Shown piece by piece: positions 1 to 64,000 of a stretch of DNA of 64,000 bases. The stretch lies in contig NC_052405.1 of assembly GCF_009389715.1 (NCBI RefSeq), positions 10,990,694-11,054,693 of the forward strand, in the 5' to 3' direction. This stretch comes from Phoenix dactylifera. Its lineage: Eukaryota; Streptophyta; Magnoliopsida; Arecales; Arecaceae. The translations under genes and the position numbers were made by a program. Below the pieces are notes generated by a model, which was given only the letters and a program-made list of their open reading frames with translations, was not told the DNA's origin and made no database searches. Numbering within the stretch: position 1 is the stretch's first letter; each line of letters opens with the position of its first letter.

Positions 1-557
1 TACTCTATCATACATATAGCTAATAATTCCCTCTAGACACATCTCCACTCTACAAATAGCCACAATTGTTGGAGCTCTTTAAGCATGCTTAAGCAGATAA
101 CCTTTAGACTTTAGAGGAATCACATTCCTTAAGAGAGACCCTTGCCAATAACTACAAGCTAGCATTTGATGCAGGTAATTTAAACAGGAACAGTTTCACC
201 CTTGCCATTACATAGATCATTTCATCGATAATTGCAAATGTCAACTAAAGAAGTACAAAAGACCTTCAAGGCAAAATGAAAATTTGTTTGTATCACCTAA
301 CTAAACTAAACAATGAAGCGGTAATAACTCCGGTATATAAATCTAATATTCTAACTAAACCATTGTACTCGAATAACTTTGTAACAGCACTTGATGAAAA
401 TGCAGTAAAAAGAATAACTACATTTCAAGTGAAGTATTCCTAATTCAATTTCATAATTCAGATCTCAATTATGAGCAATTTCGCACCATATTATAGTAGG
501 AGATTTGCAAATCAAATTCAATGATGTCTGGGAGTATACGTCGGGCATTCTTCATAC

Positions 558-3500
558 CTTAACAGAATCAACTGGACCAAGCTTCATACATTCCCCTCTA
601 ACATCCATTTCCAGTTCCGGAAGAAGATTCTCATCAGACTGCAAACATTTGAAACACACTCACTTACAAGAATTCATGACTTCAAGAATACGTAGATGAT
701 TTATGTATGTCAATAGTGTCCAAAGAATATTGTTACAACATGGTATTGTTATCAAATAATATCCACCTTGTATAACATCATAACATGAATGAAAAGATCT
801 GGTGAATAATAGAGCTTTAACTGCTTACCCTCAATTCAGCAGGAGTGAACATATTGCTTAAAACAATGATTGCTGGAATTTTCAGCTTGGCATCATCATG
901 TCCACCTAAGCAGGAAAAGTTGGTGGCAATAGATAACAATGAACTCACAGAAAACTAATCCAGCAACAATATATTACTGTTAAGAATTGCTGATGAACAC
1001 ATGCTAATCCCCAATAACAGGCAAAAAGAAAAGATGCCACTCTTTTTAAACAAGCATAACTGAAGAGAGTAATTCAAAAACTTAATGTAAGTAATGATAC
1101 TTTTTAAACAATGAAATAGAATATTCATATAGGATACAACCTTCTTTCTTGCACTAAAAGGCACCAATGACATGTGCAGGGCATTAAAATGGTTTAATCT
1201 TTTATCCAGCATATTGCATATTAGATTGATGCGGAACCCACAAACTTACATTTAACAGGATGTAGCAATACCAGACCAGTGCTTAGAGCAAAAGGTTTAA
1301 ACGAACTGGCACAGTAATATTTGACAGTTTAGGTCAACAAATTATGGGTCTCTTTAGGTGGATACGACCCAAAAATCAATTTTTTTTAGCATTCCTAGAT
1401 ATGTCAATAAACCTAAAAAAACATTTGTCAACATTTTTAAGGATATTCCTTGGATATGTTTACTTTTTGTAAACTTGGATCTTATTGACAATTTTAGCCA
1501 AGTTTGCAGATCCTTAAGTAGATGCACTTGTATAAAAATGAAAGAACTTAACATAAAATAAATGATGTACAAGTGCCTGATGATATCTACCTGGCCAACC
1601 ATAAATGCTCATGCATAGGACAAGAGTATTGTAGGCAAGAAATATTGTTAACCATGTAGAAATTATGAGGTAGGTTGTAATTGCAGTAAATCATTTTCAT
1701 AAGCATCAGAGCCACAACTTTAAAAACATCTTGAAATGGTACATGAGCAAGAGAGCAAAGTCCTCTCCCCAATATAACCATACTATATTCATGCTGATTA
1801 TAGTAGAACACAAAATATATATTTAACAATAAAATTCTACCAAGACATCTATTCATTTGTACAGAAAACCCTTATAACTAAGTTAATTTCCTGCCAAAAC
1901 ATGGTCTACATGCTAATCTGGACCAAACACAAAATTGCTTAATGTTGGCCGTAAAAACTATTTGCAAAGGAACCTTATCACATTTTTCATGCCAGATCCA
2001 ACCTAAAAGCAACTGAAGTCCTTGGACTGGGTGTTCCTACTGCATTTGAGATAAACATGTCCATTGAGTTCAAGTATGTTTTGGCTATTTTACCTCTGTC
2101 AACAACTACTGTGAAAATTTTGCATTAGCGTGTTTTATATACGGACAAAAGATTTTTATATTCTTGTCTAGACAGACATACACTGTTTAATTCATCATTT
2201 TTGGTAGCTCCTGATAGATTGATTGGAAGACAATAGTTTCCTTAGGGGTTTGAGTTTGTTGGATTTTAGTTCTAAGGGGGGTTTGGGTATTTATTTCCTT
2301 TTTTTGGATAGATGTGGACAGAACCCAGAACACAAGGTAGAGGAATTACAATCTAGAAAATCCACAGCAAGCACTTCCGGTCATATGAACTCAATACAAA
2401 GGAAAAGTGTTACATTGACTTAAACGAAATGGCATATAATATGTGATTTGGTTGGAACCATTGTTACATAAAAGGTTCAATACAATTGACGGCCGATAGA
2501 TCTACCCAGACAGCACAGAGGATAGATGAAGCTATATTATATAGCCTTTTTTTTGGGGGGTCAAAACGGCATTTCATTTCATATACCTCTAACGCGATTA
2601 CAATCTGCCATATCAAGTGAAATATTATATAGACTTTAGGAGGGTTGATGAAGAGGACATGCACTCAGTGAGATGTCCTGAATTTTGTAAGTCAGCAAGG
2701 AGGAAATTTTGTCAAACAATAGATGCCAAAAATCCAAATAGGGTTAGATATATGAAGAGAATACCAAAAATGGAAATAAAACAAGTCAATGGATGAAAAG
2801 TCAGATATTTCTATATAAGTATTGATGCTTGTCATCACCACCACAGAGATGTGTTCTTGTTTAACAAGAAAGAGGTGTGTTATAAGAATAACAATGAAGG
2901 ATCATCACAGAAAGAAAGGACATCATGAAACAAGATTGAGGAAGTCAATCTGTTGGTAGGTTACTATGTTATATCATATTAGGCAAACTGAGTTTGCTGC
3001 ATGCACAGACTTGCAGCTTATGTTATGGATCATCACAGAAAGGACATCATGAAACATATGAAGAAGTCAATCTGTTGGTAGGTTACTATGTTAGACATAT
3101 TAGGCACACTATGTCTGATGCATGCACAGGCACGCATGCAGCTTATGCAAATGCACAAACACACACATGGTATTACATTTTCTCAATTAGGTTTATGTCA
3201 AAAATGTTTTGTTGGATCACCATCTTAAGGTGTATAGACAGGTGCACTTATGTCACTTTTGCTTCTATTCCTTAGTTATAAATTATTGTGCTGCTAGTCA
3301 AGACAAAATTAAGAAGAAATTTTTCAAATATATTAAGTTCTTATTACTTGAGTTATTCTTTGAAAGGCATGTTGGCTCTAGATAGGGTGTTCTTGGATAT
3401 GGACAAAAGAGTTGACCCCAACGGGCCAAATGTAGCTAACCAATAAAAATTATTTACTGCAGTCTGTAAGAATGATAATCACTACATGCTTTTTTAGGTA

Positions 3501-6500
3501 CCATCAACTGGTATGAAGAAGGGGGGGAAACAGGAGCAGGCATAGGTGCTAATATACTACAATGGAATAAATGTATGATACAAGTGAATACCAAGAGTAA
3601 AGGGAAGGGGAAAAAGAAATCAAATCTGTGCAGCTAACTCTATCAGAAAGGAAGGCAGAGACAGTTAATTGGTAACATATTCTCAAGGATATTATTCATC
3701 CATGTTGTTTGCATGACTGCAGCAGATGACAATAATGTCCCATGTAATTAGCACAGCACTCCACTTTTACTTTTACCTAAGGAGCAACACCACTCCACAC
3801 TCAATAATTTGCATTAGTTAAGCCAACTGAACTCCTTTAGAACTTGCCACAAAGGATACTTTGTATGTGAGTTAATATTTCTTCTAGCATCAACAATTTG
3901 TTGAAGATAATAGCATGCACACAAGATAAAATGATTATAATAGAGTGAGACTTGGTCCCTCAGATGTAATTCTAAGTTGTCTGCACCTAATAGCAAGCTA
4001 GTCCACGATTCCATTTGCACTACTGCTGGACATGATGATCATATTCAACATAGTTGCACAATTCTCTATTTGTTCCATCTATGTTTAGAGCTTTAGATGT
4101 CCACTGTTACTGCAGATCCACAAAAATAATTGTTAAGCAAGTTATCAAGCCATACAAGTCAATGGAATTCTACTTTATATCTGTACAATGCAAACCACTA
4201 CCGATTAACTGGATTATGCATAACAGATAACAATATACCCAAGCAAATGGTACAGCCTTCATTGCAGTGCACAGCATGCATGTAATCAACAACCATAGAG
4301 TAAAACAGGGGAAAATAGACTTGCCCATAAAGCACTACGAAGTCAGGAATTACCCCATCCAAGAATCTTCTCTTCAACCACCTTTAGTTTCTTTTTCTTT
4401 TTCTTATCCACATGTTTCGCCACAAATTTTTCTCCTGCACACAAAATGTTGAGAAAAATTCCTTCACATAACTGAAAAACATCTTAAGCCTACGGAAATT
4501 GTGCCATCTGGCAAAAGTGATTACCTTTTTGCTCAAACTTAGCTTTGGTGACATTCATCGGTATCTTTCCACCAGGACGGAGTGGGGTCCCATCCAAAAT
4601 TTGGATCGCTAAATCAACGGAGGGCTCCTGAAATACAAAAAGGAAAAAGTAATTATAATTTGACTGTAAACAATTTATTAAACCTGAATATTACTTGACA
4701 ATAGAATGAGCAATGTACCATTAATAGCTTACCTTCAGATATGTCACAAGTGCATCCCCCTTTACTCTGCCTGTTTCATGGTCTACATAGATCTTCACTC
4801 GAGGCTTTTTCGTTTCAGTGTCCTATAAATGATGACTAATGATTTAGAATTTCATAACAATACTACTAGGAATGAAGCTCCAATGATCATTAAAGATTGC
4901 ATTCTAACTATATTTTTTCCTTAAAAAGGACAATTTCATATAAGTCAATATTGCATGTCGTGTTCAAAGACAAGCAAGAGTCCAATAAAACAAACAAGAG
5001 ACATAAATAGCCATTAGCATGACATGAAGTTGGCATCCATCTAAGGGATGAAACCTGAAACAGATGCAATCATTTCATCAATATCTTGATTCTAGATGAT
5101 TGACCTTTAACCAAACAGAGTCAGCATCCAACTGTGAAGTCCACATGACCAAATTTCCTTGGCTCCATCTAACCTTGGGCACATACACCTAAATTAGTGA
5201 TATCTGACCCTAAGAACACATGGAGAACTACCTGTTCACTCCGCATTCCAACCCAAATTGAGCATACATGATCCATCTTCACAAAGGGTTATTATAAATA
5301 ATAGTTAAGGCACCATCAGGACTGGTCAGATGGTGTGTAGAAGAATCATGGTAACCATCTAACCTGCACCACAAGGTTTTTGATTTAAAATCCAAGTAAC
5401 TGACTTTCTTGTAGGCAGTGGATGAATAAGCAATTGTTGAGCTTGAGATAAAACTTATATGTACATACGCAGATTAATGACAATGATGTGTGATAGTGGT
5501 GTTAGATGGGTCAGAAATATTCAAAAACCTATTCCAATAACTATGAGGAATATCACTCTGATTCCATTGTTTCCTGCTAATTACCGACTTTGAAAATTCT
5601 TCAGTTATCACTCACCAAGACTCAATTATCATGCAATGGTGAACGTTTTTGACCTGTATTTTAGCTTTCATCTCTCTCACATCCTTTTCTTCTCTCTTTC
5701 TTTTTTTATGATCTTTTTTCTTTGTTACACCTGATATAATTCATTTTCCTCATCCTTGTCTAATTGTGAGCACCTTTTTTTTATTTTCACGAGTTAAGGA
5801 ACTGTATTTATCCTACCCTAAGACAAGGGGACTCAGCTGCAGTAATTATATTACCTAAAAAATAAAAAAGGCCACATCAGATTTTTCTTGGCTGCTAGAT
5901 TAACAAAACAGACCCATCGTCTAAGTTGGAAAACATTATGAAACATTTAATTCTTACAGCAAAACCTGCCCACTTGAAAACATTTTTCCCCGCATCTACT
6001 ATGTGTGCATAGATGGGCAGTCACCTAAATTTCAGATTCTACTTTAATTTACTTAACTTGATATCAAGAAATCATATACTTCTACATCCTTTTAGATCCA
6101 CAAATGAATGTATTTTCAAGGGAAAAAGGATGAACTAGGGAGCAAGAATATAAAGACCAAAAAAACTTCCTATCGAGCAAATCTTATACTTGTTACAAGC
6201 AGGATATTTTGAGCCAGGAATTTGATAGCAATCAAACATTATAATAAATGATGGCCAATCAATAAACGGATAAGACTAAAGAGGATTATCTACTCGACAA
6301 GGTTCCAAAATCCACTAAAGTGGCTAGCAATTTTCTCATTGGATGATATATAGAACCTAGGTTCGAAATCTCAATATTAGACCCATGCCGGTTCTATGCT
6401 AATACAATGTTGGTATGCCTAGTATGGGGTCAGTTTGGCATACCAATACTTGGTACGCCACTCGTACCGAGTATTAGTTCAGTACCAATATAGTATGGCA

Positions 6501-9500
6501 TGCCCGGTATGGAATACTACACACTAGTACAGTGAACCTTGTATGAAACAAATTAAGCAACTAGCATGCCTTTGAAGAAGGGACAAAGAATAAGCTACCA
6601 AAAATCATTTAGTTGAATATTAAATGGGAGAAGAATTCAAGTAGCATTAAGAAATCAGGTGGCCACCTATTGGAGTTTTCCACTTATGTGTTTTCTTTTT
6701 TTTTCCCTTTTCTGCAGTATTTAGTGTATGAATCATGTTTTTTTCATGTGTAAGTTATGCAAAATGTTCAATAAATTCTGCAGAAATACCACTATATGTG
6801 TGGTGTAACCATGACTATGAAGGATAACAGCTTAAGATATTGTACACCACCATGAAAAAAGCATAGCAGTCTTTCCCATGTGGTTGGGACAAAGGCTTAA
6901 TTGTTTGTCAATCATTTATTCCCCATAGGAGAACCCACAGAACAATTTCAAAAAATGAGATGATACGAAACAGGAACAGCACTGTGTTGAAGTTTAATGA
7001 AGATATACTATGACAGCTGATCACTTTCAGTATGAATAGAAGCTTTTGTAAATATACAGCTAAAATTGTTCTTGCACAACGATTTCAGTTAAGTTTGTTT
7101 TGGGACATGTTTGTGGTAAGCACATGGTTTGATACTTTTGGTTCCATTTATGAAATCAACATAGCAGAGACAATATTAGGGCTCTGTAATAAGAAAATCC
7201 GCATATTCCTGCATGCATCATAGCTGGAAAAGATAAATTAAATATCATTCATATATGTTAAGATAAAAAAGGTTTCAAATTTTGGGAAAACATAAAAAGT
7301 TCAAAAAAATTCCTCACCTGCTTTATGATGCCGCACTTGGAAAATACTTCCACTACCTATCAGAAATGTTCAATAAGTATCATGAATTTATGCCACAATA
7401 AACTAAGTTCAACTGATTAATTGCTTGTATATGATGTTCTAAGTGTAAGAGACCTTGTGTTGTCCATTGCACAAGACTAGAATAAATAATGAAAAAAGTA
7501 ATATAAGAGATCATGAAAGTAGCAGCTAGCTGAGTTGCAAATCCACACTTACTTCGTCAACAGTAACATCATCAGGCAAGCCTGTCACATAGACATGTGT
7601 ATTCACTTTTAACTCAAACCAACTATCTGGAGGTTTATTAGCTTCCTGTTACAGTACCATTCCCAAAGCATCAGCAGCTATCCAATGTAAGCATATCTTG
7701 AACTAAAATATAGAAACATCACAATGTAAAAGTTGTTGGTAACTGCGCAAGATAGTGCTCTTCTTTCTCTACAGACAAAGATGTGTAAATGTGCATCAAT
7801 GATAGCTAAATCATATAGCTAAAATCCAGTGTGCCTGAGGACCTCCATATCAGGCCTACTCTAAAAATTTCTTTTTCTGCTATTTCCACAGTAAAAGACA
7901 TCAGGTATTATGGACGAAGTCAGAAGCATCAACTTGCTAAGAGTTTGACAGCATACAAAATGTAATAAAAGAATTATGTAGAATGAAAGCAAGAGAGGGA
8001 AAAGCAACCTTCTTCTCAATTGGCTTCTCAGGCACCTTCTGCTGCTGCTCAGATTGTGTTTCCACTTTCTCAGTCATAGTGTTGTTTTCTTCTGGTACAG
8101 AGTTCTCAGAAGCCTGCAGTGCTGGAAATAACTCCTCGTCGAATGAATAAGTCATTTCGTTAACTCCATATTCGTCTCTTTTACTTGACAGGTCATCCTT
8201 ACAAAGGGGAAAAATAAGAAGGGAAAACACCTAAATCATATTGGTATCCTTTAAATTAGATGAGTAACTTCATATGGGCTAAACAAAAGCAAAATTGTAC
8301 TGTAATTAGAATTAATACATAAGGGAACAAAAAAACAGGTTGCTTCCCGTATAACAAGAAGAATAACTATTGTAAAGAGTGATAAAAAATTAAAAGCCTA
8401 AGATAGAGGTCACAAAATCTATAGTAACAAGACCAAATGATTTCAGAGTAAGAAGTAGCCCAATATCCAGTAAAAACTTACAATGAGTGACTGGAGAATA
8501 ATATAGCACTACATATGCAAATCCATAGCAAATCAGATGGGCATACCACGACTTCAGATAAATAAACAGAAGTATTTCAACTCAATAACCAGGCAGGCTA
8601 AAATAACAAAAATTATTAGGTCAAATAAATTACTAGGTCCCCTTAGCCTATTATAACCTTAGACAGCCATAGGCTCCAAATACTTACTTGAGGAACCCAT
8701 GCCCTAAGCCCACGATCCCACTTATAAGTAGTTCCATCATCATCCGTAAATTCTTCCTCGCCATCCGGTGGCGTTCCTGGTCTATCATCAGGGCCTACTA
8801 CTATACCTTCTTGTTCACCTTCTCCTTGACCAGAGCCACCAGTCAAAGTTCCATGTTTCAAAGCCTCGGCCTCTGCCTCAGCCTCTCTAACCTCCTTCTG
8901 CCATTTCATGAAATCATCCTCGTCATCTAGTGTGCCTGCTGAACAAGCAGTAAAATTAGACACATAAGCCCCAAAATTAGTCTTGGGTCCAGATTCTTTA
9001 AAAGACACTCTACCAGTTGTAGACTGATCGGTTCTCCGAGCAGCAATTCCCATATGTAATTCCGGGATTGAGGATAGTGGCATCCATTCACTTCTCCCTT
9101 CAGCCCATAGGAAGGTGTTCTCGGATATGTATCCATTCACAACATGTTCTACCAATATGAATCGAAAGCAGATAATTAGCAAATACAACTACATAGGTTG
9201 TTCATTATCTCCATCATTCCAACAATTTGAAAGTTATAAACATAATGTAACATTTATCATGAAACCAAGCTACTCATTAAAATAAATTAATAGTACACAA
9301 CTTTACAAAATAGTAAACTCCGTAGACAACTCAGGGAAATTTGCTACAAAAAAAAAAATGTAACCAGCATTTCCCACAATTGGAGATGGAATTTTAATCG
9401 TCATGAGTTACTTGGCATCAGAGTCAAGGAATCCACACAATATAATTAAACATTCGTGTGCATGAATCAATAGACATAACTAATTTTGGCAAGAATAATA

Positions 9501-9660
9501 TTGATTTTATTGCAGAACGAAAGCAACTCGAACGGAAATTGCGGAACTTACCTTGCAACTCTGAGAATGCATATGGACCAATGTGTTCTTGATTCTTGCC
9601 AAGAATGTACCAACCAACTTCTGTAGCTACTGCATGATTCGTTTCGTTGCTGTTCTCCAT
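558..9660 (-). CDS. TAT-SF1 (CUS2-type) splicing factor homologue, 5' ten coding exons, 3' end outside window
   Basis: Coding exons read from the minus strand at 9552-9660, 8688-9148, 8009-8197, 7553-7645, 7318-7356, 4733-4822, 4525-4627, 4354-4434, 829-905 and 558-638. All have GT-AG boundaries and joining phases, and give 441 residues without a stop. The protein opens with a GYF-like segment ([20 protein letters not shown], then [17 protein letters not shown]), then an acidic stretch and a Q-rich linker. RRM1 follows ([14 protein letters not shown] to [14 protein letters not shown]), then a basic KKKKKK patch and the start of a second RRM/UHM ([26 protein letters not shown]). In yeast and animals this family remodels U2 snRNP and contacts SF3B1. 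The ATG at 9658-9660 lies 2 nt after a good acceptor (CTTTTAACTTTTAG), so a 5' UTR intron is likely. The remaining RRM2 exons are not between 1 and 557, so the gene continues off the left edge. Family assignment is from recognised motifs. Confidence 0.9.
906..4353 (-). other. Long intron of the TAT-SF1 gene (between its 8th and 9th coding exons)
   Basis: About 3.4 kb with no exon recognised. It holds an imperfect tandem duplication at about 2898-3147 (period about 128 bp, starting at GGATCATCACAGAAAG) and otherwise AT-rich unique-looking sequence. The exon phases on both sides match (a Gly codon split G|GT), which supports this as one intron. Confidence 0.7.
2898..3147. repeat. Imperfect tandem duplication, period about 128 bp, intronic
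   Basis: The block beginning GGATCATCACAGAAAG near 2898 recurs near 3027. Both copies contain CATCATGAAAC, GAAGTCAATCTGTTGGTAGG and a GCATGCACAG stretch in the same order. It lies inside a TAT-SF1 intron, and no coding potential is seen. Confidence 0.75.
4823..7317 (-). other. Intron of the TAT-SF1 gene with a GTAC-rich palindromic patch
   Basis: About 2.5 kb between the 39-nt exon and the [10 protein letters not shown] exon. At about 6380-6530 there is a dense cluster of TGGTATG, GGTACGCC, GTACCGA and GCATACC words in both orientations, which looks like a degenerate fold-back repeat. A related GTACCGGTACC cluster occurs at 63415-63500. No exon is recognised. Confidence 0.6.
6385..6530. repeat. 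GTAC/GGTATG-rich fold-back-like repeat
   Basis: Alternating GGTATG/CATACC and GGTACG/CGTACC words occur in both orientations within about 150 bp, with the same flavour as 63415-63500. It may be a short non-autonomous element. No target duplication was identified. Confidence 0.45.
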
Positions 9661-9950
9661 ACCTAAAAGTTAAAAGAAGAGACGATAATTTTCTTTCAAA
9701 AAAAAAAAAGAAAATCCTTTCCTTTATTTGTTTCTTTACATTTTTATTCTACCAGATAACCTTCATTCGGACATTATAGCAATCATTTATGGCATAACGG
9801 AAACACAAGAAAAATAAAGGGAAAATGGGAAATCTAAGAAATATTGTTGCAGGAATTAGCCCAGAACGATAACAAAAAACACATCGAAAAACATGCAATC
9901 ATGCATCAAAACAAGAAGATTTTTTATCCTCTAATTTTTCTTTTTTCGCT

Positions 9951-11062
9951 CCAAAGGAGATTGAGAACTTGCATTTGTGTTGCATGATGAATATGATATT
10001 AAGTAACAAATACAAAATTTTGGAAGGAAAATGTTTCAATTACCAAGTTAAAGCAATATCTGGTCTTAAGGTACATTAGATACACAATAGACATGTTAGA
10101 TAAACAAAATAACAAATGACATTTTATGAAATAGATGTATAGATAATAGAAACAAAATACACCCACGCATCTATGTACCTAGATGCCAATTAAACACACA
10201 AATTTGTGGCAATTGAGAAAATAGCAAAAAATAATCATTTTGAGTTGAGATCCTGAGGTTAAAAAGACAACCACGGTTTTACAACACCCCTCCACCCCCC
10301 CCCCCCCTCTCTCTTCAAAAAAAAAAAAAAGGCAACAACGGGAGTGAAGATCGTAAAAAAAAAAAATCCAGTTATTAAAATCATAATCCAGTGCATACAG
10401 ACATGTCGAAACCGTCAAGTCAGCTGTACATCTGGAGATCTTATAGGTCAAAAGCGCCACAAAATATGGTAATAGAAGCATTTCTAAATGGAAAATGTGC
10501 CCGATTTGTGATCCAAAGCCTAAAAAAACATAAAAATCTATCTAGCAAACCTACAATCAGATATTACATATGCGTCCATGAAATGAAGCGGATAGCAAGA
10601 AAATTTGAGACAAAAATTGTAAACCCTAGATGTTAGATCAATGATGAATCGAATAAAAACCCTGGAAATCCGAGTGCGAGGAGAAGAGCGAGAGACCAGG
10701 GCTCTTACCATGGCGCTCCTCCTCTTCGGCGCTCCGATCTGGGACCTTGGCGACAACGGAGAAGAGCAGAAGAAAGGCTTCCAGAAGCAGAAGAGAAGCT
10801 TCCAGGAGCAGAACTCGCTTCGGTTAGACCCTATCAGTCAGATCTGACGGCTCTGGTTCCTTCGCGGAGACCGACGGTCCAGATTGTTGGCGCAACGGGT
10901 TGGGGGTGTTTTAGTAATTTACTATCTCATTTTATTGACATGCCCCTCGTCATTTTCCAAATTTATAGGTCAGTGCAGGGTTGCGGTGGACAGCAATCCT
11001 GCGGAGCTCCTCATAGAATTTCTGTACGGGATCCACATCATGCGGATGCTATCTTCAAGTCA
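9951..11062 (-). repeat. Duplicated RPL5 5' end (promoter, 5' UTR, ATG exon, part of intron 1)
   Basis: This segment is a direct, slightly diverged copy of 17975-18946 plus 25695-25767. Shared landmarks include AAAGGAGATTGAGAACTT, ATCTGGTCTTAAGGTACATT, GAGTTGAGATCCTGAGGTTA, the 5' UTR next to the ATG (CTCTTCGGCGCTCCGA on plus) and GGAGCTCCTCATAGAATTTC. On the minus strand it keeps an ATG at 10709-10711 followed directly by the donor GTAAGAG, exactly as in RPL5, but no RPL5 body follows. The next gene downstream is TAT-SF1, whose acceptor lies at 9663. The copy lacks the TATA-like motif and has AGACCCTA where RPL5 has the telo-box AAACCCTA. It also keeps the junction that the MULE interrupts in the other copy. 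Either an orphan duplicate or the captured promoter and leader exon of TAT-SF1. Confidence 0.88.
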
Positions 11063-13991
11063 AGTTTTAAAAATTAATATGCCAAGCAACACCCTACAAA
11101 TGCAGCTAAAAATTAATGCATACTCAAGATTTAAAACCATCATAACATTGCAACACTCATTCTTTTAGAACAATAGAATAAAATGCCGGATAGAATATGG
11201 CCTTCTGTTTCCAAAGCAGACAGCTTTCGATTCATGATTTGTGGAGAGATGGCCTTTCAGATTAAGCACATATATAGAGAGGCCAATAGAGCTACGAATT
11301 GGATGGCCTCGTATGCGACCAACTACTCGAGGAATACTCTTTAGGTTGGAAAGAGGGAGTTACACTTCAAAATTTATTATTTTTCGACTTTTTTTCGATG
11401 TATCCGTATCCGAACTGCATGAATCACTCGTTTCAGCGCGTGCGCACACACAAAAAAGAAAAAAAAAAAAAAAAAAGGGACAGCTTTTGGGCGAATCTTG
11501 TTTTTGCTGCTGTGATACCTCTCTTGTTGTACGATGCCATATGATTATATTTAATGATTTTGATGAAATTATTCTGGAAAATATTTGGTGGTCGAAAGGT
11601 CTAATTTAACAACCAAACTTATCGTAAGAGTCCACCAGAACCCAAGTCCTTTGTTGCCCAGTGTGTTAGCCTCTTGCAGACATGGTCCCAACCTGCTGAC
11701 TGCATTGTGGGATGCATGCTGTGGAAGACCAGAAAGCTACAAGAATGAAGCATGCCTGAAAGGAAAACATCTTCTCCATTATTTCTCTTCTTTACTGTAT
11801 CATGGGCATATACAAATGGCACTTCATCCTCCATTATGGCCGAATTTCAGACAAGTTTCAGTGTCACTCCAAGCAAGATTGCATGAATTCACCTTTATCT
11901 GCAATAGTAATAACAATGACATCCAAGCAACAATCTTCATAGTAATTCCTTGAAATTGTATACCAGAAAGGTCATACAGAGGGAGGAAAGAGAAGAAATG
12001 GAAACCCCAGACTATATACTGCAAAAACACACACTCCATACACATCTGATGCTAGTTTTCTTCTCTCTTTAAAAAAATAAAAACAGTCGTTACTAGCATA
12101 GCATACATACATACATACATACACATACATGCGTATATAGATTAATGACCTCAAAGAAGCATTTTAAACTCCCTCCCAACAGAAATCTTAATTGTGCCTT
12201 GCGCTTTAAAGTTCCTCAACACATACATTCATATATCTACCAGGATCACTAATTAAAAATTTTCTCTTAACATACATCTATTCTTTCATCCAAACAAGCA
12301 TTAAACTTCTATTTCTTGGCCCACTAGTTCAAACACAATTGCACAAGCTCCTTTGCATATCAAGCCTTCTCTAAACACCACCATGTAACTAGAATGTCCA
12401 TTACTTACTGGTACAACTGCAACTCAATTAGTGAAGTGGTTTTTTGTTTTTATAGCTGCTGATTATCCTTCATACTAATTATTTGAGCTCTACTTTAGTT
12501 TTCTGTGGGTATACTTTATCTGTTTAGATACATGCGGAATTGAATGTCATTTCCATATTTTTGTTAACTATGTCATACCTATTATAATAGATGCTCATTG
12601 GATCGCTTGGAAGTGGGAATGATTTTTCGTTGGAGTTCTAAACTTCTTTTGAGGGCGAAAAAGAATTCTATGAAGGGAAGATAGATAGCTTTATCATGTC
12701 ATGGAATGATAAGATGCTTCATGTTGGCAAATTAGTGGAAAGAAGAGTTTATTATCTTTTGGAGCGTTTGGGTTGATGATAGGTAGCTGTGGGTTTTTAT
12801 GGAACAAAAATCATATGTGTAGGCACGGGAGAAAAAGTATAGAGACAGGCTTTTAAGTTTGCCATATTTCTTTCTTTCTCGTTTTCAAAATATATTTTTT
12901 ACGAGTGCATACAATATGGCTAATAATACACACCAAGTAAATTATTTATCTAGCAAACTAATACACACATTTAAATAAATCGATATATAGTTTATAAAAT
13001 ATAGTGTCACTAGTATAAAGTACACGAACAAATGATATATAATAAATTAGTCATCTAGAACTTAATACATACCTATAAGTAAATTAATACATAATTTCTA
13101 AAATATTATTTTCATGAGTATACATTATATGACCGGTGATACATACTCATCAACTTTCTGATACATATTGCAAGCTTATTTGGTGCATAGTAAGAATCCA
13201 ATACACCTCCAAATAAATAAATACATAATTTTCAGAACAGTTTTTTACCAATACACACTACATAATTAGGTGATACACACCAACAAATTAGTTATCAAAC
13301 AAGCTAATATACATCTCTAAATAAACCAATATATAATATTATATTGGCACATAGTTTTTTATAAAATATTATATATATCAACAAGAGAATAAAGACTCCA
13401 TGAATGGGATAGATAGCTTAATAAAAATAAATAAATGAACAAACTTGAGAAGGAAAAAAATAGATACAAACTCCGTCAATAGAAGCCATCCTATCATTAT
13501 TTGATTTTTAAGTTTTCTTTTCAAAATTGGAAGCGATAGGAAATCTAAAAATTAAAAGTCTATCTAACATAATATCCTATTCTATAGTGCCCGTCCCATA
13601 TGATTTTTGTTTTTCTGCCCCAAATTAATATCAAGCACTCAAACAATATCTACCTTATAGAGATACTCTTCACCCCCAGATACTATATGTTCAAAAAAGA
13701 TATCAGAACCGGCGATGGATATCACAAAACTGACCTGATATAACATCGATCAGAAATCATGATATTCTTAAAAGAATGTAGAGATAACCAAGCTATTTTA
13801 GGAGCAAAAATTTCAACCACCTCAGAACAAAAATTAAAATTCTCCTTTTTGAAAAGCCAAAATCTGAGAAAACTGTCTGACATCATAAACAAAAATTCAG
13901 TAATTAGGGTTTTCCAAGTTGGCTGAAGTGCAGAAAACCATAATAAAGTAATACAGATTGACAAATCTAAAGCCTAAACCCTGCTAAACTT
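11063..13991. other. Intergenic, 3' side of RPL5
   Basis: AT-rich sequence between the RPL5 stop and the duplicated RPL5 promoter. It holds an inverted copy of an RPL5 intron-1 segment (12412-12530), a run rich in ATACAC/AATACATA words at about 12880-13330, and an ACATAC microsatellite near 12100. The short open frames here have no recognisable domains. Confidence 0.7.
12412..12530 (+). repeat. Inverted repeat partner A (RPL5 intron-1 segment)
   Basis: About 120 bp that is the reverse complement, with few changes, of 17703-17829 inside RPL5 intron 1. Shared blocks include GCAACTCAATT, GAAGTGGTTTTTTGTTTTTA, AGCTGCTGATTAT and ATACTTTATCTGTTTAGATA. Confidence 0.85.
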
Positions 13992-18718
<4,727 letters not shown>

Positions 18719-18811
18719 GGCGCTCCTCCTCTTCGGCGCTCCGAGCTGGGACCTTGGCGGCAACGGAGAGGAGAAGACGAAACGCTTACAGGAGCGGAAC
18801 TCCGCTCGGGT

Positions 18812-18830
18812 TATAAAGTATAAACCCTAT
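18812..18830 (-). promoter_or_regulatory. RPL5: RPL5 core promoter: telo-box and TATA-like motif
   Basis: On plus, AAACCCTA (telo-box) is at 18823-18830 and TTATAAAG at 18812-18819, which on the minus strand reads CTTTATAA, about 95 bp upstream of the ATG. Telo-boxes are common in promoters of plant ribosomal protein genes. In the duplicate at 10826-10833 the telo-box has one base changed and the TATA-like word is absent. Confidence 0.65.
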
Positions 18831-18946
18831 CAGTCAGATCGGACGGCTCTGGTTCCTTCGCGGAGACCGACGGTCCAGATCATTCGCATAACGGTTGGGG
18901 GTGTTTTAGTAATTTAGTATCTCATCTTATTGAGATGCCCCCCGTC

Positions 18947-19090
18947 AGGGGGTAGTTCTAAATACACCCCCCCGATTGCTCAGGACACCCCCCAAAAATT
19001 AAAAAAAAATTAAATACTCTCTACACCCCCCCATTTGCTAAGGACACCCCTAAAAAATTTAAAAATCCTAAATTACCCTTCACCCTCCCC
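18947..19090 (+). repeat. MULE left terminal modules (duplicated)
   Basis: Two related modules in tandem, at about 18964 and 19023, each reading ACACCCCCCC, ATTTGCT-like, AGGACACCCC and then A/T-rich sequence. They resemble the inverted right-end modules, whose reverse complement also reads TCAGCACACCCCCC and TCAGTACACCCCCC. Confidence 0.6.
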
Positions 19091-19105
19091 ACCCCCTCAC
19101 CTAAA

Positions 19106-19420
19106 TTGCTCTCTACACCCCCCAAACCCCCCCCCAAAACCCCGCTCTTCCCCTCCAAAACTCCACTCCAGCCGGCTTCTCCCTTCCGCCCAAAAAACTT
19201 CGCCTCAAGCACCTCAAGCACCTCGCCGGCGGCCAAACCCCCTCCGTCTCCCCCTTCTCCCTCGCCCAAAACCCCCCCGTTCCCCCTTCTCCCTCTCGTC
19301 GCCGGCATTCTCCCCTTCTCCCTCTCGTCGCCGGCATTCTCCCGGAACCACCTCCCCGGCCATCTCCCGAGCAACGAGCACCTCGCCGGCGCCTCCACGA
19401 CCACGTCGAGGTAGCTCCCC
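19106..19420 (+). other. GC-rich C-run segment of the MULE left arm
   Basis: A C- and CTC-rich stretch with two adjacent copies of TTCTCCCTCTCGTCGCCGGC (about 19278-19340). It is open in several frames, encoding only Pro/Ser/Arg low-complexity sequence. It ends with a possible donor (GTCGAG|GTAGCT at 19410) that could pair with the acceptor before the PMD ATG, so it may be the 5' UTR of the PMD gene. Not called coding. Confidence 0.45.
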
Positions 19421-19442
19421 GCCCCCCCGCCTCCAGTGCTCC

Positions 19443-19712
19443 GTTCGGCACTGGATCGCCGAACAGAACCCTTCTGTTCGGCTGAACAGTGCCGAACAGA
19501 AGCCCTCTGTTCGGCAACACTCAACCGAACAGAAGCCTTCTGTTCGGCTGCACGGTGCCGAACAGAAGCCTTCTGTTCGGCTGCACAGTGCCGAACAGAA
19601 TGGTTCTGTCCGGCTCTGTGCAGCCGAACAGAAGCCTTCTGTTCGGCTCTGTGCAGCCGAACAGAAGCCTTCTGTTCGGCACTGTGCAGCCGAACAGAAG
19701 GCTTCTGGTGCC
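19443..19712 (+). repeat. Left array of 25-bp palindromes, 33-bp period, about 8 units
   Basis: Units start at 19458 and every 33 bp to 19689. Each is an inverted repeat of GCCGAACAGAAG and CTTCTGTTCGGC around a one-base centre, separated by 8-bp spacers such as TGCACAGT or TCTGTGCA. The array sits just upstream of the PMD gene and is mirrored at the other end of the element. Because 33 is a multiple of three, every frame stays open, which produces false repetitive open frames. Confidence 0.95.
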
Positions 19713-19811
19713 AAATCGCGTGCCGTGCTGAATTTTGTGCCGAACATTTATGTATGCAATTGAATTATTTTCTTTGATATAGCCTAACATTGAATTTCTA
19801 TATTTTCAGAC

Positions 19812-21726
19812 ATGGATCCCCGTCCCGCCAGAGTTAGACCTACGGCGTCAGCTAGGAGACGTCGTGCTAGGATTGCTTCTCCCGAGCCTGCTCATATGCC
19901 ATCGGACTCTCCTGAGTCAGAGCATGATGATATGCCCGCTAGGGGCGAAGACGATGAGTCCGTTGGACCATGTCCAGGAGGTCCAGAGGATGAGTCCGTC
20001 CTGATCAGTTTCAGGACGCATATAGCAGCTTCCATCTGGAGGCAACAGGTATTGTTTATTTGTTATAGCATTATATTTTGTTTATTGATGTTTTATAAAG
20101 TAGTAGTAATTATACATTTATATTACAGGAACGAGCTCCACTAAAGTGCATGAACCATACTGCCAAGGTTGGTGAATGGAAGTGGTGGTCTTCAAACCAA
20201 CCAAATACCAGGTTCAGAGCACTATTGAGGCAGTCGGGCCTCGTAGAGTTAGTACAGTGCTCTTATCGATTCATCGATAAGATTCTGATTTCGGGCTTCG
20301 TAGAGAGATGGCAGCCCGAGACGAACACCTTCCATATACCATTTGGCGAGATCACTATCACGTTGGATGATGTATCCGCCATTTTAGGGATTCCTGTCGC
20401 AGGTTCCTCAGTATCAGTTTCTCCTGAGAGGATGAGTGATCGGGATGCTGAGGAGCTACTTGTGGAGTTGTTGGGGGTGTCAGCTGGAGACGCGCGTCAG
20501 GAGGTACTGTCATCGCGCGGTCAGTCTGTGAGGATGGAGTGGCTGAGGACTCAGTTTCACTCTGTATCTGATAGAGACAGGCAGCAGAGGATAGAGTGTG
20601 CAGCACGAGCCTATTTGTTATTTTTGTTAGGCTGCACACTCTTTGCTGATAAGAGTGGGACCAGGGTGCCTATAGCGTATCTGTGTTTACTGCGGGATCT
20701 GGATAGGGTGAGCACATATGCCTGGGGTACAGCTGCCTTAGCATATTTGTATCGGCAGTTGGGGATTGCGTCGAGGTCATCAGTGAGACAGATCAGTGGT
20801 TATATGACGCTTCTGCAGGCATGGATTTATGAGCATTTTCCAGCACTCAGTCCTCACCCGTCGCTCGAGTATACTGATGCCAGTCCCCGCGTGCACCGCT
20901 GGATGCCCGGTACTCCATCCCGTACCACGATGGACCATTTAGTGGTTCTACGTGAGTCATTGGACCTTTTGAGCATCGATGAGGTACGTATCATATTACC
21001 ATTTGCTTGTGTTTGTCAGTACTTTTAATATGCGATATAGTATTAAACTGAAATGGACCTTTTGTTTTACAGGTTATTTGGGATCCCCATCATCGGCTTC
21101 GGGGAGATCGCCCATATATACCCGTCGCATTTTTTAGTGGCTCCATCAAGTGCCTTGATATCGTAGAACCCTATCATCCAGAAAGGGTTCTTAGACAGTT
21201 TGGTCGTATTCAGACCATCCCTCGAGCGCCACTAGCCCCTACGCGAGCCAACAGAGGTTCCACAGCAGGCTCGTACCGGATACATTACTCCTATATGGAT
21301 CAGCTTTGGGAGCGGTGGGAGGACCACGTGCTGAGCCAGGCGAGCAGGAGCCACCCAGTTACCCGGCCATCAGACAGCGTACCGGGATACATGGAGTGGT
21401 ATCTCCGTATCACGCACGTTGCAGTTCAGCCTCCTCATCTGCGCTCGAGTACTCATTCTGGAGCTAGGGGAGGTCATGATGATGCTGACATGCACCGGCG
21501 GCGTAATGCAGCTGCACTCGGTATCAGTACCGACATTGTACGGATGGGTCCCTCAGAGGCTACGTCACTAGGTGCCGGGCACCTATATGATGCTATTTCT
21601 CAGATGCATCAGGTACTTCTGGGTGATGAGCCTGGCCCGAGTACAGCACCCTCTCATTCGGATCCAGGACCCTCTCATTCGGACGTACAGCAGTACACGC
21701 GTCGACGATGGCGTCATAGGGATTGA
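19812..21726 (+). CDS. Plant mobile domain (PMD) protein, MAIN-like, encoded by the MULE
   Basis: Exons 19812-20048, 20129-20983 and 21073-21726 join in phase (GT-AG throughout) to 581 residues with no internal stop. After an Arg/Asp-rich N-terminus the PMD core is clear: GLVELVQCSYRFIDKILISG, FVERWQPETNTFHIPFGEIT, TLDDVSAILGIPVAG, ARAYLLFLLGCTLFADKSG, YAWGTAALAYLYRQLG and GYMTLLQAWIYEHFP, followed by HHRLRGDRP and a C-terminal RRRWRHRD. The domain is known from Arabidopsis MAIN/MAIL1, from PP7-like long forms, and from transposons. Its role in elements is unknown; effects on silencing are a reasonable inference from MAIN family mutants. The ATG lies 2 nt after a TATTTTCAG acceptor, implying an upstream untranslated exon. 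No phosphatase domain is present. The neighbour is the convergent transposase. Confidence 0.9.
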
Positions 21727-21979
21727 TGATGGAGCCTTTGTAATCTTTGTAAAGCCTTTGATATTAATGAAAAATATATATTTTTGGTACATTTACGTGT
21801 AATCTTTGTAAAGCCTGGCCCGTTCTATTTTACACAAATATAACAGTGCACATAACAATCAATCTAACAATGCGAAGACAGATATTTTTTGATTTATATT
21901 GATGATGGAGTTTCACAGTACATGACTCTAAGAGGCCAAAAAAATTTACAACTTTCAAAAATTGTACATATATAAATAA
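21727..21979. other. Spacer between convergent MULE genes
   Basis: 253 bp with TTAATGAAAAATATATA after the PMD stop (possible polyadenylation context) and a duplicated GTAATCTTTGTAAAGCCT word at about 21740 and 21799. No gene. Confidence 0.6.
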
Positions 21980-24900
21980 TCAATCTAACTCTACTGTCTC
22001 GCTAATTATAACATTAGGTGAGATGCTCTCTTTGAACTGTTGAATCCGTGCTTCATATGAATTTTCCCATCCGGTAGCACAAGGAAGATGATATTTTCGC
22101 CAGTTGGTCGCTACTGGCGGAACGGGATGTCCCGGCAACAAGAACACCTTCAAAATTAGAAATAAGAAAATATTAATAGCTACAAAATTATAAATAAGCA
22201 AAATTAAATAAGCAAAATTAAATATTCGCAAGTGTTGTGAACGTAGTACCTCAACAAAATGATTTCCATTTACGAATCCGATAGCGATATCTTTGCGGGA
22301 TAGAAGAGGTACTGGCACAGAACGGAGAGGTAGGAAGGTCAGACATTGTTGCAACGAGAGATGGTATAGGACAACATTATAGCAGGATGCTATAAGATGA
22401 CCCATGTCCGGCATAGTCATCCATCTGTCATATGGTGGACAATCATCATAATATGATAATGCATGAGTGATCTCAGCAATCGTCCCTTCCACACCATATA
22501 ATGTGCGATAGTGGTCCGAATGACATTGCAACTCTTGCAATAAATCCTTCCTAACACGCACCCAGTCATCTTCTCCAAATCCCAGTAAGTCAGCTATTGC
22601 CCTAGTACGAAAAACCTGCAAATAATATCAAATGATAGAAAATATGTAACAATGGCAGAACATGTCCCGTATCGGCACATCTCGGCACGGCACGTACCGA
22701 CATATCCCGTATCGGCACATCTCGGCACGGCACATCCCGTATCGGCACATCTCGGCACGGCACGTCCCGACATGTCCCGTATCGGCACATCTCGGCACGG
22801 CACGTCCCGACATGTCCCGTATCGGCACATGACATACCGGCACGGCACAGACCGTCCCGTAGACGTTGTGATACCTATTGTAAGGAAATAAATATTTGGT
22901 ACTTACCTTTTGCTTGGGCCGTCTCTTTTGAATCTGAGTAGATGGATTGCGGATGGTAACTTTCTCAACACCAGGTGAATAACTATCCTGTCCAGATAGA
23001 ACCAACTCAAACGCAGACGGGTCACGTCGAGTAGACGTATCAACCTTCAGTGAAGCGCGCCCACGTGAACCGGTCTTCCGTTTTGCAGGCTCTAAAAGAG
23101 GTGTACTATCTGGACTTGCAATCTCTCGTAACTTCTTGATCATCTGCAATTGAGAAGCCCCATCTAACTTCTTGAATCGTAGCGCAATCAAATCTAACTC
23201 TGCATCACAACTCAACTGAATTGGCTGCACGGGGGGGGGGGGGGGGGGTAGGCAGAATATCAAGTTTCCTCCAATGAGGATCTATGCAGTCGAGAGGAAT
23301 GGGCCGACCTTCCACCCTGTACCGCGCAATCTGGTGAGCACATGGTATACCATGTGTGCGTCGAATAGCGCACCCACAATTTGAATCATCAAATCCAACT
23401 GAATTGGCTCGTTTCGATTGGGCGAGGACATGATTTAACGCACTTATAGATATGAAACCTCGCAACTCTTTGAATTCAGCTGGCTTGAAGTTGTGCTGCA
23501 CTACCAATAAACTCTTCTCCAATGAGGCTTTAACGGAGCTGTGCTGCAACTCAATCAATCCATGTATTCTAGTCCAAGATGACTCGAAACTTCCTTGGCT
23601 TGATCCAAGCTGCTTTTTGAGCTTTGCATGTGCACTCTCGACCCTAGTAAACAAATGAAAGTTAGATATAAGAATTGAGGCAAATTAAAATTAAATGAGT
23701 CTTTATTTGTGATACCTATTTGTCGTCACATTTCCGTAGTGCCTGCATGTATCAGTCCACGCCGCAACAAATCTTTCCTTGTATTTGCTCAGCCAAGTAT
23801 CTGACACATACTGTAGTGCATCTGGATAGGTACCGAACTCTCTCTGCAGTGCACTCCAGCGATCATTATACTCGTCTTCCATGGAGGACAGCACTAGTAC
23901 ATTCCAACTCATAATAAATTTATCCCATTTCTCCTTCAATTCGAAAAATTTTTTGCACTTGGCCAAAACATTCCTACTAATATGCCATCTACATAATAAA
24001 TGTCTAGCAGTAGGAAATACTCTATGAATTGCATTCATCAAAGCCAAGTCTCTATCTGTAACAATCAACTCAGGCAAAACATCATCAGCTATGACACTGC
24101 GCAATCTCTCTAATGCCCAAGTATAGCTTTCTTCCCCCTCAGAATTTAAGTATACAAAAGCAACTGAAAATGTCATGTCAGTAGATGTCACCCCCACAAT
24201 CTCTAAGAGCAGAAGACGATACCTATTCGTCTTGTACGTGCAATCCATTATCAACACACGGGGAAATGCACGGAACAAATCAATGCTGCCAGGGTGTGCC
24301 CAAAATAAGTCATGCACAACATCCGTATTAGTACAATTCCTATGCCACTCAATATATTTAGCCTCTGATAATTTACCTAATAGATGTTGCATTTCAGACC
24401 TCCCGGCTTTCTCTGCAACCTTAAACCGTTGACGTACATTGTAGATAGTCTTGATAGTCGTAACATTGAGGGCATCTCTTTCCTTCAATGTGGATAATAT
24501 GTCCTTTGGACGAACCAAACTCTTCGACATATCCACTAACAATTCCGTCTCCTGCTCAGATAATCTCCCTGCATATGAGTGCCCCTCCAGATTCTCTGCA
24601 GCGGGATGATTGTGCACTCCACATACGACCAGTAATATCCAATCATCCGCAGTATCCAATTTCTTTCCTCTTAATGCAAAAGGGCATCCACACTTCTTTG
24701 TCCCACAGGCAGTCTTTATTCGCTTTTCTTTTGTGGTTCGGTACGTCCCACCCCTCTCACAACCTAACGTAATTCTGGGTTTCTTAGAAATGGTACCTGC
24801 ATCGGATGATTTGATTACAACAACAAAACCATTTCGCCTCCCAGCTTCACGACACCAATTACACAAGTCCTCTCTACTCTTGAAGATCTATACATTAAAC

Positions 24901-25432
24901 AATTTATGTAAGTACACAGTTGTAAAAATAGCTCGCTAAACTAATACAAAATTGCACAATATATTATAATACCTCGTAAGTTGTAAATTCGCTTGTGTAA
25001 TCCAGTACAAATTCTGATCCAATTATACTCGATTCGGTTGTAGCATAGCCCTACATATAAAATAATTTATCACCAAGAATTAATGAATCAGAGGAACTGT
25101 TCGGCACAAAATTCAGCACGGCACGCGATTTGGCACGAGAAGGCTTCTGTTCGGCTGCAGAGTGCCGAACAGAAGCCTTCTGTTCGGCTTCAGTGTGCCG
25201 GACAGAAGCCTTATGTTCGGCACTGTGCAGCCGAACAGAAGCCTTCTGTTCGGTAGAGCGTTGCCGAACAGAAGGCTTCTGTTCGGCACTATGCAGCCGA
25301 ACAGAAGCCTTTTGTTCGGCGATCCAGTGCCGAACGGAGCACGAACCGTGAAAAAAAAAAACTTTCGAAACAAGGTGGAACACGTACCTTTGCGGCCGAT
25401 TCTTCGTCCCAAATCACTAGTTGCTTGTCCAT
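21980..25432 (-). CDS. MULE transposase with FAR1, MULE, SWIM and OTU-like regions; frameshifted in a poly-C tract
   Basis: Exons on minus: 25388-25432 (MDKQLVIWDEESAAK), 24973-25050, 23716-24887, 22907-23643, 22250-22615 and 21980-22147, all GT-AG and phase-compatible. In order: a FAR1/WRKY-GCM1 type zinc finger (CGTKKCGCPF to CGVHNHPAAE); a MULE transposase core (RVLIMDCTYKTNRYRLLLLE, ELIVTDRDLALMNAI, LLCRWHISRNV) with the two Asp positions; a SWIM finger (CGCAIRRTHGIPCAH); and an OTU-like C-terminus (AIADLLGFGEDDWVRVRKDL, WMTMPDMGHLIASCYNVVL, TFLPLRSVPVP, GFVNGNHFVE, PVPPVATNWRKYHLP). An 18-nt C run (23231-23248) puts the fourth exon out of frame; the frame after it resumes the family sequence (QPIQLSCDAELDLIALRFKK), so it is one base too long or two too short. 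The OTU DGxC motif that normally precedes RAIA is not seen. Confidence 0.88.
22666..22860. repeat. Tandem repeat (40/30 bp units) in transposase intron
   Basis: Units starting CCCGTATCGGCACATCTCGG begin at 22666, 22706, 22736, 22776 and 22816, four of 40 bp (the last diverged) and one of 30 bp. The array lies in the intron immediately before the OTU-like exon, where sequence for the OTU catalytic loop would be expected. Confidence 0.92.
23231..23248. repeat. 18-nt G/C homopolymer in the transposase gene
   Basis: A pure G run on plus, reading as C (proline codons) in the transposase. The reading frame changes across it. Such runs are prone both to replication slippage and to sequencing error. 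Confidence 0.95.
25051..25387 (-). other. Transposase intron 1 containing the right palindrome array
   Basis: Donor AAG|GTACGTG, acceptor TATGTAG|GGCTATG. Nearly the whole intron is the inverted palindrome array plus its conserved flank, a mirror of the arrangement upstream of the PMD gene. Confidence 0.8.
25140..25337 (-). repeat. Right array of 25-bp palindromes, five full units plus a partial
   Basis: Same GCCGAACAGAAG / CTTCTGTTCGGC palindromes as the left array, with the flank GCACGGCACGCGATTTGGCA on the inner side and CGATCCAGTGCCGAACGG on the outer side, exactly reversed relative to the left end. It has fewer units than the left array. Confidence 0.95.
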
Positions 25433-25559
25433 GCTTCGAATGGGGCTTAAATCTCCTTCAAAGATCGCCTAAACGATGTAAATGGATCGAGGGGTTTAAG
25501 GGGGGTTTGAGGGGTGGTTTTTTTTTTCCTTTTCAAAACGAAACGGAGGAGGAGACGGA

Positions 25560-25694
25560 GGAGGAGGAAGGGGGGTGTACTGAGAAAATTTCAAGGGCAA
25601 TATGGTAATTACACTAAAGGTTAGTTTGGGTATTTTCTTTTTGGTTTTTGGGGGGTGTGCTGAACACTAAAGGTTAGTTTGGGTATTTTTTGGG
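25560..25694 (-). repeat. MULE right terminal modules (duplicated)
   Basis: GGGGGTGTACTGA (25571) and GGGGGTGTGCTGA (25650) are each followed by ACACTAAAGGTTAGTTTGGG (25611) or AACACTAAAGGTTAGTTTGG (25664), so the end module is present twice. Reverse-complemented, it resembles the left end. Confidence 0.65.
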
Positions 25695-25767
25695 GGGTTA
25701 CAGTAAACTGTAATGCTGCGGAGCTCCTCATAGAATTTCTGTACGGGATATGCTATCTATCTTCAAT
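25695..25767 (-). repeat. Displaced upstream end of the RPL5 promoter duplication
   Basis: Homologous to 10978-11062 of the other copy (CTGCGGAGCTCCTCATAGAA and following). It places the right boundary of the MULE. Confidence 0.85.
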
Positions 25768-26230
25768 TAGGCCAATGAGAGACATGGAATTAACTCCATT
25801 ATCATCTAAAACATTGTCTTGTCTCCAATGGGACAACAGGCATTACGCAAGAATATGCGATAATGTACCAACAATCTCCAATGAAGAACATAATGTGGCA
25901 GGTAGTCAAATCTAAGAGACTTCCCACCAAAACAAGGATATACGCAGATGTTGTTTAATTTTCTATGCCCAATTTGCTTGAGGATTACAAAGAGTTCTAT
26001 CAAGAGATATAAGCTTGTACGGTTCCTACCATCAGACCCATAAGACTACTATTTCGCTAGCCTAGCCAGTTATCATAAACACCACTAGGTAGCTTGTCCT
26101 TTCTCCTCTCCAATGAGGTCAACCTTTATGTAACGAGACATGCAAAAGGAGCATGCTAGCAAGGAGTGTAGGATCATAATTATCAATATTTCATCCAATT
26201 ATAGCTATCATAGATAATGATGAAAGATAT

Positions 26231-26500
26231 TTAAGGGCGGTTTGTTTGCTTGCAATCCAATTACATGACAACTAGAATTGCAATCACAGACAATTGGTAC
26301 TACAAATACAATTATAACTATTTGTTTGTTTGATGTCAAAGGAGATATACTCGAATGAATTCAATGTACCAAAAGGTATTTAAGGGTGGTTTGTTTGCTT
26401 GCAATCCAATTACATGACAACTGAAATTGCAATCATAGACAATTGGTACTGCAAATGCAATTATAGTTATTTGTTTGTTTGATGTCAAAGGAGATATGTT
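26231..26500. repeat. Tandem duplication of the MITE left end (offset about 149 bp)
   Basis: TTGTTTGCTTGCAATCCAAT, GACAATTGGTACT and GATGTCAAAGGAGATAT occur in the same order in both copies, with about 25 bp of unrelated sequence between them. Confidence 0.85.
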
Positions 26501-27085
26501 GATGCTATAATTGAGCTAGCAAGGTTATCACTTTAGAAATAACGAGAATTTTCTATTATAATATAATATTTACCATATTATTTTATAATTATGATGAAAA
26601 AATAATATTGGTATTGAACTATCATTGGATTAGTATGACAATAATTATCATATTAATTATATTAATGTAGAATAAAATGATAAAATAATAATTAGATATG
26701 TTACTGTAATCATAAATATACAATGTGCATTAAAATAAAAAATAGTTATTATATGTTATATTTATTATTATTGTTATATTATTATAGTTGTAAGGCTACA
26801 GTGAAGATGGAGTAGCGTGCAGTTGGAGTGGTCGGAGGATTTATTTGAAAGGGCCTTCTCAAATACAAGGAATCTAGTATTTGGAACTATGATCAATTTT
26901 ACTTAGTTTCAATTATAAGTTTTTTGAGAGAATTTTTCAATAACAAGCTTTAGATCTTTCTTTATGATTGAACTGTAGCCAACAGTTACAATTGCAAACA
27001 TCTAAACACTTATTTTGTGCACATCCAATTTAATTCCATCCAATTACAACTACATCCTACCAATTATAGGCAGATAAACAATCCC
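26235..27085. mobile_element. MITE-like element bounded by TTAA with short inverted ends
   Basis: The left end reads TTAA-GGGCGGTTTGTTTG and the right end, reverse complemented, TTAA-GGGATTGTTTATCTG. Both are followed by sequence rich in CAATTA/TAATTG. The bounding TTAA (or TAA/TTA) could be the target duplication, as in Harbinger- or piggyBac-like MITEs. The left end is itself duplicated (26231-26351 and 26380-26500, offset about 149 bp). No transposase is seen. Confidence 0.5.
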
Positions 27086-28126
27086 TTAATCTAACTTGTA
27101 TGCTAATGAAGAATTTGCAAACCATCTCATCTCCTATCTGTGTTGAGATTACATCACAGATCATCGGTTCACGCCCTATAGATATTCAACATGATAGAAT
27201 ATGCATTGTCCTAGTCTTCTCTAATCATCTATCATCTATAGATACATCGATAGTTGGTAATATAGATTTGATGACTTCAATTCAAGCATAAGCATGGAAA
27301 AGATCCAAATTGTTTGTGAACCCTTATTATTTCTTTTTTTTTTCTTTTTTTCCTTGTTGGGGCCAGGGGTTGACGGATCCATCATATACGTGCATTTGTG
27401 CATGTTTAAACCATCTAGATGTTTTGCAATTAGGATCACCATGTAGACAACATAAATATGCAACTCTTAAAGAACAAGAAATTTCATTACATAATATAAT
27501 TTAACTCTGCTTGACAATTACAATTCTATGCATAACAAATCAATATAGTTTGTCTATTTTTCTCATATATCAATATAGTTTGTCTATTTTTGGCATGTGA
27601 TTGAGTGACTTAATGGACTAGCCCATAGCTGATACTTCGCCTCGGATTTGAACCCAACCCAGCTTGAGACTCATTTATGGCTCTCCAAGTTATATTTTTG
27701 TACATCAATGTCGTATGACAGAGACGAAGCCGTGGTGTCAATTCTTATTGACCAACCTCAGCAACGACTAGCCCACTGAGTCCACCGCACCCGTAGTCCT
27801 GCGACGCGTTGACTTTTAAACAAACCTATTAAAAGAAAGATTCGTTTCCCCAATACCTTCCCCAACACTTCCAGATTCGGGCCCACCAGTTCACCACAAA
27901 ACCCATTGAGCCGGATTCCTTCTCGGTTTCTACCCTTTTAATACAACCACGGGGGCGGCTTAGTAATACAAGAGTTGGATAAAAAAAAATAGAAAAGGAA
28001 TAAATAAAGATAAAAAGAGGAATAAAATTCCTTTATCTATCCGAATCCTGGGGTTTGGGACATCGGGGATTTGCCCACAAATTCTTCTTCTTTCTTCTCC
28101 CATTTCCTCTATCCGAATCGAGAGCC

Positions 28127-29423
28127 ATGGCTTCTCTCTCGAGCGGCATCGCCTCTTCCTTCCTCTCTCAAGCCCGATCGCCTCAAGAAATCCCCCTCCC
28201 CTTGATCCAATCTCGACCCACTCGCCTCCCAGCTCGATCTCTCAAGAAGTCTCTTCCATCGATCGGTGTTCGAAGAATCGCTTCTTGTCCCTCTTGGACT
28301 CACTACCCCGTCGTCTGCAAAGCCGTTTCTATGAAGCCCCAGACGGAGATCGAAGGCCTCAACGTCGCTGAAGACGTCACTCAGGTACTAGAAAGCGATT
28401 CATTAATCTCTTATTTTAATTCGATTGTGACGTCAGTTAATTCTTTCGTTTGTGAAATCTTATCTGGAATCGATAATTTTAGTTTTTTTTTTTTTTAAAG
28501 TTATTTGGGAGCATCTAGTTTAGCGTTTAATTAGTGTTCTCTTGTTCGTTAGCAGTGACAGTGAATGAGAATTTATTGGCTTGTATATGTTTGCGTGAAA
28601 ATTATGCTATGGGTAATGATCATGACAATCAGAACTGTCTGAAAAATTGCAAGATTAGTAAAAATTATTTATTTTCAGCTACGTAATGATAATTGCTTTA
28701 TTGCATCTATCTTACAGTTCAATAGACATTATTTGGTTCTTTCCCTTGCTTCCATATCAACTAGTTGGCTGAATAGTTGTTAGAATTGTAATGAAATTAA
28801 GAACTATATTTTGGCAACGAGAAATTTGACCGAGAATCTATTCTGATGGAGATCTGATAGTTTGACAGCTATCTGAAAGTATACTTAGGTCAATACATTT
28901 CAAGATATGCTCGTTCATAGTGGATGGATAAGCCAAACATATTGTGAAAGCTGATGCATATCTACCGATGTTTCTCAAGTCATTTAATTAAACACTTGAG
29001 CTGCCTAGCCTTTTAAATGTCTGTTTGCTAATATAAATTCAGGAACTTTAAGCATCTTCATCATTTTTCTTTCTAATTTATCATTATCTATTATTGTATA
29101 GTGTATCTGTGAAAATTGTGTTTATTAAACTTATCATTCTTTATAATGAAGGATGTGCATATCAAAAATTTGGTGCATCAAGTTTTCAATCAGAACTTAG
29201 ATGCACCAATTACTTCATCAAACTGCCTATTTTTTGTCATCATCTTGGAACTTGCAAGTGTGATGAGCTGATATTATTCTTACAAAGAAAATAACTGAAA
29301 AATGTGGAACATCTTCCCCCTCCCTCCCTCAATGTCATTGAACTTCCTATTGTTTGTCATCATCTCGCAACTTGTGAGGGGACTTTCATTCTTATAAAGA
29401 AAAGAACTGAAAAATATGGAACC

Positions 29424-29457
<34 letters not shown>

Positions 29458-32400
29458 CTCCACGAAAAACCCCCCTATTTTTATAACACGAATTTTATCA
29501 TCCCAGTACCCTTTGGATTTATAAATAAATTGTATGATTATTTCTTTTCTCTTGATAAATTCTACCTTATTCATTAAACCGAGTCCTGTAATTTCTCATC
29601 AGCTAGGCCTAAGTCAATTTTGAAATCCATCCTCCTTCAACCCAATGTCAGATAGGAACTTGTTTATCTTCCTGAACTGACTTCTATAATTGCAGGGAGA
29701 GGTAATTGATGCGCCAATCTAGTGGTCTGACTCCATCCGAGTAGTACGATATCCTCCTCCTCTACAAGAACCAATCTTGACCCCTGTCCAGAACCTAAGA
29801 GTTGTAATTAGGAGGAATGCAGATGTTATTAGCATACAATAAACTGGCTGACCAGCAAAGCCTCCTTCCTAAGATAAGATACATGGTAGTGGAAAAAGCT
29901 TTTACAAAGAATTAGGTCTGATCTGATGCCAACAAATTCAGCAGATCAGGGGTCACTAAATTGCTATAACACCCAAAAAATGGCATCTCAATGTACCATA
30001 GAATTTCAACAAAAATCTGATCATAGATATGGAGCATGTGCCTTGAGAGATAGGTTAGAATCTGAGCAATAATCTAAGAATCAACTATAGGAACCAGCTT
30101 ACTTGAGGCTGTGAAAGAAGGGGAATGCACCAAATTGGATAGCTGAAAAGACTGTATTAAGTCCACTATGTTGAGGGTAAGAAAGCTTTTATAAGATTGT
30201 TAAAAGCCAGAAAGGAAAAAACTGCTGTTAAGGATTTGTTAAAAGGCAGAAAGGAAAAAATGTTGTTAAGGATTTGTTTCAGTACTTTAACTTTTATGCA
30301 ATTCCACTGGATTCATATGTTGTCAAAGATGCTCTTAAATAAAAGACAAGTACATACATCCAGGTGTCATAATCTTGCGATGCTACATAGCACTTCACAA
30401 TTAACACCATAATGCTTCTTATCATTTCAACATTGATACTTAAAGATCCCGTGCATGATAAAGCAGATGAGTTTATGTCTGGACTTTCTTCACAATCCAT
30501 CACATTATTACTGAAATGGATCTTGATTATTCCTCAAGTGTTTATTGTCACTGCTTTCTTGCAGCTTATCGGGAAGACCCCAATGGTATATCTAAATAAT
30601 ATTTTGAAGGGATGTGTTGCCAATATTGCCGCCAAGCTTGAGATTATGGAGCCATGTTGCAGTGTTAAAGACAGGTAAATTTTTATCTTTATTTTTACTT
30701 TTTGTGTGAATTTTTAATCAAACTGACTAAATGTGTGAATTTTTTAACTTATCACCAGGATAGGCTACAGTATGATAGCTGATGCTGAGGAGAAGGGGCT
30801 TATAACCCCTGGGAAGGTAACTATTGATTTTTGCTACTTTTTCATGCATTCTTTTAAGATGTGTTTCTCTCAGCTTTCTGAATAAGATAATTATTTGAGC
30901 CTGTAGTATCAGTTCAACATATTAAATTCGTTAACTTTAATGCTAATTGAATGCATAATGTTTATGTCTTTATTACTGGGATTTTCTTGACATTCTAGAA
31001 GGTTAGAAATAAAAAAAATTGCAGAAGTAGCGGGCTGAAGATCAGATAACAACTTTGGTTTTGGCAAAACATGCTAGTTGCTGATTCTAGATGACTTACT
31101 TTTACATCTTCAATCTTTTAGAAAAAATAAAAAATGACTGCGAACTATGACTTTGTCGTTTCTTTGATCTCTCTTTTTTTTTCTCTTCCTAAGAATAATT
31201 GGTGACTGAAAGTTCATGAAAGGATATATAACTTATTCTTCTTCTTCTTCCACTTTCTTTCAGATCACCATGACTCATCATTATCGTTAGAATTCTTATG
31301 ATTTATTAATTGTTGAGCTTCTATCTTTAAACTTCCTGTTTCAAGAGTATTCTGGTGGAACCAACAAGTGGGAACACAGGCATTGGGCTTGCCTTTATTG
31401 CTGCTGCTAAAGGATATAAACTGATCCTGACAATGCCTGCATCAATGAGCATTGAAAGACGAGTTCTGTTGAAAGCTTTCGGGGCAGAACTTGTCCTTAC
31501 AGATTCTGCCAAGGGCATGAAGGGAGCAGTTCAAAAGGCTGAAGAGATTTTAAAGAACACACCAAATGCCTACATGCTTCAGCAGTTTGACAATCCTGCA
31601 AATCCGAAGGTGAAACAGAAGCAGAATCCAGTTTGCTGTCTTTTCTGTATGGCCTTATATAGAACATTCCTGACTGTTTCTCTCTGGTTCTTCATGTCCT
31701 TGATGCAGGTACACTATGAGACTACTGGTCCAGAAATCTGGGAAGATACAAGAGGGAAAGTGGACATATTTGTTGCTGGAATTGGAACTGGTGGAACTAT
31801 ATCTGGTGTTGGGCATTTCTTGAAGAGCAAAAATCCTAACATAAAGGTGCCTTGTGTCTTTTTTTATTTTCTAATTCTGTGGTTTGTTTATCATTTGTAA
31901 TTCGTAATTCTCATTACATGTTTTCTAAGTTCTGCAGGTTATTGGAATTGAACCTGCTGAAAGCAATATACTTTCAGGGGGAAAGCCTGGTATAAGCTAA
32001 GAGCAAGAGCATTTCCTTTACTTCTTCCCCTTTCTCTTCTACTTATTTCCGGGGTCTTACTCTTGCAGGTCCACACAAGATTCAAGGCATTGGGGCAGGT
32101 TTCGTACCAAGGAATTTAGACCATGAAGTAGTTGATGAAATTATAGAGGTTCGAGCTTGTTTTATTCCTTATATGCCTTGTTATAAATAGATCTCATGCT
32201 TACTGAATATAATTTCAATCTGTTTCATACCATCAAAAGGATTTTAAAATCCAACTCTTTGCACATACCAAACTGCAGTCAATTTTTTCCAATGTGTTCA
32301 TCTATATCCCCATTTCATCAGCTTCCACTCTTTTGTGCAATTTTGGGCGAACACCTCCTCAATTGCCCTCTACAAAATTGTGCTATTGTCCCTTAGACAC

Positions 32401-35400
32401 ATGCGTGAAAGGTGTTGAATCTGTTGCAAACTGCTTATCTGCTTGCACTGTGTTGATACTGAAAGACTTATATCGAATATAAGCATATTGTCCTTTGATT
32501 TTCAAGCTATACTTTGCTCCTCATCCTGCTATTCTCCCTATAGCTCCATTAGATACAAGCAGCAAAAGGTTAATTGTATCTTCGAATACTGTCTCCTTGC
32601 TACTTTGTATCCTGTTCACATTTCTAGTTCCAATGGTTTGACCTATTTTTATTACAGCTGTCTTAGCCTCATCTCGTTCCTTGATACCATTGTGTGAACT
32701 ATATTCTCATATCAACAATTCTTTTGCTCTCACATGTGTAGACCCAAATTTTCATATTAAACATATTCTGTAATTTGATTATTTTAATTGAATTGGTGTG
32801 ATTAGCAATTTTTACCATATACCAGGAAAACTCCTTTAAGGGGGTCTTAGTTGACAGCTTGGTAATTGGGTGATATGAAAACAAATACATCCTTAGTTCA
32901 CAGACTATTTAAAAGAAATTGCATTTAAGTTGGTTAGCTTGGGGGATATTGGGGTGAGAGGGAGGGGGAAGCAACCCAAGTTACTCTCAAAATTAAAATG
33001 TTGCCTCATACTGACTCTACCTAGAGATTAGCATATGAAAAACTCATATATTTCAAATTGCTGAAACGGCCCTCTATATATTTATTATTGGCCTAACTAT
33101 CTGTATGATACCAGTCGTACCATCCCATTCCGGTGGTTTTTGAAATCATAATCTAGACACAGGTGGATCTTTCATTAATTAATAGAAAGCATATTGACTG
33201 GTAAATATCCTTCCTTCACAATTTAATTTTATTATGTGAAGTGTTTGGAAGCGAGTTCAATTTAGTTTTCTGAGAACAACTAGATGTTGGAAACAAGCAC
33301 ATAATAGCAAAGGTCTAGTGATGAAATTATCAAATATTAAAAGACAGTTTATAGTGTTCACAAGATAAGAGTACAAACTAGTCCAAGGTTCTCTTTATGG
33401 TTTTTGATGAAATTCTCACTAGTTTTTGCATGTTAATCTTTTAAGTTGTTGTTTCCTGTTTCTTGCTTTGGGAAGCTTTCCTAACCCTCATTTCTCCCTT
33501 CCTACTTCTCGTTTATATGCTCTTTTTAGCATGTGTTTCCTGCTGTGGCTTTTGTAACACTAAGCACTAAAAAGATTTTTGGCATCAGAGTTTTTACCCC
33601 TCTGGTAATAAGCTGTATCTTGTTATCATTATATTTTAAAGATAGGTAGTCTATAGTAGACACTTGGCCTTCAGGCTATATTGATATTCTATCTATTTGA
33701 AAGAATTTTCTTTTCTGGATCTCATGGTGATGATGAAGCTTTTGGAAGCATTTGAGAGCTTTCTTATGCCGGATCTTGTGCAACTTTTTGGAAAATTAGA
33801 CTAAGCAAGAAGGAAATAGGTGGACATGTGTGAAGTGATAGAAAATTTGGTTGAACTCTAGGGTCATGTTAGCTACTAACCCTCATTGAATGCTTCAAGA
33901 TTCCTTTTTCCTTAACTTAATAAATACCTAGTTTGGTTGAAGTTTTTGGGGGTTAGCGGGATAAGTTGTGGAAAAAGGTGAGCAAGTAAGAAAGAGAAGG
34001 GAGGGCAGGAGAGTACACAAAGGGTCGATATTATTTCACCCTCTTGAGTGACATAATATTACTCCGTTGAAGTTAACTTTTTGGTGTCGATGGACCAACT
34101 TTAACCCATGCAAAAGTAGCCTTGCTTGTGTGTGTGTTGTTTTTTGGGGGGGGGGGGGGGGGGTTAGTGGGATAACCCAACTTTAACCCCTAGATAGCCC
34201 GCAACAAAACATTGCCTAAGCGTCTTCTTTCTGCCACTCTACGGAAAGAGGAGTCTTAGGTTCCGGTGTTCACTTGCTAATTGCTACAGAGTTGAAACTA
34301 GGTTGACCTAGTTCAGGTTTTAGTTAGGCCTAGATTGGGCCCAAAGTTTTGTTAAGGCTTTAGGTCAGGCTCAGGCTCGAAAAAATTCCAACCTTAGGCC
34401 CGAATATAACTCGGGCCCCGACGAAGCCTAGTTAAGGCTGATCGAATTAAGCTTGACTAGGTCAAAAGCTTGGGCCCAACCAGAATAGGCCTGACTGGGC
34501 CGAAAGTCTTAGCTTGAACCATGCAACCTCGTCCGATTTTGATCAGACGCTCCGTGAGACATGTGCGTGGCTCCGCTTGCTGCATGCTCCTCTAGAACAC
34601 AAACTTCCCTTCCACATCTTCACTAGAAGCTTCAATACCATACCCTCTCCTCATGCTATATCTTGATCCCTAATGATGGCTGCCATGATTGCTTCCAAGG
34701 GAGCCCCCGTCTCCAAGCTCCTTGTCTTTCCGATCCACAAACCTCCGCTGCCCTATCCTTCTCCACCAAGATTTGCAACCTTGTCAAAGATAGGACACTC
34801 AACATCAACTGATGCCTCTCCAGTTCTTGCTGTTGTCGCCATCACGGTGGAGTTGGGTAGAGGTGCCACTTTTAGTTGGCGAGGCAATTTGGATTGGCAA
34901 GATCAATCGAGGAGTGGGCCGAGCTGCAGATCTAATAATGATAGTGGTTCTTTCAATTATGGGTGTTGATTTCTGTTGATGAGACACATGGTATGATATG
35001 ATTTCATATTTGTTTTTTTACTTACTGTCTGATCTTTTGTTATCTTTACTCCACACAATTCTTCTGCCTTTTTTTTGGAAAAAGGAAAGTAAGAAAGTAA
35101 GAAAGAAGGAAATATAGGGTGAATGCAGGGGAAAAAATGAATCAAAGATTATGAAAGTGTTTATAAAGAATATTTGGGCTACAATCCATCCAGCTGCTAC
35201 TTCTGATGCTTACTAATGTTGGTATTCGTCATTTATGCATACTGTATTACAGATATCCAGTGATGAAGCTGTTGAGACGGCAAAGCAGTTAGCTCTTCAG
35301 GAAGGACTGCTGGTAAGTGTCATGTGTTAGCATTCTGGATAAGGTCTGGCTAAAGCTTCACCATGCATCTGATTGTTAATCATCTACTTGGATTACATGA

Positions 35401-37334
35401 TTATGCCCATGTCCTTTTGTGCTTCATGGCATGCTAAAGATGATAATTAGTAGCATTATATTTTCCCCTGGTACATAGAGAGAAATGCCCACCAATACTT
35501 TTTCTGCAAATGCAACCTCAATAGCTTTGCTTTGTGTAAATGTTGTGGACGGAGCTTGAAAGATGAAAGTGCTTTTAGAACATTAATTTGACTTTTGATA
35601 TGACTTCTTTATCGTTATCAGAACCTTGAATTTCAACCCCTCCAATGTATTTGTAGTCCTAACACTATGAATCTCTTCAGCTCATTGCATTTAGATCTGG
35701 GTGGGAATGAATATTTGTGGAGTTACCTAGGTCAATCTCCATCGGCAATTTCCATAATGTGTTATGAAAAGAAACATACTTTTTCATAGGTATTTTCCCT
35801 TTTCAGAAAAGAAAATATTTTTGGCTGTACTAGTTAGCAAGTAAAAGATAGGTTTTCGGGCTAAACTTTTAGTTTAAGGATATGCTTTTTCGTGATTCAA
35901 ATGGCCACAAATGTGCTGTGTCCATGGTTTCTAACAACAAGGATGCTAATTGATACAACGGAGGTATCTTTCTTCTGAGCTATAACAAATGTTAACGATA
36001 CAAAGGATTGTTAATGCAAAAGTGGGCGAAAGAAAAATAAACTTGTGACGTAATTTTTACTCTTCTTATATTGTAGTGCAGCATCAAATACTTAACACAA
36101 ACAATGGTTTGCTTATATGCATGAATTCACTCATTTGTTAATTTCTAATCTATTTATGCAGGTTGGCATATCTTCTGGAGCAGCGGCTGCTGCTGCTATG
36201 AAAGTTGCAAAGAGACCAGAAAATGCTGGGAAACTTATTGCAGTATGTTCATATTTTTCAGCTCTCTAAATTGAAAGTGGATGAATGATTTCAATAAATG
36301 CACAAGCAAGAACGGTAGGGGACAAATCCTAATACATAAATAAGCTGACTTTTAATGGACCAGATGATGAATGGTGGATGAAAAAAAGAAAACTCATGCG
36401 AATATAGACAGGAGCTATTACTCTTAAAAGATGTGAGGAACTAAGAATACTCACGTCTGAAGCTAAAGCTGAATACAAAAAGGTTGAGGTGAAATCCATC
36501 AGATCCCATGCTATGTTTCCTATGCTAATGCGTTCATTCAAAGAAACATAGATGAGATGTGAGATATACATCTACATTCATCACAAATCATGAAACAAAT
36601 GAAAAACATACATGGATAACAACAATGTACGGTGCTTGCAATTTAATTATCAGATGACATTTTTTCAAGTATATGCTAGCGAATTTCTAAAAGAATAATG
36701 GCCAATAATGTGGTTACCTTTAAGTTGTTCGATATTGTAGCATTTACACTCCTTAAAAAATGCATGATATCTCGTATTGTACGATTGGATGGAATTGTTG
36801 ATATTTGATTGATCCCCATGGGCTTGATGTTGATGCAGAACTACAAAAAACCACTTATGCACTGTTTATAAATGAAAATTCTGAGTTTGAGTTGGGAACA
36901 TAGCAGGTGTATTCTGACAAAACTTAATGCAGATCTTTATTTTGCATACTGGCATGCCCTTCTCAAATCAGCTTCATACCTACAAGTTGACTCGTGTACA
37001 CTTTTCATGTGACTACATACACAGACATGCACACATTCAAGCATACAATACACATATATATACATACATATGCACCTACAAATACAAATAAATGTACATA
37101 CATACATATGTATGTACATATGTATGCATATTAGCAGAAACATATACAGACCTGCACACACGCAAACCATCCCAATATAGATCATATGCTTGAGCATCCT
37201 TATCAAGCCCAAATTTTATTTAACAATTTGGTTGGTTTCAGGTTGTCTTCCCAAGCTTTGGTGAGAGATACCTCTCCTCTGTTTTATTTCAGTCGATACG
37301 AGATGAATGCGAGAAGATGCAACCTGAACCCTGA
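28127..37334 (+). CDS. Cysteine synthase (O-acetylserine (thiol)lyase), plastid type, complete, ten exons
   Basis: Exons 28127-28384, 30565-30674, 30759-30816, 31346-31609, 31709-31846, 31938-31989, 32069-32148, 35253-35312, 36162-36242 and 37242-37334 join in phase to 397 residues. The enzyme makes cysteine from O-acetylserine and sulfide with PLP. The first 70 or so residues are Ser/Arg/Pro-rich ([18 protein letters not shown]) and look like a transit peptide; the mature part starts near [18 protein letters not shown]. The PLP lysine lies in [14 protein letters not shown], the substrate loop is [13 protein letters not shown], and the phosphate-binding loop is [26 protein letters not shown] is the region that contacts serine acetyltransferase, followed by [12 protein letters not shown]. 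An oddity is EPCCSVKDR where the family usually has EPCSSVKDR. The ATG at 28127 is the first in frame; upstream there is only a TTG. Chloroplast or chromoplast targeting is inferred. Confidence 0.95.
28385..30564 (+). other. Intron 1 of cysteine synthase
   Basis: 2.2 kb. It contains an imperfect tandem duplication at about 29218-29427 (period about 120 bp), a 31-nt C homopolymer at 29425-29455, and a 39 bp tandem pair (GTTAAAAGCCAGAAAGGAAA) at about 30199-30276. No coding exon is seen. Confidence 0.75.
29425..29455. repeat. 31-nt C homopolymer
   Basis: A pure C run inside intron 1 of the cysteine synthase gene, at the end of a tandemly duplicated block. Similar long G/C runs occur at 23231, 34146 and 41046 in this window. 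Confidence 0.95.
32149..35252 (+). other. Intron 7 of cysteine synthase, 3.1 kb
   Basis: Contains an 18-nt G run (34146-34163) and a GGCC/TAGGCCT-rich degenerate repeat at about 34300-34510. It also has a 98-codon open frame (34673-34969) that starts with an Ala/Ser/Pro-rich stretch. That frame resembles a transit peptide superficially but has no recognised mature domain and is not called as a gene. Confidence 0.7.
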
Positions 37335-40300
37335 TCAGTACTGTTATGTTCAATGACAGCTGTCAATCAGATTTTCCTTCAAATTGTAACAAGAGAAATT
37401 TGAGTCTGTCAATGAAATAAGGGATTTGCAGTCTGGCCCTTTATCTGCCAACATTTCTCGTCATGATAAATATTGAGGAAAGCAAATTGAAATAAAAAAC
37501 AGCTCTCTGTCACTCTCTTTGGGTAAAAATTTGCACCGTTTCTTGTTCATTTGACCGTGGAATGATGCAGAGAGTTTTGGGTCTACAAGCTGAGGAAGGT
37601 TCACCTGCCTCAGAAATCTGTCGTTCCCAAGCTGGCCTGCAGGGAAGGTGCCTTTTCATGTCTGTATGCTTGTCTTTTTTCTCAGACTTCTGATCAGATT
37701 TAAGTTGTTTGTCACTTCAAGAATGAGTGCCTATGATTGCAAGCTTAGACTGATGTTTTAAATTCTGCTCCAGCTTCCCCTTCTTCCTTGCCTCGCCTCC
37801 TCTCCCTGTGTAGTATAGGCAAAGGCAAATGAAGTTTACATCAGCCTTGGCTTGGTAGGCTAATCTGTCCATCATTTGCCTGGCCTTTCTTCACTGACAT
37901 TGTCTTGTTGTGGTCTTGTTCAGTTCTTAGTGCTACTGATCTCTTGGCATTCTGACAACAGCATAGAATGTCTCTAGAGGCGCCCTTTGAAGTTGATCAG
38001 GAGCATTCACCTTATATCCAGCAACTCTCTCAAACTTTGAGCATTTGGTCCCTGAGAACCTACTAACTTTGAGTTTCTAGATGGCTTTCTTATGAAGCAA
38101 CCATGTTCGAGGTGGCTCCGGGATATCCGATGGTGGAGCAAGTCAGTACTAGTGTGACCCAATGGTAGAGTAGCCACCATATGAACACTTTTAAGGGAAT
38201 TAGTTCACCATTGGGAGCCCTTTTTTTCGAGAATTGCCAATCTAGCAAGAATTGCTTAGTTTGCAACTTTAGCGCTTAGTTTTTGACTTCTTTTCAGACT
38301 TTTGAGGATAAGCAATCGTTCTTATCCCTTACAGAGGTTTCAAATCCTATAAATACCCTCTATATATCCCGGCTTTTCATTAGTTAATGAGAATTATTTT
38401 TTTGAATACTATCTTGCTCCTCTTTTCTTTATGTGGTGGATTTTGTGCAAGGCCTGGTGGATTCTAAGGATGACTACGAGGCTAATCGTAACATATTTGA
38501 GGTGTGAGCCCTTGTTAAGTAAAAGGTTTTCAGTAGCAAGGCGAAGAAGCTATGTAGTTATTCCTTAATTTTTCAATTTAGTTTCCCCAACCTTTAGTTT
38601 TTTTTTTTTTTTGTTTTTTGCTTTCTAACTTCTAGGTTTAGATCTTATCCTATTTAGAATATTTAATTTCTTGTTTAAAAAAATTATAATTTTGGCTCTG
38701 GAGCTAAAGTCAAGCCTTCCTTGCTAGTGTCAAATTCTCATAAACATTGGTGTTGTTGGTTCTCATAGCTCAGCTTAATTTGGCTGCAGAGATCCCCTTG
38801 ACATACCCTTGATAGATCTTTTTTAGGCGGCAAGCTCAACTCCGCCACCAGAAGTGGAAGGTGCAAATTTCTTAGGTTGAATTTCCATTGATCACATTCA
38901 CAAAATTTTAGTTTCTTTTTCTTTTTGTTGGTTAATGGCATAATTTTAGTTTATTTGGCTGCAAAGTTCTAAGACGCAGAGGCCTGATTTCATAGAGCCA
39001 GGGCAGGTAGGCCTTCGACGATAAACCTAAGCAACTATCGAGCCTTGCAAAGGCTTTCAAACATTTCTCTTTGAATGGCTGAATTTTTAGGTTTTCTGAT
39101 AGAATTGGCCCCATGAATGCATTCAACACTTCATTTATAATTACATGTTTATCTAGGTTTGTACTGGCTTATTCTATGGCTCCACTCCCTAGGCATGTAT
39201 CCTAAAATAGGTATAGAGATATTTAGAATAACTAGAAAGCCAACTTGACATAACCCAATATTCTCAATATGTGTCACAAGGTTCGTGGAGAAGAATGTAA
39301 ATAATCTGCGTTGCTCTCATTATATGTGCACAAATAATTCTTTTACCATGAGCAACTTGTGGATTAATTTGTTGCCAAAGAAGATATAAAATATATAAAT
39401 AAATCTACTTCATTTTATAAATTTATCAGAGCAAAGGTCTTGAGTTCTAATTCTGTCTCCACACTCTTCAACCCTATTATTAAAAAAATTATACATGTGG
39501 GGCTCACCCATTAAAGAAAAGTCCGACTGATATGTGAGAGGAAATGTAAGAAAATATAAAATATATAAATAAATTTACCTTATTCTATAAGCTTAAATTT
39601 TTGGGACAAGTGGCGATTTTAACAAGTTGGTTGATATAGATTTGTTAAATCAGCTATTCTTGGCTTGATGAGCTTTTCATTTGTAATAATAGGCACCCCA
39701 AAACATTTTCCTATAGCTATGGACCCTATGGTTTGGTAATGCCCTTCAAATAATTAAAGACCGAGTTAAAAGAAAAAGGAAAACAAAAGAGCCGCCCTCC
39801 TAGGGGGAAGTGGAACCCTGAGATCATACTCGAAGTCTGTCAAGCTAGCAACTCTCATATGGTTCAAAGTATCGTAAAATATCTTCCTTAAATACGCTTA
39901 TTTGTAGAGCATAAGTAGTAATCGACCATCAGAATTCCCCCACAAAAGCAGTTGCAAAACCAACAGTTCATCTTGGAAATCAGTCTTTTTCTAATCTGCA
40001 GCAGCATCCATTAATGGCCGAATAGCCTTTCTTTTCACTCTTTCACTAGTGCAGGCCATGCATGAACATGGCAAGAAAGCATCATGCAACCTTTATTATA
40101 AGGTTGTGGTGCAAGACCAACCTAGCGTGCTGCCTTCAATAATGTATGTGAGGCAGTCAAGATGTGACAACCATTTCAGTTGGCATGATGTCATGGTCAT
40201 GCTGTGTGCATATAGAAATTTCTATGCAAGATTTGGAGCTGTCATGTCTTATTCTAATAAATATTATATGCTTACAAGTGCACCAAGCTATTGATGAACA

Positions 40301-42758
40301 GCTCCTGTTTGGCTCAACAACAGGCTTGATTGAACTCGTTTGATCAGGAGATGAAACAAACTCGAACTTCAGCTAACCTTGACACATACATGAGTCTTAA
40401 TTCTCTGTACACTTCAAGCAAGCATCTGAAAAGAGAGAGAAAAAAGAAGGAACTTGGGTTTGGCTCGATAACAAGCTTCTAGATCGTTTGTTCAGCTAAA
40501 AAACGAGCCAAGCTTAAACGTTTTTAACAAGCTTGGCTTGACTTGTTCTTGACACTACTTGAAGAGCAATGGTGTTCCATATGCGCGACATGTAGCCCGA
40601 GGAATGGTTCCTTGGATGATGTCTTAGAAGATTGATGGGTTGCATCTGAAGGGCAAGAGCTATCAAGCATTGCAGAAATCTTCAGCAAATTTCTAAGCAT
40701 ATATTTGCCGTATTAATTTTGAGCAGCAACTATCTATTCTTGTTGTATGTGGACATGATCTTTGTAACTTAGGATTAAACTAACGAATCAAGAATGAGAA
40801 AAAGAAATGAAAGCAACATGTTTCATGATTTGGTTGTTGGCCATCGAGTCGCGTGATACAAACTCGTGTAACAATGAGCATGGGACGTCAGAGACAGCTC
40901 AAAATTCTCCTCAAAGTTTGACAGTAAGATTGATAAATGAAACGGGTTTCTAGAACAAAGTATGAAGTCAAGAAGGCAAGATCGCATGCTTAATTAATGA
41001 ACTCTTTCAGTTCTTCGTTTGAAGTGGATTCACACTCTCTTTAACCCCCCCCCCCCCCCCCAAAAAAAAAAAGAACTCTTATCCCACAAACTATATGATA
41101 ACCTCTGAAAAGTTTAGCAGTACTTTTAAATTATGTATGCAAAGAATTTCTAGGGTTAGGTCTTCAAAGTACCTAGGTTAATTTTTTGGGTGTAGACCTA
41201 GGGTTTCATGAGCGTGCTTGGACACTTCCAAAAGATATGCCATGTTACAGCTATTAAGATTCCCATCAAGCTCAAGAAAGCCCATTGGCCACCATGGAAT
41301 AATTCCCAAGGGTTTTGTTCTTTGTTGTGAGAGAATGAGACCCAGATGAAGCAAGTAGTCCAAAATAAATTACTTTTAACTATAGAAAACTCCAAGCGGA
41401 CGTATTCTTTGTTGGCAAAGTAGTTTTATCTTATTGATTCTATTCAACAAGTTAGGTGAGAGCACAGGATCAACTACTCATGCACTTAAAGACTCTTCAC
41501 TCCAGCTGCAGACTACTTATCTTATGACAGGCTAGCAGCAAGGATTAGCTATTTTCCTTATCTAGCTCTGATTTTTTATATATAGACAAAGCATACAGCA
41601 ATAATAACAAGGCGCAAAGCATTTTTCCTCCAATATATCTTGGGTTTCTTCATATTTTGCCAACTTAAACACTAGATATATATCTGTGATGCATCAAATT
41701 GTATGCAGTCATTGTGATAATACTTTCATTCACCTACATCTAAGTTAAATGGACATGTGCTGGGGTGGCAGATCTCCGTGTGAACAGAAATTTTAAAGGA
41801 GACATGCCGTCCTGGCACATAAGAATAAAAAAAGTGATGTTCTACAAATTTCCGATGCAGCAGAAATGTTTCAGAGACTTCACACATCTCATCAAAGCAA
41901 GAAAAGAAACAGCTAGTTTATCTGACATGATAGGCAACAGATAACGTGAAAAATGTTTCGTGAGTTTGAAAAACAAGGTTCTAGTTAGTCCAAGATGCAA
42001 ATCGCAATTATTGTTATGGTTTTTCAATATAAATAACTTACTGTTTATTTTGGACTACATTTAGTTTGGAAAATAATGGTTAGTGTATGAAGTAGGAAAT
42101 AAATATTAGTCCAAGATCTTGAGCTTGAGCTAATATAAAAATCATGAGTTGGGGCCACGGCTCGAAAATCCAATGAGCAAACTCAAAGTTGCTTAATTCA
42201 TAGAAGAATATGAGTCAGTATTTTGATTAAACCATTATTAGAACATTAATTTTTGAGTGGATCCAACTCAGAAACTGTTGTGCCCCCAATCCGAGATCGC
42301 GAGCCATGGATTGCAGCAACCGTCTTCATACTCATAGAAAACTTTCCCCATGAACATGCAAGGCCTCTCATCATGATATCAAAATAGACGAAGAAAATAT
42401 TTTAAATAATAACATTCAAATTCTAATTAAATAGCAAAATTAAAAGTCTTATAAAACCAAAAATATTTCAAAATCTCGCATCAATTCTAAAATAAAATCT
42501 AGTTTAAATAAAAATATCAAAATCTTGTCTCTAATCGTTCTTCCATAATAAATCTCCGAGTCGAGCTAATTCTTTGAATTTGTAAAAATAGTAAGAAATT
42601 GTGTAATGAGTTATATAACCCAATAAGTATTAAACACTTTATCTAGATAAATCAAGCATTAAAATAATGATAATATACTGAAATTAAGCATGCAAAATGT
42701 ATCGATTCAAAGTCAAATCGATATGCTATCAAATTTCAAATCTTCTCTCATAAATCAA
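37335..42758. other. Intergenic, no gene recognised
   Basis: AT-rich sequence after the cysteine synthase 3' UTR. It includes degenerate AGCTTGGCTTGACTTGTT-type repeats (about 40300-40560) and a C run at 41046-41060. The short open frames carry no recognisable domain. Confidence 0.65.
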
Positions 42759-42779
42759 TTAATTATCTTTCAAATCATT

Positions 42780-43690
42780 AAGTTCATCTCGACAGCCATG
42801 AGCTATGACTATATTTATATCCTTTTTTTTTGCTAGACGGGTGATTCCTACAACACGTGTACGGATGCACCCAATAAAATCAGAAAATAAAATATCACGG
42901 AGCTCTTGAGGCAGCTCCTTATCCCCCACCCACAGGCTGCTACTGGCATGGTTGGCCACGTAGGTGGCCACCCAATCTGCAGCCTCGTTGGCTTCTCTAA
43001 ACACATGCTTTACCTGGACAATCCCTCTGTTCCTCATCATCATCCAGATATCGCGAATCAAGGGATGTCAGTAGCAATGACCCTAGGACCCCCTAGATCC
43101 AACTGATGACCATAGCCGATTTATCCTCCAAGATGATTGAACTAGCTGAGAGCACACGCTGAGCGTATCAAAGACCCGCCCAGGCAGCTCTCAGCTCCGC
43201 ACCAGAAACCGTGCAGTCAAATAACTGACAGCCTCCCGTTGCCACGATCCTAGAGTTCGGATCCCTAATGACGAAACCCGCTCCACCCTTTGTGCCTCCA
43301 TTCAGCACCGACCCATCAAAATTGACCTTGAGGAAGCTTGGAGGTGGGGGCTCCCAGGTGAAAAACATCGTACGAGAAGTTGCCGAGGCAGAATGAGAAT
43401 CCCAGATATCCTGAGCTGTCAAAAGTCCTTCTAAGGAGGAAACATGACTAATCTCTGTCACATGCGCCTAGGCACTCTCCGTCACGAGCCTTGGCAACAT
43501 GCTATGCTCGTCGAAGGTTCGAGCATTCCTTACCAGCCCTATCTAGTATGCTATGCAGGTCGCTCTAACCGCCTCTTCGCGTGTCAATGGGTTGCCCGAC
43601 CACCAACGAATGGTCCGTAAGAACTGGTCCCCCTGAGACCAACCCTCCCACAGCAGCCCCGCTACACGCCACACCGCCCTCAATATAGCT
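42780..43690 (-). pseudogene. Decayed LINE 3' fragment: zf-RVT tail and RNase H-like domain
   Basis: Minus strand. One frame reads GLLWEGWSQGDQFLRTIRWW, then LVRNARTF (reverse transcriptase zinc-finger tail), then FLKVNFDGSVLNGGTKGGAG and GAELRAAWAGL, with TAG and TGA codons in frame. After further stops and a frame change it continues with EANEAADWVATYVANH. The FDGS, AEL, LEDKSAMVISWI and EANEAADWVA blocks are the four blocks of the plant LINE RNase H (RVT_3) domain. It is clearly non-functional. No poly-A tail or target duplication was identified. Confidence 0.8.
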
Positions 43691-43714
43691 GGGCCAGAAT
43701 ATGAGCTCATCAAA

Positions 43715-43858
43715 GTGCCAATGTATAACCTCCACTAGCAGGATATCGATATGCCAACGTATAATCTCCACTGGCAGGGTGTCGATATGCCAACATATAA
43801 CCCCTACTGGCAGAGTGTCGGTGAACTAGCGAATAACCCCCACTGGCAAGGTATTGAT
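43715..43858. repeat. Four tandem 36-bp repeats
   Basis: Four consecutive 36 bp units with the consensus core TATAACCTCCACTGGCAG and a GTGTCGAT-like end, at 43715, 43751, 43787 and 43823. Adjacent to the upstream edge of the LINE fragment. Confidence 0.85.
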
Positions 43859-45508
43859 ATATAGTCTGGCTGCGAGTCCAAATCTGTTTCGAAACAAAAA
43901 TTCATTTTTTCATATTTAGTATTCTAAATCGTAAGATACATAAAATCATATGATATCAAAATCAATATAACATAATCCATATCGAAATCAATACGTTCAA
44001 TTAAGAATCATACAATATTCTAAAAAGAGACATATATAACAATAAAATACTATGCATCAAGTTCATAAAAAAAATAATTTCATTAAGAAAATATCTATAA
44101 TTTACTGATAGATTTAGAAAAAAAAATTACTTTACTTATCTTGCGAGCGAATCCAAAGTATTAGTCCAATTAGTTCCAAAAATTCTTCTAAGATCCTGGT
44201 ATTTAAAAATTATTAGAATTTTTCATGATCATTTCAAAAAAATAAAAATTCTAATTCTAATACTTTCATAGGGTTGACCAAGCAGGAATGTCCAACATTC
44301 TGGTTGATCAAATCAAGGCAAAACTCATCTAATTATGTTTGAACTAGATACAGATAGTTTAATAGAGATTGGAGGTGACCAAATCTAATAGTGTTTGGCA
44401 AAGACTAAGGTGGGGGCCATCATGCTACCCGACGACTCTCAATTCGGACCCTTCACCTAAGTCGATCCAGAATTTACTAAGAGTTGTACTTATAGGGTCC
44501 AATCAATTCTAGAAAGAGAAAGTTCATGTAGAGAGAGAAGAGAGGAGAGAGAAAGTCTAGATAGAGAGAGAGAAAGGAACAAAAAAGAGAAAGGAAAGAG
44601 AAAGAGAGAGGAGAGCGAGAGACTCTTCTTTTTTTCCAAAATAAGAGAGAGTTTGTCTCTCCTTTTTTTCTTTGGTCAAAGGGGGTGGCAGCCTATGGTG
44701 GCTCAGCCCTGGGTGATAGTGGCTACGACGGCTCTCAGCCACAGTCATCGCTGGCAATGGTGGCTGGCAGTGGCAAAACTCAGAAAAAAAAGGGGCCGAA
44801 GCAAGACACGCTGTTTCAGATGTTTTTCCGGCAAACTGCCGGCCCAAATCTCATCTAAAATAGCAAGAGAGAGAGAGAAAGAAAGAAGAAGAAGACCTAC
44901 CTCAGTCCGGTGAGGTGGTCCGGCAGCTCCTTTCGGCAACAAATTGAGGAAAAAGCTTGGAAGAGGAGCTTGGGATTGGTGGCTCGATCTCGGATGAACT
45001 CGAAAGAGGAGGAAGGAGACCTTTAAATAAACAATCCAAGCCTTATCTGGCCGATCTTTGGGTGGCGATGGGACTCCGATCACTATCGCGATTGGGGAGG
45101 AAGAAAACTCCCAGTCGAATTCTTCCTTCTTATCTGTCCGCACTTGCATCGCACATGAAGCCCAAGGCTAAAATATGGCTGGGCTAGTTAAGTGGACCGG
45201 GCCCAGGCCACTGGTTTCACAAAAACTAGGTAATCTAACCCCCAAACTCGTCTCACTTTTGAGATAGACCACCAGCGCAATTAAATCAATCAAATTTTCA
45301 GCATCCACCCATGGAAAGTGCATCACATTTATATCATCTGTATTAGTGTTTATATTTATAACAGAAAATAAAGGTTTGTTTATCTTCCTATACTATTGAT
45401 TTTATATTTGCATTCTTTGTATTGCAATTGAATTATTAATTTTTTTTCATTGACCCGTCGTTTAAGCTACATTCGATCCCCTTGAATTATTGGAATCCAA
45501 AATGGGTC

Positions 45509-45960
45509 AAGTTGCTAGATTCTAAACATTGGATCAGGCTGACGTTGTGGTTTGCCTTGGACTCGTTCTCACCTTTTTTTTTTCAACACACTTAATTCCG
45601 TTTTTCATTTGACAAAGTTGACGGAGCCATCGGATGGCTGCGAACGGGTTGACCAATAAATTCATGACGGTCCATATAGTTGGACCATTTCATGTCATCA
45701 TACCCTATAAAATAAGGCTAGCTATGGACTGGAGAAAGAAACCAAGTTGCTAGATTTGAAACATTGGATCTGGCTGACCTTGTAGTTTGCCTTGGACTAG
45801 TTTGGCTGCCAAGTTCTCACCTTCTTTTCAACACACTTCCATTTTTCGTTTGACAAAGTTGACGGAGCCATCGGATGGTTTCATGATGGTCCTTATAGTT
45901 GGATCATTTCATGTGATCATACCCTATAAAATAAGGCTAGCTATGGAGAAAGAAACATGC
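45509..45960. repeat. Tandem duplication (offset 235 bp) carrying a TATA box in each copy
   Basis: Copy 1 is about 45509-45743, copy 2 about 45744-45960. Both contain AAGTTGCTAGAT, TTTGCCTTGGACT, AAAGTTGACGGAGCCATCGG, CCCTATAAAATAAGGCTAGC and GGAGAAAGAAAC. CTATAAAATA occurs at 45705 and 45924, and a third CCTATAAAATA near 46029. No open frame follows that I recognise. Confidence 0.88.
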
Positions 45961-47056
45961 ATGTGGGCGGAGGAACCATTTTGATGGTAAAATATGGTTA
46001 TTGATGTACAAGTTGAACCATGGGTGCCCTATAAAATATAGTGTCCAGGGCAATGGACCACCCTATCAACTTTACCTTAGAAAAAAAAAAAGGGAAAAAA
46101 CCCTAACCTCTCAAAGCTTAGAAAGACAATAGTAAAAAGAAATAAAAATATGTCTAGCCTGTAGAATATCTTGGAAGGACTTTTCTCACGTCCATGTGAG
46201 ACTGTTTATTTATACATTTATATATACATACATATAATGGAGGTGATTTCAACATCAATAGGCTGAATAGACAAAAGACTTTATTCATCTTGAGAAGGTA
46301 GTGCAGCCTACTCTTAGTGCTCTTTTAATTTGCTCTCATGGGTCCCTTCTCCGGAGAACTTAGGAGAGATATTTAGGTCCCTCCGTGTTTGACTCTCATT
46401 TTAGCCTCATTAAGGGGACATGGCAAACTTTCATTTGTGGAAGCCGGGTTTCAACTTTTAATTTGAGTACTAATCCACCATTTATAAAAAATTTTGGTCG
46501 GGAGATGTTCATGTATCTCTGTAAAATGACGTGGTAGTTTTATTTTTGAGAAAGATGATATGGTATATTTAAATGAACAGTCACCAACTTGTTCTGTGGA
46601 TAAAAGTCATGAGCAATGCTTCAACAACAGATAAATCTTTTATTATTAAAGAAAGAAAAACAAAGAAATTTCATCTCATAATAGTTCATACACATCGATG
46701 TGCCATGACATTTTAAAGAGGGAGTGGTGTGAGATATCTAATTAATGCTTGTATTATTAGTTATATTTTTAATATATTTTAGATGACATGGATCATGGTA
46801 ATAATAAATTGCTAACGTAAATCATCAAATATGCATGGGAGCTATCGGAGTATCTAGTCATTTTTTATATATACATGTCTTAAGCCGACATGCACGCGTC
46901 ATACGATTATTTTGTGATAAACTATTGAGACATGCTTTGGCCAAAGTTCACGGCCGGCCGGGACTACGTTGTATAATACCATGAAACCCAACTTTGACAC
47001 GAAATGGTGCTCCACCTTCCTCTTTATTTTAGCCTCCAGCGCACTATTCCTCTCCC

Positions 47057-47063
47057 TATTTAT
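47057..47063 (+). promoter_or_regulatory. TATA box of the reductase gene
   Basis: TATTTAT about 70 bp upstream of the ATG at 47134, in a CT-rich context. Spacing fits a short 5' UTR of about 40-50 nt. Confidence 0.5.
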
Positions 47064-47133
47064 GCGTTGCTCTCTTTTCATCCCTTCTCCAACTCTTCTC
47101 ACCCATCTCGATCTACAATATTCTGCAACTGCA

Positions 47134-50100
47134 ATGCTGGCAATGGATTACAAGCTTTCCATGCCTTCATCCTCGCCTACCAAGTAAGCAATGAGACTCA
47201 CTTCTCATGAGTTCTGTCATTAGCTAAGGTGATGAGAATCTCTAGATGATACACTTTGGTGACCATTCTTCTTTCAAATGTTATGCAGGTGGTGGTCGAA
47301 GGAAACGGTGGCGGTCGTCACCGGAGCGAACAAAGGGATCGGGTTTGCACTCGTCGAAAGGCTCGCCGAGCTTGGGCTTACAGTAGTCCTCACTTCAAGA
47401 GATGTTACTAGAGGGAAGGCAGCCATTGAGTCCCTCAGAGCTCAAGGACTTGATATTGAGTTCTGCCAGTTAGATGTGGGCGACTCTTCGTCAATCATGG
47501 CCTTCGCATCTTGGCTGCAGCGAAGATTCGGAGGACTGGACATTCTTGTGAGTAGCTTGAAGCCTTTTCTTTCTTCTTTCGCATGATGATATTTTATGGA
47601 TTCCTTCGTTATAATCTTATAGTAGTTTCACTGCGTAATAATATGGTGACTCCTTAATAATTAGTTTGGAGATAATATGCTCTCTCCTATGTATATTTCC
47701 ATAGGCCTTCTTACATCGACTGTACCTGATGGATGGAAAACTTACCTTTTCAGTACTGAATAGAGATTGATTCCTATGGAAAAGAAAGGTTCAGGACAGT
47801 CCAATATATGTTTTCTTGATCTAGCTATGACCAGCATATAATGGTGTAGGTTACATGTGACATGGACAACTATAGATGGTGCTACAGTAGTTATAATAGC
47901 TGCTAACTAGGCATGTGTGACACCCATTATCAACATGTGTCCATTGGATCTCTCCTAAATGAGTTAATTTCATGGATGATAATAGCGTAATGTCAATTTG
48001 AAAATACAGAGATCCTTCAAATCACTTATGAGACTGTTCAGCTTGTTAAATAGTTTAACAAGTTTACTTGCAGACTACCACCTTTTGTAAAAGCTTTTTA
48101 CTTTTTTATTATATTTTTTTCATTGGGAATTTTTTATAAATAGTTTCTGTAAACTTCATTTTTCTAATAAAGGCCAGGTGGCTTTACCTTCCTCTTTTTA
48201 AAAAGAAAAAAATAATGTCAATTTGAATCCTCTCCCTGTATGGATCATTTCTGTCGAGAAAAAGAAAGTCTCATTTGCATTTTATTAAATCTATCAAAAT
48301 CAGCAAATCCTTTATAAATAGTTTCTGTAAAGTCTATTTTTCTAATAACAGCCGGGTGGCTTTGCCTCCCCCTTCATCAAAAAAAAAAAAAAAAAAACTA
48401 TCGAAATCTACCATGTATCCAAGCCGTATAGAACTTCTAAAATTGAGTTATGAATGATTGCACGATGCTGCTACCTTCATCGCATCTAAACATCACCCTA
48501 GGAAGTTGATCTGTTTCTATTGGAATTGGAGGAAATTAGCTCCCAGTTGCATAATAGATCTAGGGTTGCTGACAAAATATCATCTATCAAGGAGTCAATG
48601 ATTGACCTTTTAAGGTCAACCTAACAGCAGATTGGAATGGTAGAGGAAATTTCTCTAGTCAAGCACCATAAGCAACACTGAAGTAATCCTTGACACACTC
48701 TTAGCAAAGCTGAAATGGCCCTCAACAAAAGGTATTCTGAAGCCAGTGTTTCAAATTTTAAATTGACACCTGGTCACTCGTCAACAGCCACAATATCTAG
48801 GATTTTGTAATGGCTATGAACCAACACCAAATCTTCATGGATGCGTCCATACTCCACCTACTATATTTATAGCTTGCATTATTTAGTCTGATCCAAACCA
48901 TTCCAGCTATTTTTTTATTTTATTATTGCACGAATTTAGCACGGGAAGTTGGAGTCATTGTAGTTGGTATCTTCCAAAGGCTTGATTCTGTTTTGTAGTA
49001 CATGCTTTTACTATTCTTTTCCCTTGTTATTTTGGCATAAGAAACTAGCTCATTACTGGAGTAGCATGTGATATGGTCGGTTCTCTGCAAGTCTAGTAGT
49101 TTGAGCTTTCCATTAATCTATTAGTAGAGACATTTTTTTTTCATGTTGTAATGGAAATTAATGAATTCTAGATTTCATACTACTCCTTTACTTCAAATTA
49201 ACAAATGCCATGCTATTTCTTTGATTTGCAGGTTAACAATGCTGGTGTCTCCTTCAATGAGATCGATAGCAACTCAGTTGAACATGCTGAAACCGTGATT
49301 CGAACCAACTTCTATGGACCCAAGCTACTGATCGAAGCACTCCTGCCGATGTTTCGACGGTCTCCTGCCACAAGCCGGATACTGAACATTAGCTCGCAGC
49401 TTGGCCTTCTAAATGTAAGTCAAGGATGAATTTTTTCATGCTTCTGAACTAGTTAGGTACAACATAAATAAAAGGTATAAATATATGATGTTAAAAAAAA
49501 AAGATGGATATGTAGGATCGATGCATTTGTTTCAAACTATTAATATACGTTATGATCATGTTCTTGGAGTTGGATGCAAACCAAGCTGGATGTCTGTCAC
49601 ATAAATCTACAAGCTTCTATGTTAATGTCTCATAACATTCGTTTCTTTTTCCTTGTTGATGATAAGGCACTACAGAAAAAATAGCTTTCCCTACTATGAT
49701 TTGCCGACGATAGAAATATGCATGTTTAATCTATCTTGTGTCGCAACATTATTTAATCATCGGCAATTTAGTCACCGCGCCAAAATATGCATGTTTAATC
49801 TATCTTGTGTCGCAACATTATTTCTGCTGACACATGCAGTGACAGCCAACCGATTCTACACCCAAGAAAAATATGCTAAGTATGATATAACAAGCATACA
49901 CTATCTATTAGAGGGAGCCAATAAATCTCACACAATAACCTCTAGCATAATATTTACATTTTTTCTTTTTTTTTCCTCACCACTCATCTTCAGTGGCTGA
50001 ATCAATTTGTTTTTTTGTGAATACCTTACACTAAAATACTGGCATGGTATACTTCTCCAATTTAATAAATACTCTGCTATTACATAGCCCCATTGTGTGA

Positions 50101-50851
50101 TACTAAATTACATAAATTTTCATAACTTTAGCTTGAGGCACTACTCCTGCTTCTCTCACTTCTGATGCTTTTAAGTGTCGTAATATACCGGCGCTAGCGT
50201 CAATAAATTTTGGCACGGTTATAAAATTACCAATGTTTCTTTCTAGTGTCGGCACATCACACTCAGGAAAAATCTATTTTTTCTGTAATGAAAGCTTGTT
50301 GTGGTGCAGACTGAAATTATTTTAGTTCTAGCACCTGCACATCCAGCTCATGTGCCAGAACTACCAAATCCTGAGCCCACAGTGTTTGTCTAAGACATAT
50401 CAGACATGATTGCTCCGGCATAACTGACATGAAATATGAATTATTTTGCTTGCAGAAGGTGAGCAACTCTGCCTTAAAGGAGCTACTTCGAGACGAGGAC
50501 AAGTTATCCGAAGAGAAGATTGAGTACATGGTGTCACAATTTCTGGACCACGTAAAGAAAGGAACATGGCAAGAGCATGGCTGGCCAAAGGTGTGGACCG
50601 ACTATGCTGTCTCTAAGCTTGCACTGAATGCCTACTCCAGGTTGTTAGCTACGAAACAAGAGGGTCATGGCTTGAGTGTGAATTGCTTCTGCCCGGGTTT
50701 CACGAGAACTGCGATGACTCGTGGCCGGGGAAGCCGGACGCCAGAGGAGGCGGCCGAGGTTGCAGCCAGGCTAGCTTTGCTCCCTCCTAGTGAGTTGCCA
50801 ACCGGAAAGTTCTTCAAATGGTGCACACCAACCTTGTACTCAAAGTTATAG
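47134..50851 (+). CDS. Short-chain dehydrogenase/reductase, neomenthol dehydrogenase / salutaridine reductase class, complete
   Basis: Exons 47134-47183, 47289-47547, 49232-49414 and 50456-50851 join in phase to 295 residues. The classical SDR elements are present: the NADP-binding loop TGANKGIG after VAVV, LDVGDSSS, VNNAGVSFNEI, the catalytic serine region ILNISSQLGLLN, and the catalytic YAVSK (YxxxK) in WTDYAVSKLALNAYSRLL. NCFCPGFTRTAMT and the end PTGKFFKWCTPTLYSKL complete it. The insert between NNAG and YxxxK (the long loop from exon 4) is typical of the monomeric plant carbonyl reductases grouped with neomenthol dehydrogenase and salutaridine reductase; the substrate cannot be inferred. 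The start used is the first ATG (MLAMDYKLS); a second ATG three codons on is equally possible. The gene looks intact. Confidence 0.94.
47548..49231 (+). other. Intron 2 of the reductase gene
   Basis: 1.7 kb with two diverged direct copies of a block at about 48128-48205 and 48305-48395 (TATAAATAGTTTCTGTAAA, then GGTGGCTTTGCC, the second ending in an A run). Both could be 3' ends of a SINE-like element. No exon is seen. Confidence 0.6.
49415..50455 (+). other. Intron 3 of the reductase gene
   Basis: 1.0 kb, AT-rich. A short duplication of ATATGCATGTTTAATCTATC lies at about 49717 and 49786, with TTGTGTCGCAACATTATTT following in both copies. Confidence 0.65.
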
Positions 50852-51533
50852 AAATTTTTATTATCGTGGAGCAAGTTTTATGCAGTGTGATCATGTATTC
50901 ATATTCTCTCTTGTCATGATTCTTAGATGAGTAGTTAGACGCCGTTTTTCTGAAAAATATTTGTGGTGGGAAAGGAAATGTGTTTAGTTGGAAGAGGGAC
51001 CTCTGCCGATCGATCTATGTATGAGTTTTAATTACCAATACCGGTTGATGTAATTTTGCAGTCATAAAGAAATGCTGAAACCGAAGTCGGTAATACCTAG
51101 TAAACTTGCCAAAGGATTGAGCCTCATGAATTAGCTTATGCAACCTATTGACTGAATAAACATGTGCTAAGTTGATGTAGCTAACTTGATTGTCTCAATA
51201 CCAACCGGACTTATCGGCATCTCCTGCAACAATAAAAGATAAAAATGAGGGAATTACAATTAAAACTATCTTTAATAGCTTCCTTTTTTTTTTCTGATGG
51301 ATGCAATTGTTGGCCAAGCAAAGAGAATGTGAGATCAAAAATTAAATGAGTCTTGGAGGAAATTTCCTCCATCAGTGATACTGTGTGATATAGCTCTTGC
51401 ATCAAAGCTAGACAATGGACAAGGCATTGCGTTCCAGAATGGCATGACAAATATTCACTTTTTTCCCTCTCTCTCTCTCTCACACACACGCACAGAGATA
51501 AAAGAGGAGTTGCATGCCCACCCAATATGTTAA

Positions 51534-51733
51534 GGGTACGTTTGGATGCAAATTAGAAAACTACTGGGAAAACTTATTTTTCTTAGAAAATCTGTTTTCC
51601 GATTGTTTGTTTCATTGGAAACTAACAAATTTGGCAAACTGAAACTAGTTTTCTAGAAAACCTTACCTTTTCATAGAGAAGTCTTAGTTTTCCTTTTCCT
51701 TTTTAATGGATTTCCTTGCAATCAAACATACCC
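51534..51733. mobile_element. 200-bp MITE with terminal inverted repeats
   Basis: Left end GGGTACGTTTGGATGCAA, right end reverse complement GGGTATGTTTGATTGCAA. The interior is rich in GAAAAC/GTTTTC words in both orientations, so the whole block can fold back. The flanks (TTAA left, AAG right) give no clean target duplication. Confidence 0.7.
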
Positions 51734-52015
51734 AAGATAATGAAAGTAGTGAAATACAGTAATAAAAATAAGAAAATAAAATAAGGACAAGATAGGAACA
51801 AAGAGGAGAAGCAAAAGCAATGATCATAATACATTGAGAGTCCTACTAGCTAATCTGGAGGAGGCAACGTTACTTTAGCCTTTGAATTAGGAAATATCTA
51901 CCCACAGATAAAAATATTTGTCTATCATAGCAATAGGATTCTCTCTCAAGAAGTTTGTGCTTTAGTTTCTTCTATAAAGTAAATAGAAAAGTATATGGAG
52001 GGGTTAAATCATTAG

Positions 52016-52106
52016 AATGGGTAATGATATTGTAACCCTCTTACCAAAGAGGCCCTAAGTTTGAACTTGCAATGGTGGCACTACCACCATATATCTTTAT
52101 CAAAAA
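52016..52106 (+). mobile_element. Possible tRNA-derived SINE relic
   Basis: AATGGGTAATGATATTGTAA followed by AGTTTGAACTTG, which resembles a pol III B box (GTTCGAAYY with one change), and ending in TCAAAAAA. Too short and diverged for a firm call. Confidence 0.3.
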
Positions 52107-53449
52107 AGGTTCCACCCAAATTCAAATTGTCTACCAATTGGTGACTTGTCCTAGTCCTATCTAAATCACCTACACCATAGTGTGACCGAACCCTAATTTG
52201 ATGTACATAAACCCTACTCCTTAACCCAATAAATTTAGATATGCAATTCCAAATTGAAATTTGGAGGAATATAATTGATCTATAAAAGTAAAATTAAATA
52301 GAGTTAAACTATGGAATCAGGTTGATTATCCTTGAACTTTTACTAGGATTTTGGTAGCTACGCTTGAATTTGATTATCCTATTTTCAGATATAGTGAGAC
52401 TTCTTTGCCATGCATGGCAAGAGTCAAAACAAAATCTTTCTTTTTATCAGTCTCTAATCCATTTTTCTAGGCCTGTTATTAAAATAGTTGAATGATGAAT
52501 CATGGCAAGCATTGCTCAAGTTTATAGTGAACCAATAAGAGCCCTTAGCCAATTATTGCTGCAATCTTAGTCGCTAGTTACTGATCATTGATCGGATAGA
52601 AATTATTCTGTTAACTGAATCAGTTCTGGATCATTGATTATACTGACACTGTTCCATTGAATGAATCAGTGATTGATCACTAATGAAGCAGTAACTGATA
52701 ATTGAGTTTGCTTCAAGCTCTTTGAATGACTCTTTTCTAAGGACTTCCTAATCATTGTGTGATTTAACTAATCTATTTAATGATCAGCGAGAAGATAAAC
52801 ACAGAGAATACCATGAGTTAATTATGCCATGTATTTGAAAACTTAGGAAGAAAGGATTGGGGTGTAGAAATAGGATTTGGCTTCATAAGATGAGGGGTAT
52901 AGATGCTACATTAAGATTACCTTAAGGAATGATAGTAAAGAGTTTCTAGAAGGATGAGGGCCTCTTGTAATGTGAAAAAAAATCTGAGGAATGAGAGTGC
53001 ATGGTTAAAGATATGGGTTGGGAACAAAGGAATGAGGGAATGTTGGGAGATCATGATAACATTCCTTACTAGGGGGGTGTTTGGTCATAATTTACTTCTT
53101 TGAAATAAAAAGTATAGATAAGATAGTGAATACTAGTTAAGTTCATCTAAAAAGTTTGAAGGGCTTCAAGAAAGCTAGAACTTGTAACCACATGATAAAG
53201 TAGTGCATGAAAAAAACAACTTCAAAAGCTAAAAAATGAATAAAAAATATATAAGAAGAATGATGGAGAAATGTTATGGCCCTTAGATGGCATGAGACTC
53301 AGATTTGTGTAGCAATGTGTATAAGGTTATTAGGGTAGACAAAAGTCATTGAGAAGGGTGTAGGGCCACCTCTTGTAGCTCTTGTGTAGCAAATTTAGGC
53401 TCATCATAGGCCAATGGGCCCTATAGCTCTCAAATAATTCAAACATGTG

Positions 53450-53455
53450 TGTATA

Positions 53456-53532
<77 letters not shown>
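53450..53532. repeat. GT/AT microsatellite
   Basis: ATGTGTGTATATGTGTGTGT followed by more than 50 bp of pure AT dinucleotide. Confidence 0.95.
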
Positions 53533-53538
<6 letters not shown>

Positions 53539-54515
53539 AACTAGTTTTGTTTTAGGACTATGGAGGTTAATTAGAAAATAACAAAAAGGGGTAAAATGTT
53601 TTAATTGAGGTTAAGAGTCATCGAAGATGACTTATTGTTTGAATTAATTTGATTTTCTTACTCTAAATTATTATAAGATAGATCATGATAAGTCCAATTG
53701 AGCTTTAAATGGGGCTTATATAATGGCAGTAGGTCAGATAGTCTAAAGATAGTTTTGGGTGGCTATAGATTAGATCTGGGTTGTTTATAGATTGGGCTTG
53801 AGTTAACTAGGGTTTGGCATTCGGTTTAATCCAAGTGAAATCTTCCACCTCTATTGAAGAAAAAAACTTATTGGATCAAAAAGAAAGTGCAAGGGAATCT
53901 AAGGGTGTCTCCACTTGTTTTGGGTCAAATTAAATTTTAATCTATATACAATTAGGATTCTAAACTAGCCAAACCTAACCTGACTAGACTCTTCCTATAA
54001 TTAAGCCATGGTGAAGTCGAGCCAACTTTATAGTATCTAACTTGAGCATAAACTAGATTGAGTTAGGCTAGGATGGGTAATGCTAGTTGGCCGGTTGGGT
54101 CAAGATGATATATATTGGCACTTTTGTGGTCTGCAACTTGATTAAAGGAAAATTAGTCACATCAAATCGCTTAGGCTAGATTGGGTGAAATTATTTGCAT
54201 ATTAATTTGAACGTGGGCCAAATTTTAGTCAGAAGAAATTGAGCAGAAGTAGGTAAAAATGGGATCAAATTTTGCTTTGTGGAACTTCCAACCCAGCTAT
54301 ATATTTACTAATGCAAATCCAATCAACAATATTATTTGTTTTTTTAAGTTAGTTTGAGTTAACATGGCCCAAGTTGCACCCTCCGGCCACCCCTAATTTT
54401 AGATCTCGTTGGTGTGGAATCCAAATCCGATTATTAACAGATCAGATTGATATTAAGGGTTTCACCTTTGATCCAACCCATTGCTTCAGACCTTGTGGTG
54501 GCTGGATTCTTGGCT

Positions 54516-54522
54516 TATATAG
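54516..54522 (+). promoter_or_regulatory. Candidate TATA box of the COA3-like gene
   Basis: TATATAG in GGCTTATATAGCAGCAGC. A transcript starting about 30 bp downstream would carry a 5' UTR exon to about 54650 and then an intron to the acceptor at 59323. The link to the 59347 coding exon is inference from orientation and spacing. Confidence 0.4.
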
Positions 54523-55059
54523 CAGCAGCAGCAGGCAAAAACGAAGAACTATAACATTTTTTTGCGAAGAACTCAACTCATCATTCGCAACTGTGTTCTC
54601 TTTTGCTGCTAGGCTCTTTGTAGATCTTTCTATATTGCTTGATTGGTGACATAAGCCTTTGTTACATCTATAATTTTGAAAAATTTTAAATAGAATTTTA
54701 GGTCGAGATTTGTTTTCCACTTTTCCGAGTTTTCTGCTTCAGTTTAGGGTTTTTATATTGAACTGTCACCTAATCTTGATTTGGGTGCACTGATGCCTAA
54801 TAATTTCCAGTCCTTGATTGCAATTTATTTTTGATCTAAATGTTGTAGCTCAATTTAGAATATATTTCTTCTTAGACAGGCTGAAAAAGAAAAATTCGGA
54901 GTTCGGCGATCTAATTTCTTGAATTAGGTGCATTTTTGTCCATCATTTTGCGTTGATACGTGGATTCTTTATTTTTCTATCGTTGGTTTCGCTATGCTTA
55001 TATATTGTCGTAACCCTAGTCACAAGTCCTTATTCCGTTTGTGTTGAAGATTTTATAGG

Positions 55060-57114
55060 TGTTGAACCTGGGCCGTGGCCCAAGTCCGTAGGGCCCACCT
55101 TAAGGCGGTGCCCTGTGGATGAATACGACCGAGGACACGGGGGAGAAAACGCCTGTTCTCCTCCTTCCACGCCATCATCCCCACCGCCACCGAGCTCCCT
55201 TTTCCGGCATATCACGCCGTCCATCGCCACCTCCTTTTCCGGCATATCACGCCGTCCATCGCCACCTCCTCCTCTTCCACCATCTCCCACGTCCTCGTTC
55301 TCTCTCTCCTTCTTCCTTTTCTCCTCTTCCTCCTCTTCTTCTTCTTCCTCTCTTGCTCACTCTCTCCCGAACTCTCTCTCTTCTACGCTCTCTCTCTCTC
55401 TCTCCCCCGCTCTCTCTTCCTCATCCTTTCCCACCCGAAAACTCCCTCCCCCCCTCTCTCCCAACACACGCCCTCTCTTTCGCACGCTCTCTTCCTCTCT
55501 CTATAGCCCTCTCCCTCTCTTTCTCTCTCTAAATCTCTTTCCACTTGTGTGTGTGTGTGTGTTAGAGGGTAAGGGGACTTTTCCTTTCCCTCTTTCTTGC
55601 TCTTTCTCTCCCTCTCTGAGCTAGACGTGGTGCTAATCCTTATCCCCCACCCTGTGACCGGATACAGGGAAAGGTTAGTGGCCCACATCCACTGCTTTGG
55701 TGATAATTAGGGTAGAAACGGAGATTTTAGGATTTTGGAAATTTTAGGAAGAATTTTGGAATTTTTGGAGATTTTTAGAAATTAATTTTAAATATTACTA
55801 TGCCATTGATTTGATACATGTATGTGATTTTGGATTACTAGGTCTCGAGGAGCCTCAGAGAGGTGCTTAGATTATCAGGTCGTTGACATCTTCGAGGTAA
55901 GTAACATTTTCACTTTATATTAATTAATTAAAATTAATTGAAAATTTGATTATCGTTAAATGATACAAATTATGATGGAAAATTCAAATTTAATAGTGAA
56001 TGAAATCCCTGCAAATATAGTTAATTAATTGATAATGACAATTCTGTGATTAAATTGTATGATGATATCTGTTATGATTGGATTAGGCATATAAAAGCTC
56101 AAACATTGCATAATTGATTGGACATTTTAAAGCAAATTAATAAGAAGAGAAATATATAGTGTGGTCTGGACTTGATTGTATAGAGATCCCCACCACGGGG
56201 GTGATTATGGCGATATCCTACCATAGGGATATAGTGTGGCGACCCCGCCACGAGGGTGATCGTGATGATCCCTACGGCGGAGGACATTGTGGTGACCCTG
56301 CCACGGGGGTGATCGTGATGATCCCTACGGCGGAGGACATTGTGGTGACCCTGCCACGGGGGTGATCGTGATGATCCCTGAGCAGCAGGGATATAAATGC
56401 ACCACAATGAGGGCTGTAGAACTAAAAGAATTTAATACCCAGGTTCAAGTATATAAATAGGAGTATAATTATGATATTGGACATGTATTGGACTCTGATA
56501 TGTTGTATGGATTCTTTATATCGATATGATGCAAAGATGACTTGTAATTTTGATATGTGGATATTATTGATAATAAATGATATAAACAATACTTGCAAAG
56601 ATGTATCATATATTGTGTGATTAATTGAATTGCATTATTAATATAGTTTGAATAGGTTTTATTAAGTGTATTTGTTACTTACTGAGCCGTGAAGCTCATA
56701 ATCTTCACGTGTTTTCAGACCTAGGGTCCAGAGACTAGACCTGTATTGGCATTTTGGTGAGATATTAGAGGCAAGGCCGTTCTTGTAGATAGTGATTTGA
56801 TCATTATATATACATCAAAAGGTTTCTGGATGATGCATAAATATATTAAATACTGTAAGTTTGGATCGTCAAAATTTAGAAGAAGAAACTTTGTGGTATG
56901 ACCTGTATGTCATATATATTATCTATGATATTTTGGGTCAATAGCTTAATTATTCTGATAATCACTGCCTCATGTATATGAATTGTATAATTTTCAGGTT
57001 ATATTGGATTTATTGACAGGCGGAATGCCTTGCATGCTTATAGGGTTCGTCGTTGTAAGTATGCAGCAGCTGTTCACGCCCTTGAATAGTGATTCTAGGG
57101 TTGGGGGTGTGACA
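55060..57114. mobile_element. Solo LTR, 2055 bp, with 5-bp target duplication ATAGG
   Basis: Starts TGTTGAACC and ends GGGTGTGACA (TG...CA). ATAGG is present immediately before (55055-55059) and after (57115-57119). It contains a C/T-rich half (about 55150-55620), a 62-bp tandem repeat near 56250-56380 and TTACTTACTGAGCCGTGAAG, a phrase typical of Gypsy-type LTRs. No internal domain or second LTR is present, so it is a solo LTR left by recombination. Confidence 0.88.
56245..56380. repeat. 62-bp tandem repeats inside the solo LTR
   Basis: GGGTGATCGTGATGATCCCT followed by ACGGCGGAGGACATTGTGGT occurs twice in full, with a third, partial copy, separated by GACCCTGCCACGG. Confidence 0.9.
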
Positions 57115-57119
57115 ATAGG

Positions 57120-59323
57120 AGATGATGAATTCGTAAGAGCTCTAAGTAACTTATGTTGCCAATGAGCCTTTGGTTGTGGTGTTTCATTTGGTTGACTTGA
57201 TGAGTACTAGGGATGAATGGAATGGTCCTTGTTAACATGATTGAGTTCTGTAGTTTTTCACAGGAGTGACTGTATTGTCATTAACTTCTTGCTCTGGTGT
57301 TTTATTGGTGTAACTGAAGCAGGAATTACTTATCTTAGTTCTACTTTGACAAGAAATGGTTAGATTCTTTGTGTCGGTGCACTGGATACTTCAAGTGACT
57401 TTGGTCCATCAAGCAGGTCGCTTGGGCCTATTTTGTTGGTATTTTGATCCAATGAGAGAGGATTTATGTCCAATTTTTTTCCATTTGAGTGCTCATGGGT
57501 GAAACATTTGAAGCTAGGAACCAGATCACTATTATGCATGATTAATTTATTAAAGTGGGTAATTTTTTGAGAAAAATTCTTTATATTTTGAGGAAGGTTT
57601 CTGTGAATAGGTTGGTCAAATTCTTGGATGAGCTTTTTAGGAGATTCTTAGCATAAGCATGTGTGCAATGACATGCATAAGAAGGCAAGTTTGATGGTCA
57701 ATTGTGATGAATGTCTCAAGTGAGATTTCATCTTAGTGATACAAAAAGCTAAATTGGGCATGGTTGTGAAAGGTGGATACTGTACAGGGATGCAAATAAT
57801 ATGCTGGTCAAGCTCTTGGACGACTTTCTTTGGAGATTCTTGACATACATACGCACAAAATGGATAAGATCAAATTTGACACTCAAGTTTGATGAATTGA
57901 TGAAGAAAAGTTTGTCCTGGTAAACTAAATTAGGCATAGCTGTGGGAGATGGAGAGGAACACTAATCTGTTGTATCATAGTTTCCAAATTAAAAGATATC
58001 AATGGATCCTTCCATGCGTAGGGGAGTGAATCTTGATGCAAGTGTACTCGAAATTTGGATCCTGTTCTAGTGATGAAAGGGTGCTTACTACCTAGAAATG
58101 CTGGTTTCATGAATTTGCTTGCCTTCTTCAACCTCATTGAGTTTCGCAACAGGTTTAAGGTTGAGTGGATGTTGAGATGATTTGTGCAAGTAATTAGTTA
58201 AGGAATGCTAGTTTGGGTGGTATCATCACTTTTATGATTTTTGATAGTGGTGCCAATAAGCTAGATGGCCCCTTTATCAGAGTGGGCAAAGTAAAGGAAA
58301 CTATTGATATCAGTATTTTTTTTTTTTACCTGGGTGTTCCTCAGTTTCCTCCTTGCTTTAGGGAATAAATAGTTGTATTTTTTGGCTTCCATTATTACCT
58401 TATAATTGATATATTATCCAGCACTTACTTGTTAAAGAGAACATAAAGACTAACCCATTGATGCTGGAAGAAAAACCAAGATGCTAAATAAGAATTGCAC
58501 AGATATTTAATTCTTGTCAATTTAATGACTTTAGTAAGTATTCTCTGTATAACTGGATCAATTTCAATGGCTGGAAAGGCAGATGTGTCATTCTTAACAG
58601 GATTTCTTCATTCTGCAACATCAAGGAAAATACCCTTTTTATGTTTTTTTTTGAAAGATTTCTTTGTTGACTTGATCCCCCCACCCCACCCCCCTGCGGC
58701 AACACACACAAGAAAAGAAACAATTCCAAGGTCCTTGTAAGACTGGATGAAGTGATTTTTTTTTGATTAAATGTCTCTAGTGATATCTCGATCCACTGGG
58801 TTGCTTTTGCCAGTGTTCTAGACCTGTAGATCATCATTCTGCACTTGTCATATCCACAAAAAAATCTTGTTGATGCTGATTTTATGCTATTTAAGTTTGA
58901 ATCCGGACTGTAAATATTTATGAGAAACCTCTGTGCGGGTGGGAGTTGCTGAGTAGAGAGAGAAAGGAAAGAGATAAATGGGAGGAATTGAACAAAAGTT
59001 GTTGCTTCCTTAATCCTGAATTTGGTTATCAAAATCCATTAAAAAGCTGTTTTTCCATTTCCAATAATCGGGGATTGTGCAAGTGATCAATTCTCAGGAT
59101 CCCTTCTGTTTTCAATTTCTTCTGCATTGCCTCTTCGCAACTTCCACTTGCATGAGAGGACGCGCACATAAAATGGTTGGCCCTGCAAACGGGCCTAAGA
59201 AGCTCTCAAATCTTATTCCTTTTACTCAGATGGTGCTGAAAACTAAGCCAGTGTATTTAATGACTATACATAATTATTGTCTATTAGGCTGATGACTGAT
59301 TGCTTTCATTTTCCTTGGTCCAG
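57120..59323 (+). other. Probable 5' UTR intron sequence of the COA3-like gene
   Basis: 2.2 kb downstream of the solo LTR without a recognised exon. It has an imperfect tandem duplication at about 57609-57965 (period about 190 bp; GTCAA-TCTTGGA-GA and GGAGATTCTT words repeated) and a short open stretch at 59155-59290 without a known domain. Confidence 0.5.
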
Positions 59324-59346
59324 ACTTGGATTGCTCTTGCTGTAAG

Positions 59347-59556
59347 ATGCCATCAATCAAGGGATTCAGCAGCCTTGCGCCCAAGACCAAGAACCTGATT
59401 GTCGCAGGTGGGTTGTCTGGCTTCGTCTTGGGGGTGTACTACTACACCATGAGAGCAGTTGGAAACACAGATGAGCTGCAGGTTGCAATCGACAAGTTTG
59501 AAGAAATGAAGAACAAGGATGAGGCTGAAACGGCTGCCTCACCACCTGGGTCTTGA
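59347..59556 (+). CDS. COA3-like small mitochondrial inner membrane protein, 69 aa
   Basis: ATG at 59347 to TGA at 59556. The protein begins MPSIKGFSSLAPKTKNLIVA and has one hydrophobic segment (NLIVAGGLSGFVLGVYYYTM, about residues 16-35) and a charged C-terminal tail (DELQVAIDKFEEMKNKDEAE). This layout, a short N-terminus, one membrane span with VGVYYY-like residues and a soluble tail, matches the COA3/CCDC56 cytochrome c oxidase assembly family; in yeast and humans that factor acts with Cox1. An acceptor (TTGGTCCAG) 24 nt upstream implies a 5' UTR intron. The frame is open upstream only to a TTG. AATAAA at 59828 is a suitable polyadenylation signal. Assignment is by resemblance, not search. 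Confidence 0.8.
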   Translation: MPSIKGFSSLAPKTKNLIVAGGLSGFVLGVYYYTMRAVGNTDELQVAIDKFEEMKNKDEAETAASPPGS

Positions 59557-59827
59557 GACTGCGACAACTTCCCTTCCAGTCAGAAAAAACTTTTCTTATC
59601 TTACGTTGTTGGTGTTGCAAAAGCCTGCTGGAAAGGTGGTGGTCCAGTGACAGTTTCTATTGCTGCTGGAATGTTCTTAGAGAAGGAACAGGATGCGTAG
59701 CACTTAATAATGCAGAGCTGTGTTCTAAATAGTGTGCAAGAGTCGCTATAACTGATGGCTTAAGTTTTGGAGTTGTGATACATGTGTTGTTTTCCTTAAA
59801 AAATAATATCTGTTGGTCATTATCAGA

Positions 59828-59833
59828 AATAAA
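59828..59833 (+). terminator. Polyadenylation signal AATAAA of the COA3-like gene
   Basis: AATAAA 272 bp after the stop codon, on the sense strand. Confidence 0.55.
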
Positions 59834-61442
59834 CTGTTTTTGCCCCCTTGCTGGGCGTCTCTGTGAGAACATTCTTGCTGCACTGGAATTTGCAGCATCT
59901 ACAAGAAGCTCCATGCAGGAACAGTAAGCCGTCGACGACGTAAACAAAGAAGTCAGTGATAGGCTTTTATGGAGTATGCCCATATCTGCCTTCTTGATGT
60001 CATTTCACAAAATGGTTTCAGGGAAGGGAAAATAAACATTCTGAGCTCCAATTTATCAACCTAGATGCTTGGTATGGTTCAGCGAAGGGTAAATCTTGCT
60101 TGTAGTGGCCCCAATGGTGGCCCAACCTCCTATTTTCTGAAGATATTTCGCAACCAACACCTTTTCGCAACCAACACCTCTGTCTTAATCATCTGCATCT
60201 TAGAGAATGACCCCTGTAGACCAACTTAAGCGCTACTGCTGAAGTACTACTGAAGAAAACAGTCATAGGATGCGACTGGTGCTGTCATTTATGTAGTCCA
60301 TGCCTCTCCAAGTATGAAACTTCTAAACTCCTCTATATTCAACACTTTTTTGTGTTCATGTGCATGCGCATCCCTGAATGTGCCCAACTGACACACAGAA
60401 TTGGTTCAATCCAGGCATTTGCCAATCGAAGCTGACAAGAATGCGGCCATAATATATTCCTGTTGAGGACCCGGTAAACTATACATGCGATCATAAAGCA
60501 ATCTAAAAGCCTGATGAATTCCTTATGATCTTCCAATGTCATCCATCCTGACAGAGCATGCCCAGTTGCATGCTATGTTAAGATCTATTCGTGCGATGAA
60601 AAAGCAATAAAAAAGCCTGATGAATTCTTTATGATCTTCCAATGCAAAATCCATCATAACAGAACATGTCCTGTTCCATGGTTGTCTCTGAAGCCAAAAC
60701 ATGTTCACATGCTTGCAAATCATCAACATCAGTAGTTTGATTACCATAGGTTTAATGGAAGATTGAAAACCGACTAGTATCTAAATTACATACCACCAAC
60801 TCAGCACTAAAACTTGCAATGCATTGTTTTCTGGAATTCAATTATCAGGAATCCCATAAAAAAAGACTCAATTGCCAAGGAACTAGTCAAAAAACAAGCA
60901 CATAAACCTGTGCCCTCTTATGTCCATTAAGGGCAATTCCTTGTTCTGCTAAAGGTTTCCTTCTTAAGATTAGAAGAAATATTGCAACCATTTCTTACGT
61001 ATAATCTGAAAATTGACGGAGAAGAATATCATATCCACGCAATCAAATGTAACTATTGTGGTCACAGTGGAAACACATCACTAATAGAAGATCCACACTA
61101 GTTTTAAATTTAAATAGCTTTATTTTTCAAGAAAAATCACCTGTGAGAAGCCACCTACAAAGTCTATGGCACAGACCCAATTGAAACTACTTTTTGTCTG
61201 GATACAAAGGTGGCTGATAAGTATAGATTTTAGAAGTACAGCTATGAATTATGAGTGAATGAATCGATACTTCTTCTCAAGCCACTTGATTGGGAAGGAC
61301 AGTCCTGGACTTCCCATCCAGCCTGCTGCTGAAAATTCTACCAAAGATATCTCAATATTACATAGTCTATAGCCTAAAATTTTTTATGACCACATCTTGA
61401 ATAATGATGCTCTGAATTATTGAAGCAAATTCAGTCAAACTT
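59834..61442. other. Intergenic with a tandem duplication
   Basis: Between the convergent COA3-like and FAM136A-like genes. An imperfect tandem duplication with period about 106 bp lies at about 60487-60690 (AAGCCTGATGAATTC, TTATGATCTTCCAATG and CAGA-CATG repeated). No gene is recognised. Confidence 0.65.
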
Positions 61443-61622
61443 TCAACTGATAGAGACAGAGGCCTTGATACGGTCAACAATGTGAGGAAGGGTTTTTATA
61501 TTCTCGTCAATAGCCTGATTGACACAGGACTCCAAGTCATTCATGACACTTGTTTTAATCTGCTGGAGTTTTGCTGCTTCAAACTTGTCTTGGCATACCA
61601 TCAGAGACCGGTTCATTCGTTC
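61443..61622 (-). CDS. FAM136A-like (DUF842) protein, last exon only
   Basis: The minus-strand exon starts after TTTTCCCTTCAG and reads ERMNRSLMVCQDKFEAAKLQ and onward, with CVNQAIDENIKTLPHIVDRI before the stop at 61443-61445. This is the conserved C-terminal half of the DUF842 family, small mitochondrial proteins with cysteine pairs. The upstream exons (the region with YFKCAYECFD-like motifs in relatives) are not visible between 61623 and 64000, so the preceding intron is longer than 2.3 kb, or the exon is an isolated fragment. There is no stop or frameshift in the exon. Confidence 0.82.
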   Translation of the reverse strand, partial: ERMNRSLMVCQDKFEAAKLQQIKTSVMNDLESCVNQAIDENIKTLPHIVDRIKASVSIS

Positions 61623-64000
61623 CTGAAGGGAAAAAAAAAAATAAAGTTGCAATAATGTGAGGCTGGGAGCTGGATGTTGCAGTGTTTACATAGTTGCAGA
61701 TTCATAGCATACGAATATCAAAGAAATATAATGAAAAGAAAACTAATGAAGATGTAAGTTATAACAAAGCATCCTACAACTATAACATAACTGGCAGATG
61801 GTCCCTAGAGCATTAGACAAAGCAAATACGATTTTCATAGTCCATAAGCTGAAAATGAGATTTGCATGGATAGATCAATGATACCACCGTCACAAGTGAA
61901 AAACTATCATAAGAATTAACGATCTTGTTAAAATACAACCTCAATACTCTCCAGTCTCCACAGTACGTACTACAAGTTAAAAGTTGCAAAATTTCTTAGT
62001 CTCTTGATGCATGTCTGAACCACTGTCTAAGCATTAAACCAGAACTCATATTATTTATGAAGCTAAATCTTCTCCTATTTTGTACAACTATACTCTTTTT
62101 TTTTTTTAAACCATTCCCATTTGGGTGCATGTTCGTTGTTTTCTCATTTTTCAGAATGATGAAACTTAATGAACTGAAATATATTGGAGGATGAGATTGA
62201 TTCATACATCAGCATTCAATGCTGCTAGCTTGGTACTTTTTGTAGACTCACTAAACTAATTTGATATGCTATGTTTCTCACTACCACCAGACTTTAGATT
62301 TATCAATGTGGGTTCCCTTTGACCTCTAGGCACCTGCCAAACACCTCAGTGCTAGGATGTCTTTTGGGCCACCCACCTGCCACCTGTAGCATTTTAGAAT
62401 GTTGTTTATGATTAAAAAATATAATTGAGTCCTAAAATTATGGAATCATGTCCCATATATCATCTTATGATCACATGTACAATGCGAGGAAAAGAAAATC
62501 AAAAGAGGGTGGAGAAATAAACTTGTCCATCTCTATGTGCATACACTCCATTCGGTTTTTGAGGCTTCAAATGCACCATTTTGGAAATTTGGATTTGGCT
62601 TGGAGTGAAACGATTTTATAACTTTTTAAATGCTAGATGAGATGAGAATTTCTAATCAGTAACATCAAGAAGAAGATGGTTTTCACTTTCTGCATTGGGA
62701 AAAGAAATAGAAGTAGCGGGGGAGGTAAGGAAGGAATGTGAGGAAGTAAAGAAGGTAAGAGATGTGTTTATACAAACTTGATATGTTTCATACAAATTTG
62801 TGATAGTCATTTATTATATACAGCTAAACGCCAAAAGGTTAGACCGATATGAGGAGCCATACTAGCCAGTACTACTACATTACCATATTATAGCTATGGT
62901 AATATTTGAATGTGATAAAATTAAAAAAATCCAAATTCTTAAGAAAATCAAATGAAACTATATATAAATAGTATTTAACATAATGGTGGTACATTTACTT
63001 TGGTTTCACTATCAATTACTTTATTAGATTTAACATGCTTGATACTAAAGCAGGTAACCACAAGATAATGCAAGCTTTGTTATGTGGTTTTATTAAAACC
63101 CCCTTTACATCTCCCATTTCTAAAACGTTGTATCTTTTACATGAAAATGAAGTAAAATAAGAATAAGGAATAATTTCTAAAATTAGAAATGAGAGCAATA
63201 GTGCATGGATCCAACATTGATCTCATGCATGCATGTTTGGGCTTGCATAATTCAAGTAAAAAGTCCTAAAAGAATAGCACATTCAAATTGGAAAAAAAGC
63301 ACATCTTTTGCAAAGAAATATTTTTATCAACTTTCGCAAATTTCCTTACAAGGTTCGATATGAAGGCTTAGTTGAGTTAAGTCCCGATTTCCTTACTTTC
63401 TTACAAGGTTTGCCGTACCGGTACCGGACCCGTACCAGTGCCATACTAGCATAGTGTCGGTACGGTATGGTATAGTACGGAGTTTTTTTGGCGTACCGAA
63501 GGTGTACATCCCTTCGCTCCAAATGTAGGATTACAAGTTCAATTATCTTTGGACCATCCAGTACCAAAAGTCCAGATTGATTGTATGTCAAAGGCGTCAG
63601 TCAAGAAACTTTCAAAATAGTCTTAGCACCTAAGTTTCTATACTTGCCCCATCTTCGTTGATAGACATCTCTACATGTGTGTTTTGCTCCCATTATGGGA
63701 TTTGCAGTCTCAAAACACTAAATAATTGACTTCAAGTCCCTGCACTTATTCCTTTATGCTCATTTCATACATCCATCTCTGGTGCTTACAAGTTCATGTG
63801 TATACTCTCAATTTCAAGAACATTTCCAGTTACGTGCAATCCTTTCACTATCCATTATCTATTTATACCAAAGATTCCATTCTTCATTTTTCCAATGACT
63901 TAAATTTTAGATTGACCTTTCTAGCAAGAATCTTCCACTTAAAGTGTTCATCCACTTTGGAATCTCCTCAAAATCTTCTTCTTCTTTTAATGTGAGCCAC
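61623..64000 (-). other. Probable intron of the FAM136A-like gene; no exon seen
   Basis: AT-rich sequence with a GTAC-rich fold-back-like patch at 63415-63500 (TACCGGTACCGG, CGGTACGGTATGGTA). Open frames here have no known domain. Confidence 0.5.
63410..63500. repeat. GTACCGG/GGTACGG palindromic repeat patch
   Basis: TACCGGTACCGG is a perfect palindrome core, followed by CGTACC and GGTACGGTATGG words in opposite orientation. It resembles the 6385-6530 patch. Confidence 0.6.

Follow-up and report, generated by a model that had tools for sequence, protein, structure and literature searches.

A MULE in the window (by which we mean the whole 64,000-nucleotide stretch of DNA analyzed here) carries two mirror-image arrays of palindromes, and what is conserved in them, in the copies that we compared, is not the palindrome as such: it is a half-site, GCCGAAC (or GCCGACC), repeated with its orientation alternating and with 8 or 11 bp between neighbors. 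What might such an arrangement be for? We propose, with moderate confidence, that the arrays serve as a docking platform on the DNA for a sequence-specific protein that binds as a dimer and would act on both genes of the element in a VANC-like manner.

The Element and Its Two Arrays

The element is a MULE with two convergent genes, one for a PMD protein (Pfam PF10536, E = 9.6e-74) and one for a MULE/FAR1 transposase (PF10551, E = 3.6e-26; FAR1, E = 3.2e-6); its features are collected in Table 1. At the left boundary, alignments of the relatives' copies stop at 18946-18953, the flanks beyond diverge, and in other copies the terminal repeat recurs, inverted, on the right. Wherever another copy has its right end aligned (14 cases), the beginning of the right terminal repeat (TGAGCAAT...G-run) is present; the 35 bp displayed for L011 and L024 finish in the G-run, and the rest of the repeat is seen in L011. 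The window copy is without it. With this right end altered, target duplications were assessed in relatives: duplications of the MULE kind (8-11 bp, mostly 9) are found in 18 of 20 short relatives and in L014.

Table 1. Positions of the element's features in the window
Feature	Positions	Strand	Remarks
Left terminal inverted repeat, element start	18950..18998	+	GGGTAGTTCTAAATACACC...ACACCCCCC
Predicted 5'-UTR intron of PMD gene, with left array	19411..19809	+	Splice-site letters in copies
Outer flank, left cassette	19437..19457	+	One half-site, GTTCGGC, at 19443; mirrors right cassette
Left array	19458..19713	+	Seven full palindromes and half unit 19689-19713
Inner flank, left cassette	19708..19746	+	39 bp, same as in right cassette
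PMD gene	19812..21726	+	Exons 19812-20048, 20129-20983, 21073-21726; 581 aa, intact frame
Third array	22660..22861	-	Units of ~40 bp, TCGGCAC at 10/20/30-bp steps, in predicted transposase intron
Transposase exon 3	23706..24887	-	FAR1 and MULE domains
Transposase exon 2, predicted	24973..25050	-	
Transposase intron 1, predicted, with right array	25051..25387	-	Splice-site letters in copies
Inner flank, right cassette	25098..25136	-	Identical to left inner flank
Right array	25131..25320	-	Half unit 25131-25155 and five full palindromes
Outer flank, right cassette	25321..25342	-	Half-site at 25329; mirror match of left cassette
Transposase exon 1, predicted	25388..25432	-	MDKQLVIWDEESAAK
Right subterminal region	25560..25668	-	Terminal repeat of other copies absent beyond it in window copy

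The original prediction, that 25-bp palindromes recur at 33-bp steps toward both sides of the element, is borne out: with up to three mismatches allowed, the window holds 12 matches against 0.00 expected in shuffles. The counts needed refinement. Where about eight palindromes had been seen on the left, there are seven and a half unit, with starts at 19458, 19491, and so on to 19656 in exact 33-bp steps; where five to six had been seen in inverted orientation on the right, the mirror-image array has five (25164, 25197, 25230, 25263, and 25296) and a half unit. The conserved stretch said to adjoin both arrays does so, its 39 bp being identical in the two cassettes, and 35 bp of it (again with up to three mismatches) is found at just these two sites in the window, on opposite strands. 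Of the 27 copies of the half-site GCCGAAC counted on both strands of the window, 26 lie within the two cassettes.

The arrays had been placed near the element's ends; they are not at the very ends but ~490 bp in from the left and ~330 bp in from the right, within what we predict to be the first introns of the two genes. The prediction leans on splice-site letters that were left free in the comparison. For the left intron, GTAGCT follows the exon text at 43 of 43 places, and TCAG precedes the next exon at 50 of 50; for the right, GTACGT stands at 38 of 38 places and TAG at 28 of 28, and transposase exon 1 with its donor recurs at 38 matched places in 36 sequences.

The arrays are open in several reading frames. 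Coding repeats of 11 amino acids are ruled out by the varying length of the poly-T before the right array (10, 11, or 12) and by the frame offset from exon 1 to the array, which is 0, 1, or 2 (mod 3) in 13, 18, and 5 cases; we take the arrays to be noncoding because this frame is not maintained. As for the third array, its match to the inner flank (CGTGCCGTGCYGA..TGTGCCGA) scores 25, against a best of 23 among 943 outside windows; shuffling the motif reached it in 13 of 2000 trials and shuffling the unit in 4 of 2000, and the likeness is no more than suggestive.

A Spacing Rule That Outlasts Its Filler

In the host genome (773 Mb), exact matches number 1200 for the element ends and 1245 for the palindrome (0 for a reversed control). 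In relatives, the arrays are neither absent nor randomly spaced: the left array is present in 22 of 22 elements and the right in all 19 whose right array falls in the retrieved stretch, although arrays are missing from two of a set of 20 short elements. Steps among the 22 are 33 bp, with five exceptions (55, 30, 38, 50, and 61 bp); the number of units differs between copies by whole units, and the inner flank is unmatched at the left in six (L019-L024). Every array that we read came from a sequence retrieved via the left-end region, the PMD, the transposase, or the element ends, and a genomic satellite is rejected for these arrays, though not for all 1245 palindromes.

Among 72 related sequences, when exact half-sites no more than 30 bp apart are paired, 392 of 394 outward neighbors have a gap of 8 (with 17 different fillers; 19 of the 392 come from the variant lineage described below), and 304 of 305 inward neighbors have a gap of 11 (18 fillers), all counted among close kin (full-length copies are 96-100% identical over 701 bp) and therefore not independent. 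Genome-wide, GTTCGGC..GCCGAAC pairs with gaps of 0-30 number 3316, against 20 for the control; among the 50 pairs listed, the gap is 8 in 49 and 7 in 1. Within the window units, 10 of 288 arm positions depart from the consensus, compared with 19 of 96 spacer positions (p = 2e-6), an approximately six-fold lower divergence of the arms. With a helical repeat of 10.5 bp, each 33-bp unit makes 3.14 turns, a drift of ~51 degrees per unit, and the idea that every palindrome presents the same face of the helix fails on this count.

Some relatives have exchanged the filler altogether. Among 21 left introns taken from chosen relatives, seven have CCCATGGG in place of TGCACAGT and CGCTGCAATTG in place of AGAAGCCTTCT; the symmetry axis is shifted, yet within the body of the array the order 7-8-7-11 persists. 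We saw two filler lineages only. The variant unit shares 12 of 14 half-site positions with the canonical one, compared with 7 of 19 filler positions (p = 0.011). In a chance test devised after the pattern was noticed, the fit of its consensus to GTTCGGC-8-GCCGAAC was equalled in 8 of 20,000 shuffles and 57 of 20,000 random GC-rich palindromes. The ends of the variant arrays break the rule: the outermost pair consists of GTTCGGC-type sites, both alike, at a distance of 26 bp (seven of seven), the last pair has a gap of 23 bp (six of seven), and L049 and L050 each have one unit with a lost half-site. The right stretches assigned by position to two variant-filler copies, L030 and L057, are canonical. 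Filler, unit number, and symmetry axis vary, then, while half-sites and gap lengths stay constant, and it is because these outlast the filler that we regard a platform for a dimeric protein as best supported.

Twenty short, nonautonomous elements, chosen by their ends alone, speak to transposition. Three to five palindromes are kept in 18, and in 16 of these, one inward gap is 6 rather than 11. The other two, L070 and L083, have no half-site, yet they have perfect target duplications of 11 and 9 bp, and because of this we conclude that the arrays are not strictly required in cis for jumping; they may still help. A landing platform had been foreseen for the arrays, and its multisite, dimeric character remains the best-supported reading, whereas any strict need of it for transposition is contradicted.

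What the Arrays May Do

We picture dimers binding along the array and acting, in a VANC-like way, on the transcription or chromatin of both genes, an action that would extend to nonautonomous relatives. Our first guess for the binder is the element's own PMD protein, followed by the transposase through its FAR1 domain and then by a host factor. There is a precedent: VANC21 binds motif arrays in the introns of VANC21 and VANB21 and upstream of VANA21 (PMC5735166). The PMD is only weakly similar to the VANC domain DUF1985 (E = 0.0014 and 0.0038, neither passing the cut-off), and a search of the host genome for DUF1985 gave 20 matches, none above the cut-off, with 150 of 220 candidates scored. 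A bolder version is one that we hold tentatively and think rather doubtful: that MULE-borne PMD proteins are sequence-specific anti-silencing or activator proteins binding alternating, 8/11-spaced GCCGAAC half-sites in introns of the element itself. They would form a counterpart of VANC-VANDAL that arose separately with another protein family, in which filler turns over freely while the spacing is maintained, and the third array would be a further target.

Positive selection specific to the PMD was considered and rejected, the transposase exon showing similar ratios (8:2, 8:2, 9:1, 7:1, 6:2, 6:1, 8:1, and 7:1 against the window). For the PMD, pN/pS exceeds 1 between subfamilies (23:4 for the window and L060; three contrasts picked post hoc sum to 39:4, binomial p = 0.013) and is below 1 for L018, L025, L028, L024, L020, and L064 (L067 left out). 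A PMD core structure predicted from one sequence (mean pLDDT 39.5) was not used.

Other readings deserve a hearing. In Spm/En and Ac, which belong to other superfamilies, numerous short motifs bound by proteins lie near both ends and serve transposition, and the arrays could likewise be subterminal transposase-binding sites that raise it, as perhaps in Muta1. Their mirror placement toward both ends and the palindromes retained in short elements fit this, as do the subterminal tandem repeats described for Muta1 (PMC5225508). We nevertheless find it unlikely: the arrays are intronic and hundreds of base pairs from the ends, array-less L070 and L083 have also inserted, and the 18 array-bearing short elements, 16 of which share the 6-bp gap, may have a common founder. 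Equally, a host factor could be using a homotypic array as its enhancer, and the predicted first-intron position in both genes suits intronic enhancers; the variant half-site, moreover, contains GCCGAC, which we take to be the DRE/CRT core. The canonical half-site GCCGAAC differs from it, and AP2/ERF proteins bind as monomers, a mode of binding that does not account for the fixed 8- and 11-bp gaps; recruitment of a host transcription factor seems to us unlikely, slightly more so than transposase sites.

Two further readings both strike us as quite improbable. Neutral tandem duplication within a foldback-like inverted repeat, with period and half-sites merely inherited, would account for the whole-unit differences between young copies, and tandem or palindromic repeats are known at other MULE ends; against it stand the far lower divergence of the arms and the survival of half-sites and gaps when filler is replaced. 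The least probable, to our minds, is selection on the intron transcripts as RNA hairpins, whether as an siRNA source or as a splicing or retention device. The original prediction had offered a hairpin-RNA source, and the predicted folds are indeed very strong (-230 kcal/mol, z = -21, for the left intron; -170, z = -16.6, for the right; -181 for the L052 variant array, whose 100 mononucleotide shuffles average -92). Any palindrome array folds strongly, however; among 144 pairs in the 12 window units, nine are broken and none compensated, and a constant 8-bp gap, which hairpins do not require between them, goes unexplained. The protein platform remains our preference.

Comparison with Known Systems

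Why do MULEs carry PMD genes at all? An anti-silencing role has been put forward as speculation, with no target named in the portion available (PMC5418596), and a cis-array with a precise spacing rule, occurring in many copies, makes the question directly testable, all the more so as array-bearing and array-less copies within one genome permit a comparison of methylation and arrays are also found on short relatives. Like the PMD-bearing MULEs of the MUDR clade, whose transposase and PMD genes are often antisense and which make 9-bp duplications, the present element has its PMD gene convergent with the transposase gene; intronic arrays are not described for that clade in the parts of the sources at hand (PMC6446971, PMC5418596).

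The original prediction knew of no described MULE with such arrays, which was too strong. In Muta1 (Aedes) and Tm1 (root-knot nematodes), tandem repeats of 12 bp and of 13-15 bp lie near both ends; they are within terminal repeats and shorter, and the excerpts mention no alternating intronic half-sites (PMC5225508, PMC3169594). The Arabidopsis FARE1 foldback MULEs have reported long palindromic repeats at both ends, with no spacing rule or intron location in the description compared (PMC4486113). Among the literature listings and passages covered, none on palindromic or subterminal MULE repeats, or on MULE repeats of 33 bp, described arrays like these; the palindrome half turned up in two papers, both bacterial judging by their titles.

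The closest likeness is to VANDAL21 and VANDAL6, in which arrays of VANC-target motifs occupy introns and other noncoding regions (Hosaka et al. 2017, PMC5735166). There, as here, a MULE has an accessory protein and a short motif in noncoding tandem arrays, the unit number varies between copies, and the motif varies between related families. The VANDAL21 motifs (YAGTATTAY) run in one orientation, whereas the half-sites described here alternate with fixed 8/11-bp gaps; the accessory protein contains DUF1985 in VANDAL and is a PMD protein here, and binding has been demonstrated for VANC, which also removes methylation, whereas the PMD-MULE arrays are known from sequence. They give the anti-silencing arrays found in Arabidopsis VANDAL elements a counterpart that lends itself to testing.

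Spacing Is Held and Filler Is Free

We argue, from sequence, that the constancy of half-sites and gaps around freely changing filler is probably the trace of a dimeric or cooperative DNA-binding protein. Each cassette of the window MULE (table) is composed of an outer flank with one half-site (GCCGAAC or its reverse complement), a palindrome array and an inner flank. On the left, seven full 25-bp palindromes and a half follow one another at exact 33-bp steps, and on the right five and a half do the same; the 39-bp inner flank is identical in both. The cassettes are mirror images, the right one two units shorter. In alignments of the two sides, the sole other likeness lay in the terminal region.

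Features of the window MULE and its genes
Feature	Position	Strand	Remarks
MULE	18950 to about 25668		6.7 kb
PMD gene	19812-21726	+	intact, 581 aa from three coding exons; PF10536 E = 9.6e-74
Transposase gene		-	MULE and FAR1 domains
Third array, TCGGCAC	22660-22861		later transposase intron (predicted); units about 40 bp

In some relatives the filler has been replaced. Among 21 further left-intron stretches from relatives, chosen from PMD matches (non-randomly, the second batch being directed at relatives of the first odd one), 14 were canonical and seven (L029, L045, L049, L050, L052, L053 and L058) carried another array, whose unit is GGTCGGC-CCCATGGG-GCCGACC-CGCTGCAATTG. Half-sites, 8-bp gap, 11-bp gap and 33-bp period are alike in the two kinds of unit, whereas the filler differs: they agree at 12/14 half-site positions and at 7/19 filler positions (p = 0.011). 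The axis of the palindrome has shifted as well: it lies in the 11-bp gap of the canonical unit but in the 8-bp gap of the variant. The variant arrays depart from the rule at their ends, where the outermost two sites point in the same direction, 26 bp apart (7/7), and the last gap is 23 bp (6/7); L049 and L050 have one damaged unit each. Over the outermost 40 bp, 30 positions agree with those of the canonical array. New sequence amounting to several hundred bp also precedes the acceptor in these variant introns. Right-intron stretches of relatives held canonical arrays in nine of ten cases, with two full units only in L054; the tenth (L055) gave unrelated sequence and N.

Exact half-sites in 72 sequences obey the same gaps. 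Outward neighbours within 30 bp were separated by 8 bp in 392/394 pairs with 17 fillers (strands collapsed), the variant kind making up 19 of the 392, and inward neighbours within 30 bp by 11 bp in 304/305 with 18 fillers. Genome-wide, GTTCGGC..GCCGAAC pairs with gaps of 0-30 numbered 3316, against 20 for the reversed control, and among 50 distinct sites listed the gap was 8 in 49 and 7 in one. The variant cores GTTCGGCCCCATGGGGCCGA occurred 48 and 56 times; among 100 listed, 36 same-strand neighbours within 150 bp were counted by eye, 32 of them at 33, 66, 99 or 132 bp and the rest at 51, 54, 55 and 136.

A Young Family in One Genome

The family was surveyed in the one 773-Mb genome that contains the window. 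A query of 701 bp taken at the left end of the window MULE found at least 82 matches (40 of 939 candidates scored). Of these, 40 cover the full query with 96-100% identity, the window being one of them; the transposase exon found at least 105 (105 scored of 422 candidates), open over 394 aa in 101 of the 105. Exact element ends occurred 583 and 617 times and exact palindromes 1245 times, each with a control of 0. All copies are young, with two filler lineages only among them, and because they are young and from one genome, counts across them are not independent.

Within 22 surveyed elements (20 fetched, L008 and the window), the left array was present in 22/22, with 6-8 full units, and the right array in all 19 whose right side fell inside the fetched stretch, with 5-8. 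The inner flank was unmatched at left in six of the 22 (L019-L024). Steps other than 33 bp were 55 (L018), 30 and 38 (L024), 50 (L027) and 61 (short element, L013) and, in canonical left- or right-intron stretches, 32 (L040), 49 (L043), 34 (L048) and 111 (L036).

The window copy itself may, by its sequence, be immobile because it is missing the right terminal repeat (25660-25710), the beginning of which is seen in 14/14 other aligned copies. In the assembly its transposase frame is broken at 23231-23248, where an 18-C run (transposase strand) parts two reading frames. A Pfam search of the C-terminal transposase region (21980-22627, - strand) gave no match; this region may resemble an OTU-like domain. 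The right terminal repeats of L024 and L011 contain very long G runs, and in L014, and likewise at L071 and L072, elements directly abut, with a target duplication in common.

Predicted Introns, Folds and a Third Array

Both cassettes are predicted to lie within first introns, those of the convergent PMD and transposase genes. On the left, a GTAGCT donor lies upstream of the array, and two bases separate a TTTCAG acceptor from the start codon of PMD; on the right the sequence reads ATGGACAAG...GCAAAG, then GTACGT, array, TATGTAG and next exon. With the splice-site letters left free, and a place taken only where adjoining exon text was recognised, the fetched sequences gave GTACGT at 38/38 and GTAGCT at 43/43 exon ends, and TCAG at 50/50 and TAG at 28/28 places before the next exons. 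Predicted RNA folds of both array introns are extreme, as expected because any palindrome array would fold so; across 144 pairs in 12 window units, nine were broken and none compensated.

The third array, present in 16/16 fetched copies with the anchor sequence, partially resembles the cassette inner flank. Its three to nine sites, their number differing among copies, stand at steps of 10, 20 or 30 bp, save for single steps of 15 bp in L015 and 40 bp in L019.

Short Elements without Arrays

For the original prediction, conservation of spacing and palindromy in other copies of the family was the proposed check. The 33-bp steps were kept with the exceptions given above, but the arrays were not universal: in the first twenty end pairs under 1500 bp in the ends listing, taken without regard to arrays, 18 had 3-5 palindromes and two (L070 and L083) had neither palindrome nor half-site. 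Target duplications were found in 18/20, and those of L070 and L083 are perfect (11 and 9 bp), so insertion does not strictly require arrays in cis. G/A-rich repeats occupy the array's place in L070. One inward gap is 6 bp instead of 11 in 16 of the 18 array-bearing short elements, probably a founder deletion.

A Candidate Binder and Known Systems

What, then, might bind? Our proposed binder is the PMD protein or, failing that, the transposase, whose binding to the arrays would keep the element expressed. This proposal is made because the anatomy is VANC-like, because an anti-silencing role has been suggested for MULE-borne PMD proteins (in the portion of PMC5418596 consulted), and because PMD is antisense to transposase in most members of the MUDR group, according to the part consulted of PMC6446971. 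Likeness of PMD to DUF1985, the VANC domain, is under the cut-off. For the VANDAL elements of Arabidopsis, VANC binding and hypomethylation have been demonstrated (PMC5735166 and PMC10398659, sections consulted). Like VANC targets in their anatomy, the cassettes sit in predicted introns of both genes of the window MULE; in VANC targets and in these arrays alike, the number of units changes and the motif varies within one family.
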